Positions 1-60,615 of a stretch of DNA of 60,615 nt are shown piece after piece (the first letter of the stretch is position 1; every line of letters begins with the position of its first letter). The notes beneath the pieces are model-generated. The model saw nothing but the letters and a program-made list of their open reading frames with translations. It searched no databases and was not told the DNA's origin. The position numbers and the translations under genes were made by a program. This DNA is from an uncultured Lysobacterales bacterium (lineage in GTDB: Bacteria; Pseudomonadota; Gammaproteobacteria; Xanthomonadales; SZUA-36), in assembly GCA_937927755.1 (NCBI GenBank), contig CALBDB010000057.1, forward strand, positions 1 to 60,615, read 5' to 3'.

Positions 1-2673
1 TTTGGTTCCTGCCGTATGTGCCTGGTCGAAATTGAAGGCCGGAAGGGCACACCTGCATCTTGCACGGCGCTTGCCGAAGATGGCATGGTAGCCAGTACGC
101 AATCCGGCAAGCTTGAAAAGCTGCGCAAGAATATACTGGAACTGTATATCTCTGATCACCCGCTGAATTGCGTCAGCTGTCCGACCAATGGTGATTGTGA
201 GTTGCAGGATGTGGCCGCTGAACTGGGTGTTGAACAGACCCGCTATGGATTGCAGGGATTAAACCATCAACAGCTTGCCAGGGACGAATCCAACCCGTAT
301 TTCACTTTTGATCCTTCAATGTGCATCGTCTGTTACCGTTGTGTGCGGGCCTGTGACGATATCCAGGGCAGTTTTGCGTTGACGGTTGATGGCCGTGGGT
401 TTGAATCCAGGATATCGGCGGGTCAAATGGAATCCTTCATGGAGTCCGAATGTGTTTCCTGCGGTGCATGCGTCAACACTTGCCCCACTGCGGCGCTTGA
501 AGAAAAATCGGTCATCGAGTTTGGCCTGCCGGAAAAAAGCACCGTCACCACCTGTGCCTATTGCGGTGTGGGTTGCGCCTTCAATGTCGAGACCCGGGGC
601 GATGAAGTGATACGAATGACGCCCAGTAAGGGCGGCATGGCCAACGAGGGTCACGCATGTGTCAAGGGTCGCTTTGCCTTTGCTTATGCCAGTCATAAAG
701 ACCGTATCACCACGCCGATGATCCGCGACAGCATCGATGAGGCCTGGCGCGAAGTTAGCTGGGAAAAGGCAATTGAATTCACGGCTCAACGCTTCCGGCA
801 GATCCAGGACGAGTACGGCAGGGACAGTATCGGTGGTATCACATCTTCGCGTTGCAGTAATGAAGAGACCTTCCTGGTGCAAAAACTGATCCGTGCCGGT
901 TTTGGTAATAACAATGTCGATACCTGCGCCCGTGTCTGCCATTCACCGACCGGCTATGGTCTGAAAACCACCCTTGGTGAATCGGCCGGTACCCAGGCAT
1001 TTAATTCAGTTGATAAAGCCGATGTGATTATGCTGATCGGTGCTAACCCCACCGAGGCTCATCCTGTCTTCGCGTCACGCCTGAAACAACGTCTTCGGCA
1101 GGGCGCACAGCTGATAGTGGTTGATCCACGTAAAACCGAACTGGTCAACGCCCCGCATATCCGGGCTGCCCATCATTTACAGTTGCTGCCGGGCAGCAAT
1201 GTACCCTTCCTGAATGCCATGGCCCATGTCATTGTTACCGAGGGCCTTGAAGATGAAACATACATCCGGGAGCGTTGCGAAATTCCGTCGTGGAAAACCT
1301 GGCGCGAATTTGTGGCAGGCGTGGAAAACTCACCTGAATTTCTTCAGGCTGTGACCGGTATCCCCGCGGAAGAGTTGCGTTCGGCGGCGAGGCTGTATGC
1401 CAATGCCGGCAATGCAGCTATATATTACGGCCTGGGTGTGACCGAGCATAGCCAGGGTTCGACCGGTGTGATGGGTATTGCCAACCTGGCCATGGCGACC
1501 GGCAACCTGGGTCGTGAAGGCGTGGGGGTCAACCCGCTGCGTGGTCAAAATAATGTGCAGGGTTCCTGCGATATGGGTTCTTTCCCACATGAATTGCCCG
1601 GGTACCGGCATATTTCCGACCCCGATGTACGCAGCATGTTTGAAGATGAATGGCAGGTTGAATTGCATCCTGAACCCGGTCTGCGTATTCCAAACATGTT
1701 CGATGCGGCCCTGGCCGGAGGTTTCAAAGGATTATATTGCCAGGGTGAAGATATCGCCCAGTCCGACCCGAACACACATCACGTTGAAGCGGCGTTGAAA
1801 TCACTCAAGTGCCTGGTTGTACAGGATATCTTCCTTAACGAAACAGCACGTTTTGCGCACGTATTTCTGCCCGGCTCAACTTTCCTGGAGAAAAACGGCA
1901 CATTTACCAATGCCGAACGGCGTATTTCACGCGTCCGCAAGGTCATGCCCTCAAGAAGCGGCAAAGAAGACTGGGAGATCACTGTCGATCTTGCCAATGC
2001 GCTTGGTTGCCCCATGAACTATTCACACCCGTCAGAGATCATGGATGAGATCGCACGCCTGACGCCGGCGTTTTCCGGTGTGAACTATGCAAAACTGGAT
2101 CTCCTGGGCAGCATCCAGTGGCCCTGTAACGACCAGGCACCCACCGGGACGCCGACCATGCATGTTGATGAGTTTGTGCGTGGTAAAGGCTATTTTTCAA
2201 TTACCGGTTTTGTACCGACCTCCGAGCGTTCCACGCGTAAGTTTCCGCTGTTGCTGACCACGGGCAGGATTCTCTCGCAATACAATGTGGGCGCCCAGAC
2301 ACGGCGCACCGGGAATACAGCCTGGGCGGATCAGGACCTGCTGGAAATTCACCCGGTTGATGCAGAAGACCGGGGCATTGACAGTGGTGACTGGGTAGGT
2401 ATCCAAAGCAGGGCTGGAGAAACAGTTTTGCGTGCCGTGGTCACAGACCGGGTTCAGCCCGGCGTGGTGTATACGACGTTTCACTTTCCGGTGACGGGCG
2501 CCAATATCGTTACGACTGAGAATTCAGACTGGGCTACGAATTGCCCGGAATACAAGGTGACGGCAGTACAGGCAAGCCGGGTGACACAGCCTTCCGAATG
2601 GCAGAAGCAGCAACGAATTTTCAACCGGCAGCAGCAAGCCCTGTTGGACAAAGCACGGAACCCGGATGTCTGA
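1..2673 (+). CDS. fdsA: NAD-type formate dehydrogenase, alpha (catalytic) subunit, 5'-truncated
   Basis: The reading frame is open from base 1 (F-G-S-C-R-M-C-L-V-E), so the gene starts before the window; the ATG at 16 is internal. The protein would oxidise formate to CO2 on a molybdenum (or tungsten) bis-MGD centre and pass electrons through Fe-S clusters to NAD-linked partner subunits. Visible in order: the end of an N-terminal 2Fe-2S domain (CRMCLVEIEG), an NADH-dehydrogenase-like cysteine stretch (CVSCPTNGDC), two 4Fe-4S motifs (CIVCYRCVRAC, CVSCGACVNTC), the CAYCGVGC cluster of the catalytic domain, and DTCARVCHSPTG, where cysteine takes the place of selenocysteine as metal ligand. The C-terminal molydopterin dinucleotide-binding domain is complete. 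The order alpha-FdhD-delta downstream matches fdsA-fdsC-fdsD, so fdsG and fdsB probably lie just outside the window. The Fds subclass rests on the delta subunit. Confidence 0.95.
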   Translation, partial: FGSCRMCLVEIEGRKGTPASCTALAEDGMVASTQSGKLEKLRKNILELYISDHPLNCVSCPTNGDCELQDVAAELGVEQTRYGLQGLNHQQLARDESNPYFTFDPSMCIVCYRCVRACDDIQGSFALTVDGRGFESRISAGQMESFMESECVSCGACVNTCPTAALEEKSVIEFGLPEKSTVTTCAYCGVGCAFNVETRGDEVIRMTPSKGGMANEGHACVKGRFAFAYASHKDRITTPMIRDSIDEAWREVSWEKAIEFTAQRFRQIQDEYGRDSIGGITSSRCSNEETFLVQKLIRAGFGNNNVDTCARVCHSPTGYGLKTTLGESAGTQAFNSVDKADVIMLIGANPTEAHPVFASRLKQRLRQGAQLIVVDPRKTELVNAPHIRAAHHLQLLPGSNVPFLNAMAHVIVTEGLEDETYIRERCEIPSWKTWREFVAGVENSPEFLQAVTGIPAEELRSAARLYANAGNAAIYYGLGVTEHSQGSTGVMGIANLAMATGNLGREGVGVNPLRGQNNVQGSCDMGSFPHELPGYRHISDPDVRSMFEDEWQVELHPEPGLRIPNMFDAALAGGFKGLYCQGEDIAQSDPNTHHVEAALKSLKCLVVQDIFLNETARFAHVFLPGSTFLEKNGTFTNAERRISRVRKVMPSRSGKEDWEITVDLANALGCPMNYSHPSEIMDEIARLTPAFSGVNYAKLDLLGSIQWPCNDQAPTGTPTMHVDEFVRGKGYFSITGFVPTSERSTRKFPLLLTTGRILSQYNVGAQTRRTGNTAWADQDLLEIHPVDAEDRGIDSGDWVGIQSRAGETVLRAVVTDRVQPGVVYTTFHFPVTGANIVTTENSDWATNCPEYKVTAVQASRVTQPSEWQKQQRIFNRQQQALLDKARNPDV

Positions 2674-2688
2674 CCGGGGCAGTAAGAA

Positions 2689-3486
2689 GTGACGAATTCA
2701 CGTCAGGTTCCAGTGATTAGCTGGACGAAAGGTGACCGCCGCAATCACGATGACGAGGTCGCCTTGGAAGTGCCTGTTGCCCTGACCTACAACAAACACG
2801 CGCATGTTGTAATGATGGCCACACCCACGGCGCTCGAAGATTTTGCGATTGGCTTCAGCCTGACCGAGGGCATTATAAAGCGGCCTTCAGATGTACTGGG
2901 TATCTCAATTGTGGAGCGTGAAAACGGCCTCGAATTGGCGATGACGGTCAACGAGAAGTGCTCCTCCCAATTGGCCGGGCAACGTAGAAACCTGGTAGGC
3001 CGTACCGGCTGTGGCCTGTGTGGAGCAGAATCACTTGATCAGGCCATGCGTGCTCCGGCGGTGGTGGCCAGCCGTGTATCTGTGAAGTCTTCGGCTTTGC
3101 AAACCGCTATTGACTCTCTGGACCAACATCAGCCACTGCAGGTCGTGACCGGTGCGGTACACGGAGCTGCCTGGTGCAGTACAAAAGGCGAAATTCTCGC
3201 TTTGCGAGAGGATGTCGGGCGCCATAACGCCCTGGATAAACTGATAGGGAAACTGTCGAGAACTGGCTTTGACCCGGGTGCAGGGTTTGCTCTGGTCTCG
3301 AGCCGGGCGAGCTATGAAATGGTCTATAAGGCTGCTGCTGCGGGAATGGAAGTATTGGTTGCAGTTTCAGCGCCCACGACACTGGCAATTGATTTTGCCC
3401 AGCGTAGTGGTGTGACACTGGTTGGTTTTGCACGGCCGGGCCGGCACAATGTTTATACGTTTGAAGGTCGTATCATTGACACCTGA
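2689..3486 (+). CDS. fdhD: Formate dehydrogenase accessory sulfurtransferase FdhD
   Basis: This 265-residue protein is FdhD (FdsC in fds operons). The family carries sulfur from a cysteine desulfurase to the molybdenum cofactor and is needed to make active formate dehydrogenase in the cytoplasm. The loop RTGCGLCGAES near residue 107 contains the paired cysteines of the sulfur-transfer loop. The family motifs around DVGRHNALDKL and SSRASYEMV are also present. The start is a GTG 15 bases after the catalytic-subunit stop, with a weak purine-rich stretch (GTAAGAAG) in front, so it is probably translated from the same mRNA. Length is normal for the family. Confidence 0.95.
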   Translation: MTNSRQVPVISWTKGDRRNHDDEVALEVPVALTYNKHAHVVMMATPTALEDFAIGFSLTEGIIKRPSDVLGISIVERENGLELAMTVNEKCSSQLAGQRRNLVGRTGCGLCGAESLDQAMRAPAVVASRVSVKSSALQTAIDSLDQHQPLQVVTGAVHGAAWCSTKGEILALREDVGRHNALDKLIGKLSRTGFDPGAGFALVSSRASYEMVYKAAAAGMEVLVAVSAPTTLAIDFAQRSGVTLVGFARPGRHNVYTFEGRIIDT

Positions 3487-3510
3487 TCGGAAAGCTCTGG
3501 AGTAACGGAG

Positions 3511-3723
3511 ATGGAAAATACTGAGACAAGCCACCTTGTATCGATGGCCAATGACATTGCCGCGAACCTTGGTTTTCATGCTGATGCCAGTGAACGAATC
3601 GCCGACCATATCAATCGATTCTGGTCGCCCCGTATGCGTGGGCTGTTACTTGAATATGCTGAAACCAATGTCCAGGGCCTGTCCGATGCCTTGCTGCCGG
3701 CCTTGAAAATGTTGCGGAAATAA
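3511..3723 (+). CDS. fdsD: Formate dehydrogenase delta subunit
   Basis: This small 70-residue protein matches the FdsD family: an N-terminal helix with LVSMANDIAANLG, then RIADHINRFWSPRMRGLL, which is the family signature. FdsD is found only beside soluble NAD-dependent formate dehydrogenases and helps produce or stabilise the active complex; it is not catalytic. It lies 24 bp after fdhD with GGAG upstream of the ATG. Its stop overlaps the mobA start (TAATG), which points to translational coupling. It is the best evidence in the window that the truncated first gene belongs to the Fds class. Confidence 0.9.
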   Translation: MENTETSHLVSMANDIAANLGFHADASERIADHINRFWSPRMRGLLLEYAETNVQGLSDALLPALKMLRK

Positions 3724-4340
3724 TGCGGACAGACCGGCCGGCTGGCGTCATTCTCGTGGGTGGGCGATCCAGCCGCATGGGTGTCAGTCACAAGGCGCTT
3801 CTCGAACTGATTGGCCGGCCCTTGCTCGCGCGCGTGATAGACCGTTTGCAGCCACAGCTGGGTTCCCTTTTGCTAAGCTGCGAAACTGACAACGGCGAAT
3901 TCGACCGTTTTGGCCTGCCCGTGGTACCCGACCTGTTACCGGATCATCGTGGACCCTTGACCGGCTTGTGTTCCGCCTTGCAATACCTTGAAGGCATGGG
4001 ATATGACAACGGCCTGGCTCTTTGCCCCTGCGATGCGCCTTTCGTGCCTGACGACCTGGTTCAAACACTGCTCGATGCGGGCCGGGGCCCGGATAAACCA
4101 GCCGTGATCGTTTCCTTCGACGGTGTGCTGCAACCCACGTTTTCACTGTGGCATACACGGCACTTGCCTGTGATCAGGGAGGCCGTTGTTTTTGAAGGAA
4201 TTGGTGGTCTCAGGCAGGTACTGTCCTTTTTGCCCCACAGGGTGGTCGAATGGGCGCCGGCAGAGCCGCCGCCGTTTTTCAATATCAACACACCTGCAGA
4301 TCTCGTATCAGCGGCAGACTGGCTTGACCGCGTGCGGTGA
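3723..4340 (+). CDS. mobA: Molybdenum cofactor guanylyltransferase MobA
   Basis: A 205-residue nucleotidyltransferase that attaches GMP to molybdopterin to make the MGD cofactor used by the formate dehydrogenase upstream. The N-terminus shows the GTP-binding signature of the family (ILVGGRSSRMGVSHKAL, residues about 10-26), slightly degenerate because LVGG replaces LAGG. LCPCDAPFVPDDLV is the metal-binding acidic motif. It overlaps fdsD by one base and is the first of three consecutive cofactor genes (mobA-moaB-moeA). Supply and consumption of the cofactor therefore appear to be encoded in one operon. It could in principle be a MocA-like cytidylyltransferase, but the formate-dehydrogenase context favours MobA. 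Confidence 0.88.
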   Translation: MRTDRPAGVILVGGRSSRMGVSHKALLELIGRPLLARVIDRLQPQLGSLLLSCETDNGEFDRFGLPVVPDLLPDHRGPLTGLCSALQYLEGMGYDNGLALCPCDAPFVPDDLVQTLLDAGRGPDKPAVIVSFDGVLQPTFSLWHTRHLPVIREAVVFEGIGGLRQVLSFLPHRVVEWAPAEPPPFFNINTPADLVSAADWLDRVR

Positions 4341-4390
4341 TAAAAGGATGATGCAGTTTAAATATTCTGCATCTCAAAAGGTAAAAGACA

Positions 4391-4915
4391 TTGCACAAAG
4401 ACGTTGAATTTGTACCGCTTAATATTGCCATCCTGACCTTGTCGGATTCACGCACGTTCGATACCGATACCTCGGGCCAGCTACTGGAGGACTCCCTGAA
4501 AGCCGTGGGCCACAAGCTCGCTGCACGGGATATCTGCAAGGACGAAATCTATATATCCAGGGCCATCGTGTCCAACTGGATCGCAGACGCGGGGATTGAT
4601 GTCATCATTACAACCGGCGGCACCGGCCTGACCCGGCGGGATTCCACCCCCGAGGCACTGAAGCCGTTGTTTGATCAAAATATCGAGGGGTTTGGTGAAT
4701 TGTTCCGCCAGCTTTCCTGGGAGGATGTCGGCACCTCCACGATCCAGTCCAGGGCGGTTGCAGGGCTGGCCAACCAGACACTGATATTCTGTCTGCCCGG
4801 CTCAACCGGCGCTTGCCGGACCGGTTGGGAGCGGATACTGAAGGAACAACTGGACGCCAGTCACAGACCCTGTAATTTTGCCGCACAGACCCGTTCGGGA
4901 GAGCACCTGACGTGA
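4391..4915 (+). CDS. moaB: Molybdopterin adenylyltransferase family protein, MoaB-type
   Basis: A 174-residue member of the MoaB/MogA family, which adenylates molybdopterin before metal insertion. Family motifs are clear: [16 protein letters not shown] near the N-terminus, [18 protein letters not shown] in the middle (TGGTG loop) and [10 protein letters not shown] near the C-terminus. The start appears to be TTG at 4391, preceded by AAAAGG at a suitable distance; there is no ATG or GTG nearby in frame. The stop overlaps the GTG of moeA (GTGA). Length and motifs fit MoaB better than the longer MogA, but the two have overlapping activity in different bacteria. Confidence 0.9.
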
Positions 4916-6102
4916 GCATGATCAGTCTCGGCGAGGCGCTGGAGCGTCTGCGAAACCAGTGCCGGATTCTGGTTAGTGATAAGAAGATCAAGCTGGAAGA
5001 CGGCCTCGGGCGCGTATTGGCTTCCGACATAGTCTCAGCGATCAATGTACCGCCAGAGGACAACAGCGCCATGGATGGTTACGCACTGCGCGGCCAGGAC
5101 TGGCGCGGCCCTGATCATGCCCTGGAAATCAGTCAGAGGATCGCTGCCGGCACTCCGCCCGCACCGCTCAAAGCAGGCACCGCGGCGCGTATTTTTACCG
5201 GTGCGGAGATACCTGTTGGCGCAGATACGGTCGTGATGCAGGAAAAATGCGGGGCAGACGGCCAGTCGGTGCTGATAGATACCGTCGGTGAGCCGGGCTC
5301 TAATATTCGCCCGCAAGGGCAGGATATCAGGCGCGGTACAACCGTTTTGCAAGCCGGTCAGCGTCTGCGGGCTCAGGACCTGGGATTGATCGCGTCACTT
5401 GGTGTCGAACGGATCAATGTACGCCGGCGCCTCAGGGTAGCCATTGCTTCAACGGGCGAAGAATTAGTGGAACCGGGGGATACCGCAGGCCCGGGCCAGA
5501 TCTACAATTCCAACCGCTACATGCTCAAGGCCATGCTTGCCAATTGGGGTTTCGCGGTGGTGGATTTCGGCGTCGCGGAGGATGACCCTGGCGTCATCAG
5601 CAAAGTTCTGACCGAAGCCAGCTGTGAAGCGGATGTCATTGTCACCACGGGCGGTGTTTCAGTGGGCGAGGAAGACCATGTCAAGGCCGTTGTAGAGTCA
5701 TTGGGGCATATCGACCTGTGGCGGGTGGCTATCAAGCCCGGCAAACCATTTGCCTTTGGGGATGTGCTCGGCGCGCCCTTTCTTGGTCTGCCGGGCAACC
5801 CGGTATCCGCGTTCGTGACAGCGCTGGTGATTGCCCGGCCATATTTATTTGACTGCCAGGGTGTCAGTCACCGGGAAATTCTGCCTGTCCGGCAGACTGC
5901 ATTGTTTGACAAGAAGGGCAGCCCCCGGCTGGAGTATCTGCGCAGCCGCTCGGGTCCTGAAGGCGTGGAAATATTCGATCAGCAAAGCAGCGGCGTCCTT
6001 TATTCGACCTGCTGGGGTGACGGCATGGTGGTGCAGCAGGCTGGTGAAGATATAAGCCGCGGCGACAGCGTGGACGTGGTTCCCTACATGTTGTTCAACT
6101 AA
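4912..6102 (+). CDS. moeA: Molybdopterin molybdenumtransferase MoeA
   Basis: A 396-residue MoeA, which inserts molybdate into adenylated molybdopterin. Recognisable segments are PPEDNSAMDGYALRG (residues about 45-60), IFTGAEIPVGADTVVMQE, the nucleotide-binding-like VIVTTGGVSVGEEDHVK (about 240-257) and KPGKPFAFGDVLGAPFLGLPGNPVSA, all diagnostic. The GTG at 4912 overlaps the moaB stop by four bases; the ATG at 4918 is an alternative start two codons in. It completes the cofactor trio behind the formate dehydrogenase genes. Nothing is missing or truncated. Confidence 0.95.
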   Translation: MSMISLGEALERLRNQCRILVSDKKIKLEDGLGRVLASDIVSAINVPPEDNSAMDGYALRGQDWRGPDHALEISQRIAAGTPPAPLKAGTAARIFTGAEIPVGADTVVMQEKCGADGQSVLIDTVGEPGSNIRPQGQDIRRGTTVLQAGQRLRAQDLGLIASLGVERINVRRRLRVAIASTGEELVEPGDTAGPGQIYNSNRYMLKAMLANWGFAVVDFGVAEDDPGVISKVLTEASCEADVIVTTGGVSVGEEDHVKAVVESLGHIDLWRVAIKPGKPFAFGDVLGAPFLGLPGNPVSAFVTALVIARPYLFDCQGVSHREILPVRQTALFDKKGSPRLEYLRSRSGPEGVEIFDQQSSGVLYSTCWGDGMVVQQAGEDISRGDSVDVVPYMLFN

Positions 6103-6130
6103 GCCAGATTATCCGGAAATTACGATAGAC

Positions 6131-7030
6131 ATGATTTTTGACAAACTACCCGGCGGCTTCGTGCTTCTCGATGGCGGCATGGGCCAGGAACTTATCAACC
6201 GCAATGCCTCGGGGCAGGGCGTATTATGGTCGGCAAAGGCCCTTTTTGATGCTCCGGAGGCCGTTGTCGCGGTGCACGAAGACTATATCCGCGCGGGCGC
6301 CGATATCATTACGACAAATTCATATGCATGTATCCGAAACAATTTTGAGCCCGAGGGACTGGTTGACCGTGTCGGCGAGATGAACCGCCTGTCTGCTGAA
6401 TTGGCCCACCAGGCCAGGGACAACTGCGGCCGGGACGTGCTGATTGCAGGTTCGATGGGGCCGCAGAACGGAAGTTACCGCCCCGACCTGGTCGGCAGCT
6501 ATGCGGAAACGTTGGCGTTATACGAGGAGCAGGCGGGGTTTCTCTCGGAACATGTCGATTTATTTATCTGTGAAACGATGTCTTGCATGCTGGAAGCCAG
6601 GGCCGCCGTGACCGCTGCCAGGGCGACCGGAAAACCGGTTTGCTTGTCCTGGTCCATAGCCGATACAGGTGCTGCGGAACTGCGCAGTGGTGAGTCCATC
6701 CATGATGCATGGGCGGATATTTCCGGCCTGGGTGTCGGTGCGGTACTGCTGAATTGTTCACCGCCTGAGGCCATCAGCGGCGTGTTGCCGGAATTGGTTG
6801 CTGTCAGCGATGTCCCCGTAGGCGCCTATGCCAATGCCTTCACACCGATTCCGGAAAAATGGGATTTTCATGGTGACGAAAGCATCCCGCCTCCAAGGAT
6901 CGATGTAACACCCGGGGCCTATGCGAAGTATGCGGCTGACTGGGTTGCAGCGGGTGCGGAAATTGTCGGCGGTTGTTGCGAGGTAGGACCGTCGCACATT
7001 GCTGCGCTTAACCGCTTGAGGACCGGATGA
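6131..7030 (+). CDS. Homocysteine S-methyltransferase family protein
   Basis: A 299-residue zinc-dependent methyltransferase of the BHMT/MmuM/MetH N-terminal family, which moves a methyl group to homocysteine to form methionine. LLDGGMGQELINR opens the barrel. The three zinc-ligand cysteines are visible in LLNCSPPEA and EIVGGCCEVG. The methyl donor cannot be read from sequence; S-methylmethionine or betaine-like donors are possible. It follows moeA by 28 bp on the same strand, but nothing ties it to molybdenum. The last codons (EVGPSHIAALNRLR) recur in diverged form 3.1 kb downstream after the cytochrome gene, which suggests this gene's 3' end was once rearranged. Confidence 0.85.
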   Translation: MIFDKLPGGFVLLDGGMGQELINRNASGQGVLWSAKALFDAPEAVVAVHEDYIRAGADIITTNSYACIRNNFEPEGLVDRVGEMNRLSAELAHQARDNCGRDVLIAGSMGPQNGSYRPDLVGSYAETLALYEEQAGFLSEHVDLFICETMSCMLEARAAVTAARATGKPVCLSWSIADTGAAELRSGESIHDAWADISGLGVGAVLLNCSPPEAISGVLPELVAVSDVPVGAYANAFTPIPEKWDFHGDESIPPPRIDVTPGAYAKYAADWVAAGAEIVGGCCEVGPSHIAALNRLRTG

Positions 7031-7105
7031 CAGGTGCTGGGAGTGTCATCAGGTCATTCACATATTCAAAAAACTGCCCTCAAGGCTAAGGGGCAGCGGC
7101 ATTAA

Positions 7106-7145
7106 TTGACCTAAATCAAGGTCAGTTTCCTGTTTTTTGTATAGT
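7106..7145 (+). promoter_or_regulatory. FNR/CRP-type box and -10 element of the multihaem cytochrome gene
   Basis: TTGAC-CTAA-ATCAA at 7106-7119 is one base from the FNR consensus TTGAT-N4-ATCAA. TATAGT at 7140-7145 is a good -10. With a start site near 7152-7154 the box would be centred near -41.5, the geometry of a class II FNR-activated promoter. The leader to the ATG at 7227 would be about 75 nt. The same box could serve another CRP/FNR-family protein. Confidence 0.6.
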
Positions 7146-7226
7146 GTCATATGGGGTGTTTTTGCACCACGATTCTGCAAAAGCATAATTAAAAACGATC
7201 TCGCGCTTCGGGGAGGGCCAGGTTCG

Positions 7227-10097
7227 ATGAAATCTTCATATACCCGTATTTTGACACTGTTATGTTTGCTCTGTCTGCCAGTTGTTTCCATGGCAGCAGA
7301 TGTTGTTCCCCCAGAGATTCAACTGCCAGGCTCGCAGCCTGAAGAAGTCAGCAATTTCGAATCTCCGAATAAGTGTGATAATTGCCACTCCGCCTATAAC
7401 GATGCCGGTACTGCTGCAGCAGGTGATGGCGAACCACAGGATGAGCCGGCCACCGGCTGGCGTGGTGCGGCTATGGGCAATGCTGGCCGCGATCCGATTT
7501 TCTGGGCGACCATGGCCATTGCTGAACAGGATTTTGATGGCGCCGGCGACCTGTGTATCCGTTGTCACAGTACCGGTGGCTGGTATGGTGGGCGCTCTAC
7601 ACCGACAGACGCATCCGGCCTTGCGACCAGTGACTCGGATGGCGTTGATTGCGACACCTGTCACTCAATGACCGATCCGAACGATACGGATTTGCTGGGT
7701 GTTATGAATTCACCGTTCATCGCAAACTGTGACGGTGATCCAAGTGTTCTGAATAAGTGCACCACGCCGGAAGGTGAAGAACTGGAGGGTTTCTATGGCA
7801 GCGGTATGACCTCCATGTGGACTGGTGGTGACAAGCTTGGTCCCTACACAGAGGAAGATGCCGCCGCACGTCACCAAACCCTTCAGTCCAAATTCCACCG
7901 GGATGTTGATTTTTGTGGTACCTGCCATGACGTTTCCAACTCGGCAGTTGGTGACCTGGCTCCCGGTAACGGTGCACAGCCGGGCAATCCTCACAGCGTG
8001 GTATCAAGTTGGGACCTTGGCTTGACGGTAAACGTAGATGGTACAGATGTCCCTGTTCCTGAATTGGGCGGAGCGGTCGAAAACAAGGCGGCCTTCAATA
8101 ATCCGCCCTATGCCTACGGTGTTGTTGAACGCACTTTCAGTGAATACAAATCGAGTGCATTCCCGACGACGCGCGTTGGCGATTTCAATAACCTGCCCAC
8201 CGACATCAAGGTTGCGGGAGGTTCTGTTGAAGTAACTTACCAGGCAGCCATGATGGCTGCGGCCGAAGCACAGCAAAACGGTGGTATTGCCGGTGACTAT
8301 GCTGATGGCACACCCCGGTATTTCAGTTGTCAATCCTGCCATATGCGCCCGGCTAATAGCGCTGGGGCGAATAAGCGTGGCGTCAGGGTGCGCCAGGATT
8401 TGCCCCAACATGATCACACCGGCGGTAATTACTGGCTGGCCGATATGATCAAATACCAGGATTCCAAGGGCCATCTGCGTCTTGGTGGCGGCCTGACAGG
8501 CACCCAGTTGACGGCGATTGATTATGGTCAGCAGCGCGCTGTTGAACATTTGCAGCAAGCGGCTTCATTGCAGGTGCAAGTTGATAACCTGAAGGTGGTG
8601 AACCTGACCGGTCACAAGCTGATCAGCGGCTACCCGGAAGGCCGTCGTATGTGGCTCAATATCAAGTGGTATGACGGCGCTGATAACCTGCTCAGGGAAG
8701 ACGGCGCCTATGGCCCGTTGACCTATGACCATGATGGTGATGCAGGCACTGCCGAAGTTGCGGTTGAGGTCATAAACCCGCGCGATGACCAGCTTGTTCA
8801 GGTCGAATCCATTCTCGATCTGGAGGGTTCCGAGCCTTTGATCTACGAGGCACATTACGCCATGACCAAGGAGTGGGCTGATGTCTTGCTACTGACCGGC
8901 AAGGACCCTGGCTTTGTGTTGAATTATGATCGTGAAACGGGTGCTGACGGGCACACTCTGGCTGAGCTTGCCGCTGAGGTAGCCGGTGGATTCGAGGAAA
9001 CATTCCATTTCGCACTAAATAACCACGTCTCCAAGGACAACCGTATCCCACCCTATGGGATGAGCTATGACGAGGCCCAGAAACGCAACGCACTGCCTGT
9101 CCCGGATGACCAATACGGCGGTGAAGGTAATGGCAGCACTTATAACTACTGGGATGACGTGGACCTTGCAGCATTGAAACCCATCAATGCCGAGTTTGCC
9201 GAGATCACGCTTTATTACCAGGGCACCAGTTGGGAATACATCCAGTTCCTTGATCTGGCCAACAATGGTCAAAACGCGTTCCTGGGCCAGGAAGGCGTGA
9301 ATATGCTGGAAGCCTGGATCAATGCGGAAGTGCCGGTTGCGATCGAGGTAAACGGTGACCGCAAGATGGTTCCGCCGGTGGTCATGGCCACCACAAGCTG
9401 GGGTACACCACCGCCGCCAAGCAACAATGCACCGGTTGCAGTCAATGACAGCTACAGCACCCCGCAGGACACCGTTTTGACTCTGCCAGCGCCGGGTGTG
9501 CTGGACAATGACAGCGATGCCGATGGTGATCCGGTCACTGCAGTGTTTGTAACCGGTGTTACCAACGGCAGCCTGGTTTTGAATGCAGACGGATCGTTCT
9601 CCTATACACCGGACAATGGTTTCACGGGGTCCGACAGCTTCAGCTACCAGGCATATGACGGCCAGGCGCATTCCGGCGTGGCAACCGTGGATATCACGGT
9701 CACAGCGACCGGTGGCGGTGACACGGCAGGCGTCTCCGGCATGGAGACTGGCGTGCTTTCGGGTAAAGGCCAAAACAAGGTATTTACGCCCACGGCCGTC
9801 TTTACACTGGGCGATGGTGTAGTCATCCGCTCAACGGTAACAGACGGTGACGGCAACCCGGTACAGGGGGCAACGGTGACACTGGCCATCAGCGGGCCGG
9901 AAGGCGCCACCCTGACATCAGGATTGAGCGGTGCTTCCGGCGTTGCCGAGGCAAGCTGGAACACCAGCGCGCCAAACAAGAAGGGTAATGGTGGTACTGC
10001 GCCCGGTGCATATACGGTAACGGTAACAGGTGTTGTCGCAGATGCTTATAGCTGGGACGGTTCAGCGATCTCTGTTGAGATCACGTTGATCAACTAA
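7227..10097 (+). CDS. Exported multihaem c-type cytochrome with C-terminal Ig-like domains
   Basis: From the ATG at 7227 (GGGAGGGCCAGG ahead of it) the product is 956 residues. An upstream in-frame ATG at 7137 would fall inside the promoter. A signal peptide ends near SMAADV (about residue 24). Five CXXCH haem-binding motifs lie at residues 50-54, 110-114, 142-146, 230-234 and 368-372, so at least a pentahaem electron carrier outside the cytoplasm is expected. Residues 400-740 have no motif I can name. From about 745 there is a cadherin/VCBS-like domain (NNAPVAVNDSYSTPQDT, LDNDSDADGD, FSYTPDNGFTGSDSFSY), and the last 110 residues look like a second Ig/Big-type fold. This suggests an outer-surface or extracellular cytochrome. 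Electron donor and acceptor are unknown. The FNR-type promoter suggests use at low oxygen. Confidence 0.85.
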   Translation: MKSSYTRILTLLCLLCLPVVSMAADVVPPEIQLPGSQPEEVSNFESPNKCDNCHSAYNDAGTAAAGDGEPQDEPATGWRGAAMGNAGRDPIFWATMAIAEQDFDGAGDLCIRCHSTGGWYGGRSTPTDASGLATSDSDGVDCDTCHSMTDPNDTDLLGVMNSPFIANCDGDPSVLNKCTTPEGEELEGFYGSGMTSMWTGGDKLGPYTEEDAAARHQTLQSKFHRDVDFCGTCHDVSNSAVGDLAPGNGAQPGNPHSVVSSWDLGLTVNVDGTDVPVPELGGAVENKAAFNNPPYAYGVVERTFSEYKSSAFPTTRVGDFNNLPTDIKVAGGSVEVTYQAAMMAAAEAQQNGGIAGDYADGTPRYFSCQSCHMRPANSAGANKRGVRVRQDLPQHDHTGGNYWLADMIKYQDSKGHLRLGGGLTGTQLTAIDYGQQRAVEHLQQAASLQVQVDNLKVVNLTGHKLISGYPEGRRMWLNIKWYDGADNLLREDGAYGPLTYDHDGDAGTAEVAVEVINPRDDQLVQVESILDLEGSEPLIYEAHYAMTKEWADVLLLTGKDPGFVLNYDRETGADGHTLAELAAEVAGGFEETFHFALNNHVSKDNRIPPYGMSYDEAQKRNALPVPDDQYGGEGNGSTYNYWDDVDLAALKPINAEFAEITLYYQGTSWEYIQFLDLANNGQNAFLGQEGVNMLEAWINAEVPVAIEVNGDRKMVPPVVMATTSWGTPPPPSNNAPVAVNDSYSTPQDTVLTLPAPGVLDNDSDADGDPVTAVFVTGVTNGSLVLNADGSFSYTPDNGFTGSDSFSYQAYDGQAHSGVATVDITVTATGGGDTAGVSGMETGVLSGKGQNKVFTPTAVFTLGDGVVIRSTVTDGDGNPVQGATVTLAISGPEGATLTSGLSGASGVAEASWNTSAPNKKGNGGTAPGAYTVTVTGVVADAYSWDGSAISVEITLIN

Positions 10098-10111
10098 CAA
10101 GCCTGAAAGCA

Positions 10112-10159
10112 CAGGTGGGGCCGGCACATATCACCGCGTTGAACCGTTTGCGGGGAACG
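10112..10159 (+). pseudogene. Remnant of a homocysteine S-methyltransferase 3' end
   Basis: Read in frame from 10112 the sequence gives QVGPAHITALNRLRGT. This matches the C-terminus of the complete methyltransferase ending at 7030 (EVGPSHIAALNRLRTG) at 11 of 14 aligned residues and 29 of 42 bases. There is no start codon or remaining gene body, because the cytochrome stop lies only 14 bases upstream. It is most simply a displaced or duplicated gene tail, in the same orientation as the intact gene, with the cytochrome gene lying between the two versions. Confidence 0.65.
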
Positions 10160-10172
10160 CAGGCCGCCTGCC

Positions 10173-11150
10173 TTACCAGTTCAGCAAATAGGCGAATATT
10201 AGTGGCGCGACGATGGTGGCGTCGGATTCAACGATAAACTTGGGTGTATCGATCCCCAGTTTCCCCCAGGTGATTTTCTCATTGGGCACTGCACCGGAGT
10301 ACGAGCCATAGCTCGTTGTCGAGTCACTGATCTGGCAAAAATAACTCCAGAAAGGGGTGTCTGTCCTTTCCATGTCCTGGTACAGCATCGGGACCACGCA
10401 AATCGGGAAATCACCGGCGATACCGCCGCCAATCTGGAAGAAACCGACACCCAGGTCGGTGGCTTCACGTGTGTACCAGTCCGCCAGGAAGGTCATATAT
10501 TCGATACCGCTCTTCATGGTCGAGGGTTTGAGCTCGCCTTTGAGGCAATACGAGGCAAATATATTACCCAGGGTGGAGTCTTCCCAGCCCGGCACGATGA
10601 TGGGCAGGTTCTTTTCGGCCGCCGCCATCATCCAGCTGTTTGCAGGGTCGATCTCGTAGTGTTCCTGCATCACACCGGACAGTAGCAGCTTGTACATGAA
10701 CTCATGCGGGAAATAGCGCTCGCCGGCACTTTCCGCCTGCTTCCATATCCCGTAGATGTGGGCCTGGATACGCCGGAATGCTTCCTCTTCCGGGATACAG
10801 GTATCGGTGACACGGTTGAGTCCCTTTTCCAGTAACTCCCATTCCTGCTCGGGTGTCAGGTCGCGGTAGTTGGGTACCCTTTTGTAATGCGAATGGGCCA
10901 CCAGGTTCATGATGTCCTCTTCCAGGTTCGCCCCGGTGCAGGAAATGATGTCTACCTTGTCCTGGCGGATCATCTCGGCCAGCGACCTGCCCAGTTCCGC
11001 CGTGCTCATGGCGCCCGCAAGTGAGATCAGCATTTTCTTGCCTTCCGCAAGGTGTTTTTCGTACCCCTTTGCGGCATCGACCAGCGCGGCGGCATTGAAG
11101 TGCTTGAAGTGTTCAAGCATGAAGTCTCTGATTTTTCCTGATTTATCCAT
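10173..11150 (-). CDS. Deoxyhypusine synthase family protein, probable polyamine aminobutyl-transferase
   Basis: A 325-residue homologue of eukaryotic and archaeal deoxyhypusine synthase. Family features include SLAGAMSTAELGRSLAEMI, the NAD-binding region with ISCTGANLEEDI, and the active-site lysine segment NEKITWGKLG near the C-terminus. Bacteria have no hypusinated eIF5A, so this family in bacteria is more likely to transfer the aminobutyl group of a polyamine to a small amine such as putrescine, giving homospermidine; that is inference here. The start is ATG 11150, which overlaps the agmatinase stop by eight bases (ATGGATAA). A longer frame to 11366 would run inside the agmatinase gene and is not credible. 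It is the last gene of a three-gene polyamine operon. Confidence 0.85.
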   Translation of the reverse strand: MDKSGKIRDFMLEHFKHFNAAALVDAAKGYEKHLAEGKKMLISLAGAMSTAELGRSLAEMIRQDKVDIISCTGANLEEDIMNLVAHSHYKRVPNYRDLTPEQEWELLEKGLNRVTDTCIPEEEAFRRIQAHIYGIWKQAESAGERYFPHEFMYKLLLSGVMQEHYEIDPANSWMMAAAEKNLPIIVPGWEDSTLGNIFASYCLKGELKPSTMKSGIEYMTFLADWYTREATDLGVGFFQIGGGIAGDFPICVVPMLYQDMERTDTPFWSYFCQISDSTTSYGSYSGAVPNEKITWGKLGIDTPKFIVESDATIVAPLIFAYLLNW

Positions 11151-11994
11151 TGTATTTGAACTTGTAGCTGAGTAGTTTGTAGTAAAGTTTCGCGACCAGG
11201 AACTGTGGTGCGTGTTGCCCTTCGAGGGGGGCAAATTCCGTGATGTCAAACCCGACAACGGTTTTCGCTTCGAACACTTTGCGCAGGTACTTGATCGTCG
11301 GATTCCATAACAGGCCACCAGGTTCGGGTGTGCCGGTCGCAGGCATGATCGACGGGTCAAATGCATCGAGGTCGATGGTCAGATACACCCGCTCGGTCAT
11401 CTGCGCAATGGATTTTTCCATCCATGATTCATCACCGTAGATATCCTCGGCAAAATAGCATTGTTGCCGGTTCAGGTATTGCATCTCGCTGGAATCTGCA
11501 CTGCGTATACCGACCTGCACCAGGTTGGCATTGCGGCTCGCGTCGTGCACTGCACAGGCGTGGTTGTAAGGCGTGCCGCCATAACTGTCACGCAGGTCGG
11601 CGTGGGCGTCGAGTTGCAGAACGGTCAGGTTTTCATACTTCTCGTAAAAGGCCTTGATGACACCGATGCTGACCGAGTGTTCGCCGCCGAAAAATGTCAG
11701 GTACTTGCCAGTCGCAAGCAGCTCCGTGGTTTTTTTATAAACGGCTTCGAAGACATGCTCGGGGGACCGGCTTTCCGATATGTCGGGAAGTATGTGTACG
11801 CCATGCCGGTAGGCTTCCGAGTCTGTTTCAATATCGTAGAGTTCCATGTTCTCGAGGGCTTCCAGGAACGCCGAAAATCCACGGTCTGCGCCTTTGCCCC
11901 AGGTGCTGGTACCGTCGTACGGGATGGATTGAAGCAGCACGGCAGCGTTGTCGTAGCTGCAGTAAGGCTCATCGATGCCTGCAAAACGTCTCAC
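11143..11994 (-). CDS. speB: Agmatinase / ureohydrolase family protein
   Basis: A 283-residue binuclear manganese ureohydrolase that would convert agmatine to putrescine and urea. Metal-ligand motifs are present in order: FGGEHSVSIG (GGxHS), LQLDAHADLRDSY (DAHxD) and LTIDLDAFDPSIMPATGTPEPGG-type text (only its key residues DxDxxDP matter). The start is GTG at 11994, overlapping the decarboxylase stop (GTGA), so the two genes are translationally coupled. The decarboxylase upstream makes agmatine, which argues for agmatinase rather than arginase or guanidinobutyrase. Its product putrescine would be the natural substrate of the deoxyhypusine-synthase homologue downstream. Confidence 0.9.
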   Translation of the reverse strand: MRRFAGIDEPYCSYDNAAVLLQSIPYDGTSTWGKGADRGFSAFLEALENMELYDIETDSEAYRHGVHILPDISESRSPEHVFEAVYKKTTELLATGKYLTFFGGEHSVSIGVIKAFYEKYENLTVLQLDAHADLRDSYGGTPYNHACAVHDASRNANLVQVGIRSADSSEMQYLNRQQCYFAEDIYGDESWMEKSIAQMTERVYLTIDLDAFDPSIMPATGTPEPGGLLWNPTIKYLRKVFEAKTVVGFDITEFAPLEGQHAPQFLVAKLYYKLLSYKFKYNG

Positions 11995-13397
11995 AGGTTG
12001 TAGCCCAATATGGTGAACATGTCGCCGACGGATTGCTCGGCCCGGTAGATGGAATCCACGATATTGCCCTTCTCATCCTTGTCGATGATGACGTGCTTGG
12101 GTGAGGGGATCAGGCAATGTTTGATACCACCGTAACCACTGATGGCGTCCTGGTATGCACCGGTGTGGAAAAATCCCAGGTAGAGCGGCACCTCATCACT
12201 CTCGTCATAGGTGGGCAGCAGCACCTGCTGATTCAGGTCTTCCGAGTTGTAGTAATCTGAGTGATCACAACTGATCCCGCCGATATGGGCCTGCTTGTAA
12301 TCGTTTTTCCATTTATTGATCGGCAAAAGGATAAATTTTTCGTTGATGGACCAGGCGTCCGGTATGGTATTCATCAGGCTGTTATTGATCATGTACCAGG
12401 ATTCCGTGTCGTTCTGTTGTTTCTGTTCCAGTACCTCGAAAATAATCGCGCCGCTTTCTCCAACGGTGTATTTGCCAAATTCCGTGTAGATATCGGGTTC
12501 TCTCACCTTCTCGGAATCACAGGCTTCCTTAATATTCTTGACGATTTCAGTGATCATGTACTCGTAGTCAAATTCAAACCCGAGATTATTCCTGATCGGC
12601 AGGCCACCGCCCATATTGAAGGAATCGAGCGATTTGCTTTGTTTTTTCAGACTGATATAGAGTTCCAGCGCCCTTTGGAACTCTCCCCAGAAATATAAGT
12701 TGTCCTTGATTCCGGAATCGACAAAAAAATGCAGCATCTTGAAATCGACACGCTGGTTGTCTTTGATGCGCTCCTCAAAAAAGGGCTGGATATCCTCTTC
12801 CCTGATACCGAGCCTGGAGGTGTGATAGGGCGATTGCGGCTCTTCCCTTATGGCGAGGCGTATGCCGATTTTGATCCTGTGTTCACCGGCAACTTTTTCA
12901 AGTTTTGCCAGTTCGGTTTTTGAATCGAGGATAACCAGCACATTTTCAAAGCCAAGCTCATAGAGACGAACGATCTTGCCCAGGTAGTCGTTGGTCTTGT
13001 AACCGTTGTTGATGATGTAAGTGCTCTTGTCGATCTTGCCATTACTAAAAAGATCGAGAATCAGGTCTATATCGAAAGATGAAGACGTTTCCAGGTGGAC
13101 ATCGTGCTTGAGCGCCTCGTTCACGACATGTGCAAAGTGATTGCACTTGGTGCAGTAGCAATAAAAATAGCGGCCCCTGTAGCCACTTTTCTTGATGGCC
13201 CTGTTGAACAGGTTTCGCGCCTTTTTTATCTGGTCACCGATTTTTGGCAAGTAAATAAAACGGAATGGCGTGCCGTATTTCTTGATCAGGTACAGCAGGG
13301 AAATGCCGTGGAAGGTCAGCGATCCGTTGCGCAGATTAAAACCTTCCTGCGGGAAGTAATAGGTCTGATCAATTAAGTCGAAGTAGGTATTTTTCAT
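11991..13397 (-). CDS. speA: Short arginine decarboxylase, PLP fold III
   Basis: A 468-residue alanine-racemase-fold decarboxylase, shorter than the roughly 630-residue E. coli SpeA, resembling compact arginine decarboxylases. The PLP lysine is visible in CYCTKCNHFAHVV (residues about 80-92), a glycine-rich phosphate-binding segment in FNMGGGLPIRN, and the C-terminal catalytic cysteine/aspartate motif in ISCDHSDYY. It probably makes agmatine from arginine, as the gene after it is agmatinase. Arginine rather than another diamino acid is inferred from that context. The coding sequence is visibly more A+T-rich than its neighbours, with many AAA, ATT and GAT codons, which hints at acquisition from another lineage. 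It is the first gene of the operon; the 213 bp upstream should hold its promoter, but I cannot name one confidently. Confidence 0.82.
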   Translation of the reverse strand: MKNTYFDLIDQTYYFPQEGFNLRNGSLTFHGISLLYLIKKYGTPFRFIYLPKIGDQIKKARNLFNRAIKKSGYRGRYFYCYCTKCNHFAHVVNEALKHDVHLETSSSFDIDLILDLFSNGKIDKSTYIINNGYKTNDYLGKIVRLYELGFENVLVILDSKTELAKLEKVAGEHRIKIGIRLAIREEPQSPYHTSRLGIREEDIQPFFEERIKDNQRVDFKMLHFFVDSGIKDNLYFWGEFQRALELYISLKKQSKSLDSFNMGGGLPIRNNLGFEFDYEYMITEIVKNIKEACDSEKVREPDIYTEFGKYTVGESGAIIFEVLEQKQQNDTESWYMINNSLMNTIPDAWSINEKFILLPINKWKNDYKQAHIGGISCDHSDYYNSEDLNQQVLLPTYDESDEVPLYLGFFHTGAYQDAISGYGGIKHCLIPSPKHVIIDKDEKGNIVDSIYRAEQSVGDMFTILGYNL

Positions 13398-13610
13398 CAG
13401 GTTTTCGCATCATCTCTCAGGCTGACTGAGTGTCAACTCGTTGGCTTGCTCGAAAATTAATTACCCACTCCAGCCAAAAAATGCCTGATGGCTGCGAGGA
13501 AACGCTTTATATCAGAATAATCAAGGGATTAACAGAAAAAAAAGTAAATGACAAAACGACGATGACCAATGCTAAGAGCCTTTCATTCCTGCTGGTGATG
13601 CCGCCAGGAC

Positions 13611-14288
13611 TCAGGGAATTTTCCCGGCACCACGCGCTGCGTCCAGACCCTCTGTCAGCACCCTGGCCCAATCTTGCAATATCCGGTTGGCCGCGGCGCG
13701 GTTGGATACGCGGTTCTGCCACTGGAAATATCCCGTCTGGCGGTCTGTCTGCCGGTCAAGGGTTTTGGCAATTAGATCATCCGTGAGCGAATCATATAGC
13801 TCCAGGTAAAGGGTCATTTCGCCCGCGGATTCCGAGTAAGTCCGTGAATTGACGGCTGTCGTGGTGCCCGGTGCGATGATGTCGAGGTTGATGATGGCAG
13901 GCTTGATGAGCAGCACGTCTTCGTCCCGCTCGTTGACCAGTTCGTATCCGCCTTCTTCCAATGCCCCGGCAAAAACATCGTGGAAAAGCCGGGCCAGTTC
14001 CGCCTTTATCTTTTGCATATCAGCAGCGGTGACCCTGTTTACCGAGGATGAGTTCTGCTTGCGCTGCCAGATCTTTTTGAATGCGACGTATGTGTCGGCC
14101 AGGAGGAGTTTTTTGTAACGGCTGAAATCAACACCTGGCTGGACATAGACCACGGCAAGTTTTGTATCGCCGACATGCTGCAAGCCGTCGGTAGTGACGG
14201 CCGGCAGCTTTTGATTGGCCAACGACAATCCGCTCACCGCCGTCAAAAAGGCGAAAAGTTGAAAGTTCACAATTGTGCAAAATTTCAT
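13611..14288 (-). CDS. Exported DUF3313-type protein
   Basis: A 225-residue protein with an N-terminal signal peptide (hydrophobic stretch to about LSLANQK). The segment VVYVQPGVDFSRYKKLLLAD, followed by an AFKKIWQRKQ stretch, is typical of DUF3313 proteins, which are exported and often lipoproteins. I see no lipobox cysteine here, so it is probably periplasmic. The function of the family is unknown. It stands alone: the polyamine operon begins 214 bp downstream on the same strand, and a divergent dehydrogenase gene begins 169 bp away. The assignment to DUF3313 is by pattern and should be treated as likely, not certain. Confidence 0.65.
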   Translation of the reverse strand: MKFCTIVNFQLFAFLTAVSGLSLANQKLPAVTTDGLQHVGDTKLAVVYVQPGVDFSRYKKLLLADTYVAFKKIWQRKQNSSSVNRVTAADMQKIKAELARLFHDVFAGALEEGGYELVNERDEDVLLIKPAIINLDIIAPGTTTAVNSRTYSESAGEMTLYLELYDSLTDDLIAKTLDRQTDRQTGYFQWQNRVSNRAAANRILQDWARVLTEGLDAARGAGKIP

Positions 14289-14457
14289 AACAACAGACTC
14301 CGTGCAGTCGCGTAGAAAACCCTGTTAAAACCATGCTGCCACAATATAGCCTAAAGCCCGGGGCCATACCGTTAAATTGCACGGCTATTTGGTTACGTAT
14401 TGAAGTACAATCCCCCTAAAGAAATATCCCATGCCACCTGTTTAGAGTAGACCGAAA

Positions 14458-15639
14458 ATGTATAAAATTCGAACCATTAATAACCTGGCTGCAAAAGGCT
14501 TGGCCCGCTTCCCCGTTGACAAATACCAGGTTGGCCCGGATTTATCGTCTGTCGACGCGCTGATGCTGCGCAGCCACAAGCTGCATGATGAAACCGTCGA
14601 TCAAAGCGTGATCGCCGTGGCCCGTGCGGGCGCGGGTGTCAACAACATCCCGGTGGAGGACTACGCAAAACGCGGGATAGTGGTGTTCAATACACCGGGG
14701 GCAAATGCAAATGCGGTCAAGGAACTGGTGGCGGCTGCATTGTTGCTGGGTTCCAGGGATATTTTCGGTGGCATGAGCTATGTGCAGACGCTGGGAGACA
14801 TCAAGAACGGCTCCGAGATGCACAAGCTGCTGGAGGCCCGAAAGAAACAATTCGCAGGCTCGGAAATCACCGGCTTGACACTGGGTGTGGTTGGCCTCGG
14901 CGCGATCGGCGCAGTGGTTGCCAATATGGCCCTGGAACTGGGCATGAAGGTGGCTGGGTTTGATCCCGCGATTTCGATCGAGTCCGCCTGGCGCTTGTCC
15001 GGCCGGGTTCAGAAAGTCGACAGCCTGCAGGCACTGGTAAGAATTTCAGATTTTGTGACCCTGCACGTTCCGGCGGTTCCGGCGACAACAGGGCTGATCA
15101 ACAAGGATATCCTGGCACGCTTGAAGCCGGGAGCAAGGTTGCTCAATTTTGCGCGGGATGAAATTGTAGATTTGCCGGCGGTCATCGATTCTCTGGACAA
15201 TGGTAAGCTGGCTGCTTATATAAGTGATTTTCCGCACCCCGAACTGCTGGGGCGCAAGGATGCCCTGCTACTGCCCCACATAGGCGCCAGCACCAGGGAG
15301 GCGGAGGAGAATTGCGCAGTCATGGCTGCTGAAGAACTGATGGGTTTCCTGGAAGATGGGAACATCCGCAACTCCGTCAATTACCCCGAAACACAGATGG
15401 CCAGGAACGACGGATACCGGATTACTTTTTGCAATGATAATGTACCCAGGGTGCTCGGCCACGTGCTGACGGTGCTGGCCGATCATGACATCAATGTCAT
15501 TGACATGGTCAATTTAAGCCGTGGGGATTTTGCTTACAGTATCATTGATGTTGAAAGCCAGCCGGACAAGGGTGTGATGAGTGCGATAAGAAATACCGAA
15601 CATGTCATCAGGGCCAGGTTATTGCCGCCGGCGTGCTAA
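14458..15639 (+). CDS. D-3-phosphoglycerate dehydrogenase homologue with ACT domain
   Basis: A 393-residue D-2-hydroxyacid dehydrogenase. The Rossmann motif GVVGLGAIGAVVA lies near residues 142-155. The catalytic arginine is in NFARDEIVD, the glutamate probably in FPHPELLG and the histidine in LLPHIGASTREAEENCA. A C-terminal ACT-like domain follows from about residue 320. It most likely oxidises 3-phosphoglycerate in serine synthesis. The usual DVFxxEP segment is replaced by SDFPHPE, so it belongs to a different subgroup from the E. coli-type SerA at 20424-21665. Formate-tetrahydrofolate ligase follows 35 bp downstream, which links it to one-carbon metabolism. The ATG follows a weak purine stretch (GACCGAAA). 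Confidence 0.88.
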   Translation: MYKIRTINNLAAKGLARFPVDKYQVGPDLSSVDALMLRSHKLHDETVDQSVIAVARAGAGVNNIPVEDYAKRGIVVFNTPGANANAVKELVAAALLLGSRDIFGGMSYVQTLGDIKNGSEMHKLLEARKKQFAGSEITGLTLGVVGLGAIGAVVANMALELGMKVAGFDPAISIESAWRLSGRVQKVDSLQALVRISDFVTLHVPAVPATTGLINKDILARLKPGARLLNFARDEIVDLPAVIDSLDNGKLAAYISDFPHPELLGRKDALLLPHIGASTREAEENCAVMAAEELMGFLEDGNIRNSVNYPETQMARNDGYRITFCNDNVPRVLGHVLTVLADHDINVIDMVNLSRGDFAYSIIDVESQPDKGVMSAIRNTEHVIRARLLPPAC

Positions 15640-15674
15640 GGCATAAAAATTAACAGAACCGAGGAAGCCTTCCA

Positions 15675-17345
15675 ATGCTGACTGACTATGAAATTGCCAG
15701 GCAAGCCAACGTCCGGCCTATCAGTGAGATCGCCGCTAAGCTGGGCATAGAGGAAGCGGACCTGATGCCCTATGGCGACGAGGTCGCCAAGGTAAACCTG
15801 AATGCACTGACCCGGCCACGTAAGCGGACCGGTGACGCGCGCCTGATCCTTGTGTCTTCCACTACGCCGACCTCGGCTGGTGAGGGTAAGACTACGACCT
15901 CGATCGGGTTGGCGCAGGCCATGCACAGCCTGGGTGAATCCGTTTGCCTTGCACTGCGCGAGCCCTCGCTCGGTCCCTGTCTTGGGATCAAGGGTGGCGC
16001 GACCGGCGGCGGGTATAGCCAGATAGTGCCAGCAGACCGCATCAACCTTCACTTTACCGGTGATTTTCATGCCATCACGGCGGTCAACAATCTGATTGCA
16101 GCGGTTATCGACAACCACATATTCCAGGGTAATAAACTGGGGCTGGATCCACGCCAGATCGTCTGGCGGCGGGTGCTGGACATGAATGACCGCACGCTGC
16201 GCAATGTTGTTATCGGTCTTGGCGGCAGGATGCAGGGTATTCCACGCGAAGGCGGTTTTGATATCACCGCGGCATCGGAAATCATGGCGATCCTGTGCCT
16301 CGCCAGGGATACCGATGACCTGCGTAACAGACTGGATAACATCCTGGTCGGAACGACGTGGAAGGGCGAACCGGTATATTTGAAAGCCCTGAATATCACC
16401 GGCGCCATGATGGTGTTGCTGCGTGATGCTGTTCACCCCAACCTGGTGCAGACGCTGGAAGGTGCACCGGCATTTTTGCACGGCGGGCCGTTTGCAAATA
16501 TCGCTCATGGCTGCAACAGCATTTTTGCAACCCGTATGGCCATGCATTTTGCCGACTGGACAGTAACGGAGGCGGGCTTTGGTTTTGACCTGGGGGCTGA
16601 GAAATTTTTCCACATCAAGTGCCGCTCGGCAGGCCTGGATCCCGACGCCGTGGTCGTGGTGACCACACTGCGGGCCCTTAAGTTACACGGCGGCAAGGAC
16701 AGGGATAAGCTGGAGCAGGCGGATCCGGAAGCCGTTCGGCGCGGGCTTGAGAACCTGGACAAGCATATCGAGAGTGTGTCGCACTTCAATAAGCACCCGG
16801 TGGTCGCGTTGAACCGCTTTGGCCACGACACCGATGAGGAGATTCGTATTGTCAGGGAGCGCGCGGAGGCACACGGGGTTTCGTTTGCGGAATCACGGCA
16901 TTTCACGGAAGGTGGCAAGGGTGCGCAGGAACTGGCGCGCGAGGTGATCAAATCAGTGGCGCAGAACAAGCCGTGGTCGCCCATCTACGATCTCAATGAC
17001 ACCCTGTATGAGAAGGTACACAAGGTCTGCAGGGATATGTACGGAGCCAATGACGTCGCATTCAGCAAGGAAGCCGAGCACGACCTCCACCTGATCAGGG
17101 ATATTGGCCTGAACAAATTGCCGATATGCATCGCCAAGGCACCCAGTTCGCTGTCGGACGATCCGAAACTGCACGGCCGGCCACGCGATTTCCAGGTCAC
17201 CGTCAGGAATATCCAGGTCAGTGCGGGTGCTGGTTTCCTGATTATCCTTACCGGTAAAATCATGCGCATGCCGGGTTTGCCGGAACATCCGAAGGCCGAG
17301 CAGATAGAATTATTACCCGATGGAACGGTGATTGGGGTAGGCTGA
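15675..17345 (+). CDS. fhs: Formate-tetrahydrofolate ligase
   Basis: A 556-residue ATP-dependent ligase that makes 10-formyltetrahydrofolate from formate. The P-loop TPTSAGEGKTTTSIGL is near residues 57-72. The folate/formate region shows EPSLGPCLGIKGGATGGGY-type residues and further on TEAGFGFDLGAEKF. Full length for the family. GAGGAAGCCTTCC precedes the ATG. It sits directly after a phosphoglycerate dehydrogenase homologue, and 13 kb from a formate dehydrogenase, so formate could either be oxidised or fed into the folate pool for serine, purine and methionine synthesis. purE and purK are also in the window. Confidence 0.95.
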   Translation: MLTDYEIARQANVRPISEIAAKLGIEEADLMPYGDEVAKVNLNALTRPRKRTGDARLILVSSTTPTSAGEGKTTTSIGLAQAMHSLGESVCLALREPSLGPCLGIKGGATGGGYSQIVPADRINLHFTGDFHAITAVNNLIAAVIDNHIFQGNKLGLDPRQIVWRRVLDMNDRTLRNVVIGLGGRMQGIPREGGFDITAASEIMAILCLARDTDDLRNRLDNILVGTTWKGEPVYLKALNITGAMMVLLRDAVHPNLVQTLEGAPAFLHGGPFANIAHGCNSIFATRMAMHFADWTVTEAGFGFDLGAEKFFHIKCRSAGLDPDAVVVVTTLRALKLHGGKDRDKLEQADPEAVRRGLENLDKHIESVSHFNKHPVVALNRFGHDTDEEIRIVRERAEAHGVSFAESRHFTEGGKGAQELAREVIKSVAQNKPWSPIYDLNDTLYEKVHKVCRDMYGANDVAFSKEAEHDLHLIRDIGLNKLPICIAKAPSSLSDDPKLHGRPRDFQVTVRNIQVSAGAGFLIILTGKIMRMPGLPEHPKAEQIELLPDGTVIGVG

Positions 17346-17380
17346 TATAAAAACCGGTAACAGCCGGGCGAGGAAGAAGC

Positions 17381-18037
17381 ATGAGATTGTTGTTACGTTT
17401 GAATTTATTTTACGGAGCCTTTGCCCTCCTTGTCTGGGGTGGCTACCAACTGGTGCCTGATTTGCATCGCTACCTGCCACTCGGTGTGGTAGAGACCCTG
17501 TTCAACCAGGATGACAGGGGTGATATCGGCGGTATCGTCATTCATGCTTCCAATGTAACGGATGAAGTTGGCGGGCTGGTGTGGCTGCTCATCGCCATCG
17601 TCGGCGCTGTGGCCCTGATGGTGCCGGTGTCCTGGACCTACGTGGCGGTGCGCAGCAAGGCGAAGATGGACCAGTCATTGCTCGAAACCATACTGATACT
17701 GCCGATCGCTGTAACCGGTATCGTATTGATTGTGCATAACAGCCTGGCAATGGCGTTCAGCCTCGCCGGTGTTGTCGCCGGTGTCAGGTACCGTTATGCG
17801 CTCAAGAGCACCGCCGATTCGCTTTTCATATTCATGGCAGTGGGTGTCGGGCTTTCCTGTGGCGTCGGTATGTTGCTGGTGGCCGCGGTGATGTCAGCAA
17901 TCTTTAACTACACTTTCCTGATCCTGTGGGAATTGAACTACGGTGGTTACGATGATTCAAAAACCTATATGCGTCAGAGCCCGCGTGAGAAAGAACGGCA
18001 GAAAGCCCAGCAGAAGGATACTGGTGTGTTCGACTGA
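17381..18037 (+). CDS. DUF4956 integral membrane protein
   Basis: A 218-residue protein with about four to five membrane segments (residues roughly 8-25, 66-88, 103-130, 148-175). The core AFSLAGVVAGVRYRYAL followed by LKSTADSLFIFMAVGVGLS is the DUF4956 signature. The C-terminal tail is charged and cytoplasmic-looking (SPREKERQKAQQKD). Function is unknown, but the family is often encoded near CotH-like kinases and VTC-type polyphosphate polymerase domains. A CotH-like gene lies 1.2 kb downstream and a secreted phosphatase directly follows, so a shared phosphorylation- or polyphosphate-related role is a reasonable guess. It lies 35 bp after fhs. Confidence 0.8.
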   Translation: MRLLLRLNLFYGAFALLVWGGYQLVPDLHRYLPLGVVETLFNQDDRGDIGGIVIHASNVTDEVGGLVWLLIAIVGAVALMVPVSWTYVAVRSKAKMDQSLLETILILPIAVTGIVLIVHNSLAMAFSLAGVVAGVRYRYALKSTADSLFIFMAVGVGLSCGVGMLLVAAVMSAIFNYTFLILWELNYGGYDDSKTYMRQSPREKERQKAQQKDTGVFD

Positions 18038-18064
18038 CAGCGGCAAAAGGAACCGGATACCGAT

Positions 18065-19285
18065 ATGAAATTTTCACCATTTGTATTGCTCCTGTCCCTG
18101 GTCATGGCCGGCCCGGTACAAGCCAAGGCAAAAAAAATTGACGATTACCATTGGACTGGCGTCGACCGTGTTGTTGCCATCGGCGATCTGCACGGCGATT
18201 ACGAGCAATACCTGAAAGTGATGGCTTCCGCCGGTCTGATCAATGGAAAAGGCAAGTGGACAGGTGGTGACACCCACCTTGTACAGACCGGCGATATCAC
18301 GGACCGTGGCCCGGACAGCCGTAAAATCATCGATCACCTGGTAAAACTGGCAAAACAGGCCAGGAAAAAGCGTGGTTACATTCATATGCTGATCGGTAAC
18401 CACGAGGCCATGAACGTAAGCGGTGACCTCCGTTACGTTTCCGAAGGTGAATTCAAGGCTTTTACAACGCGCAATTCCGCCGCTCTACAGCAGAGGCAGT
18501 GGGAGAGCCAGCTTCAATGGATGCGCGCCAACATATTGACCTTTGAAGAAATTGATCTTGTTGCCTACCGCGCGGAATGGGAGCAGAGAGTTCCCCTGGG
18601 GTGGGTCGAGCACCGGAATGCGTGGTCGTTCAGCGGTGAGTATGGTAGCTGGGCCAAGAAGAACGCCGTGGCCGTCAAGCTTAACGATACCATTTTCCTG
18701 CACGGCGGAATCAGCGCAAAATATTGCAAGCTGAGCCTCCGGTCGATAACTGAGCAGGCAATCGCGGCCCTGGAAATCAATGATCCGACGGTTGAAACCA
18801 TAATCAATGATTCACTGGGGCCTTTGTGGTATCGGGGCCTGGCAGAAGAGGATGAAACCGAACTGTTCAGCCAGACGCTGGACAATATTCTCGAGCGCTA
18901 CGGAGCCAGCCGGATCGTTGTCGGCCACACCCCAACGGGTGGTGTGGTATGGCCGCGATTTGACCAGCGCGTGGTGGCCAATGATACCGGTATCGCCGCG
19001 CATTACGGTTCCAATACAGGCATCCTGGAATTGACCGCAGAGGGTGCAACCGCAATTTATGGTGAGCAGAGAATTCCCCTGCCAGTGAACAACAGCGGAA
19101 GGGAAGGTTATCTGCGTGCGGTGATTGAAACCAATACTGATAATGCACGGCTAAAAGCACGGCTCGCCAAAATGCTCGCACCTCCGGCAGAAGATGCCGG
19201 TGAAACCGGGAATGGTGATGCCGATGCTCAGGATGGGCAGGAAAGTCCCGTTGTTACAGAGCCTCTCCCCGGCATTTGCCGGTAA
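18065..19285 (+). CDS. Exported PPP-family metallophosphatase, Shewanella-like type
   Basis: A 406-residue protein with a clear signal peptide (MKFSPFVLLLSLVMAGPVQA). All PPP-family metal motifs are present in order: GDLHGD (40-45), GDITDRG (76-82), GNHE (111-114), LHGG near 213 and GHTP near 290. The set resembles the Shewanella-like branch of serine/threonine or tyrosine protein phosphatases. With a signal peptide it would act in the periplasm. The C-terminal 30 residues are an acidic tail (GETGNGDADAQDGQE). The 3' end overlaps the convergent CotH-like kinase gene by 32 bp, and DUF4956 lies 27 bp upstream. The substrate is unknown; a phosphorylated periplasmic protein, possibly one modified by the neighbouring kinase, is inference. 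Confidence 0.85.
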   Translation: MKFSPFVLLLSLVMAGPVQAKAKKIDDYHWTGVDRVVAIGDLHGDYEQYLKVMASAGLINGKGKWTGGDTHLVQTGDITDRGPDSRKIIDHLVKLAKQARKKRGYIHMLIGNHEAMNVSGDLRYVSEGEFKAFTTRNSAALQQRQWESQLQWMRANILTFEEIDLVAYRAEWEQRVPLGWVEHRNAWSFSGEYGSWAKKNAVAVKLNDTIFLHGGISAKYCKLSLRSITEQAIAALEINDPTVETIINDSLGPLWYRGLAEEDETELFSQTLDNILERYGASRIVVGHTPTGGVVWPRFDQRVVANDTGIAAHYGSNTGILELTAEGATAIYGEQRIPLPVNNSGREGYLRAVIETNTDNARLKARLAKMLAPPAEDAGETGNGDADAQDGQESPVVTEPLPGICR

Positions 19286-20330
19286 TCTCTTTCTGGAGCT
19301 TTTTCGGATCGTTGATGACCTCGTAAAACTCCTCGATATACTTGATTGCAGCCTTACGGTTTCTATCGGTCAGTTTCGAATTGTCATTAAACAGTGAAAG
19401 GACCTCCGCATTCTTTTCATTAAAAAAAGCAATGTGTTGCGGCATCAGATCATTTGAAAGACAAAAACCCCGGTACAGTCGCTGGCGGATGTTGCGAACA
19501 TTCAATCCGTTTGGTGGCAATGCATAGTGCGCATTGACAAGCCCGGTTGAATCAAAATCATACGGGACGACGTACTTGGGAATTGCGTCATTTCCTGCAC
19601 CGATCAGCTTGGCATTGTGACAGCAGCTTTCATCCCCGGGCGCATCGATTGCGGACCAGTCGAGATTGCCAACCAGGTATTGAAACAGCGAAGCCTTGCC
19701 TATCGTGTCGGGATCCAGTTGCTTGTAGGGTATCTTTTCGATAGACAGCTTCTTGAGATCATTGCGCTTGGCTACATCATCCACGTCTTCGATCAGGAAA
19801 CCGAAGCGGGTAATCGACGATTTTCTTTTTTCGCTGTCTTCGTATGTGATGGTCATCGGCCTGACGCGGAAGCTGTATTCGGTGAGCAGGTTGTAGATAC
19901 GATATACCAGGAATTCCTTGATGTAATACTGTTCGTACTTGGTATTGGTATCGCAGTAGGTGACCAATTTCAGCGATTTGTTACCCCTGAACTCCGTGCC
20001 TTTCATTTTTTTCTTGTCGAAGTGGACCTTCAAAGGCGGGAAATCGCAGACACGCAGACGGCGGGTCAATCCCCGCGGCGAGACTTCCAGGTCAATTTCA
20101 TGCTGCTGTCCGTCAGCACCCGTGTAGGTCAGCCGGGCAGGGTAGAGCTTGTCCACCTCTATGTTTTTCTTGATCCTGTTCCAGGGTCCTGAGAGTGTTA
20201 CGTTCATTTCACCGGGCTCAGCAAACAGCTTAGGCGGTTTCGCGTCGCCATCTTTGGCGTAAGAAAATGGTGCTGCAAGCAGCAAACCGGTCATTACAAG
20301 GCCTGTTACGAGGCGCAGATTGGCAGGCAT
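19254..20330 (-). CDS. Exported CotH-like atypical kinase
   Basis: A 358-residue protein with a signal peptide ending near FSYAKDG. It has the CotH-kinase layout: a lysine in FRGNKSLKLVTYC (about 115-126) that may bind ATP, the helix YYIKEFLVYRIYNLL, the catalytic segment YLVGNLDW with N222 and D224, an asparagine at 239 (CCHNAKL), and the metal-binding YDFDSTG (D258, D260). Spore-coat CotH phosphorylates coat proteins; Gram-negative secreted members have no settled role. All candidate catalytic residues are retained, so it is probably active. It lies tail to tail with the PPP phosphatase (32 bp overlap), an arrangement that suggests opposing enzymes on one periplasmic target. Cysteine pairs (95, 126, 236, 237, 290) may form disulfides. 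Confidence 0.78.
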   Translation of the reverse strand: MPANLRLVTGLVMTGLLLAAPFSYAKDGDAKPPKLFAEPGEMNVTLSGPWNRIKKNIEVDKLYPARLTYTGADGQQHEIDLEVSPRGLTRRLRVCDFPPLKVHFDKKKMKGTEFRGNKSLKLVTYCDTNTKYEQYYIKEFLVYRIYNLLTEYSFRVRPMTITYEDSEKRKSSITRFGFLIEDVDDVAKRNDLKKLSIEKIPYKQLDPDTIGKASLFQYLVGNLDWSAIDAPGDESCCHNAKLIGAGNDAIPKYVVPYDFDSTGLVNAHYALPPNGLNVRNIRQRLYRGFCLSNDLMPQHIAFFNEKNAEVLSLFNDNSKLTDRNRKAAIKYIEEFYEVINDPKKLQKEITGKCRGEAL

Positions 20331-20423
20331 CTGTTGATTTCCTCTTTATCCGGTCAGTGTCTTCAACTTCATTATAGGCCAGTTTTTCAGTGGCCAATAT
20401 ATGAGACTGAACAAAAAGTCTCG

Positions 20424-21665
20424 TCAGTGCAGAATACGGGTCCGGATCGTGGCCGGAATCTTGGCGAGATCCCCCATCAGGTCGCTGACATGATCGGACT
20501 CCACGTCCATCACGACGTAGCCAACATCACCATCGGTCTGTAAGTATTGCGCGGCAATATTGAGGGCCTTGTCAAAAAATACCTTGTTGATACTTTGCAG
20601 CACACCAGGTTCGTTGCGGTGAATGTGCATGATGCGACGCGTGTCCCCGTGATCCGGCAATGAGACCTGCGGGAAATTTACGGCCGAGGCTGTTGTGCCG
20701 TTATCGCTGTAGCGGACCAGTTTGCTGGCCACCTCAACGGCGATGTTTTCCTGTGCCTCCAGGGTGCTGCCGCCGATGTGCGGTGTCAGGATGACATTGT
20801 CCAGACCAATCAGCGGCGACTCAAAGCGGCCTGCATTGGACTTGGGTTCGCGCGGGAACACGTCGATGGCAGCGCCGGCCAGCCGGCCTGACGCCAACGC
20901 ATCGCGAAGCGCGTCGATGTCGACGACCGTACCCCTTGATGCATTGATCAGGTAGCTGCCCGCGCGCATGGCGGCAATGGCGCTGGCAGACATCAGGTTG
21001 CGGGTGTCGGGGGCGTCGGGTACGTGCAGCGAGACCACGTCGGATTCGGCCAGCAAGGCCTCGAGACTGTCCCGGGCCTCGGCGTTGCCCAGTGGAAGCT
21101 TGCTTTCAACATCCTGGAATAGAACGCGCATCCCCATGCTCTCGGCAATGATGCCCAGTTGCGAACCAATATGGCCATAACCCACGATACCCAGGGTTTT
21201 ACCCCGAATCTCGGTTGAGCCCGTGGCCGATTTGAGCCAGCCACCACGGTGCGCGGCGGCATTCTTCTCTGGTATACCGCGCATCAGCATGATGATTTCC
21301 GCAATCGACAGCTCGGCCACGCTGCGGGTATTTGCAAATGGCGCATTGAATACCGGTATACCGGCGTGTTGCGCGTTCTGCAGGTCCACCTGGTTAGTGC
21401 CGATGCAAAAACAACCTACGGCCGTCAGCCGGTCGGCGGCATTGATGGCGGCGGCGTCCAGTTGGGTGCGTGAGCGAATGCCGACAAAATGGACGCCCTT
21501 CAGGGCCTCGTGCAAGGCTTCGGGTGTCAGGGCGCCTGTCTGTTCCACGATACTCGTGTAGCCGGCGGCCTCGATGACTTGCCGGGCGCGCGGATGGATA
21601 CCTTCCAGTAAAAGAAATTTTATTTTTTCTTTGTCGAGAGAGTAATTTCGTTCAGAATTATGCAT
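20424..21665 (-). CDS. serA: D-3-phosphoglycerate dehydrogenase SerA
   Basis: About 413 residues and closely similar to E. coli SerA throughout: IKFLLLEGIHPRA, GCFCIGTNQVDL, GIVGYGHIGSQLGIIAESMG (NAD-binding), NASRGTVVDIDAL (catalytic Arg), DVFPREP (Glu) and LTPHIGGST (His), with a C-terminal ACT domain (MHIHRNEPGVL) that binds serine in the E. coli enzyme. It makes 3-phosphohydroxypyruvate, the first step of serine synthesis. The start at 21665 fits the family; an in-frame ATG at 21689 would add eight residues. It is divergent, 92 bp away, from a D-2-hydroxyglutarate-dehydrogenase-like gene. SerA can reduce 2-oxoglutarate to D-2-hydroxyglutarate, so the pair makes metabolic sense. Confidence 0.95.
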   Translation of the reverse strand: MHNSERNYSLDKEKIKFLLLEGIHPRARQVIEAAGYTSIVEQTGALTPEALHEALKGVHFVGIRSRTQLDAAAINAADRLTAVGCFCIGTNQVDLQNAQHAGIPVFNAPFANTRSVAELSIAEIIMLMRGIPEKNAAAHRGGWLKSATGSTEIRGKTLGIVGYGHIGSQLGIIAESMGMRVLFQDVESKLPLGNAEARDSLEALLAESDVVSLHVPDAPDTRNLMSASAIAAMRAGSYLINASRGTVVDIDALRDALASGRLAGAAIDVFPREPKSNAGRFESPLIGLDNVILTPHIGGSTLEAQENIAVEVASKLVRYSDNGTTASAVNFPQVSLPDHGDTRRIMHIHRNEPGVLQSINKVFFDKALNIAAQYLQTDGDVGYVVMDVESDHVSDLMGDLAKIPATIRTRILH

Positions 21666-21757
21666 GCGTTTTGGCCGATCCCAAGGCATAGTAGTGAGGT
21701 GTGTGATCAGGCTTCATTGTCGCGTCACGCAAAGCCCAGATCAACCGGAAATATTGG

Positions 21758-23158
21758 ATGAGTACCGAAAAGAAAACCAGCTGGACAGAAGTGCTGAAGA
21801 CCCACTGCCCCGGGCTTGAGATCAGCACCGAGGCCGCCGTGCTTGAGAGCCACGGTTGTGACTGGACGAGGTTTCGCAAACCTGACCCGTCAGCGGTGGT
21901 TTTTCCCCGCAACGCCGAAGATGTTTCGAATCTCGTCAAGGTGGCGCAGGAGCGCCGGATTGCCCTGGTACCGTCAGGCGGCCGTACCGGTTTGAGTGGC
22001 GGAGCAGTGGCGGACGCCGGCGAGGTCGTGGTGTCATTTGACCGTATGCGTCGGATTATTGATTTCAATGCCGTCGACAGGACACTGACGGTTGAAGCTG
22101 GCGTGGTGACCCAGGCAGTCCAGGAATATGCTCTGCAGAAAGGCCTGTATTACCCGGTCAGCTTTGCCTCCGAGGGATCTTCCCAGATAGGCGGCAACAT
22201 CTCCACAAACGCCGGCGGCATCCGGGTATTGCGTTATGGTCTGACCAGGGAGCGGGTGGCCGGTCTCAAGGTCGTCGACGGCCGCGGTGAACTGCTTGAG
22301 TGCAATGCCGGCCTGGTCAAGAATGCCAGCGGATATGACCTGAGACACCTGTTTATCGGCTCAGAGGGCACCCTGGGCCTGGTTGTTGAAGCGACATTGT
22401 GGCTGGTTGATCCACCGAAACCATCACGTGTCATGCTGCTGGCCGTGACCGGGCTCGAGGGCATGATGGATGTTTTCCGGCGTTTCAATGACTCACTGGT
22501 CCTGACCGCTTTCGAGTTTCTGTCGGACTCAGCCATGCGCTACGTTAGGCAAGGACATGACCTGCCGGCGCCGATGGATACCGAAAGTCCATTTTACGTG
22601 GTGCTGGAATTTGAATGCGCCGAAGCAGTTACCGAAGACCTGGCACTGCAGTGTTTTGAGCAATGTCTCGAAGCAGGCTCAGTCGATGATGGTGTGATCA
22701 GCCAGAGTGAAGCGCAGGCCGCCGACCTGTGGCGCTACCGGGAGGGTGTTTCGGAGGCAATCACGGCGTTCACACCATACAAGAATGACCTGTCGGTCAG
22801 GGTGTCAGAGGTGCCGGCCTACCTGCAGGACCTGGATCAACTGGTGAAATCGCGTTATCCGGATTTTGAAGTTCTGTGGTACGGGCATGCCGGCGACGGA
22901 AACCTGCACATGAATATCCTGAAGCCGGGAGCAATGGCGGTGGAAGAGTTCGAACAGATATGCGGACGTGTGAACCCGGAGGTTTTCTCATTGACACGCG
23001 TCCACCGTGGCAGCATCTCTGCGGAACATGGGATCGGCTTGCTGAAAAAGCCCTACCTGTCCTATACCCGCACAGAAGCCGATATCGCAAGGATGCGGGG
23101 AATCAAGGCCGTTTTTGACCCGATGAATATCCTGAATCCGGGAAAATTGCTGGATTAG
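21758..23158 (+). CDS. FAD-binding oxidase, probable D-2-hydroxyglutarate dehydrogenase
   Basis: A 466-residue flavoprotein of the GlcD/D-lactate dehydrogenase family. The N-terminal FAD-binding domain has PSGGRTGLSGGAV (about 71-83), the core SSQIGGNISTNAGG and IGSEGTLGLV. The C-terminal domain shows WYGHAGDGNLHMNIL and SAEHGIGLLKK with the metal-binding histidines. Glycolate, D-lactate and D-2-hydroxyglutarate are all substrates in this family. Adjacency to divergent serA, whose product can make D-2-hydroxyglutarate, favours that substrate; a coupled SerA/D2HGDH cycle is known in pseudomonads. Electrons probably go to an ETF or the quinone pool. Full length, no anomalies. Confidence 0.82.
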   Translation: MSTEKKTSWTEVLKTHCPGLEISTEAAVLESHGCDWTRFRKPDPSAVVFPRNAEDVSNLVKVAQERRIALVPSGGRTGLSGGAVADAGEVVVSFDRMRRIIDFNAVDRTLTVEAGVVTQAVQEYALQKGLYYPVSFASEGSSQIGGNISTNAGGIRVLRYGLTRERVAGLKVVDGRGELLECNAGLVKNASGYDLRHLFIGSEGTLGLVVEATLWLVDPPKPSRVMLLAVTGLEGMMDVFRRFNDSLVLTAFEFLSDSAMRYVRQGHDLPAPMDTESPFYVVLEFECAEAVTEDLALQCFEQCLEAGSVDDGVISQSEAQAADLWRYREGVSEAITAFTPYKNDLSVRVSEVPAYLQDLDQLVKSRYPDFEVLWYGHAGDGNLHMNILKPGAMAVEEFEQICGRVNPEVFSLTRVHRGSISAEHGIGLLKKPYLSYTRTEADIARMRGIKAVFDPMNILNPGKLLD

Positions 23159-23194
23159 TTTTCCCGGGTATGCAGTCATGTTGAAACAGGTGCT

Positions 23195-23461
23195 TCAGAA
23201 GTCCTGGAACTGTGTCGTACCGATGCCCTGTTCTTCCAACAAAATGGGGATATCGTCCTGTATCGCGTAGATGACTTTGCCATCATTGGTTATCAGGCCT
23301 TCCTGCAAAGCGGTGGTAACTTTTGCACCATCGGTGTACAGCGCCTCACCGCCCGCAATGGCAGCGTTCAGTTTGTCCAGCTTCTCCCGGCCAAGTACGG
23401 TAAGCGGGGTTTTGCTGACCGGGCAACAAAGTATCTCCAGTAATTTTCCATCAACAGGCAT
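23195..23461 (-). CDS. Trm112/YcaR family small protein
   Basis: An 88-residue protein starting at the ATG 23461. LLEILCCPVSKTPL near the N-terminus and the C-terminal region with VIYAIQDDIPILLEE are the family hallmarks. A longer frame to 23545 runs into the purE promoter region and adds unrelated sequence. Bacterial Trm112-like proteins are small, often zinc-related, and of unsettled function; in eukaryotes and archaea Trm112 activates methyltransferases. Here only one Cys pair (CC) is seen, so zinc binding is doubtful. It is convergent with the flavoprotein gene and divergent from purE. Confidence 0.85.
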   Translation of the reverse strand: MPVDGKLLEILCCPVSKTPLTVLGREKLDKLNAAIAGGEALYTDGAKVTTALQEGLITNDGKVIYAIQDDIPILLEEQGIGTTQFQDF

Positions 23462-23580
23462 ATTTCTGTCCGTGTTTTTGTATTGAGTCCATTGTATCAG
23501 GCAAGTCCCGATTGAAGAACGACCCTGTTGGCTGCATCGGCACACTGGTACACTAGCCGCTTTTCCGCCGGAGAATTAAT

Positions 23581-24075
23581 GTGGCAAATGAACAAGCACT
23601 GGTTGGCCTGATCATGGGTTCCCAGTCCGACTGGGAAACCATGCAGCACGCGGCTGAACTGCTTTCGGCTCTGGCCATCCCCCATGAGATCAAAGTGGTT
23701 TCGGCGCACCGCACACCAGACCTGATGTTTGATTACGCGGAAACCGCCATTGAGCGTGGTCTCGAAGTTATTATCGCCGGTGCCGGCGGCGCTGCCCATC
23801 TGCCCGGTATGGTGGCAGCCAAGACTGCATTGCCGGTGCTCGGTGTGCCGATCCAGTCGAAGGCCTTGAACGGTATGGACTCGTTGCTTTCCATTGCACA
23901 AATGCCCGCCGGAATCCCGGTGGCAACGCTGGCAATTGGTAATGCAGGTGCCTCCAACGCCGCCTTGCTGGCCGCATCCATCCTGGGTATCAAGTACCCG
24001 CAGGTGCGCCGGGCACTGGAGGACTTCAGGCGTTCACGCACGGAAGCCGTATTAAATAATTCCGATCCGACATGA
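23581..24075 (+). CDS. purE: N5-carboxyaminoimidazole ribonucleotide mutase PurE
   Basis: A 164-residue class I PurE of de novo purine synthesis. The signature [13 protein letters not shown] near the N-terminus and the loop [11 protein letters not shown] are present, as are [15 protein letters not shown] and [17 protein letters not shown]. The start is GTG 23581 with GGAG ten bases upstream. The stop overlaps the purK start (ATGA). Normal length and no unusual residues. Confidence 0.96.
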
Positions 24076-25232
24076 TAAGAACCGTTGGCATACTCGGCGC
24101 TGGCCAATTGGCACGTATGCTCGCGCAGGCGGGTAAGCCGATGGGATTGGAGTTCATATTCCTGGACCCTGCTGTGGATGCCTGCGCTGCGGAATACGGC
24201 GAGCACATCTGTGCAGACTGGGATGACGAGGACGCTTTGAGGAAACTGGGGCAACGTGCCGATGTCGTCACCTTTGATTTTGAAAATGTTCCCGAATCCT
24301 CGGCCAGGCTGATTGAATCCCTTTGCCCGGTGTTCCCGCCACCACGCGCACTCTTTAAAAGCCAGGACAGGTTGCGCGAGAAAACCATGATGCAGGAACT
24401 GGGTATCCCGGTGGCGCCCTTTGAAGCGGTTTCGTCGCGGCCCGAGCTGGCTGCCGCAGTAGAGAAGATAGGTCTTCCCTGTGTGCTGAAAACACGCCGT
24501 TTTGGCTATGACGGCAAGGGCCAGCAAGTGCTGAGATTCCAGGAGGACATGGAACGCGCCTGGCAGGTGCTTGGCGGCGAGGAACTGATTTGTGAAGGCT
24601 TCGTGTCTTTTGATGCCGAATGCTCAATTATCGCAGCGCGCGGCGCCGGCGGCCATACCGTTTACTGGCCATTAACGCGGAACCAGCATCGTGACGGCGT
24701 ACTTGCAATCAGTAAGGCGCCGGCATTCAGTGCGGAACTGCAGGTTCACGCGGAAGCGCTGGTCAGGCGCCTGATGGATCATCTCGACTATACCGGCGTG
24801 CTGACACTGGAATTATTCCTCAAGGACGGCGGACTACTGGCCAACGAAATTGCCCCCAGGGTGCATAACTCGGGCCACTGGACCATCGACGGCGGTTGCA
24901 CATCACAGTTTGAAAACCACTTGCTGGCGATCTGTGGTTTACCGCTGGGTGATACCCAGAACCACTCACCCGTGCTGATGTTCAACTTGCTGGGGCAAAT
25001 GCCTGCTTGCGCGGGTGAGGAAACATTTGAAGCGGCGACGAATGCAGCTATCCACTGGCACGATTATCACAAGACGCCCCGCGCCGGTCGTAAAATTGGC
25101 CATGTGACAGTTACCGCGGAAGGCGAACCCGGGCTCCGGGCCAGGGCGGCACAGCTTGCCGCTGCGCTCGGCGTGGCTGCCGAACTGGATCTCCAGTCTG
25201 TCTTGCGGGATGATGGTGCCCGGACTGAATGA
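24072..25232 (+). CDS. purK: N5-carboxyaminoimidazole ribonucleotide synthase PurK
   Basis: A 386-residue ATP-grasp enzyme that carboxylates AIR using bicarbonate and ATP, handing the product to PurE. The N-terminus shows [17 protein letters not shown]. The ATP-grasp core has [13 protein letters not shown] and the metal-binding [22 protein letters not shown]. It overlaps purE by four bases and its own stop overlaps the next gene (ATGA), so three genes are translationally linked. The third, a hydantoinase subunit, is not a known purine gene. Confidence 0.95.
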
Positions 25233-26779
25233 GTAGGCAGCAAGCCAGTGTAGAACTGGGTTTGTTTTCCAGCAGAATCGCCGCGATCTGTGAAGAAATG
25301 GGGGCGCTTCTTGGCAGGGTGGCCTTTTCTCCCAATATCCGTGACCGCCTGGATTACTCCTGTGCACTTTTCAACCGGCGGGGACGTCTGCTGGGGCAGG
25401 CTACCCACATCCCCGTACATCTCGGCAGCATGGCCTACGCCATGGTCGACCTGGTGGAGAGCCGAAGCTGGCAGGCTGGTGACATGCTGATCCTGAACGA
25501 CCCCTATCGGGGCGGGACCCACCTGCCGGATATTACGTTGGTGGCCCCGGTTTTTGCCCGTGGTGAGTTGGTGGGTTTTAGTGCCAACCGGGCGCACCAT
25601 GCGGATATCGGCTCGGATGCGCCTGGCTCCATGCCGGTCAGTCGTACCCTGGAAGAAGAAGGAATCCTCATTTCGCCGGAATTGTTGATGAGAGACGGTG
25701 AAATTGACGGGGGTTTCCTGAATTCCATATTGGCAGGGCTGACCAGTCCGGATACCTCCAGGGGTGATTTCAACGCGCAGATTGCGGCCAACCTGCTGGG
25801 GTCGGAACGCTTGAAAGAACTCGTGGAAGCAGGTGCGCCGGGTGAATTTGAACAACGCGAAAGCAGTTTGCAATCCTGGGCGGAATCGTTGGTGTCAAAG
25901 AGTCTCGCTGGCATACCCAAAGGCGAGTATCAATTTGAAGAGTATCTTGATGACGATGGCCACGGTCAGAAATCCATCCCGATCAGGGTTACTGTCAGGG
26001 TTCAGGATAAGGGCGTGGAGGTTGACTTTTCCGGTACAGCGCAGCAGGTTGGCGGCAACCTGAATTGCCCCATGCCGGTGACTGCCGCGGCTGTGTTTTA
26101 CGTGTTTCGCTGCCTGATGCCGGCGCATACGCCGGCCTGTAGCGGTGCATTGAAGGGTGTCAGGATCAGCGCGCCGGCCGGCTGTCTTGTCAATGCCAGG
26201 CCGCCCGGCGCGGTTGCTGCCGGCAACGTGGAAACCAGCAGCAGGATCGTTGATGCCGTTTGCGGGGCACTCGCACAAGCCTTACCGGAACAGTTTGCGG
26301 CTGCCAGCCAGGGCACCATGAACAATCTGGCGATGGGACGTCGCGGCGAGGGTGGCTGGGATTACTACGAAACGCTGGGTGGTGGCATGGGCGCCGCCTG
26401 CAATGGCAACGGCCGATCCGGCCGGCACAGCCATATGACTAATACGCTGAACACACCGGTGGAAGTGCTGGAACTCAATTATCCATTGCGGATCAGGCAA
26501 TATTCGATCCGCCAGGATTCAGGCGGACAAGGGCAGTTCAAGGGCGGTGACGGTGTGGTGCGTCAGTACGAGTTTCTTGCAGGTGCCGAGGTGTCGCTGC
26601 TGACCGAGCGCCGCATACACCCGCCATGGGGTTTGGAAGGCGGGCAGCCGGGCCAGTGCGGCCGCAATGAACTGGATGGACAGGCATTGCCCGGTAAAAC
26701 CCGTTTTGAGGCGGCTGCAGGACAGATATTGACGATCATGACACCGGGCGGCGGCGGTTATGGCATAAGTGAAAAGTAA
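25229..26779 (+). CDS. Hydantoinase B/oxoprolinase family protein, without a HyuA partner
   Basis: A 516-residue HyuB-type subunit. Diagnostic stretches are FSPNIRDRLDYSCALF, HIPVHLGSM, LILNDPYRGGTHLPD, FSANRAHHADIGSDAPGSM and the glycine-rich C-terminus IMTPGGGGYG. The family normally pairs with an HyuA/HydA ATPase subunit, or is fused to it in 5-oxoprolinase, to open hydantoin or oxoproline rings with ATP, or to carboxylate acetone-type substrates. No HyuA is present in the window. The start overlaps the purK stop by four bases. The substrate cannot be assigned. HyuA may be elsewhere, or the protein may act alone. Confidence 0.85.
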   Translation: MSRQQASVELGLFSSRIAAICEEMGALLGRVAFSPNIRDRLDYSCALFNRRGRLLGQATHIPVHLGSMAYAMVDLVESRSWQAGDMLILNDPYRGGTHLPDITLVAPVFARGELVGFSANRAHHADIGSDAPGSMPVSRTLEEEGILISPELLMRDGEIDGGFLNSILAGLTSPDTSRGDFNAQIAANLLGSERLKELVEAGAPGEFEQRESSLQSWAESLVSKSLAGIPKGEYQFEEYLDDDGHGQKSIPIRVTVRVQDKGVEVDFSGTAQQVGGNLNCPMPVTAAAVFYVFRCLMPAHTPACSGALKGVRISAPAGCLVNARPPGAVAAGNVETSSRIVDAVCGALAQALPEQFAAASQGTMNNLAMGRRGEGGWDYYETLGGGMGAACNGNGRSGRHSHMTNTLNTPVEVLELNYPLRIRQYSIRQDSGGQGQFKGGDGVVRQYEFLAGAEVSLLTERRIHPPWGLEGGQPGQCGRNELDGQALPGKTRFEAAAGQILTIMTPGGGGYGISEK

Positions 26780-26797
26780 ATCCGGGGTGACGGCTTA

Positions 26798-27403
26798 TTA
26801 GAGACCGGTGAGTATTTTCCAGCGGTTGACGATGGTACAGAACAACTCGGCCGTCTTTATCGTGTCGTACTCTGCCGAGTGCGCGGCGGATTCGTCCCAA
26901 TCTATGCCGGCTGCCTGTACGGCTCGTGCCAACACGGTCTGGCCGAATGCCAGGCCACCAAGGGTCGCGGTATCAAAGGAACTGAACGGGTGGAACGGGT
27001 TGCGCTTGTAGTTGGTCCGGTCGATGGCGGCATTCAGAAAACCCAGGTCAAAGGCAGGATTGTGGCCTACGAGCACAGCTCGCTGGCAATCCGTGGCGCG
27101 TAATTCCACGCGGACCGGTTGGCAGACTTTTTGTACGGCTTCCCTTTCACTGACCGGGTTGCGTTGCGGGTCATCAAGATCAATACCGGTAAACTCGAGA
27201 GAGGCTGGCTCAATACGGGAACCCTGGAAGGGCTCAACGTGTGCGGCGATGGTCTCCGCGATTTTCAGGCGGCCAAAATCATCCATACACAGGATGCAGG
27301 CCGCGATCTCCAGGATCGCGTCTGTCTTGGCGTTAAAACCGCCGGTTTCTAGGTCGACGACTACGGGTAGAAACCCTCTGAAACGGTCAGAAATTCGAGG
27401 CAT
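26798..27403 (-). CDS. rnt: Ribonuclease T
   Basis: A 201-residue DEDDh 3'-5' exoribonuclease for tRNA end turnover and 3' maturation of stable RNAs. It is similar to E. coli RNase T throughout: RFRGFLPVVVDLETGGFNA (catalytic D and E), LVGHNPAFDLGFLNAA, KRNPFHPFSSFDTATL, and AAHSAEYDTIKTAELF with the catalytic His and Asp. The ATG at 27403 begins MPRISDRFRGF, which fits the family. An upstream in-frame ATG at 27451 would overlap the divergent neighbour. It is convergent with the hydantoinase gene. Confidence 0.93.
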   Translation of the reverse strand: MPRISDRFRGFLPVVVDLETGGFNAKTDAILEIAACILCMDDFGRLKIAETIAAHVEPFQGSRIEPASLEFTGIDLDDPQRNPVSEREAVQKVCQPVRVELRATDCQRAVLVGHNPAFDLGFLNAAIDRTNYKRNPFHPFSSFDTATLGGLAFGQTVLARAVQAAGIDWDESAAHSAEYDTIKTAELFCTIVNRWKILTGL

Positions 27404-27440
27404 ATTGGATTCCGGAACCAAAGGCAGCGAGAATAAGGGA

Positions 27441-28382
27441 ATGCGCTTCAAAATACCACGTAAAATGTATGTTTTTCCGGCATTGACCGGCCTGATGCTG
27501 TTGTTGTCCGGCAGTCCTGTTGAAACTCTGGCCGGTTTTCACGAGGGCGTCGACCAGGCAATATTCTGGTCGATCCACAAAGACGGTGAAACAGCCGGTT
27601 ACCTGCTTGGCACCATCCACAGCGAAGACCCCCGGGTGCTGGATTTCTCAGAAGAATTTCTCGCCACGCTTAAAGAGAACAAGGTATTTGCCATGGAGTT
27701 GGTCCCGGACCTTCCAACACTGGCGCGTCTGACCGAGTATATGCATTACTCCGCGGGAACAACACTGGAGTCTGTCATTGGTGATGAACGTTATCATGCC
27801 CTCGTGGCAGCTCTGTCCGCCTACAAGGTGCCAGCCGAATTCATAAGCCGCATGAAACCGTGGGCCGCCATGATGACGCTCAGTACACCGCCCCCGGAAA
27901 CAGGGTTTTTCATGGATTTGTCCTTGAGCCTAAGGGCTGCCGGATACGGTATCAAGGTGGTGGGCCTGGAAACCCTTGAGCAACAATTGTCCTTCCTGGA
28001 AGAAATGCCAATGCCGATGCAATTGTCCCTGTTGGACCAGGCCATTGCAGAGTACGCGAAAGTGGATGAGGCGCACGACGAAATGGTAAAAGCCTATCTT
28101 CAAAATAATTTGGTCGAGTTACAGGCACTGACGGATGAACAACTTCAGTCGGTTGACAAGACGGCAAGCGAATACTTCCTGCAATCGGGTATTCGCGACC
28201 GCAACCTACGCATGATGAAATCCCTGGTGCCGCATCTTCAGGACAACACGGTATTTATTGCCGTGGGTGCGCTACATCTGCCCGGCAAAGAGGGCTTGCT
28301 GAACCTGCTTCGTCTGCAGGGTTATGAGTTGGCGCCCCTTGAAATACCTTTAAGGAACGCTGCCGTCAAACCGGCGGACTAG
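27441..28382 (+). CDS. Exported TraB/GumN family protein
   Basis: A 313-residue protein starting at ATG 27441 behind AATAAGGGA. A signal peptide is likely ([17 protein letters not shown] then a hydrophobic run to ETLAG). The family motifs are [15 protein letters not shown] near the start, VFAMELVPD, and [17 protein letters not shown] near the end. The two histidine-containing motifs (GTIH, GALHLPG) characterise the TraB/PrgY/GumN fold, thought to be a metal-dependent, EreA/ChaN-like hydrolase. The substrate is unknown. The frame extends upstream to 27012, but that part runs antisense through rnt and is not coding. The stop overlaps that of the convergent DoxX gene (CTAG). Confidence 0.85.
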
Positions 28383-29050
28383 TTTTTTCCGGTGATCGCC
28401 GGCACCAGCATAGCCACGGCCGCGGCACACAGCAGTGAGAACCCCCAAACAGGTTCGACCCAGACGCTTGCAACACCAAGCACAAGCAAGGCCAGGCCTG
28501 CCGATTGCAGGCCCCCTGTTCTCTCAGCCAGTTTGTCTTCCCGTGTGGATAATTTGATTAACAACTGATCCACCGAGAGTTTTCCACCGCCATAAAATAC
28601 CAGTGGCAGCAGCATGATTAAAAACAGCAGCGGCAGTTTGAAATTGCCCGCACTGCTCGAAGTGATTACGTAACCGCTCCACAATTCTGCGAAACTGCCC
28701 CAATCGGCAGGCCAGTGAACAGCGGCTGTTGCCACCATGGTGACAACGACCAGCGACACGGCAGCAAATCGTGTAAAAAGACCCAGCAAAAGCATGACGG
28801 AAAACACCAGTTCACCCCAGGTGGCCGCCAGCCAGTTCAATTCCGTCGAAAGCTGGTTGAATGGAAATGGGAACCCTATTTGCCAGTTAGCCCAGGGGAC
28901 ATCCGCAAACCAATTCTGCCCCTTTAGTTTTCCATACCCCGCTTCCCAAAACTCCCATGACAGGATAACCCTGAGCAGAAGGGGCCAGACGTAATCGCCG
29001 GATGCACGCAGGCGGGAGGTGAGACTGTCATAGTAATTAATTACTGCCAT
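28379..29050 (-). CDS. DoxX family membrane protein, HvfD-type
   Basis: A 223-residue DoxX family protein with about five to six hydrophobic segments: [39 protein letters not shown], a stretch around [19 protein letters not shown], and two near the C-terminus. It is the last gene of the hvfABCD-like operon on the minus strand. DoxX proteins commonly accompany DUF692/DUF2063 genes. Their role in these clusters is unclear; peptide export, redox partner or sensing are possible. The C-terminal two helices extend beyond the usual DoxX domain. Confidence 0.85.
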
Positions 29051-29104
29051 GGTATTTACACTCGTGTTATGCAGGATGCCTGTGCAGGCTTCCTGGAGTT
29101 AATA

Positions 29105-29878
29105 TCAGGGCAGGGTGCCGATGATGACCTGTTTGCCTTTCAACTCATCCAGCAGGGCCTTGCCACCTTTAAGAACTGCCTCTGGTTTTGGATGCTTCAT
29201 ATCAGCGGCAAGCTCCGTCAGTAACTCAAGACCCGTGCGGGCCGGTTCTTCTTTCAATTTTTGTAATAGCAGCATGGATATTTCATTGAGTTCCATGAAC
29301 TTGATACTGAAATCCTGTTGTCTCCAAACCAGCAAATGGGTTGGGTTTTCTGGTATGGATCGGGGTTGGTAATCCACGCGAATGCGGTGGACCGGGTACT
29401 GGTAGCTCAACGGCCAGGCCAGCGGCGACAGCACCGGTATACCGTTCATCAGGTCGCCGTTCAGGTTGACCCCCGTGTCATCGAATTCCGTTTCATCAAG
29501 CGACAGGGCCAGTTCCACCCACTCGTAGTGGGCCAGTTCCAGCATAAATGGTGGATCATCCCGGTTTGCCTTGCGGTGGTCCTGCAAAAAACGCAGAAAC
29601 TCACGGGGTATCTCGGGGAACAGGGGTGTATGGCAACGGAATTCACTGTAGAAATCCCGGCAGAGCGTTTCCCAGCCCCTGTCATCAAACAGTGTTTTGA
29701 GCACCGGGAAATTTGCTGACAGAAAATTGCTGATGTTGTTAAAAAAGAGGTCGCGGTAAATACCCATCCGGCGGTCTTCGATGCCCTCCGGTGCAGCAGC
29801 GGATTCGGGATCGCGGATATGGGCTGCAAAGCCCTTCTGTAGCCGTGCCAGTTCCTCAGGCGCTTTGTCGGTGGCCAT
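29105..29878 (-). CDS. DUF2063 protein, HvfC/BufC-type partner of the peptide-modifying oxidase
   Basis: About 257 residues from the ATG at 29878; further starts at 29902 and 29917 give a longer N-terminus and a longer overlap with the upstream gene. The N-terminal DUF2063 helical region ([40 protein letters not shown]) is clear. A second domain follows ([19 protein letters not shown]), probably the recognition part. In characterised systems this partner is a RiPP-recognition subunit that brings the precursor peptide to the DUF692 oxidase. The coding sequence overlaps the oxidase gene by at least 23 bp, so a complex of the two is expected. Confidence 0.85.
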
Positions 29879-30758
29879 TGCTGTGCTTTTCTGTTTGCCC
29901 ATCGTTGTCGCGGTCAACCGGGCTGTACTTGCCCTGGATGTCCCTGATCTTTTGAACCTCGTTTAGAAGTTCCGCAAGCGGCGGGATGTTGAAGTCTCTT
30001 TCGAGCAGGGTGGGGAATACGCCAAAGAGTTCGTAGGCCTTGTCCAGCAAGTCCCACACGTCCGTGATAATGTCAGCGCCGTGTGTATCCACAATGAGGT
30101 CTTCGGCTTCGTTGTAGTGGCCTGCGATGTGGCCGTACGCGATCCGGTCTCCGGGCAAGCCTTGCAAAAATTCAACCGCATCGTAGCTGTGGTTGACGCT
30201 GTTTACATAAATATTGTTAACGTCCAGCAACAGGTCGCAGTCTGCTTCAGAGATAACCGCGTTGATGAAATCAATCTCGCTTAGCTGTGCGCCAGGGGCG
30301 GCGTAGTACGACACGTTCTCAATGGCCATGCGCCGGCCAATCATGTCCTGCACTTGCCGGATTCGTCCGGCAACATAGCGGACAGCTTCCTCGGTGAACG
30401 GTATCGGCATCAAGTCATATAAATGCCCGTCATCGGTGCAGTAACTCAGGTGTTCGCTGTAAGCCCGTATCCGGTGTGTATCAATGAACTGACGCAATTT
30501 TCGGATAAAGGTCTGGTCAAGTGGTGTTGGCCCGCCGATTGACAATGAAAGTCCGTGGCAGACAAACGGAAAGCGTTCGGTGAAATGCCGGAATGCCTTG
30601 CCTCTCTGACCACCCACGTTAATCCAGTTCTCGGGGGCGACCTCCATGAAACTGACAATCTCGTTGACAGTCGCAGGGTCGAAAGTCTGAAGCGGACCCA
30701 AAAGGGTCCGCCTCAAACCAAGTCCCGCACCCTTTACCGGGTATGAGTGGTGACTCAT
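29856..30758 (-). CDS. DUF692 / MNIO-family iron-dependent oxidase, HvfB-type
   Basis: A 300-residue TIM-barrel enzyme of the DUF692 (multinuclear non-haem iron oxidase, MNIO) family. Conserved segments in order: [59 protein letters not shown] and IVDTHG. The His, Asp and Glu residues in these stretches are the iron ligands of the family. In Haemophilus-type hvf systems the enzyme turns cysteines of EGKCG motifs into oxazolone-thioamide groups that bind copper. The gene lies 12 bp after the precursor gene and overlaps the DUF2063 partner. Assignment to the hvf rather than the methanobactin or buf subclass rests on the EGxCG substrate next door. Confidence 0.92.
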
Positions 30759-30770
30759 CAGGATCAGGCC

Positions 30771-31154
30771 TCAGACGTTACCGCCGCAACTGCCTTCCTT
30801 GTCCTTTTTTTCACCGCAAGAACCTTCTTTGCCTTTTTCACCGCAAGCGCCCTCAGCACCCTTGGCAGCTTTATCACCGCCGCATTTGCCTTCACCGCAC
30901 TTGCCTTCCTTATCCTTTTGGTGTTTTTCGCCGCAAGCGCCTTCAGCGTCTTTGGTTTTATCGCCTCCGCACTTGCCTTCGCCGCACTTGCCTTCCTTAC
31001 CCTTTTCACCGGCGAGTTGGTAGCCGGCATCCAGGTCGGTGGTAGAGAATGGATTGTCAGCAGCAACTGCCGATGAAGATGCTGCAAGGGACGAAACGAA
31101 TGCTACGCCTACAGCTGCAGCAACAGGATTAACAATATTTGATTTATTAGCCAT
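30771..31154 (-). CDS. HvfA/oxazolin-type RiPP precursor with eight EGxCG motifs
   Basis: A 127-residue precursor starting at ATG 31154 behind a strong GGAGG. Residues 1-31 form a signal peptide (hydrophobic VAAAVGVAFVSSLAASSSAVAA). A short leader (DNPFSTTDLDAGYQLAGEK) follows. The core has eight cysteines, at 57, 62, 74, 86, 91, 104, 113 and 123, every one inside E-G-[K/A/S]-C-G. The rest is Lys, Glu, Asp and Gly. In known oxazolins and bufferins such cysteines are modified by the MNIO enzyme and bind copper. An N-terminal signal peptide on a RiPP precursor is typical of this group. A longer frame to 31208 adds residues from the leader hairpin and is unlikely. Confidence 0.88.
   Translation of the reverse strand: MANKSNIVNPVAAAVGVAFVSSLAASSSAVAADNPFSTTDLDAGYQLAGEKGKEGKCGEGKCGGDKTKDAEGACGEKHQKDKEGKCGEGKCGGDKAAKGAEGACGEKGKEGSCGEKKDKEGSCGGNV
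30834..30998 (-). repeat. Internal tandem duplication in the peptide core
   Basis: Residues 53-77 and 82-107 of the precursor are two copies of a unit with the pattern KEGKCGEGKCGGDK, a short spacer, AEGACGEK. Differences lie only in the spacer (TKD against AAKG). A unit duplication has therefore raised the number of modifiable cysteines from three to six in this part, with two more single motifs after it. Confidence 0.8.
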
Positions 31155-31175
31155 CTGGTAAAACCTCCACAGTTT

Positions 31176-31200
31176 AAAAAAGACCCGGGATGCGCCCGGG
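31176..31200 (-). terminator. Intrinsic-terminator-like hairpin in the hvfA leader (putative attenuator)
   Basis: On the minus strand, CCCGGG (31200-31195), loop CGCAT, CCCGGG (31189-31184) is followed directly by TCTTTTTT. This is a short but GC-pure stem with a U-tract. It ends 22 nt before the ATG of the peptide gene and just upstream of its GGAGG, so no promoter fits between it and the gene. Transcripts of the peptide operon must read through it, which suggests attenuation. Confidence 0.55.
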
Positions 31201-31209
31201 GATATCACT

Positions 31210-31225
31210 TTAAAAGCGCTTTTAA
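31210..31225. promoter_or_regulatory. Perfect 16-bp palindrome, candidate operator
   Basis: TTAAAAGCGCTTTTAA is its own reverse complement, with no loop. It lies immediately downstream of the putative peptide-operon promoter, about at +1 to +16, and 56 bp from the ATG. This is a typical place for a dimeric repressor to bind, but no regulator gene is adjacent. Confidence 0.45.
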
Positions 31226-31231
31226 CGCCAG

Positions 31232-31259
31232 CTTATATAACCCGTTTAAGGGTTGGTAA
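31232..31259 (-). promoter_or_regulatory. Putative sigma70 promoter of the hvf operon
   Basis: On the minus strand TTACCA (31259-31254) and TATAAG (31237-31232) are spaced by 16 bp, which would start transcription at about 31225. The spacer contains the small inverted repeat AACCC-N6-GGGTT. The match is moderate; it is chosen because the hairpin and ribosome-binding site lie in the right order downstream. Bases 31260-31453 upstream of it hold no gene that I can see. Confidence 0.35.
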
Positions 31260-31453
31260 CGACGCTCTTTAAAACAGCAAAGGGCATCGCGTTTTTATCG
31301 GGTTACTCCTGAAGGGTAGTAATACAGTTACCGTTTTTCAAGAATTATTCCGATCATGGGGCAATAGACCGGTGACCCCTGCGTAATATTTCAACGAATT
31401 TTCAGAATGAACGGGATGCGGGATAAATCGTTTAGTTTACGGGCCAGGATGAA

Positions 31454-32089
31454 TCAATATCCCTTTTGCCGGCCCGTTCTGCACAGGTCCCGGACGATGC
31501 ATTCCGGACAGTTTGGTTTGCGGGCCTTGCAAACATAGCGGCCGTGCAGGATCAGCCAGTGGTGGGCATCCAGCAGGTATTGTGACGGTATGGCCTTCAG
31601 CAGTTTCCGTTCGATGATCAGCGGTGTCTTGCCAATCGCCAGGCCGGTCCGGTTGGCAACACGGAATATGTGTGTATCAACGGCCATCGTTGGCTGCCCG
31701 AAGGCCGTATTCAATACCACGTTGGCTGTCTTGCGCCCGACACCGGGCAGGGCTTCCAACGCTTGCCGGTCCGCAGGCACCACGCCCGAATGTTCCTCCA
31801 ACAGGGCCTTGCAGGTGGCAATGATGTTTTTGGCCTTCGAATTAAAAAGGCCGATCGTCCTGATATAGGTCTTAAGTCCGTCCTCTCCCAAATCCAGTAT
31901 GGCCTGTGGCGTATCGGCTTTCTTGTACAGCCGCCGGGTGGCGAGGTTGACGCTGATATCCGTGGCCTGGGCTGAGAGAATAACGGCGATCAACAGCTCG
32001 AATGTAGACTGATACTCGAGCTCGGTCTTCGGGTGCGGGTTGAGTGCCTGCAGGCGTCTAAATAATTCTATTCTGTCTTCGAGTTTCAT
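31454..32089 (-). CDS. nth: Endonuclease III
   Basis: A 211-residue DNA glycosylase/AP lyase for oxidised pyrimidines. The helix-hairpin-helix LEALPGVGRKTANVV contains the catalytic lysine, the catalytic aspartate is in AVDTHIFRV, and the C-terminal 4Fe-4S cluster is C-X6-C-X2-C-X5-C (CKARKPNCPECIVRDLC). It is the last gene after rnfE (12 bp gap), reproducing the E. coli rsx/rnf-nth order. An Fe-S protein maintained beside an electron-transport complex is a recurring arrangement. Normal length. Confidence 0.96.
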   Translation of the reverse strand: MKLEDRIELFRRLQALNPHPKTELEYQSTFELLIAVILSAQATDISVNLATRRLYKKADTPQAILDLGEDGLKTYIRTIGLFNSKAKNIIATCKALLEEHSGVVPADRQALEALPGVGRKTANVVLNTAFGQPTMAVDTHIFRVANRTGLAIGKTPLIIERKLLKAIPSQYLLDAHHWLILHGRYVCKARKPNCPECIVRDLCRTGRQKGY

Positions 32090-32101
32090 GGCTGCAAAAA
32101 A

Positions 32102-32797
32102 TTACCTTGCCGGACCTTCGTCCGCAACCATCACGCTGGCTGCTCGTTGCTGTTTGCCGGTTTTTCTGGATTCCCAGGCCTTGCGGGTTGCAATCAACAA
32201 AGCCAGGCCAAAAAAAGCGCCCGGCGGCAACATGGCGAGCAGAAAGCCAGGGTGCTCCGGGATCATAGTCAGGGTGATGGCCCGGCCCCATTCTCCCAAT
32301 AACATTTCCGCGCCTGAAAACAGGGTTCCACGGCCGCTCAACTCACGCAGTGTGCCCAGCAGAACAAGTGTGATGCAAAATCCCAGGCCGGTGGCAAAGC
32401 CGTCGATCAGCGATGGTAATGGCTTATTCCTTGATGCAAATGCCTCGGCCCGCCCGATGATGGCGCAGTTGGTCACGATCAAGGGTATGAAGATACCCAG
32501 TACCCGGTACAGATCGTAGAAAAAAGCGTGCATTAGCAGCTCGATCACCGTGACCACCGAAGCTATGATAAGGACAAAGGCCGGGATGCGTATTTCCGGC
32601 CGCAAGAATCCACGCATCAATGAAACTGACAAATTGGATACCATCAGGGTCAGCATCGTCGCCAACCCCAGAGCCAGGCCGTTGACCACCGTATTGGTGA
32701 CGGCCAGCAATGGACACAGGCCCAACAGGACCACAAGGCCTGTATTTTGCCGCCAGGCGCCATCGGTCAATATCTGCTTCAGCTTGCCGTTAGCCAT
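32102..32797 (-). CDS. rnfE: Rnf/Rsx electron transport complex subunit E
   Basis: A 231-residue membrane protein with about six hydrophobic segments. Motifs LVVLLGLCPLLAVTNTVVNGLALG and FIPLIVTNCAIIGRAEAFAS are hallmarks of RnfE. RnfE and the homologous RnfA form the antiparallel pair that holds a membrane Fe-S cluster through conserved cysteines (visible in GLCPLL and TNCAI). It overlaps rnfG by eight bases. Confidence 0.95.
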   Translation of the reverse strand: MANGKLKQILTDGAWRQNTGLVVLLGLCPLLAVTNTVVNGLALGLATMLTLMVSNLSVSLMRGFLRPEIRIPAFVLIIASVVTVIELLMHAFFYDLYRVLGIFIPLIVTNCAIIGRAEAFASRNKPLPSLIDGFATGLGFCITLVLLGTLRELSGRGTLFSGAEMLLGEWGRAITLTMIPEHPGFLLAMLPPGAFFGLALLIATRKAWESRKTGKQQRAASVMVADEGPAR

Positions 32798-33437
32798 CTG
32801 CGTTCACCGTTTTCGCTGGCGTGTCAAACAATTCCTGGCTGTTGGCTGCAAAGTACAATAAGGCCCTGTGTACGGCCTTGACGACCGCCCTGGGGGAAAT
32901 TGTTGCGCCGGTAAACTGGTCAAACTGGCCACCGTCCCGTTTTACTGCCCAGCCTTTGCTGTCCGGGTTTTGCAGGGACCTGTTTGCAAATCCGCGTACC
33001 CAGTCGCTTTTTTCGAGTTCTATCGGATCACCCAGGCCGGGTGTTTCCTTGTGAGACACCACCCGCACACCGAGGATCTTTCCGCTGATATCGATGCCGG
33101 CCAACAGTCGTATGTCGCCGTTGTAGCCATCGGGCGCCGTCACAATCATCATCGCCGCCACGGCTTTTCCATCCATGCGGGCACGGTACACGGTGACCGG
33201 TGCGGGGTGCTGGAAAAATGTTTCGTCATCGACCTCGATCACGTCCCCGAGTAAGTCATTGTTGTAGGAAGCAGCCGGGATGACCGCGTTCAGCTGTTGC
33301 AGAACGCGGCGCTTTTCCTGCTCGATGATGCGTTCACGGGTCAGGTCGTTGACACTCGCCAGCAAAGCCGTACCCATCAGGGCAATGGCGCCCAGCAGCA
33401 GGCTGCTGCGGATAATCGGGTGTGATCCCCTGCTCAT
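32790..33437 (-). CDS. rnfG: Rnf complex subunit G, covalent flavin protein
   Basis: A 215-residue protein with one N-terminal membrane helix (SSLLLGAIALMGTALLASV) and a periplasmic FMN-binding domain. The flavinylation motif is FTGATISPRAV, with the probable acceptor Thr179. GVRVVSHKETPGLGDPIE is the other conserved stretch. FMN would be attached by ApbE, which is not in the window. Overlaps rnfD by four bases and rnfE by eight. Confidence 0.95.
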   Translation of the reverse strand: MSRGSHPIIRSSLLLGAIALMGTALLASVNDLTRERIIEQEKRRVLQQLNAVIPAASYNNDLLGDVIEVDDETFFQHPAPVTVYRARMDGKAVAAMMIVTAPDGYNGDIRLLAGIDISGKILGVRVVSHKETPGLGDPIELEKSDWVRGFANRSLQNPDSKGWAVKRDGGQFDQFTGATISPRAVVKAVHRALLYFAANSQELFDTPAKTVNADG

Positions 33438-34465
33438 TCGCCGTACATCCGTGGCCGTGTATAACGGTCGATCAGCGGTGCCGCCATATTCATCAGCAAA
33501 ACTGCAAATGCTACACCGTCCGGGTAACCGCCCCAGCGCCTGATGATAAGCGTGGTGATGCCGACACCGGCGCCGAAAATAAGGCGGCCCCTGTTACTGA
33601 CACAACCACTGACCGGGTCGGTGGCGATAAAAAATGCCGCCAGCACGAGCGCACCCGAAAAAATGTGTTGCAGCGGGAACGGGTTGCTGTCCGGGTCAGC
33701 CAGCCAGAATGGCAGGCTGAGCAGGACTACGCTGCCAATCACCGCTACAGGCACGTGCCAGTTGATGGTCCGTTTGTAGAGCAGAAAGATACCACCCAGC
33801 GCGAACCAGTTTGCGATCCACTCCCAACCCAGGCCGCCATAATCGCCAAATATGGGTGCGCTGCGTATTTCGGGCACCATGCGTCCGGCGTCAACTCCAG
33901 TTTTCAGTGTATCCAGTGGCGTGGCCTGGGTGGCTGCATCCCAACCGCCTGCAACCGGGATTTGCCCGGTAAAAATTGTTGCCAGACTGTCCATGAGGCC
34001 GGGGCTGTAATCTGCCAATGCCAATGGCGGCAGCCAGGCGGTCATGACCTGCGGGAAGCTGATCAGGACAACGACGTAGCCGACCATGGCGGGGTTGAAA
34101 ACATTTTGACCCAGACCACCGTAAAGGTGCTTGGCAAAGACAATGGCAAATAACATGGCTATGCAGGATATCCACCATGGCGCGAGCGGTGGTATACATA
34201 AAGCAAAGAGCACGGCTGTTACAACCGCACTGTAGTCATTGATAAAGGGTTTTAGCGGCCAGCCCCGCCAGCGTAGCATCAGGGCCTCAAACAACAGTGC
34301 GAAAACCACTGCCAGGATGATCTGTATCAGCATGCCGGGGCCGAAAAACCAGGTATAGGCCAACACACCGGGAACCAGCGCGAGTAAAACCTGCAGCATT
34401 ACTGCCGCCACCGTGGTCTGGGGTGGCAAATGGGGTGCGCCGCCGGTATCGAAGCTACGCGTCAT
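33434..34465 (-). CDS. rnfD: Rnf complex subunit D
   Basis: A 343-residue polytopic membrane protein homologous to NqrB. The N-terminal region is LVPGVLAYTWFFGPGMLIQI, and PLKPFINDYSAVVTAVLFALCIPP follows. NVFNPAMVGYVVVLISFPQVMT and the C-terminal GRLIFGAGVG with RWGGYPDGVAFAVLLMN are conserved. The probable covalent FMN acceptor is Thr182 in QATPLDTLK. The protein carries part of the ion-translocation path. It overlaps rnfC by 11 bases. Confidence 0.95.
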   Translation of the reverse strand: MTRSFDTGGAPHLPPQTTVAAVMLQVLLALVPGVLAYTWFFGPGMLIQIILAVVFALLFEALMLRWRGWPLKPFINDYSAVVTAVLFALCIPPLAPWWISCIAMLFAIVFAKHLYGGLGQNVFNPAMVGYVVVLISFPQVMTAWLPPLALADYSPGLMDSLATIFTGQIPVAGGWDAATQATPLDTLKTGVDAGRMVPEIRSAPIFGDYGGLGWEWIANWFALGGIFLLYKRTINWHVPVAVIGSVVLLSLPFWLADPDSNPFPLQHIFSGALVLAAFFIATDPVSGCVSNRGRLIFGAGVGITTLIIRRWGGYPDGVAFAVLLMNMAAPLIDRYTRPRMYGE

Positions 34466-36041
34466 CCGGCTGCTCCCCTGCCTTCTTTAACCTGCTTTCC
34501 GCACGGGCAATGGAATCGCGGATTCGATCCTGCTGAGCAGCCTTGTCCTTGAGCAGCTGCTTTCGCAGGGCCATCTTTTCTGCCCGTTCCCGTTTCACGC
34601 GCAACAGGCGGGCCTCGCGTTCCTCAAAACGTTTTCGGGCCAGCTCAGCGGCTTCGCTTTCCAGTACGCGTTTGCGCTGCTCACCCTTGCCGTAACGGAA
34701 CCATTCAACCAGCGGAATATGGCTCGGGCAGACGTAATCGCAGCAACCGCACTCAATACAGGCCGATAGCCCGTATTCCTTTGCCTGGTCCCACAGGCCG
34801 GTTTTTATCTGCAGGTGCAATTGCTGCGGCAAAAGGGTGGCCGGGCAGACCCTGGCGCATTCGCCACAGCGGATACACGGCATCTCTGGCTGTGGTGCCA
34901 CAATATCCCGCTGTGTCAGCGCCAGCAGGCAATTGCTGGCCTTGACGACCGGCGTATCGTCACTGGCAACGGGGTAACCCATCATCGGCCCGCCAATGAC
35001 CAGCCGGGCCACGTCATTGCTATATCCGCCACTGGCGTCTACCAGGTGGGAAACAGGCGTTCCAATCAGGGCCAGGAAATTACGTGGATGGGAGACTCCG
35101 TTGCCGGTTACGGTGATGTATCGCTCGATCAGCGGTTTGCCTTCGACCACGGCATCCGCGACAGCCGCTGCAGTTGCCACGTTCTGGCAAACCATACCGA
35201 GGTCCGAGGGCCGGCCACCCGCAGGCACTTCCAGGCCGGTCAGAACCTGTATCAGTTGTCTTTCGCCACCTTCAGGATAGATGGTTGTCACCTTGACCAC
35301 CGAGATACTCTTGCATTCGGCAAGTTTCGCTGAGCGGGTGAGTGCCGCCTGCACCGCGCCCATCTGGTCCTCGATCGCGATGATCACACGTTCGGCGCCA
35401 AGCGCCCTGCGCAATACCCGTGCGCCAAGGATGATTTTATCGGGCTGCTCACGCATCAGCATTTCATCACAGCTGATATAGGGTTCACATTCCGCGCCAT
35501 TCAGTATCAGCGTGTGTATCTGCCTTTCCCGCCCGTCACGGGTCTTGGCATGGGTCGGAAAAACGGCGCCGCCAAGACCGGCGATCCCGCAGTCCTGTAT
35601 CTGTGCAATCAGAATTTCCGGGCTGGCCTCCAGCCAATCCTTAATGGGATTGAGCTGCACCCATTGCTCTTGACCGTCGGGCCGGATCACGACGCAAGGC
35701 CCCGGCTGACCTGATGGGTGGGACATGGGCCGGTCTTCGATTGCTTCAACGACGCCTGAAACGGGCGAATGTATGGCCGCGCAGGGCTGGCATTGCCCGA
35801 TCACCTGTCCCTTGAGAACTTTTTCACCGTCACTGACGGAGGGCTCGGCGAAATCTCCGGCATGTTGCAGCAGTGGAACCACCAGCAGTTCCGGCAACGG
35901 TGGCGGCACGACCGGATTCTGGCAAGAGATCTTCTTGTTGTGCCGCAAACGCAGACCACCGTGAAAGTGGTGGGTGCGGCGGCCGGCTTGGCGGGCTTGT
36001 TCTACCTGGTCGGCCTGTGACATGCTTGCCCTGTTCATCAT
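34455..36041 (-). CDS. rnfC: Rnf complex subunit C
   Basis: About 528 residues from ATG 36041, which overlaps the rnfB stop (ATGA). The frame runs on to 36239 but that part is inside rnfB. The central NADH/FMN-binding NuoF-like fold shows [13 protein letters not shown]-like residues and [19 protein letters not shown]. Two 4Fe-4S motifs are at [12 protein letters not shown] and [12 protein letters not shown]. The C-terminus is a long charged coil of about 80 residues ([19 protein letters not shown] onward), shorter than the Ala/Lys-rich tail in enterobacteria. RnfC is the cytoplasmic electron entry point from NADH or ferredoxin. Confidence 0.95.
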
Positions 36042-36592
36042 TGTGTGACCGGGTTTTGAACAATGGACGGCCGCGGGCTGCGCCAGCATAAAACGTCGGT
36101 TTTGACTTCGACGATGTCGATGCAGTCCACCGGGCAAGGCGGCAGACAGAGATCGCAACCGGTACATTCGGATTCGATCACCGTGTGCATCAGCTTCGCG
36201 GCACCTACTATGGCGTCCACCGGGCATGCCTGGATACACAGGGTACAGCCGATACAGCGCTGTTCGTCGATAACGACCACGGTTTTCGGTTTCTCTTCGC
36301 CGTTTTCGGGGTTCAGCGGTTTTGGCTCACGGCCAAGCAGGTCGGCCAGGGCGCGTATGCCGGCATCGCCACCTGGCGGACACTGGTTGATATCGGCCTC
36401 TTCTTTGGAGATTGCCTCGGCGTAAGGCCGGCAGCCGGGGTAATTGCACTGGCCGCATTGTGTTTGCGGCAACAATGCATCGATGCGGTCAACCAGGGGG
36501 TCCGATTGGACGCGGAAGCGGATTGCGGCCCAGCCGAGACCGAGCCCGAAAACGATTCCCAGCGCAGTCAACACGAGTACCGGGATCAGCAT
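36038..36592 (-). CDS. rnfB: Rnf complex subunit B, multi-cluster ferredoxin-like protein
   Basis: A 184-residue protein. An N-terminal helix ([21 protein letters not shown]) is followed by the 4Fe-4S domain [17 protein letters not shown] with a further Cys ligand at INQCPPGG, then two 2[4Fe-4S] motifs [16 protein letters not shown] and [16 protein letters not shown]. It passes electrons between the soluble and membrane parts. It lies 16 bp after rnfA and overlaps rnfC. Confidence 0.95.
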
Positions 36593-36608
36593 GTCATTCC
36601 CACATTGA

Positions 36609-37190
36609 TCACAGGTTGGCCAGCCCTTTGAAGCCCATAAATGCCAGGGCCATCATTCCTGCGGTTACAAGGCCAATCGGCGCACCCTTGAAGGGCAGGG
36701 GCACATCAGCCGCAGTCAGCCGTTCACGCATGGCTGCAAACAGGACCAGCACGATGCCGAAACCCGCAGCTGCGCCAAAGCCGTACAGGGCCGACTGCAG
36801 CAGGTTATGGTGTTCCTGAACATTGAGCAGCGCGACGCCGAGCACCGCGCAGTTACTGGTGATCAGCGGCAGGAAAATACCCAGCACACGATACAGAACC
36901 GGGCTGCTCTTGCGCATGAACATTTCGGTCAGCTGCACGGTTACCGCGATTACAAGGATAAAGCTAAGCGTGGACAGGTATTCGAGCTTCAGCGGTGTCA
37001 GCAGGTACTGGTGCAGCAGGTAACTCGATACTGACGACAGGGTCAGAACGAAGGCAGTTGCCACCGCCATTCCCATTGCGCCTTCCAGCTTGTTCGACAC
37101 CCCCATGAAGGGACACAGGCCGAGAAAACGGACCAGTACAAAATTGTTTGCAAGGACCGTGCTTACAAGTATAAGCAGGTGTTCACTCAT
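36609..37190 (-). CDS. rnfA: Rnf complex subunit A
   Basis: A 193-residue membrane protein with six helices. Motifs [23 protein letters not shown] and [18 protein letters not shown] are diagnostic, with the two cysteines that share the intramembrane cluster with RnfE. First gene of rnfABCDGE-nth, 34 bp downstream of metG on the same strand, so it may be co-transcribed with the synthetase. Confidence 0.96.
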
Positions 37191-37224
37191 ATAGAAACGG
37201 ACTCACATCAAAACCCAGCGGGCC

Positions 37225-39243
37225 TCAAGTAACCCGCAGGCCCGGTACCGCTCCATCATCCGGGCTGAGTATGAACAGGTCGCTGCCCCCAGGCCCCGCT
37301 GCCAGCACCATGCCTTCGGATACACCAAAACGCATCTTCCGCGGTTTCAGGTTGGCCACCATGACCGTGTGGCGTCCGACCAGGTCTTCCGGCTTATAAG
37401 CGGATTTGATACCGGCGAACACATTGCGGATCTCACCGCCGATATCGAGTGTCAGTTGCACCAGCTTGTCTGCCTCGGGTACCGCCTTTGCGTCAATGAT
37501 CTTTGCGATGCGCAGATCGACTTTAAGGAAATCATCGATGGTGATTTCATCGGCCAGGTCCAGTGCCGGCGTTGCAGGCTCATCGCTGGATTGCAGGTTT
37601 TCTTTTGAATCTTCGATCATCGCTTCAATCTTCAATGGGTCGACGCGTGTCATCAGTGGCAGGAAGGCGTTTATCGAAACATCCAGCATCGGCTGGTCAA
37701 GGTCAGACCACCGGTCCAGTGATACACCGAGGAATTCCGCAGCCGTAGCCGCAGTAAAAGGCACAACCGGCGCCAGGTAGGCCATCAATACCCGGAAAAG
37801 GTTGATGCCCTGGGTGCAAATGGCCTGTACTTTTGCCTGCTGGTCATCCTGTTTGTTCAGTTGCCAGGGTTTGTGCTCATCGATATAGCGGTTACCTTCA
37901 TCTGCCAGCGCCATGATGCGACGGATGGCGGACTGGTAATTACGTTGTTCAAAGTCATCGGCGATCAGTTCGCGCTGATCAAGGAATTTTCGGTACAAAT
38001 CCGGTTCGGGTAATTCGGCAGCCAGTTTGCCATTTGATCCACGCTGGATAAATCCGGCGCAACGGCTGGCAATGTTGACCACTTTGCCGACCATGTCGGA
38101 ATTCACACGTGATACAAAGTCTTCCAGGTTCAGGTCAATATCCCCCAGTCCGGAACCCAGTCGCGCGCAGAAGTAGTAACGCAGATAGTCGGGGTTCAGG
38201 TGATTCAGGTAGGTTCGGGCCTGGATAAAAGTTCCCCTGGACTTGGACATTTTCACACCATCGACAGTCAGGAAGCCGTGTGCGTATACCGCCGTGGGTG
38301 TGCGGAAGCCAGCCCCCATCAGCATGGCTGGCCAGAACAGGGTATGGAAATAAATGATGTCTTTGCCGACAAAGTTGTACAACTCTGTTTCAGTTCCCGG
38401 CGCCCACCATTCTTCGAAATCCAGGTTTTCACGTTCAGCGAGTTCCTTGAAGCTGGCCATATAGCCAATCGGCGCGTCTACCCAGACATAGAAATACTTG
38501 TCATCGGTGCCAGGAATCTTGAAGCCAAAATAGGGCTCGTCGCGGGATATGTCCCAGTCACGCAGGCCGTCTTCGAACCATTCCTGCATCTTGTTGACCA
38601 CCTCGGGCTGCAGACGGCCTGACGTCATCCAGTTTTGCAGGCGGTTTTCGAATTCGGACAGCCGCACAAAATGGTGTTCAGAGTCACGCATGACTGGTTC
38701 GGTACCGCTGACGGCTGAACGGGGGTCAATCAGGTCGGTCGGGCTGTACGTGCTTCCACAGGATTCGCAGCTGTCTCCGTACTGCTCTTCGGTTTTGCAC
38801 TTGGGGCAGGTTCCCTTGATAAAACGGTCAGGCAGGAACATACCCTGTTGCTCGTCGTAAAACTGGGAGATTGTGCGACGTACGACATACCCGCCTTCTT
38901 CGAGGTGCCCATAAATCATTTCAACACATTCACGGTTTATTTCATCGTGCGTGGTTGCATAGTTGTTAAAGCTCAGTCCGAAATCCACGAAATCCTGCTG
39001 ATGCTCGGCATTCATCCTTTCGATGAGTTCTTCGGGCGTGATGTTTTCCGCCTGTGCCCGCAGCATGATGGGTGCGCCGTGCGCATCGTCCGCCCAGGCA
39101 AAATAGCATTCATGACCCTGCGCGCGCTGGAAACGCGCCCAGATATCGGTCTGTATATATTCCAGCATATGTCCTATGTGGATCGCGCCGTTTGCGTAGG
39201 GAAGGGCGCTGGTAACCAGTATTTTTCTTTTTTGCATGCTCAT
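37225..39243 (-). CDS. metG: Methionyl-tRNA synthetase
   Basis: About 672 residues, E. coli-type, with C-terminal dimerisation domain. The HIGH motif is [12 protein letters not shown] (HIGH) near residue 20, zinc cysteines are [18 protein letters not shown], and the KMSKS loop is [12 protein letters not shown]. The C-terminal EMAP/tRNA-binding domain shows [18 protein letters not shown] and [21 protein letters not shown]. Starts at 39243 or 39237 (MSMQKRK) both fit; the TTG at 39270 does not align with the family. It is divergent from mrp, the same arrangement as in E. coli. Confidence 0.96.
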
Positions 39244-39379
39244 GTTGTCTGCTGCTGATGCCAGCTTCAAAGTTAAATTACGAATTCTTAATTATGGCAC
39301 GGCGGCCAGCCCAGCAGTAGCATAGTTATACTAAATTCTGCAGGATACCCCCATTGGGCAAACTGTCGTCCGGCAAGTG

Positions 39380-39408
39380 TTAACAGGTCCCCGCTTAACG
39401 GTTACAAT
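39380..39408 (+). promoter_or_regulatory. Putative sigma70 promoter of mrp
   Basis: TTAACA (39380-39385), a 17-bp spacer and TACAAT (39403-39408) make a good housekeeping promoter match. The start site would be near 39415, leaving a leader of about 42 nt before the mrp ATG. It lies in the metG/mrp divergent region. Confidence 0.5.
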
Positions 39409-39456
39409 GATCAGCTTGCCAAAATCCGGCTAACCGATATAGAGAGCAATGAATCA

Positions 39457-40533
39457 ATGAACAAAGAATCAGTAATGGCCTTGCTGGCTGAAATTAACGA
39501 CGAAAATTCCGGCCGCGACCTGGTTTCAGCGGGAACCGTCCGTGAAGTCGCAATCAATGACAATACCGTTACCGTGGACATCCGGCTCGGTTATCCGCTT
39601 GCTGACCAGGGCGGTGAACTGGCGGAAGTGATCAAATCCCGTCTGGAAAACGACCCGTCTATCGACAAGGCCGGCGTAAACATCATCAGCAAGGTGGTTC
39701 CACACAAGGTACAGGAGGACCTGAAACCGCTGGACACCATTGCAAATATCATTGCGGTCGGCTCCGGCAAGGGCGGTGTTGGAAAGTCCACTACCGCGGT
39801 CAACCTGGCGCTTGCGCTACAGCGTGAAGGTGCACGGGTCGGTCTGCTGGATGCAGATATTTACGGACCAAGCATACCGGCCATGCTGGGTGTGAAAGGA
39901 CAACCGAGCACCGACGGTGAACACATCATTCCGAAAGAGGCCCACGGTCTGAAGGTCATGTCGATTGGATTCCTGGTCGAAGAGGACTCAGCCATGATCT
40001 GGCGCGGCCCGATGGTGACTTCCGCGTTGCAGCAACTGTTGAACGACACGTTGTGGGGTTCGCTGGATTACCTGATCATCGATCTGCCGCCGGGAACGGG
40101 TGATATCCAGTTGACACTGGCACAGAGAATTCCGGTCTCCGGCGCCGTTATCGTCACCACGCCACAGGATATCGCATTGCTCGATGCCCGCCGGGCGGTG
40201 AACATGTTCCGCAAGGTTGATGTGCCGGTACTGGGTGTGGTTGAAAACATGAGCACCCACATCTGCACCAATTGCGGCCATGAAGAAGCCATTTTTGGAG
40301 AAGGCGGTGGTGAAGAGATGGCGAAAGATTTCGACATCCCGTTGCTGGGCCGCCTGCCATTGGCCATGGAGATCCGTTCATCACTGGATGAGGGCAAGCC
40401 AACCATGATGCAGAACCTCGAGTCCGTGCTGACACAGAGTTACCGCAGCCTGGCCCTGCGCACCGCCGGTGAACTATCCGTTATGCCGCGAAGCATGGCC
40501 TTGCGGATGCCGGAAATTGTCATCTCGAATTAA
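39457..40533 (+). CDS. mrp: Iron-sulfur carrier P-loop ATPase Mrp/ApbC
   Basis: A 358-residue protein. The N-terminal MIP18-like domain (about residues 1-90) is followed by a Mrp/NBP35 ATPase domain. The deviant Walker A is VGSGKGGVGKSTTAVNLAL, followed by LLDADIYGPSIPAMLG. The cluster-binding CXXC is CTNCGHEEAIFGEGGG. It delivers Fe-S clusters to apo-proteins, which fits the Fe-S-rich neighbourhood (Rnf, Nth, Rieske). Starts at ATG 39457; AGAGAG lies upstream. Confidence 0.94.
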   Translation: MNKESVMALLAEINDENSGRDLVSAGTVREVAINDNTVTVDIRLGYPLADQGGELAEVIKSRLENDPSIDKAGVNIISKVVPHKVQEDLKPLDTIANIIAVGSGKGGVGKSTTAVNLALALQREGARVGLLDADIYGPSIPAMLGVKGQPSTDGEHIIPKEAHGLKVMSIGFLVEEDSAMIWRGPMVTSALQQLLNDTLWGSLDYLIIDLPPGTGDIQLTLAQRIPVSGAVIVTTPQDIALLDARRAVNMFRKVDVPVLGVVENMSTHICTNCGHEEAIFGEGGGEEMAKDFDIPLLGRLPLAMEIRSSLDEGKPTMMQNLESVLTQSYRSLALRTAGELSVMPRSMALRMPEIVISN

Positions 40534-40562
40534 CGATTCTGAAAACCGAACAAAAAACCGGC

Positions 40563-41186
40563 ATGGAACTGATCGGATACCTGGACTCCCCCTTTGTGCG
40601 CCGCGTGGCGATCACGATGCAGTTCCTGGACATACCATATGAGCACCGCGAATTGTCCATTTTCAGAAACTATGAAGAATTCCGGGCCATCAACCCGATG
40701 GTCAAGGTTCCGACGCTCGTTCTGGATGACGGCGAGGTACTGATCGATTCGGGCTTAATTATCGATTACCTGGAATCACAAGTCGCCAGCCGCAGCCTGA
40801 TGCCCGTTGATAAGGAACAGTACCGGGATGCATTGCAATTCATCGGTACGGCACTGATCGTGATGGAGAAGCGTGCCCAGCTGATCTATGAAACCGGGCA
40901 GCGCCCGCAGGAAAAACAGCACGGGCCCTGGATTGAACGCCTGCAGCAGCAATTGACTGGCGCACTCGAAATACTGGAATCCATGGTCGCAGCCCGTGCA
41001 GAAAACGGTTGCTACTGGCTGCAGGGTGACCAACCGGGCCAGGCGGATATTACGGCCGCCGTCGCCTGGCGGTTCATCATGCACCATGAAAATGGCCTTA
41101 TTGACGAGAATGACCACCCCGCATTGGTGGCGCTGTCAGCCCGGGCAGAAGCATTGGCAGAATTCCTGGCTTGTCCCGTCACCTGA
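40563..41186 (+). CDS. Glutathione S-transferase family protein
   Basis: A 207-residue GST. The thioredoxin-fold N-terminal domain is MELIGYLDSPFVRRVAITMQF and contains the cis-proline stretch KVPTLVLDDGEVLIDSGLIIDYLE with the conserved glutathione-binding residues. A C-terminal helical domain follows. Substrate unknown. It sits 29 bp after mrp and could be co-transcribed. A second GST-fold protein in the window, SspA, is of another subfamily. Confidence 0.88.
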   Translation: MELIGYLDSPFVRRVAITMQFLDIPYEHRELSIFRNYEEFRAINPMVKVPTLVLDDGEVLIDSGLIIDYLESQVASRSLMPVDKEQYRDALQFIGTALIVMEKRAQLIYETGQRPQEKQHGPWIERLQQQLTGALEILESMVAARAENGCYWLQGDQPGQADITAAVAWRFIMHHENGLIDENDHPALVALSARAEALAEFLACPVT

Positions 41187-41272
41187 CCGAGCCGGGTGTC
41201 GGCGGCCAAAGTAACTGATCCGCCGTACACGAGTACCGAGTGGCGCAGTATTGACCCGGCTGTTTTCAGGCA

Positions 41273-42421
41273 CTAACGCATCGGTGGTTGCTGGATCAGG
41301 GTCGCGTAGGTCTCAAAAACCTCGTCATTGCGTTTCACCAGGAATTCAACACGACCGCCAGGCTGCCGCTGGGCGATCATCAGCATCAACGCCCTGGCGT
41401 CACCAAGCTCGATACCATCGATGCTGAGCAGTATATCCCCGGGCCTGATACCCGCACTCCACGCGGGGCCGTCCGGGGTTACATCACGCACCTGGATGCC
41501 GCGCCGCATGGAACTTCCATCTGTCTGAAGCGACAGCGGCAGATCGCTGAACAGTGCGCCAAGCCAGCCGCGCCTGACGCTGCCGTATTCAACGATCTGT
41601 TGCATGACGTCCCTGGCCATGGCGATTGGAATCGCAAAACCGATGTTTTGCGCACCCTGTTCCTGGCCCAGGTTACGGGTATTTATACCGATCACTTCGC
41701 CACGGTAATTGACCAGTGCGCCGCCGCTGTTGCCGGCATTGATGGCGGCATCGGTCTGGATGAAATCTTCATAGAGAACCGAACGCAGGTCGTTGCGCCC
41801 GGTTGCGCTGATGATGCCCATCGTCACGGTATGGCTCAATCCGAAGGCGTTCCCGATAGCCAGCACCACATCGCCGACGCGAACCGGGGCATTCTCTGCA
41901 AGTGGCGCTGCCGGCAGGCCGGTGAGGTCGATCTTGAGTACCGCCAGGTCGGATTCAGGGTCGCTTCCGACTACCTGTGCGGCTGCAAAACGCCCGTCCC
42001 ATAACCCCACACTGATATTTTGCACTTGGCTTATCACGTGGTTGTTGGTCAGGATATAACCGTCCTCGCTGACCAACACTCCCGAGCCCATATCCTGACG
42101 GGAGCGGGCAACGTAAGGGCTGCCGAGAATTTTCTGAAGACGCGGGCTGACCTGCTGTAATTCCACTTTCCTGGTGTAAATGCTGACGACCGACGGGGCT
42201 GCACGGTCAACTGCGTCGGCATAAGAGACAGTGGCGACAGGCGTCACGACCGGCGTGTTAATGACTTCGGGCTTGCTTGCGAACCTGTCACTGATGCTCG
42301 GCCACAGATATAGAATTACGAAGGCCAGAGCCAGGCCTGCCACGATTGAGCGCAGCAGGAACCCGGCGAATGAACCCGCTGTTATCTTTCTTTGCCCTGG
42401 CTGATTGTCTGCTTGATTCAT
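41273..42421 (-). CDS. degS: Membrane-anchored serine protease, DegS/AlgW type
   Basis: A 382-residue HtrA-family protease. One N-terminal membrane helix (FLLRSIVAGLALAFVILYLW) anchors it in the inner membrane facing the periplasm. The catalytic triad is visible in TNNHVIS (His), SDLAVLKIDL (Asp) and NAGNSGGALV (Ser). A single C-terminal PDZ domain follows (GIQVRDVTPDGPAWSAGIRPGDILLSIDG). A single PDZ and an uncleaved anchor fit DegS/AlgW, which starts the RseA cleavage cascade that activates sigma-E. It is divergent from petA across 262 bp. Confidence 0.92.
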   Translation of the reverse strand: MNQADNQPGQRKITAGSFAGFLLRSIVAGLALAFVILYLWPSISDRFASKPEVINTPVVTPVATVSYADAVDRAAPSVVSIYTRKVELQQVSPRLQKILGSPYVARSRQDMGSGVLVSEDGYILTNNHVISQVQNISVGLWDGRFAAAQVVGSDPESDLAVLKIDLTGLPAAPLAENAPVRVGDVVLAIGNAFGLSHTVTMGIISATGRNDLRSVLYEDFIQTDAAINAGNSGGALVNYRGEVIGINTRNLGQEQGAQNIGFAIPIAMARDVMQQIVEYGSVRRGWLGALFSDLPLSLQTDGSSMRRGIQVRDVTPDGPAWSAGIRPGDILLSIDGIELGDARALMLMIAQRQPGGRVEFLVKRNDEVFETYATLIQQPPMR

Positions 42422-42683
42422 ACCGCCCGATATTCCGTCAATTCGTACATAAATTCGATTTTCTTAATAAATCAGTGCCTAGCATTGCAATTCTATCGGC
42501 AAATCGTTTGTTTCGCATGGTTCGATTCTGTAAAATAAACGATTGGTTCAGGTGAGAGACAGGATGATTGCAGCGCATGTTACAGACACCCTGTTGTTCA
42601 ACGCTTGTTTAATCCCAATGAATTTGAATTTTCTGGTACTAAGTAAAAGTCCTTGCTTGGGGCATTTTCTGTTGGAGAACTGA

Positions 42684-43280
42684 ATGTCATCTGATGACGT
42701 GAACAAGGGGCGGCGCCGGTTTCTGGTCGCTACCACATCTGTTGTTGGCGGTGTTGGTGTTGGCCTGGCGGCCATACCATTTATCAAATCATGGATGCCG
42801 AGTGCCAAGGCACAGGCCGTTGGTGCACCCGTGGAAGTCAATATCGGCAAACTGAAAGAAGGCCAGTTGCTCAAGGTACAGTGGCGTGGTCAGACGATCG
42901 GTATACTCCGGCGCTCGCAGGAAATGGTCTCAAATCTCGCTAAAAATGCCGAGGTTCTGGCCGATCCGCAATCAGCGGCGGCCGAACAACCGGAATACGT
43001 ACAGGGAGATCCACGTGCGCTGAATCCCGAATTCCTGGTTGTAAACATGCATTGCACACACCTCGGTTGTGTACCGCAGATGGTTCCCCAGGTAGGCCCC
43101 CAACCGTTTGATGCTGAATGGAACGGCGGTTTTTACTGTCCGTGCCACAAATCCAAGTTTGACCTGTCAGGCCGTGTCTACAAAGGTGTGCCGGCGCCGA
43201 CCAATTTACGCATCCCGCCCTATAGTTTTCTGGACGAGCGTACCCTGATGATCGGTGTCAGCCCGCAGGGAGCAGTGTAA
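42684..43280 (+). CDS. petA: Ubiquinol-cytochrome c reductase Rieske iron-sulfur subunit
   Basis: A 198-residue Rieske protein. A twin-arginine-like N-terminus (KGRRRFLVATTSVVGG) leads into one membrane helix. The 2Fe-2S ligands are in CTHLGCVPQ and CPCHKSKFDLSGRV. GGAG lies ahead of the ATG. The stop overlaps the petB start by one base. The upstream 262-bp divergent region should hold the promoter of petABC; I see no convincing -35/-10 pair. Confidence 0.96.
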   Translation: MSSDDVNKGRRRFLVATTSVVGGVGVGLAAIPFIKSWMPSAKAQAVGAPVEVNIGKLKEGQLLKVQWRGQTIGILRRSQEMVSNLAKNAEVLADPQSAAAEQPEYVQGDPRALNPEFLVVNMHCTHLGCVPQMVPQVGPQPFDAEWNGGFYCPCHKSKFDLSGRVYKGVPAPTNLRIPPYSFLDERTLMIGVSPQGAV

Positions 43281-44524
43281 TGGCCAAATTCACGAGCAGT
43301 ATTTCAAAGGGCGCAGGCTCGTTGCTAAACTGGTTCGATGACCGCCTGCCGGTGACCAAGTTCTGGAACGCGACGATGACGGGCTACATGGCCCCCAAGA
43401 ACTTCAACTTCTGGTACTACATGGGCTCACTGGCCCTGTTGGTGCTGGTTATCCAGATTTTTTCCGGTATCCTGCTGGCGATGCATTACAAGCCATCGGC
43501 CGAAGAGGCGTTTGCATCGGTTGAATACATCATGCGTGATGTGGACTGGGGCTGGTTGATCCGCTATATGCACACAACCGGGGCTTCGTTCTTCTTTATC
43601 CTCATTTACCTGCACATGTTCCGAAGCCTGTTATACGGCTCTCACAAGGCGCCACGTGAACTGTTGTGGGTGTTTGGCATGTTCATTTACGTGGCCCTGA
43701 TGGCAGAAGCATTCCTGGGCTACATCCTGCCATGGGGACAGATGTCATACTGGGGTGCACAGGTCATCATCAACCTGTTCGGTGCGCTGCCAAAAATAGG
43801 CGAACCGTTGACGCAGTGGATACGCGGCGACTACTTTATTTCCGATGCCACCCTGAACCGCTTTTTTGCCTTGCATATCATTGCAGTGCCACTGGCCTTG
43901 CTGGGTCTCGTGCTTCTGCACTTGGTTGCCCTGCGTGAGAATGGCTCAAACAACCCCGATGGCATTGAAATCAAGAAGAACAAGGATGCCGATGGAAAAC
44001 CGCTGGACGGAATTCCGTTCCATCCGTACTACACGGTCAAAGATATTTTCGGAGTCGGAATGTTCCTGATCGTGTTCTCGTTTGTCTTGTTCCTGTGGCC
44101 CGAGGCAGGGGGGCTGTTCCTGGAGCACGATAACTTTGTTCCTGCAAATCCGCTGGTGACACCTGAGCACATCAAGCCGGTCTGGTATTTCACACCGTTC
44201 TACGCGATCCTGAAGGCTGTGCCCGACAAATTGATGGGGGTCCTGCTTATGGGTGCATCTGTTGCAATCCTGTTTTTCCTGCCGTGGATTGACCGTTCGC
44301 CGGTCAAGTCGATTCGTTACAGGGGGCTTTGGTACAAAGTGCTTTTGGCCCTGTTCACGATTGCATTTGTACGTCTTGGCCTGCTGGGCATGGCCGAAGG
44401 TACGCCGGCGCAGACCTGGGAAATGAGGGTCTGGACCCTGGTTTACTTCATGTTTTTTGTCCTGCTGTTTTTCATGAGTCCGGGCGGTAAGACGAAACCG
44501 GTACCGGATCGGGTGACTCACTGA
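43280..44524 (+). CDS. petB: Ubiquinol-cytochrome c reductase cytochrome b subunit
   Basis: A 414-residue polytopic protein with haem-ligand histidine pairs visible in LIRYMHTTGASFFFILIYLHMFR and RFFALHIIAVPLALLGLVLLHLVAL. The quinol-oxidation loop has PEW replaced by the local form EHIKPVWYFTPFYAILKAVPDK, meaning P-V-W rather than P-E-W. This is a departure from the usual PEWY motif and is worth noting; the catalytic Glu is not in its normal place. Overlaps petC by one base. Full length for a proteobacterial cytochrome b. Confidence 0.95.
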   Translation: MAKFTSSISKGAGSLLNWFDDRLPVTKFWNATMTGYMAPKNFNFWYYMGSLALLVLVIQIFSGILLAMHYKPSAEEAFASVEYIMRDVDWGWLIRYMHTTGASFFFILIYLHMFRSLLYGSHKAPRELLWVFGMFIYVALMAEAFLGYILPWGQMSYWGAQVIINLFGALPKIGEPLTQWIRGDYFISDATLNRFFALHIIAVPLALLGLVLLHLVALRENGSNNPDGIEIKKNKDADGKPLDGIPFHPYYTVKDIFGVGMFLIVFSFVLFLWPEAGGLFLEHDNFVPANPLVTPEHIKPVWYFTPFYAILKAVPDKLMGVLLMGASVAILFFLPWIDRSPVKSIRYRGLWYKVLLALFTIAFVRLGLLGMAEGTPAQTWEMRVWTLVYFMFFVLLFFMSPGGKTKPVPDRVTH

Positions 44525-45270
44525 TGAAGAAATTAGCCACAACCCTGTTTATTGCAGCATTGCTTCTGCCGTTAACCAGCCTGACGGTTTCAGCTGCAGG
44601 TGGCGCTCACGTCGAGCATTCCGGCGCCAATATCAATGACACCGCTTCATTGCAGCGCGGTGCCAAGTGGTATGTCAATTATTGCCTGGGTTGCCACACC
44701 ATCAGCTATATGCGTTATAACCGCCTGGCCGAAGACCTGGATTTGACCGAAGAAATGGTCATGGAAAACCTGGTGTTCTCGGACGCGAAATTCGGCGAGA
44801 CCATGGATATCGCCATGGATGAGGAGCAGGCAAAAGCCTGGTTTGGAAAAACCCCGCCCGATCTTTCCCTGATTGGGCGTTCGCGCGGAGTTGACTGGGT
44901 ATACTCCTATCTGCTGGGCTTCTACAAGGATGAGAATGGCGGGTGGAATAACACCTTGTTGCCCAATGCTTCGATGCCCCACATTTTGTGGCCGCTTCAG
45001 GGTATCCAGACACCGGTTTACAGGCAGGAAGCCGGCGAGGGCGGTTTCACACGTGAAGTGATCGATCATTTCAGGCTGACCACGCCCGGCACGCAATCGC
45101 CGGAGGAATATAGACAAACTGCCCGTGATATAGCGGCATTTCTTGACTATGCCGGTGAGCCGGCCAAGTTAAAACGCAAGGGTATCGGTGTATGGGTGAT
45201 ACTATTCCTTGCGTTCTTCACATTTATTGCCTACCTGTTAAAAGCAGAATACTGGCGTGATGTTCATTAA
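44524..45270 (+). CDS. petC: Ubiquinol-cytochrome c reductase cytochrome c1 subunit
   Basis: A 248-residue cytochrome c1. The signal peptide is LATTLFIAALLLPLTSLTVSA. The haem motif is YCLGCHTISYMRYNRLAEDL (CXXCH then the c1 hallmark). A distal Met ligand is probably in LPNASMPHILW. One C-terminal membrane helix (VWVILFLAFFTFIAYLLKAEYW) anchors it. It completes the bc1 complex and precedes sspA by 51 bp. Confidence 0.96.
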   Translation: MKKLATTLFIAALLLPLTSLTVSAAGGAHVEHSGANINDTASLQRGAKWYVNYCLGCHTISYMRYNRLAEDLDLTEEMVMENLVFSDAKFGETMDIAMDEEQAKAWFGKTPPDLSLIGRSRGVDWVYSYLLGFYKDENGGWNNTLLPNASMPHILWPLQGIQTPVYRQEAGEGGFTREVIDHFRLTTPGTQSPEEYRQTARDIAAFLDYAGEPAKLKRKGIGVWVILFLAFFTFIAYLLKAEYWRDVH

Positions 45271-45324
45271 TTCAGAATCAAAGGCAGGAATCTGTCCGTT
45301 AATCATGCCAACAGGAGAAATTTG

Positions 45325-45963
45325 GTGACAGCAGCACTTAAAGGCCGATCTACAATGGCGCTCTACTCTTCAGACCATGACATCCATTGTCACAGGGTAC
45401 GCTTTGTTTTGGCAGAAAAAGGTATCAATGTCGAGATAATCGATGTGACCAATGACGAATCGGCCGCGGCTGATCTTGCTGAGTTGAATCCATACAACGA
45501 GGCGCCGACACTGGTCGACCGTGACCTGTTGTTGCACAACGCCGGCGTGATCAACGATTACCTGGATGAACGCTACCCGCACCCGCCTTTGATGCCGGTT
45601 GACCCGGTTTCACGTGCGCGTTTGCGTCTTGTTCACCACCGTGTCATTCGCGACTGGTACCCGTTGGCCAGGGAAATAGAAAATGCGACCGGCAAGAAAG
45701 CAGACAAACCACGTCAGCAATTGAAAGAGAGCATTATTGCGGCCAATGACCTGTTCAAACACTCCGAGTTCATGCTGGGTGACGAGCTGAGCCTGGTTGA
45801 CTGCACACTGGCGCCCCTTTTCTGGCGTCTACCAGTCTATGGTATCGATCTCGGCAAGCCGGGCGCGTCTGTACAGGCCTATATTCAGCGCCTGATTTCG
45901 CGCACTTCGTTCAAGGCCAGCCTGACACGTGCTGAGCGTGAAATGGTACTGAATGCAGCGTGA
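45325..45963 (+). CDS. sspA: Stringent starvation protein A
   Basis: About 212 residues from GTG 45325, which has AGGAG at seven bases; an ATG at 45355 (MALYSSDHDIHCHRVRFVL) is also plausible. GST-fold transcription factor that binds RNA polymerase under starvation. Conserved parts: DIHCHRVRFVLAEKGI, LNPYNEAPTLVDRDLLL, YLDERYPHPPLMPVDP. The order petABC-sspAB is standard in gammaproteobacteria. Confidence 0.93.
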   Translation: MTAALKGRSTMALYSSDHDIHCHRVRFVLAEKGINVEIIDVTNDESAAADLAELNPYNEAPTLVDRDLLLHNAGVINDYLDERYPHPPLMPVDPVSRARLRLVHHRVIRDWYPLAREIENATGKKADKPRQQLKESIIAANDLFKHSEFMLGDELSLVDCTLAPLFWRLPVYGIDLGKPGASVQAYIQRLISRTSFKASLTRAEREMVLNAA

Positions 45964-45992
45964 GTGGCGTAATCCGTTAACGAGGTGAATTG

Positions 45993-46391
45993 ATGAGTTC
46001 CACGCCGGAGGGCATGACCAGCAATAGACCTTACCTGCTTCGAGCCTTGTACGAATGGATCACGGATAACGATTTGACCCCGCATGTGCTTGTCGACGCC
46101 GAAATCAACGGCGTGGACGTGCCGGACCATGCCATCCAGAAGGGCAAAGTGGTTCTGAATATCGCCAGCAGCGCAACGGAACACCTGGCGATGGCTAATG
46201 AAGCCATCAGTTTCAAGGCCAGGTTTTCAGGCAAACCCTACCAAATCTGCGTACCGATGAATGCGGTCATAGCAATATACGCACGTGAAAACGGACAGGG
46301 CATGATGTTCGCCCAGAATGAACCAACCCCACCCCCCGTAGATGGTTCTGATGATCCGCCGCCACGTTCGCACCTGAAAGTCATCAAATAA
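45993..46391 (+). CDS. sspB: ClpXP adaptor SspB
   Basis: A 132-residue adaptor that delivers ssrA-tagged proteins to ClpXP. RPYLLRALYEWITDNDLTPH, the core YPV-like VLNIASSATEHLAM, and FSGKPYQICVPMNAVIAIYARENG are typical. An acidic/proline linker leads to a C-terminal ClpX-docking tail (RSHLKVIK). ATG 45993 has GAGGTG upstream; TTG 45990 overlaps it and is less likely. Confidence 0.94.
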   Translation: MSSTPEGMTSNRPYLLRALYEWITDNDLTPHVLVDAEINGVDVPDHAIQKGKVVLNIASSATEHLAMANEAISFKARFSGKPYQICVPMNAVIAIYARENGQGMMFAQNEPTPPPVDGSDDPPPRSHLKVIK

Positions 46392-46397
46392 GAGAGA

Positions 46398-46727
46398 TCA
46401 CCGCCCCCACAATTTCTCAATCAGGCGGCCCTCTTCCATATCAAGAGTCACGGTCAGGGATGCGGGAAAACCCAGCGTGGCAACACCGTGTCTGCGCACA
46501 GCACCGTTGGTTGCGAACTCGAAACCATAATTGACCAGGATACGCGGACTCGATTTCTCACGGCTCCATGTTATTGAACTGAGCGAGACCGTGTCATCCA
46601 GCAGCTGCAAGCCGTTATTGCTGCATACCTGGTGCGCCGCCTTGCGGGCTTTTTGCCTGCCCTGCATCAGTTGCCACCAGGCGACCATGGAGCCCGTGAT
46701 GAGCAGGAATATAAACAGTTCGATCAT
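46398..46727 (-). CDS. DUF3301 membrane-anchored protein
   Basis: A 109-residue protein starting at ATG 46727, overlapping the Smr gene stop by four bases. It has one N-terminal membrane helix (MIELFIFLLITGSMVAWW) and a short domain with LLDDTVSLSSITW and NYGFEFATNGAVRRHG, which matches the DUF3301 pattern. Function unknown. A longer frame to 46892 lies within the Smr gene. It is convergent with sspB. Confidence 0.8.
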   Translation of the reverse strand: MIELFIFLLITGSMVAWWQLMQGRQKARKAAHQVCSNNGLQLLDDTVSLSSITWSREKSSPRILVNYGFEFATNGAVRRHGVATLGFPASLTVTLDMEEGRLIEKLWGR

Positions 46728-47263
46728 AATGATCTCAACAATACATCTACGGCGCCACTGCCCCCGTTGGCTGGTTTGCATTCGGTGAACGCCAGCACCA
46801 TTGGGTGGTCGCGAAGAACCTGGCGGGTCATCACCTTTAAGCGAGGTCCGCTTTCTGAACGCAGGCCCTTTCCATGTATGACCCTGACACACTCGAGTTT
46901 AGCCTTTTGCGTGTCTTTTATGAATGTAAGCAGTGCCTTGTGAGCAGTTTCCATGGTCATGCTGTGCAGGTCCAGTTGATCGGCAACAGGGAACTGGCCC
47001 CGTTTTAGCTTCTGTACGATCTTTTTCTGGACACCATTTTTGCGGTGTGTAGCGCCATCGTCCGCGTCAATGTGTGTCCGTTCATTAACTGCTGGAAGAA
47101 CATCATGCCCGGTCTCCAAATCGCCCGTACGACCGGTCTTGCGCTTCAGGGTTCGCGGTGCCTTTGATTCTGTCCGGGCCTGCGCTTTGAGCGGTACGAC
47201 ATCGCCCATCTGCTGCCGGAACAATTGCTCATCCGATAGCTGGTTTTTTGTTTTTTTAATCAC
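46724..47263 (-). CDS. smrA: Smr domain protein
   Basis: A 179-residue protein. The N-terminal half is basic and of low complexity. The C-terminal Smr domain has QLDLHSMTMETAHKALLTFI (LDLH motif) and VRVIHGKGLRSESG (HGKG). The Smr fold nicks DNA or RNA and is found in MutS2 and ribosome-rescue nucleases; SmrA/SmrB-type proteins of this size are known in gammaproteobacteria. Whether this one is SmrA or SmrB is not certain. It is divergent from surE. Confidence 0.85.
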   Translation of the reverse strand: MIKKTKNQLSDEQLFRQQMGDVVPLKAQARTESKAPRTLKRKTGRTGDLETGHDVLPAVNERTHIDADDGATHRKNGVQKKIVQKLKRGQFPVADQLDLHSMTMETAHKALLTFIKDTQKAKLECVRVIHGKGLRSESGPRLKVMTRQVLRDHPMVLAFTECKPANGGSGAVDVLLRSL

Positions 47264-47410
47264 GATTTACCCATTTGCGCGTTTCGGAAGCCGAATTAAG
47301 TCCGTACAATATCATCAAGAGCCCCTGAGTAGGCCCTGACAAACATACCTGCGGATGGCGGGTGGGATTTTCAACAAGTACCGGATAGCTAACAGACGCT
47401 GACTCCCCGA

Positions 47411-48199
47411 ATGGAAATACTGATAAGCAATGATGATGGCATTGATGCCTCGGGTATCCGTGTGCTGGCCGATAGTATGCGGGGCCTCGGTTCTGTGACC
47501 ATTGTTGCGCCGGACAAGAACCGTAGCGGTGCAAGCAACTCCCTGACCCTGGATGCACCGATTCGTATAAAGGAAATGGGTGAGGGGGTGTTCCGGGTTT
47601 CCGGCACGCCCACCGATTGCGTACACGTGGCATTGACCGGGTTGCTGGATCAGGATCCGGATCTAGTCGTGTCCGGTATCAACTCCGGGGCCAACCTGGG
47701 TGATGATGTCATTTATTCCGGTACGGTCGCAGCGGCAATGGAAGGGCGGTTTCTCGGTTTTCCGGCAGTGGCCCTGTCACTGGTGCTTGAGGAAAGCTCG
47801 GAGTACCGGCATTTCGATACAGCGGGTGAAGCTGCGATTCGGCTGGTCAAGCAATTACAGCAGGATCCTCTGCCCGCCGATACCATACTGAATGTCAATG
47901 TCCCGAATTGTCCCTGGTCAGAGATCAGGGGCTTTGAAGTGACACGCCTGGGACACCGCCACCGCGCTGAGCCGGTGGTCAAGACCACCGATCCGCGTGG
48001 CCGTGAAATGTACTGGATAGGACCGGCAGGGGCGGAACAGGACGCCGGGCCGGGTACGGACTTTGATGCAATCAGGCGCAAATACATATCGGTAACGCCG
48101 ATCCATGTTGATCTGACCCGCTACCAGGCACTGGACCAGGTGGCTGGCTGGGTGACTGCAATCAGTATCGGCACGGCGCAGGAAAAAGATTCCCGATGA
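47411..48199 (+). CDS. surE: 5'/3'-nucleotidase SurE
   Basis: A 262-residue metal-dependent nucleotidase. [17 protein letters not shown] carries the Asp-Asp metal ligands. [15 protein letters not shown] and the asparagine in [22 protein letters not shown] are also conserved. First gene of the stationary-phase survival cluster surE-pcm-nlpD-rpoS. Its stop overlaps pcm by four bases. Confidence 0.96.
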
Positions 48200-48873
48200 T
48201 ACATAAAAGCAAACTTCGCTCGGAGAACCGTGGCATCGGTATGACCTCTCAAGGTACGCGCGACCGTCTCGTCCAGACGCTGAGAAAGGAGGGCATAAAG
48301 GACGAGCGGGTACTGAAAGCCATCACCCAGGTACCCCGTCACGAATTTGTCGACGAGGCCCTGTCGAGCCGCGCCTATGAGAATACCGCCCTGCCGATCG
48401 GTTTGAGCCAGACCATTTCGCAACCCTGGATTGTTGCCCGCATGACCGAAGCCCTGCTCGATAATGGTAATCCGAAGAAAGTCCTTGAGGTGGGTACCGG
48501 TTCCGGTTACCAGGCCGCGGTTCTATCGCACCTGGTACCAAAGGTATTTACGGTTGAACGTATAGACGAGTTACTGAAACTTGCCCGCCGGAGATTTCAC
48601 CGCCTGCGCTTGCACAATATTTATGTGCGTTATGCAGACGGCCATCTTGGCTGGCCCAGCCAGGCGCCGTTTGACGGCATCATGGTTACCGCGGCAGCGC
48701 AATCAGTCCCACGGGAATTGTTGGAACAGCTTGCAGTAGGCGGCTTGCTGGTGCTTCCACTGGAGAAAAATGGCCAGCAAAGACTAATCTCAATCCGTCG
48801 AACCGAGGACGATTTTGAAGAGTTGGATCTTGGCGGTGTTGTTTTTGTACCCCTGCTCAGCGGTCTCGCCTAG
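48196..48873 (+). CDS. pcm: Protein-L-isoaspartate O-methyltransferase
   Basis: Up to 225 residues from ATG 48196 (overlap ATGA with surE), or 210 from ATG 48241, which fits the E. coli N-terminus better. It repairs isoaspartyl damage with SAM. Motifs: [37 protein letters not shown] (SAM-binding), and [21 protein letters not shown]. Typical of the cluster. Confidence 0.95.
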
Positions 48874-48896
48874 ATGGCTTAACCAAAGGATACCGA

Positions 48897-49478
48897 ATGT
48901 TCCAACGTCTGTATGACCGGGTTATCGAATTATCCGCCCATCGCCGGGCGCCAGCATACCTGTCGGCGCTGAGCTTTACCGAATCCAGCTTTTTTCCGAT
49001 CCCCCCGGATGTCATGCTGGCGCCCATGTGCCTGGCCAGACCGTCGAAAGGCTGGCAATACGCAGCATTGTGCACACTGTTTTCGGTCATCGGCGGCATG
49101 GCCGGCTATTTAATCGGTAGCCTGGCATTCGAATGGATCGAACCCTGGTTGATGGGCTCCCGCTATGCCGGGGCATTCAAGAGCGCCGTTGCCGCATTTG
49201 AAAGCTGGGGCTTTTGGTATATCTTGCTGGCCGGGTTTACGCCCATACCTTACAAGGTGTTTACCATCAGCGCGGGTGTTGTCGGTATGCCGTTCCTCGC
49301 GTTTATGGGGGGGTCGATTGTTGGCAGGGGCGGGCGGTTTTTCCTGGTAGCAGCACTGATCCAGCTTGGTGGTGAAAATCTGGCGAGTCGTTTACGGAAG
49401 TATATCGACTTTATTGGCTGGGTGACGATTGTACTGGCGGCTATCGTGTTCGCCTTTATGAAGTTGAGCGGGTCGTAA
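48897..49478 (+). CDS. YqaA/DedA-type membrane protein
   Basis: A 193-residue SNARE-associated/DedA family protein of the YqaA type. Four membrane segments are visible. FTESSFFPIPPDVMLAPMCLA and LAGFTPIPYKVFTISAGV carry the prolines and charged residues of the re-entrant loops. YqaA is often inserted between pcm and nlpD in this cluster. DedA proteins function in lipid-carrier recycling or membrane homeostasis; this subfamily is not settled. Confidence 0.88.
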   Translation: MFQRLYDRVIELSAHRRAPAYLSALSFTESSFFPIPPDVMLAPMCLARPSKGWQYAALCTLFSVIGGMAGYLIGSLAFEWIEPWLMGSRYAGAFKSAVAAFESWGFWYILLAGFTPIPYKVFTISAGVVGMPFLAFMGGSIVGRGGRFFLVAALIQLGGENLASRLRKYIDFIGWVTIVLAAIVFAFMKLSGS

Positions 49479-49480
49479 CA

Positions 49481-50347
49481 ATGACACACTGCCAGATTTC
49501 AATGAGTCCCGTTAATTGCCTTACAGGAGGGTTGCTGGCTATCGCGTGCCTGTTGGGATTGGCGGCCTGTGGTTATCATCCCCCCGCCCCGGTGGAGGAG
49601 CAATCCAACGCCAAGGTCGAACGTCAGTTGAATCCCGATGGCTCCTATTTTGTCGCATCTGGGGATACGCTTTATGCAATCGCATTTGGTCAAGGCCTGG
49701 ATGTGCGGGATGTGGCCAGGTGGAATGAAATCTCCAGTCCATACACGATTTACCCCGGTCAGAAGCTGAGGCTTTCGGCCCCACCTGAGCGCAGTCGCAG
49801 CACCGGGCAATCCGGGGTGAAGATAGCCACGGTGAAATCCCCGGCGCAAACGAGAACCAAGACAATCAATGAAGCTCCGGCAAAAACACAACCTGTTTCA
49901 AAGCCGGTTACCAGTTCCGCTGCCCACAAGAAGACCACGGCGCCAACGAAACCCTCGCCAGGCAGTAGCGCGGATCCGGGCAGTTGGAAATGGCCAACCG
50001 ACGGGCCTCTCCTGAGGACCTATGCAGCGGATGATCCGGCGAGGAACGGACTAGATATTGTTGGCAAGGAAGGTCAGCCGATCATCGCCACGGCCGCGGG
50101 GCAGGTGGTTTACAGTGGTAATGGCCTGATTGGTTATGGCGAGTTGATAATCATCAAGCATAGTGAAAAAATGCTCAGCGCTTATGCCCACAACAAGGTA
50201 CGTCTCGTGAAAGAAGGTGATCAGGTTTCGTCTGGTCAGAAAATCGCTGAAATGGGCCGGAATACTGAAAACAAGCAGTTGCTGCATTTTGAGATACGTT
50301 CGCGCGGCAAGCCTGTCAACCCGTTGAATTATCTTCCCAAAAAATAG
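49481..50347 (+). CDS. nlpD: Lipoprotein NlpD, amidase activator
   Basis: A 288-residue lipoprotein. The lipobox is LGLAAC with Cys30. A LysM domain (GDTLYAIAFGQGLDVRDVARWN) is followed by a Pro/Thr/Lys linker and a LytM (M23) domain. The LytM zinc motifs are degenerate: HxxxD has become N-G-L-D and HxH has become L-L-H, so it cannot be a peptidase and, like E. coli NlpD, is expected to activate an amidase at the septum. rpoS follows 197 bp downstream; in E. coli the main rpoS promoter lies within nlpD. Confidence 0.94.
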   Translation: MTHCQISMSPVNCLTGGLLAIACLLGLAACGYHPPAPVEEQSNAKVERQLNPDGSYFVASGDTLYAIAFGQGLDVRDVARWNEISSPYTIYPGQKLRLSAPPERSRSTGQSGVKIATVKSPAQTRTKTINEAPAKTQPVSKPVTSSAAHKKTTAPTKPSPGSSADPGSWKWPTDGPLLRTYAADDPARNGLDIVGKEGQPIIATAAGQVVYSGNGLIGYGELIIIKHSEKMLSAYAHNKVRLVKEGDQVSSGQKIAEMGRNTENKQLLHFEIRSRGKPVNPLNYLPKK

Positions 50348-50418
50348 TACACCAACTTTTTTCACGCTATTCAGTAGTTGAATTAACAAGGGATTACAAC
50401 GCTTTAGGGTTGTGACTT

Positions 50419-50447
50419 TTGTCAAGTAATGTGATAGTTTGATTATT
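50419..50447 (+). promoter_or_regulatory. Possible promoter of rpoS
   Basis: TTGTCA (50419-50424) and ATTATT (50442-50447) with a 17-bp spacer lie about 97 bp before the rpoS ATG. The -35 is good and the -10 poor. Other promoters inside nlpD are likely by analogy. Confidence 0.3.
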
Positions 50448-50543
50448 CGACTCTGAGGTAAGACCCGGCCATTTTAGTGGCGAGGCTGGGTATTTAGCAG
50501 GGTGGGATTGGTCTCTTACGGGGTCGAGTAGCAAGGTTGGGGG

Positions 50544-51500
50544 ATGGCAATGGGGATCGGAAAAAAAAAGAACGGAAAAGATAGTCTAGGGAAACCGAAG
50601 GGCCGGAATGCCAAGACCGACCTCAAGTTTGCTCAAGCTGAAAACGCCAAAATCCAGCGGCAAAAGGTACACCATGGTGACGTCACCCGAATCTACCTGA
50701 GCGAAATTGGCCGCGCCAAACTGTTGACCGCGGACGAAGAAAAATCACTCTCAAGGGCAGCCCATGGCGGATGCATGGCGAGTCGTCAGCGCATGATCGA
50801 ATGCAACCTGCGGTTGGTGGTTAAGGTGGCCCGTTCTTATATAAATCGCGGTTTGCCTTTGCTGGACCTGATCGAGGAAGGCAATCTGGGCCTGATTCGC
50901 GCAGTTGAAAAATTTGATCCGGAAAAAGGTTTCCGCTTTTCCACCTATGCAACCTGGTGGATCCGGCAGTCGGTTGAGCGCTCCATCATGAACCAGTGCC
51001 GGACGGTCAGGTTGCCGATACACGTGATTCGCGAGCTGACCAGTTATCTGAAAACAACACGTGAACTGGAACAGCAGCTGGGTCGCAGGCCTGCAATTGA
51101 AGAAGTTGCGAATAAACTGGATAAGCCCAGTGAAGCCGTCCATACCCTGTTCGTCTTTAATGAGCCAACGGCATCAACCGATACCTCGCCCGGCGATGGC
51201 AATATGTCGGTTCTGGATTCCATCGCCGATGAGCAGGGCCATACGCCTGAAAGAGAATATGCTGAGCAGGCGGCAGGAGAATTGTTGGTTCATTGGCTGG
51301 ACCTGTTGCCGAGGCAACAGCGTGTCGTTGTTGAGCACCGCTTTGGCCTTCATGGCAAGGGCCGTTTGACCCTGGAGGAAGTCGGTCAATTGCTTGGTGT
51401 CACCAGGGAAAGGGTCCGGCAGGTTCAACTCGCGGCATTGACGCGTCTGCGGGAGATTTCCCGTCGTGAAGGTGTCGTGGAAACCCCGTTTATGAAGTGA
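50544..51500 (+). CDS. rpoS: RNA polymerase sigma factor RpoS
   Basis: A 318-residue group 2 sigma factor. An N-terminal basic segment is followed by region 1.2 ([16 protein letters not shown]), region 2 ([39 protein letters not shown]), region 3 ([14 protein letters not shown]) and region 4 ([18 protein letters not shown]). Location after nlpD confirms RpoS rather than RpoD or RpoH. AAGG lies seven bases before the ATG. It controls stationary-phase and general stress genes. Its 3' end overlaps the convergent DUF498 gene by 11 bp. Confidence 0.96.
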
Positions 51501-51867
51501 CGGGTATCAGGGCCGCAACCACTTCGCGTCCCTCGGAGGCCAGCACATTGAATGTCCGGCAGGCCGCATCGGTGTTCATAACTTCAAAACCCATCATACG
51601 ACGAAAGAAATGTAACTGGATGGCCGGCGGCAGGAAAACCTGGGTCGCACCGGTGCCGATCAGGATAATTTCCGGTTGCAGGTCAAAGACAGGCTGGAGG
51701 TTTGTTTCATTGATATCGTCAACGGATTCCACATTCCATTCCGGAATAATCCGCTGACCGGAAATAATAAATGGAAGCTTGTAATAATCCTCGTTGATAC
51801 GGATACCCTGTTCCGACACCGAACGGATAAAAAAATGGTCTTGAGGTACTTCGAGATGAAATTCCAT
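51490..51867 (-). CDS. Mth938-like (DUF498) protein
   Basis: A 125-residue protein from the ATG at 51867 ([12 protein letters not shown]). [27 protein letters not shown] and [26 protein letters not shown] are the family marks. The family includes the mitochondrial complex I assembly factor NDUFAF3; bacterial members are of unknown function. It follows yhbY by one base on the same strand and overlaps rpoS tail to tail. Confidence 0.88.
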
Positions 51868-51868
51868 A

Positions 51869-52162
51869 CTACTTGCCCGGATCAATAACCGGCTTTTCAG
51901 GATGTTTCTTGTAAAAGCAGGCTACCTGGCCAATCGATTGCACCAGTTCTGCCCCTGATTGCTCCGCAATATTCTCTGCCCAGGTTTTGCGCAATTTACG
52001 ATCGGACCTGAGTTTGACCTTGATAAGTTCATGGTCATAAAGCGCACGTTCGATTTCAGCCATCACTGATTCACTCAGGCCTTTATCGGCGACGGTTACC
52101 AGTGGTTTCAAGTGATGGGCCCTGGCGCGCAGATATTTCTTCTGCGATGCTTTTAATGGCAT
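51869..52162 (-). CDS. yhbY: RNA-binding CRM-domain protein YhbY
   Basis: A 97-residue CRM-domain protein that associates with pre-50S ribosomal particles. KASQKKYLRARAHHLKPLVTV near the start, GLSESVMAEIERALYDHELIKVKL and the C-terminal GQVACFYKKHPEKPVI are typical. The start is ATG 52162 (MPLKASQKKY). It is divergent from rlmE, another 50S maturation factor, in the usual gammaproteobacterial order. The intervening 145 bp contain a palindromic repeat element. Confidence 0.93.
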   Translation of the reverse strand: MPLKASQKKYLRARAHHLKPLVTVADKGLSESVMAEIERALYDHELIKVKLRSDRKLRKTWAENIAEQSGAELVQSIGQVACFYKKHPEKPVIDPGK

Positions 52163-52208
52163 CTGATTGTTCCCGTTATGGCAAACTACCATTTTAACAC
52201 CTTTAAAT

Positions 52209-52294
52209 GGGGTCAGAGTAAAGTGCCAGAGTAAACGGTCATGCGAAAGCGTAAGTCACTACGTAAGTCTACTCTGGCACTTTACTCTGACCCC
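52209..52294. repeat. REPIN/MITE-like element with perfect 25-bp inverted repeats
   Basis: Bases 52209-52233 (beginning GGGGTCAGAGTAAAGTGCC) and 52270-52294 (ending GGCACTTTACTCTGACCCC) are perfect inverted repeats of 25 bp around a 36-bp centre. The centre has two direct copies of CGTAAGTC. Elements with GGGTCAGAGTAAA-type ends are common in gammaproteobacterial genomes and are associated with REP-type Y1 transposases. No transposase is present here and no target duplication is clear. It sits 13 bp before rlmE. Confidence 0.8.
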
Positions 52295-52307
52295 AATTGG
52301 AGTGCGT

Positions 52308-52931
52308 ATGGCAAAAAGCAAAAGCAGCCGGCGTTGGTTGGCGGAACACTTTGACGATCAGTATGTCAAGATGGCCCAGCAGCAGGGTCTGCGCTCGCGG
52401 GCGGCATTCAAGTTGATGGAACTCAACGAAAAGTACCAGTTTTTACACAAGGGGATGCGGGTCGTGGACCTCGGATCGGCACCGGGTAGTTGGACTCAGG
52501 TGGTGCAGAAGGTACTGGGTGGTGGTGGCCAGATCATCGCCCTTGATATTTTGCCAATGGAGCCACTGGAAAACGTCACCTTCATTCAGGGTGATTTCAC
52601 CGAGGACGGACCATTGGCACTGTTGGAAGAAGAATTGAAAGGTCAACATGTTGATCTTGTGTTGTCGGACATGGCACCCAATATGAGTGGTATGGGCGCC
52701 GTGGATCAGCCACGCGCAATGTACCTGGCGGAGCTTGCGCTTGGTTTCGCGGAAAGTTGGCTGGAGCCCGGCGGCAGCTTTGTTGTCAAAGTATTTCATG
52801 GTGAAGGTTTTGACGAATTTGTGAAGCAAGCCCGGTCCCTGTTTGAGAAAGTCCAGGTTCGCAAACCTTCGGCCTCCAGACCACGAAGCCGGGAAGTTTA
52901 TGTACTGGGACACCGGCGCAAGCTACAATGA
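52308..52931 (+). CDS. rlmE: 23S rRNA 2'-O-ribose methyltransferase RlmE/FtsJ
   Basis: A 207-residue SAM enzyme that methylates U2552 of 23S r[52 protein letters not shown] (SAM-binding) and [13 protein letters not shown] carry the K-D-K-E catalytic set. ATG 52308 is the family start; the frame continues upstream through the palindromic element, which is not coding. ATTGGAG before the ATG provides the ribosome-binding site and touches the repeat's right end. Confidence 0.95.
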
Positions 52932-52991
52932 TTACACGCAGTCGGAAACGAATACGCGTTGCCGGCGGTCCAAAGGATTGAGGATAAAAGA

Positions 52992-54935
52992 TTGAATGAT
53001 ATGTTAAAAAATGTGATTACCTGGGGCATTATCCTGTTGGTATTGATGTCCATTTTTAATCACTATGGCAGTGTTGGAAACTCGCCCGATGAACTTTCTT
53101 ATTCTGATTTTCTCGACAACGTGCGAAATGGCACCGTTGCAGAAGTCACGATAAGCAGCACCGCGGAAGGCAACACGATCCAGGGCCGTGATGTAAACGG
53201 CAAGGATTTCCAGACCTTTGGTATGCCTGACCCACGCCTGGTCGACGACCTGGTTGAGCACGATGTTCAGATTACGGCAGAGCCGCCTGAACAGCGTTCC
53301 GTCATCCTCGACCTGTTGATAAATATCATTCCGGTACTGTTGCTGGTTGGTCTGTGGGTGTATTTCATGCGCCAGATGCAGGGCGGTGGCGGTGGCCGTG
53401 GCGCCATGTCGTTTGGCAAGAGCAAGGCAAAACTACAGGGTGAAGACCAGATCAAGGTCACATTCGCAGATGTGGCGGGTGTGGAAGAGGCCAAGGAAGA
53501 AGTCGAGGAACTTGTCGAATTCCTGCGTAATCCAGGCAAGTTCCAGAAGCTGGGTGGTCATATTCCGCGAGGCGTTTTGATGCTGGGTTCACCGGGAACC
53601 GGTAAGACCCTCCTGGCGCGTGCAATTGCCGGTGAGGCCAAGGTGCCATTCTTCTCAATTTCCGGTTCCGATTTTGTAGAAATGTTTGTTGGTGTCGGTG
53701 CATCGCGTGTCCGCGACATGTTTGACCAGGCCAAGAAACACGCACCCTGCATTATCTTCATCGATGAAATCGACGCGGTGGGACGCCATCGTGGAGCCGG
53801 CCTGGGTGGCGGGCACGATGAACGTGAACAGACTTTGAACCAGTTACTGGTTGAAATGGATGGTTTTGAAGGTGGTGAGGGCGTTATCGTTATCGCCGCG
53901 ACCAACCGTCCGGACGTACTTGACCCTGCACTGCTCAGGCCGGGCCGCTTTGACCGGCAGGTGGTGGTGCCATTGCCGGATATCCGTGGCCGTGAAGGTA
54001 TTCTGAAAGTGCATATGCGCAAGGTGCCGCTGAGTGACGATGTCAAACCACGCACGATTGCCCGTGGCACTCCGGGTTTTTCGGGTGCTGACCTGGCAAA
54101 CCTGGTCAATGAGGCAGCCCTGTTCGCCGCCAGGGAGTCGGCCAAGACTGTTTCAATGGATCATTTTGAAAGCGCCAAGGACAAGATCATGATGGGTGCC
54201 GAGAGGCGATCGATGGTCATGTCGGAAAAAGAGAAGAAACTAACGGCCTACCATGAAGCCGGCCACGCCATTGTCGGGCGCCTGGTGCCGGAACACGACC
54301 CGGTTTACAAGGTCACCATCATTCCGCGCGGTCGCGCGCTGGGTGTGACGATGTTCCTGCCGGAACAGGACAAATACAGTATTTCGCGTAAACAACTGGA
54401 TAGCCAGCTGGCCAGCCTGTTTGGCGGCAGGGTTGCAGAAGAGATCATATTCGGGGTTGAGAACGTCACGACCGGTGCTTCAAACGATATTGAGCGCGCC
54501 ACCCAGATTGCCCGCAACATGGTGACCCGCTGGGGTTTGACCGATGCGCTGGGTCCGTTGGCTTATGCGGAGGATGAGGACGAGGTATTCCTCGGCCGAT
54601 CGGTTACCCAGCACAAGCATGTCTCCGATGAAACCGCACTCAAAATCGATATGGAAATACGCCATATTGTAGAGATTGCGCATAAAACAGCGACCGATCT
54701 GATCCAGGCGAACCGTGACAAGCTCGAGGTCATGACCGAGGCCTTGATGAAATACGAAACCATTGATACCAAACAGATCGACCAGATCATGGAAGGCAAG
54801 ATTCCGGATCCGCCAACAGACTGGGATGACTCTGGTTCCGATGGTGGTAAAAAAGCCGAGGATGACTCAGCCGCCGGAGCACCTGATAGCCCGGAAGACA
54901 GTACTTCAATTGGTGGTACGGCGGAACAGCACTGA
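52992..54935 (+). CDS. ftsH: ATP-dependent membrane zinc protease FtsH
   Basis: About 647 residues. The best start is TTG 52992 (reading M-N-D-M-L-K-N), with AGGA seven bases upstream; the ATG at 53001 is 16 bases from it and removes three residues. Two membrane helices (about 10-25 and 105-125) flank a periplasmic domain. The AAA+ domain has [17 protein letters not shown] (Walker A) and [12 protein letters not shown] (Walker B), and SRH residues in [10 protein letters not shown]. The zinc site is [11 protein letters not shown]. It degrades LpxC-type and misfolded membrane proteins. The order rlmE-ftsH-folP-glmM is standard. Confidence 0.96.
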
Positions 54936-54976
54936 ATTTAAACAACCGCGAACTTGATTGCGCAGGCCGGTCACTT

Positions 54977-55774
54977 GTGTTGGACCGGCCCAGAATCATG
55001 GGCATTCTGAATGTTACGCCGGATTCTTTTTCCGACGGCGGGAAATGGCTTGGAAAATCCGAGGCCATTCAGCACGCGTTCGAAATGCAGGAAGCAGGTG
55101 CCGATATCATCGATGTTGGCGGTGAATCGACACGCCCCGGCGCCGCAGCCGTGACGTTACAGCAGGAGCTTGATCGTGTAATCCCCGTAGTCGAGGCCAT
55201 TGTTCCGGGCCTCTCTGTACCCGTATCCATCGACACCAGTAAACCTGAAGTCATGCGCGAGGCCGTAGCTGCAGGCGCGGGCATGATCAATGATGTCTGT
55301 GCCCTGCGTTTGGAAGGGGCCGTTCAGGCCGCGGTAGATCTGGCAGTGCCGGTCTGTCTGATGCACATGCAGGGTGAACCGCGCGTAATGCAGGACAATC
55401 CCCTTTACAAAGACGTCGGTGCCGAGGTCAGGCAGTTCCTGCTGGAACGGGCAAAACACTGTGAGGCTGCAGGTGTGCCGGAACAACACATTATATTGGA
55501 CCCCGGTTTTGGCTTTGGCAAAACATTGCAGCAGAACCTGGATCTGTTTCATTCCTTGCCAGCGCTTGTTGCCGCCGGATACCCGGTGCTGGTCGGCATT
55601 TCGCGCAAGGCCATGGTCGGCAAGCTAACCGGCAGGAAGTTGGCGGAACGTATTCCGGGTTCAATTGCAGCAGCGGTTCTCGCCGCCCAGGCCGGTGCCG
55701 CGATCATAAGGGTCCATGATGTCTCTGAAACCCTGGACGCCCTGAAGGTAGCAACTGCACTTTGGACGGCTTGA
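54977..55774 (+). CDS. folP: Dihydropteroate synthase
   Basis: 265 residues if begun at GTG 54977. IMGILNVTPDSFSDGG and DIIDVGGESTRPGA are the pterin-binding motifs; PVSIDTSKPEVMREA and ILDPGFGFGKT are also present. It condenses pABA with the pterin for folate synthesis. The family normally carries 10-15 residues before this start, and the upstream in-frame codons read plausible FolP sequence (L-D-C-A-G-R-S-L-V-L-D-R-P). There is no ATG, GTG or TTG in frame between the stop at 54887 and 54977. A CTG at 54932 overlapping the ftsH stop (CTGA) is the candidate true start. See findings. Confidence 0.94.
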   Translation: MLDRPRIMGILNVTPDSFSDGGKWLGKSEAIQHAFEMQEAGADIIDVGGESTRPGAAAVTLQQELDRVIPVVEAIVPGLSVPVSIDTSKPEVMREAVAAGAGMINDVCALRLEGAVQAAVDLAVPVCLMHMQGEPRVMQDNPLYKDVGAEVRQFLLERAKHCEAAGVPEQHIILDPGFGFGKTLQQNLDLFHSLPALVAAGYPVLVGISRKAMVGKLTGRKLAERIPGSIAAAVLAAQAGAAIIRVHDVSETLDALKVATALWTA

Positions 55775-55789
55775 GCGTAAAATACGGTC

Positions 55790-57133
55790 ATGAAAAATAA
55801 ATATTTTGGAACGGACGGTATCCGTGGCCGCGTGGGTGATTCCCCGGTCACTGCGGATTTCATGCTGCGCCTGGGGCGCGCTGCCGGAAAGGTGCTGGCG
55901 GATGGTGATTCACGCTCGGTTGTTATCGGCAAAGACACGCGTATCTCGGGTTATATGTTCGAATCCGCCCTCGAGGCAGGCCTGGCTGCAGCCGGTGCCA
56001 ATGTTGCCCTGCTCGGCCCGATGCCGACACCGGCTGTTGCCTACCTGACACGGACGCTGCACGCTTGCGCAGGCATTGTTATCAGCGCCTCGCACAACCC
56101 GTTTTACGATAACGGCATCAAGTTCTTCTCCGCTGAAGGTGAAAAATTACCCGATGATGTCGAACAGGCCATTGAAGCGGAACTGGACGAGCCGTTCTCG
56201 ACCATACCTTCCGAGAGGATGGGTAAAGCAACCAGGATAGACGATGCCGCTGGCCGTTATATCGAATTCTGCAAGGGAACGATACCCTTTGAAATCACCT
56301 TGCGCGGCATGACAATAGTTGTCGATTGCGCCAATGGCGCGACCTACCGTGTCGCGCCGGCCGTAATGAATGAACTGGGGGCCAGGGTAATTACCATTGG
56401 CGCCGATCCCGACGGTCTGAATATCAACGAGAATTGCGGGTCGACCAACCCGGAATTACTCAGCCATGCCGTGCTGGAACATGGCGCCGATGTTGGAATT
56501 GCGTTGGACGGTGATGGCGACCGTGTGATCATGGTGGATGCACAGGGTAATATCGTGAACGGCGACGAACTGCTCTACATCATTGCCACGGCACGACAGG
56601 ATAAGGGCCTGTTGCAAGGTGGCGTGGTTGGAACGGTGATGAGCAACTTCGGTATGGAACTGGCGCTGAAAAAACGTGACATCCCGTTTTTGCGCGCACC
56701 CGTCGGCGATCGGCATGTACACAGGGCGCTTGCAGACAATGGCTGGACGCTCGGCGGCGAGGCATCTGGTCACCTGCTATTCCTGGACAGGACCAGTACC
56801 GGTGACGGAATTGTCAGTGCGCTACAGGTGCTCGAGGTAATGGTTAGCAAAGGCAAGGGCCTGGCAGAGCTGACAACAGATATTCAGAAGGTCCCCCAAG
56901 TCATGATCAATGTTCCAGTCAAAAAGCCCGTTTCTGATATTGATAATTCTGAAATCGTGAACAAGGCCATAAGGTCCGCCGAGGATCAGTTGGGTGAAAC
57001 AGGCAGAGTTATCCTGAGAGCATCGGGTACCGAACCACTAATCCGCGTCACGCTGGAAGGCACCGATGAAAACCAGGTCAACGAACTTGCCAAGGAACTT
57101 GCTGAAATAGTACGCACTGAACTGGCGGTTTGA
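55790..57133 (+). CDS. glmM: Phosphoglucosamine mutase
   Basis: A 447-residue phosphohexomutase making glucosamine-1-phosphate for UDP-GlcNAc and so for peptidoglycan and LPS. The N-terminus is [12 protein letters not shown]. The phosphoserine loop is [17 protein letters not shown], the metal loop is [13 protein letters not shown], and the sugar-binding loop is [12 protein letters not shown]. The C-terminal phosphate loop is [15 protein letters not shown]. It starts 15 bp after folP. The genes that usually follow glmM in this class (tpiA, secG, tRNA-Leu) are absent; synteny breaks here. Confidence 0.96.
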
Positions 57134-57214
57134 TTCAGACAAATCATATGTGATTTCCATTCATGTATTCAAAATATAGTAAATTCTGAAATTTATACTA
57201 TAGTTAGAATAGGC

Positions 57215-57250
57215 CAAGTGCCCATTAGTACTTCTAATGGGTGACTTGAG
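57215..57250. repeat. Inverted repeat downstream of glmM
   Basis: CCCATTAG (57222-57229), loop TACTT, CTAATGGG (57235-57242) is a perfect 8-bp stem. It is extended by outer arms CAAGT and ACTTG. No U-tract follows on either strand, so it is not a standard intrinsic terminator, although it may end glmM transcription with help. Confidence 0.55.
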
Positions 57251-57744
57251 GAAACGTTGGGGATAGTGCTGGTACTTTCGTTGGTGTAAGCACTTTCACA
57301 TAAATATTCTCAATACATCCATTGAGCGCAAGCCGGTCAGGAAAAATATGTCTCTCTGCCGGCCTGAGTCAGGATGACGAGAGGATCACAAAAGCAGGGA
57401 TGTTTTTCTCAATGGAGAAAGGCGTCCTTGTTTGCGTTTAGGAGCAAGGTGCCCACAAAAGTTTTGGGTCCATCGAGCTTAAAACAGATGTGAGGGTCGG
57501 ATATCGCAGTCTCTGCATCTACTGCCAGGCAGGCAAATAAAAAACAACTGGATGTTGGATCTCGATGAGCTGAGAGCCAGTGCGCGATGCTGTGCGTTGG
57601 TGCTTAATCAGGGAGGCTGATTTGTTGCCTCCAAATAATGTCTTGAGGAGGAGTAAGTATTTAACTAAGAAAACATTTCAGATTGTCATGAAGACAGGGC
57701 GAAAGCCCAGTTAAACAAGGATGTAATTCTCGTTGAGAGTATGT

Positions 57745-57780
57745 CCTTTTGTTTTTATGGGAAGTGTGAAAAACAAAAGG
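57745..57780 (+). other. 12-bp perfect stem-loop in the leader of the next gene
   Basis: CCTTTTGTTTTT (57745-57756) and AAAAACAAAAGG (57769-57780) are perfect reverse complements around a 12-nt loop (ATGGGAAGTGTG). The frame of the following gene runs open through it, but the hairpin argues that this part is leader, not coding. It lies 69 bp before the favoured start at 57850. Confidence 0.6.
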
Positions 57781-57849
57781 CCTTTATCGGAATCTGGTAG
57801 CTGCCCGTTGGTTTACCAGATTGGTTTCATTAGAGGAGAAAAGAAAATT

Positions 57850-59082
57850 TTGCACGAAAGAATGGATAGATTTTATCAGGCCTGGCTAATCGCGGCTGTG
57901 CTGATTTTTATCGCTACCGGGTTTATCGGATTATCGTTGTCCAGGGGTACGGATGAGCCTGCCAGCGAGATGAGCCATCGGTCCACTCTGGTGCAAGCGC
58001 CAGATTCAGTGCATGCCCGTGTCATCCCGGCCGGCCAGGCCGGCAAATCAACTGCGAACAATAACAAGCCGGATCAGGCAGCTGAAGACAAGCTCAGCAA
58101 ATTCAACACCAAGGAACAACAAAAACTCGTTTACACCTCCCTGCTCAGACGTATCGACGAAAACAGCGCACGCGAGCGTAAGGACAAACTTTTGATGCCC
58201 GAATGGGAAAAAATCATCAACCCTTATGGTTTTTTCAAAGATGACGTCAATGAAAATGGAATGTTTGGCAGCAACGGCATTCCGGACTATATCGACCTCT
58301 ATCGCGGGGTCGATGCCGATTTTGTCCAGGACAACATATCAAACGGCGTGGCCACCGACATGTCCGCGCTCCTGCCCGGCCCGAGACTGGAAGACGAAGT
58401 CCTGTACAACGGCGCCGTCCGGCCGGAACACGACCTCGGGAATGGCTACGTTCTCGCCACCATCGGCGCAGATAACCACCTGCGTCTTTATGCCGGAATC
58501 GAGCGCTTGGTAACCGATGCTGTCACCTATATCGAATTCGAATTCAACCAGAACCCCGTTCGACTCGGTCCGGGTTCTCCATGGCCGCTCATCGGTAATC
58601 GCATGGATGGCGACCTGCTGGTGCGTATGGTGTTCGCTAACCGAACGCTGCAGTCGGTCGGGCTGGAGCAATGGCGGCAGGGTGGCTTCAAAGTCGTGAA
58701 AGCCGGCGACGGCATCACCGGAGAAAATTGCCGGCATAAACGCGATTTCATGTATTGCACGGGGCTTCCGCCAATCAGGCACCCCGTGGACGGATTTGAG
58801 GTCTGGGATGAGGACTTTAACCCGCTCGATCCGATTCCAGCAGACAATTTTGTGGAGGTCGGCATAGATATCGACCTGCTACTGGGCCCACAGGCCAATA
58901 TTACCAGTGTCCTGTTCCGGACACCGGAAGACATAGCAATGAACAATTTCAAGGTTTTCAGGAAGCTGGCCCAATTGAACGGGCAGGATTTCACAAAGAC
59001 CGGTTTATGCAATAAGAGAAAGTGCCAGGTAGTTTGTTGGAGGACAGACACAATGGCAAATAGGGTGGAGTACGGTTTTTAA
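57850..59082 (+). CDS. Uncharacterised membrane-anchored or exported protein
   Basis: About 410 residues. The favoured start is TTG 57850 with AGAGGAG 11 bases upstream; ATG 57862 (MDRFYQAWLIAAVLIF) is nearly as good, and the open frame reaches back to 57733. One N-terminal hydrophobic helix (AWLIAAVLIFIATGFIGLSL) is followed by a polar linker and a soluble domain outside the membrane. I do not recognise the fold. Visible features are NENGMFGSNGIPDYIDLYRG, which resembles a calcium-binding-type loop, several aspartate-rich stretches (EVWDEDFNPLDPIP), and four cysteines near the C-terminus (CNKRKCQVVC). It precedes a surface repeat protein by 94 bp, so the two may be co-transcribed parts of an envelope structure. 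Confidence 0.6.
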   Translation: MHERMDRFYQAWLIAAVLIFIATGFIGLSLSRGTDEPASEMSHRSTLVQAPDSVHARVIPAGQAGKSTANNNKPDQAAEDKLSKFNTKEQQKLVYTSLLRRIDENSARERKDKLLMPEWEKIINPYGFFKDDVNENGMFGSNGIPDYIDLYRGVDADFVQDNISNGVATDMSALLPGPRLEDEVLYNGAVRPEHDLGNGYVLATIGADNHLRLYAGIERLVTDAVTYIEFEFNQNPVRLGPGSPWPLIGNRMDGDLLVRMVFANRTLQSVGLEQWRQGGFKVVKAGDGITGENCRHKRDFMYCTGLPPIRHPVDGFEVWDEDFNPLDPIPADNFVEVGIDIDLLLGPQANITSVLFRTPEDIAMNNFKVFRKLAQLNGQDFTKTGLCNKRKCQVVCWRTDTMANRVEYGF

Positions 59083-59108
59083 GAGCGTTTTCGCTCATAA
59101 ACGACCAA

Positions 59109-59133
59109 CCGGACGCGTAGGTTTTAAGTCCGG
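59109..59133 (+). other. Stem-loop in the gap before the surface-protein gene
   Basis: CCGGAC (59109-59114) and GTCCGG (59128-59133) form a 6-bp stem. A smaller one, GAGCG-TTTT-CGCTC, is at 59083-59096, directly after the preceding stop codon. They may end or process the upstream transcript, or sit in the leader of the next gene. Confidence 0.4.
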
Positions 59134-59176
59134 CAGTACTCTGAAGCAACGATTACAGCCAAGAAGGAAGAGCGTT

Positions 59177-60615
59177 ATGTATGCCAAGCGTAGTTCAAAA
59201 ATTCCCAAGTGGAAGATTCTGATTACACTATATTCAACCTTGCTGATGAGTGGCTTGTTTTTTGCGGGTACCTCGTTGGCGCAAATCACCCCGGCAGATC
59301 CACCGGATATCAACCATTGTATTGAAGAGGCAGCAGACAGCAGCCTAAACTGTACAGCGAATGATGTTAATCTTGGCTTACTGGTCGTGGACGACCCGGA
59401 AGCTGAGTGTACGGAAACTGCTCCAGGCAGCGGAATATTCACGGCTAATGTCAAGTTCCAGGCTAACCTGGTCGCCGGCGCTAATGAACGCTGGGACATC
59501 GGTATGTTCATCGGGCTGGACGGCGGAGATGCCCGTACGGGTGTGTGTGGTAGAAATTACCTGCCACCAAACCCCGATCCATTGGCGAACCCAGGTACCC
59601 CGGGATCCGAGGGACTCGGTGGCGGAGTCGGACCACACTACGATGGTGAAGAGGATGAAGATCCCGGAGACACCTGTGGTGACTTGCCACAAGGCATACA
59701 CTGGTTTTACGACCTGTTAGAGATCGATGGAATTACAGGTTTGCCCGTAGAACCGGAATTAGTTGAAACCTATACGATTCAGTGTATTGACACAAACGAC
59801 GACGGGTTTGTCGATGTGGGCACTTGTACCAGCTGGGATAATAACAGAAACAATACCTGTACAAATCTTTTTGAAGCTTACCCCAACACAAAAGCCAAGT
59901 GTAATTGCGAACGGACCGAAACGACACTTGTCATGCCGGCATTCCTGACATTGGTCAAGCACGTGGTCAATGACCACGGTGGTACGGCAGCTGCATCTGA
60001 TTGGACTTTACACGCGGGTGCGGAAAGCTTCACAGGTTCAGAAGCGGGTGTAACGAAAGTTATGCAACCCGGAACATACGATCTGTCCGAAAGCCCCGAC
60101 CCCTTCCCCGGTTACACTAACACCTCGATCACCTGCGACAATGCAACCGGTGAAGTTACCTCAGTTACAGTGGCATCAGGTGATGAAGTGACCTGCACCT
60201 TCGTCAACGACGACATCGCACCGACCCTGACACTGGTCAAGACGGTCATCAACGACGATGGCGGCACGCTGACGCAGGCTGATTTCCCGTCCTTTGTTGA
60301 CGGCAACCCGCAGGCATGGGATGTCACGGTTGAACATTCTGCCGGTGCTCACACCGTCTCCGAGACACCGCAGTTCGGTTATGCAGCCAGCAGCTGGAGT
60401 GGTGATTGTGCCGCCGACGGTTCGATCACGCTCACCTCAGGTGACGAAGCAGTCTGTTACATAACCAACGACGACATCGCCCCGACGCTTGAGTTGAACA
60501 AGACGGTCGTCAACGACGACGGCGGCACCCTGACGCAGGCGGACTTCCCGTCCTTCGTTGACGGCAGCCCGCAGGCCTGGGACGCAGTCGTTGCGCAACC
60601 GGCCGGCAACCACAC
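59177..60615 (+). CDS. Secreted protein with tandem Ig/prealbumin-like repeats, 3'-truncated
   Basis: From ATG 59177 (AAGGAAGAGCG ahead) the frame stays open to the last base, about 479 residues; the stop is outside the window. A signal peptide is clear (KILITLYSTLLMSGLFFAGTSLAQ). Residues about 27-255 form a cysteine-rich N-terminal domain (C at CIEEAADSSLNC, VCGRN, DTCGD, QCIDTN, TCTSW, NTCTNL, KCNCE) with acidic loops such as YDGEEDEDPGD and NDDGFVDVG, which may bind calcium. From about 257 there are three repeats beginning LTLVKHVVNDHGG, LTLVKTVINDDGG and LELNKTVVNDDGG, ending with ITNDDIAPT-type joints. This resembles prealbumin-like or SpaA-like repeat modules of surface proteins. Likely an adhesin, matrix or scaffold protein; function unproven. 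Confidence 0.8.
   Translation, partial: MYAKRSSKIPKWKILITLYSTLLMSGLFFAGTSLAQITPADPPDINHCIEEAADSSLNCTANDVNLGLLVVDDPEAECTETAPGSGIFTANVKFQANLVAGANERWDIGMFIGLDGGDARTGVCGRNYLPPNPDPLANPGTPGSEGLGGGVGPHYDGEEDEDPGDTCGDLPQGIHWFYDLLEIDGITGLPVEPELVETYTIQCIDTNDDGFVDVGTCTSWDNNRNNTCTNLFEAYPNTKAKCNCERTETTLVMPAFLTLVKHVVNDHGGTAAASDWTLHAGAESFTGSEAGVTKVMQPGTYDLSESPDPFPGYTNTSITCDNATGEVTSVTVASGDEVTCTFVNDDIAPTLTLVKTVINDDGGTLTQADFPSFVDGNPQAWDVTVEHSAGAHTVSETPQFGYAASSWSGDCAADGSITLTSGDEAVCYITNDDIAPTLELNKTVVNDDGGTLTQADFPSFVDGSPQAWDAVVAQPAGNH
59945..60615 (+). repeat. Tandem repeat units coding for surface-protein modules
   Basis: Three units begin at 59945, 60227 and 60488, spaced by 282 and 261 bp. The first is diverged. 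The second and third are close at the DNA level, sharing for example GACGGTC, CGGCAC and GACGCAGGC blocks in the same order. The third is cut by the window end, and more may follow. Confidence 0.75.

Follow-up and report, generated by a model that had tools for sequence, protein, structure and literature searches.

A recurrent gene neighbourhood of a CotH-fold kinase-like protein, a Shewanella-like phosphatase and a DUF4956 protein as a candidate module for extracytoplasmic phosphorylation

Could phosphate be added and removed outside the cytoplasm by the products of three adjoining bacterial genes? The question is raised by a locus within a stretch of 60,615 nucleotides from an uncultured Lysobacterales bacterium, referred to here as the window. 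The first-pass annotation had described a secreted CotH-like kinase convergent with a secreted PPP phosphatase, with a DUF4956 gene just upstream of the latter. All three open reading frames were confirmed as real with the boundaries proposed, as was the tail-to-tail overlap:

17381-18037, plus strand: DUF4956 membrane protein (218 aa; open reading frame and Pfam DUF4956 match)
18065-19285, plus strand: putatively exported Shewanella-like PPP phosphatase (Shelph) (406 aa; Metallophos match, PDB relatives, invariant metal motifs)
19254-20330, minus strand: putatively exported CotH-fold kinase-like protein (358 aa; predicted structure and conserved residues), convergent with the phosphatase
19254-19285, no strand: overlap of phosphatase and kinase genes (32 bp; sequence)

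The phosphatase matches the Pfam family Metallophos with 50.4 bits (cut-off 21.5) and features the PPP motifs GDLHGD, GDITDRG, GNHE, HGG and GHTPTGG. All metal motifs assigned at first pass are thus present, and residues D41, H43, D77, N112, H113, H213 and H288 are invariant in 29 of 29 aligned proteins (one listed phosphatase, L077, was left out). The nearest PDB relatives are 2z72, 1v73 and 2zbm (E 4.5e-36 to 2.5e-35; next chain 0.0031), which were also the only PDB entries found by the phosphatase profile at E ≤ 0.001 (best 2.3e-54). By comparison among PDB sequences, the predicted protein is classified as a Shewanella-like phosphatase. With its closest solved relatives, the cold-active PTP of Shewanella (1v73/2z72), it shares all PPP metal motifs and a long insert between GNHE and HGG. 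It differs from them in its linkage to a kinase gene and in a C-terminal tail that is variable in the 29-protein alignment, with a conserved cysteine near its end. The N-terminus resembles a signal peptide, ending in ...GPVQA.

The kinase-like protein does not match the Pfam CotH family (PF08757) at E ≤ 1, and no match was found in its own genome at E ≤ 0.001. Only two of 35 members of the kinase family are matched at E ≤ 1 (best E 0.012). Searches of PDB chains with either the kinase sequence or its alignment profile found none, and hhalign of this profile against the CotH domains of nine same-class loci, out of 13 places, aligned the N-lobe only (31% probability, E 5e-4). The AF2 model (pLDDT 90.4, pTM 0.87) has Bacillus CotH as its top structural match (5jd9: Z 19.8, rmsd 3.3, 268 residues aligned; 5jda: Z 19.4), with the next non-CotH structure at Z 12.2. 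The CotH fold is claimed on the basis of this second structural comparison, made with VIA; Foldseek yielded nothing at E ≤ 0.001 with the same model.

An alignment of 35 kinases was obtained, like that of the phosphatases, from proteins above a length limit with start codons chosen by script, leaving out one listed kinase (L076). Its conserved positions are N222/D224, H238/N239 and D258/D260 together with six cysteines. N222, N239, D258, D260 and E139 are invariant throughout the 35 sequences, including those of paralogs, while at least 90% of them have D224, so that the five residues highlighted at first pass are retained, four of them without exception. The motif N-x-[DE] ... N ... D-x-D parallels NFDGFVHN ... 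PWDYD of 5jd9, a putative equivalence read from the sequences. The kinase described here resembles CotH in its predicted fold and in the order in which the putative catalytic residues D, N and D follow one another. In CotH, these residues are the equivalents of PKA D166/N171/D184 (PMC12189002). The ATP-dependent protein kinase activity of CotH is abolished in the D228Q variant (PMC7821199). Differences from CotH are the missing PF08757 match, the spacing between D224 and N239 (15 residues, compared to 5 in 5jd9), the conserved cysteines, an export-like start, Gram-negative hosts and the adjoining phosphatase gene. As for the phosphatase, the N-terminus is signal-peptide-like (ending in ...PFSYA). 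By a crude rule, 33/35 kinases and 27/29 phosphatases have export-like N-termini, in agreement with the signal peptides proposed for both. The label CotH-like hence holds for predicted fold and catalytic motif, but not as a family match.

A survey of gene neighbours had been named in the first-pass annotation as the test of its reading. A kinase match was found in 39 of 151 genomes, own included, and in 36 of these the kinase gene adjoins that of the phosphatase in convergent orientation. Given these numbers, the neighbourhood is not a product of chance. A set of named genomes extended the linkage to more distant relatives. It comprises 80 kinase loci, the top 80 among 465 confirmed relatives, and all values for named loci given below refer to this set. 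The phosphatase is located in the flank of 52 loci, DUF4956 in that of 48, both in 37 and neither in 17 of the 80. For the 56 loci with at least 3 kb on each side, the corresponding numbers are 38 (phosphatase), 36 (DUF4956) and 27 (both). Untargeted clustering of neighbours ranked the same two partners first (52/80 and 47/80 loci); clusters of 50 loci, of 27 loci and one of 10 consisted almost entirely of shadow reading frames derived from kinase, phosphatase and DUF4956 genes. Strains of Erythrobacter, Qipengyuania and Sphingomonas, none of them a metagenome bin, have loci with all three genes. Six Bacteroidota loci lack DUF4956, and their phosphatases score just 124-146 bits.

Among the 52 phosphatase-bearing named loci, the phosphatase is positioned downstream and convergent with the kinase in 22, upstream in tandem in 15, upstream and divergent in 8 and downstream in tandem in 7. 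On a quick kinase tree its orientation changes at least five times, indicating that the kinase-phosphatase link outlived rearrangement. On the same tree, the presence of the phosphatase changes 9 times and that of DUF4956 11 times.

The overlap encodes the conserved C-terminal cysteine of both proteins (phosphatase C405, kinase C353). Convergent pairs overlap in 31 of 39 cases and do not in 8; taking into account six contigs that, judged by their length, are common to both locus sets, there are about 33 distinct pairs, 26 overlapping and 7 with a gap. An overlap of 23 bp was found in 16/39 pairs. It had been suggested that the antisense overlap links the expression of the two genes. We did not accept the overlap as evidence for such a link, because it is not universal, a stem-loop at this position is no better than in shuffled sequences (z -0.38) and, of the 52 named loci with a phosphatase, 30 have it in a non-convergent position.

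The DUF4956 protein matches its Pfam family (PF16316) with 33.5 bits (cut-off 30.6) and has about four hydrophobic segments (four 19-mers with a mean hydropathy of at least 1.5). Its AF2 model reached a pLDDT of only 73.6, with a viral rhodopsin as best structural match (Z 6.5) and a best Foldseek E of 2.9. With a low-confidence model and weak matches, the fold gave nothing usable on function. A possible resemblance of DUF4956 to MgtC was borne out by none of the structural matches listed.

Gene linkage, predicted fold, motif conservation and export-like N-termini were established here. The persistence of the three genes together in many Gram-negative bacteria suggests that phosphate can be added and removed outside the cytoplasm, and we consider it reasonably probable that they form one functional module for this purpose. 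The kinase-like protein would be exported via Sec and fold in the envelope with disulfides. Phosphate would be transferred from a presumed donor by a CotH-type active site, with D224 as the putative catalytic residue and N239 and D258/D260 as putative metal ligands. Working in the same compartment, the exported phosphatase would strip phosphate, most likely from substrates identical to or overlapping with those of the kinase, making the modification reversible. The DUF4956 protein may be a partner in the inner membrane with an anchoring, sensing or supplying role for the pair. No periplasmic source of ATP is known to us, which was counted against the module, as were the weak sequence relation to CotH, the lack of a Foldseek hit, the D-N spacing, the partnerless named loci, the repeated changes in presence of both partners on the tree and the Bacteroidota loci without DUF4956.

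A possible, yet unlikely, alternative is a biosynthetic pair without a signalling role, in which the substrate of the kinase would be an envelope component other than protein (exopolysaccharide, lipid or lipid-linked sugar), with the phosphatase trimming or recycling the product. In Gram-positive bacteria, CotH, DUF4956 and a polyphosphate polymerase (VTC) accompany Pel exopolysaccharide genes (PMC7112168). The locus shares the CotH-type kinase and the DUF4956 membrane protein with these clusters and differs in having a Shelph phosphatase in place of VTC. CtkA, PI4-kinases and Vps34 are among the structural matches ranked next after CotH, and two further families recur near the kinase in other lineages, namely an SdiA-regulated-type propeller (13/80 named loci; six proteins Pfam-checked) and a family of uncharacterised proteins that Pfam does not match (10/80). 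However, no glycan synthesis or Pel-type family was found among the three flanking genes scanned. The phosphatase also falls into a protein-phosphatase clade, and Shewanella PPI is called Tyr-specific in PMC535813. The co-occurrence with VTC invoked at first pass did not carry over: VTC had no match in the own genome and occurred in 1 of 61 genomes searched, own included, so it was rejected as a hidden fourth member. The propeller was likewise not found in the own genome and was rejected as an obligatory member.

Kinase and phosphatase might instead have only compartment and regulon in common, with the phosphatase as a periplasmic hydrolase acting generally on phosphoproteins or phosphoesters; this appears distinctly unlikely. 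It would fit the phosphatase without kinase match in 4 of 43 genomes (G018, G034, G065, G096), a count based on matches of at least 140 bits, i.e. 43 of 64 matching genomes (one second phosphatase piece of G065 was omitted, whereas no kinase or DUF4956 row was dropped). It would also fit the kinase remnants beside the phosphatase in G007 and G031, two of the 36 convergent genomes, and, among the 79 kinase matches of the 151 genomes, the 43 (paralogs for the most part) that do not adjoin a phosphatase. A common compartment does not, however, predict a pairing that persists through several changes of gene order. The remnants and these 43 matches, as well as the phosphatase of G017, which is split over two frames, were counted against the module too. 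That the protein with the kinase fold works as a pseudokinase or as some other transferase (e.g. for AMPylation), whose effect the phosphatase-like protein would reverse, is very improbable: the catalytic-loop insert and the weak relation to CotH would allow it, but the conservation of the putative active site, paralogs included, argues against it.

To our knowledge, there is hardly any documentation of proteins being reversibly phosphorylated in the envelope of Gram-negative bacteria. A description of the kinase/Shelph/DUF4956 module was not found in the literature searched. The broadest version of the module, a widespread undescribed Gram-negative envelope system in which a secreted CotH-fold kinase and Shelph reversibly phosphorylate proteins and DUF4956 supplies or passes the phosphate donor, is a speculative proposal that we hold to be improbable. 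Reported specificities do not match, Tyr for Shewanella PPI (PMC535813) and Ser/Thr for CotH (PMC7821199), which counts against the module. According to PMC7821199, coat phosphorylation by CotH was considered possibly irreversible because a phosphatase was lacking, and no opposing phosphatase was known for CotH itself. Since the neighbourhood is conserved in non-metagenome strains, both reversible envelope phosphorylation and the nature of its phosphate donor are directly testable. DUF4956, with few mentions in the literature searched, gains partners and a setting. Three kinase paralogs of the own genome (C71, C60, C50), without adjoining phosphatase, neighbour DUF4136, DUF1638 and YNCE-propeller genes.

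The three open reading frames proposed in the first-pass annotation were all present, and are listed below with their neighbours.

Genes of the trio and its flanks
14458-15639, + strand: D-2-hydroxyacid dehydrogenase, left of the trio, beyond the ligase
15675-17345: formate-tetrahydrofolate ligase, directly left of the trio
17381-18037, + strand: DUF4956 membrane protein, open reading frame with a Pfam DUF4956 match
18065-19285, + strand: phosphatase, open reading frame with a Pfam Metallophos match
19254-20330, - strand: kinase-like protein, open reading frame without a Pfam CotH match
20424-21689, - strand: D-2-hydroxyacid dehydrogenase, right of the trio

The phosphatase gene lies 27 bp downstream of the DUF4956 gene in the same direction and, as had been claimed, is convergent with the kinase gene, the two 3' ends having 32 bp in common. 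This overlap (19254-19285) contains a perfect inverted repeat, CCGGCA TT TGCCGG (+ strand), each strand of which codes for the conserved C-terminal Cys-Arg of one of the two proteins. The flanking ligase and dehydrogenases are uninformative on the function of the trio; the two dehydrogenases differ from each other.

The kinase was aligned with 34 relatives sharing 28-68% identity with it. Residues N222, N239, D258 and D260, previously noted as retained, are invariant in all 35 proteins, as are E139, E181 and cysteines 95, 126, 290 and 353, while D224, also noted, is kept in at least 90%, together with C236, C237 and H238. The AF2 model (pLDDT 90.4, pTM 0.87) gave no Foldseek match at E ≤ 0.001. 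Realignment of the top 1000 Foldseek chains placed Bacillus cereus CotH first (5jd9, Z 19.8; 5jda, Z 19.4), followed by Helicobacter CtkA (Z 12.2), PI4-kinases and HipT, with Fam20 lower. A Pfam scan of the window kinase found no CotH, PF08757 had no match at E ≤ 0.001 in its own genome, and in a profile comparison with nine CotH domains the N-lobe alone aligned (31% probability). The designation 'CotH-like' thus holds for the predicted fold and fails for membership of PF08757, indicating a divergent family outside PF08757 with a CotH-type predicted fold.

The motif NFDGFVHN ... IPWDYDATWG of 5jd9 corresponds to NLDWSAIDAPGDESCCHN ... VPYDFDSTG in the window kinase, in which the D-N spacing is ten residues longer and contains a CC pair. 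A D228Q variant of Bacillus subtilis CotH is described as inactive (PMC7821199), and PMC12189002 names the CotH counterparts of PKA D166, N171 and D184. From the motifs, without superposition, D224 is read as the probable equivalent of D228, and N239 and D258 as the likely N and second D of CotH.

Among solved structures the phosphatase is closest to three tyrosine phosphatases of Shewanella, 2z72, 1v73 and 2zbm, with E values from 4.5e-36 to 2.5e-35, whereas the PDB chain ranked after them reached E 0.0031; with the 29-protein phosphatase profile these three were the sole PDB matches at E ≤ 0.001. The PPP metal motifs reported earlier proved invariant across the 29 proteins. Judged by its closest PDB relatives, the protein appears to be a Shewanella-like phosphatase (Shelph) in the sense of PMC535813, which terms the Shewanella enzyme PPI Tyr-specific and describes insertions that separate GNHE from H(A/G)G. 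The window phosphatase also has such an insert, of about 100 residues.

Both proteins had been assigned signal peptides. A simple rule (hydropathy plus small residues), applied to the aligned proteins with script-chosen start codons, found Sec-signal-like starts in 33 of 35 kinases and 27 of 29 phosphatases. The conserved kinase cysteines would fit an oxidising compartment.

In the survey of 151 genomes, the own genome included, 39 had a kinase match (merely a remnant in G007 and G031) and 64 a phosphatase match of any strength. All 39 fall among the 43 genomes with a phosphatase match of at least 140 bits. The proposed neighbourhood recurs in related genomes: in 36 of the 39 the genes are convergent neighbours separated by under 600 bp, which is not so in G023 (genes on different contigs), G042 and G090. 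In G017 (locus L014) the phosphatase is split into two overlapping frames, by either sequencing error or decay, and kinase and DUF4956 are open. Of the 38 genomes having DUF4956, 20 carry it within 1.5 kb of a phosphatase or kinase (only as a remnant in G002, G006 and G007); in G036 and G042 it stands beside a kinase that does not adjoin the phosphatase. Among 79 kinase matches in the 151 genomes, 43 have no adjoining phosphatase and are mostly paralogs. The own-genome paralogs L061, L062 and L063 (at C71, C60 and C50; 61%, 36% and 31% identical) adjoin DUF4136, DUF1638 and YNCE-propeller genes, none being beside a phosphatase.

A scan of genome contigs with the kinase alignment yielded 465 confirmed relatives, of which the best 80 loci were analysed; this survey is not independent of the first, some contigs being common to both (six among L001-L020, matched by their length). 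Going by record titles, these 80 derive, among others, from Xanthomonadales/Lysobacterales, Wenzhouxiangella, Woeseiaceae, Sphingomonadales, Caulobacterales and Marinicaulis, and include six Bacteroidota loci and one Gemmatimonadetes locus. ORF profile searches found the phosphatase in 52, DUF4956 in 48, both in 37 and neither in 17. Restricting the count to loci flanked on each side by 3 kb or more left 56, with numbers of 38 (phosphatase), 36 (DUF4956), 27 (both) and 47 (at least one). Four of the six Bacteroidota loci had the phosphatase (124-146 bits) and none had DUF4956; neither was found at the Gemmatimonadetes locus. Relative to the kinase, the phosphatase was downstream convergent in 22 of the best 80 loci, upstream tandem in 15, upstream divergent in 8 and downstream tandem in 7. 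A quick maximum-likelihood kinase tree of 84 rows, with good support for 27 of its 81 inner branches, showed at least five orientation changes for the phosphatase and at least three for DUF4956; presence changed 9 and 11 times, respectively (59 rows having 2.5 kb on either side). Of all the evidence, this persistence despite rearranged gene order argues most strongly for a functional module.

Untargeted clustering of all ORFs of at least 100 aa in the same 80 loci, shadow frames set aside, likewise put two partners first, the phosphatase in 52 loci and DUF4956 in 47. Next came an SdiA-regulated-type propeller (13) and a family with the motif VHGRxFKP or similar (10: L117, L124, L125, L126, L136, L143, L144, L150, L152, L160), none of whose scanned members matched a Pfam family. 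Among the loci looked at, the latter directly adjoins the kinase in L117, L124, L126, L143 and L144; its VHGR motif is reminiscent of hydrolases.

Most likely, the kinase would modify envelope targets and the Shelph phosphatase would reverse this modification, with DUF4956 in the inner membrane. What is established for this mechanism is the gene linkage, the fold prediction, the conserved motifs and N-termini that resemble signal peptides. It faces difficulties in the need for a phosphate donor beyond the cytoplasm, in the Tyr-specific Shelph precedent as against the Ser/Thr precedent of CotH, and in the kinase loci without partners. A search of titles and abstract openings in part of the literature found no description of this kinase-phosphatase pair.

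In streptococci and clostridia, according to PMC7112168, CotH, polyphosphate polymerase, DUF4956 and DUF4832 adjoin Pel genes. The window module differs in lacking the polymerase and having Shelph in its place. Of the co-occurrence of CotH-type kinases, DUF4956 and VTC (polyphosphate polymerase) mentioned in the first-pass annotation, the kinase-DUF4956 linkage was borne out (48 of the best 80 of 465 loci) and the VTC part was not, PF09359 being absent from the own genome and matched in one of 61 genomes, G007. This sole VTC-bearing genome, from the same genus, is also the one with decayed kinase and DUF4956: at L072:3313-4867 it retains a kinase remnant of about 35 residues, a short N-terminal remnant of DUF4956 and an open phosphatase frame.
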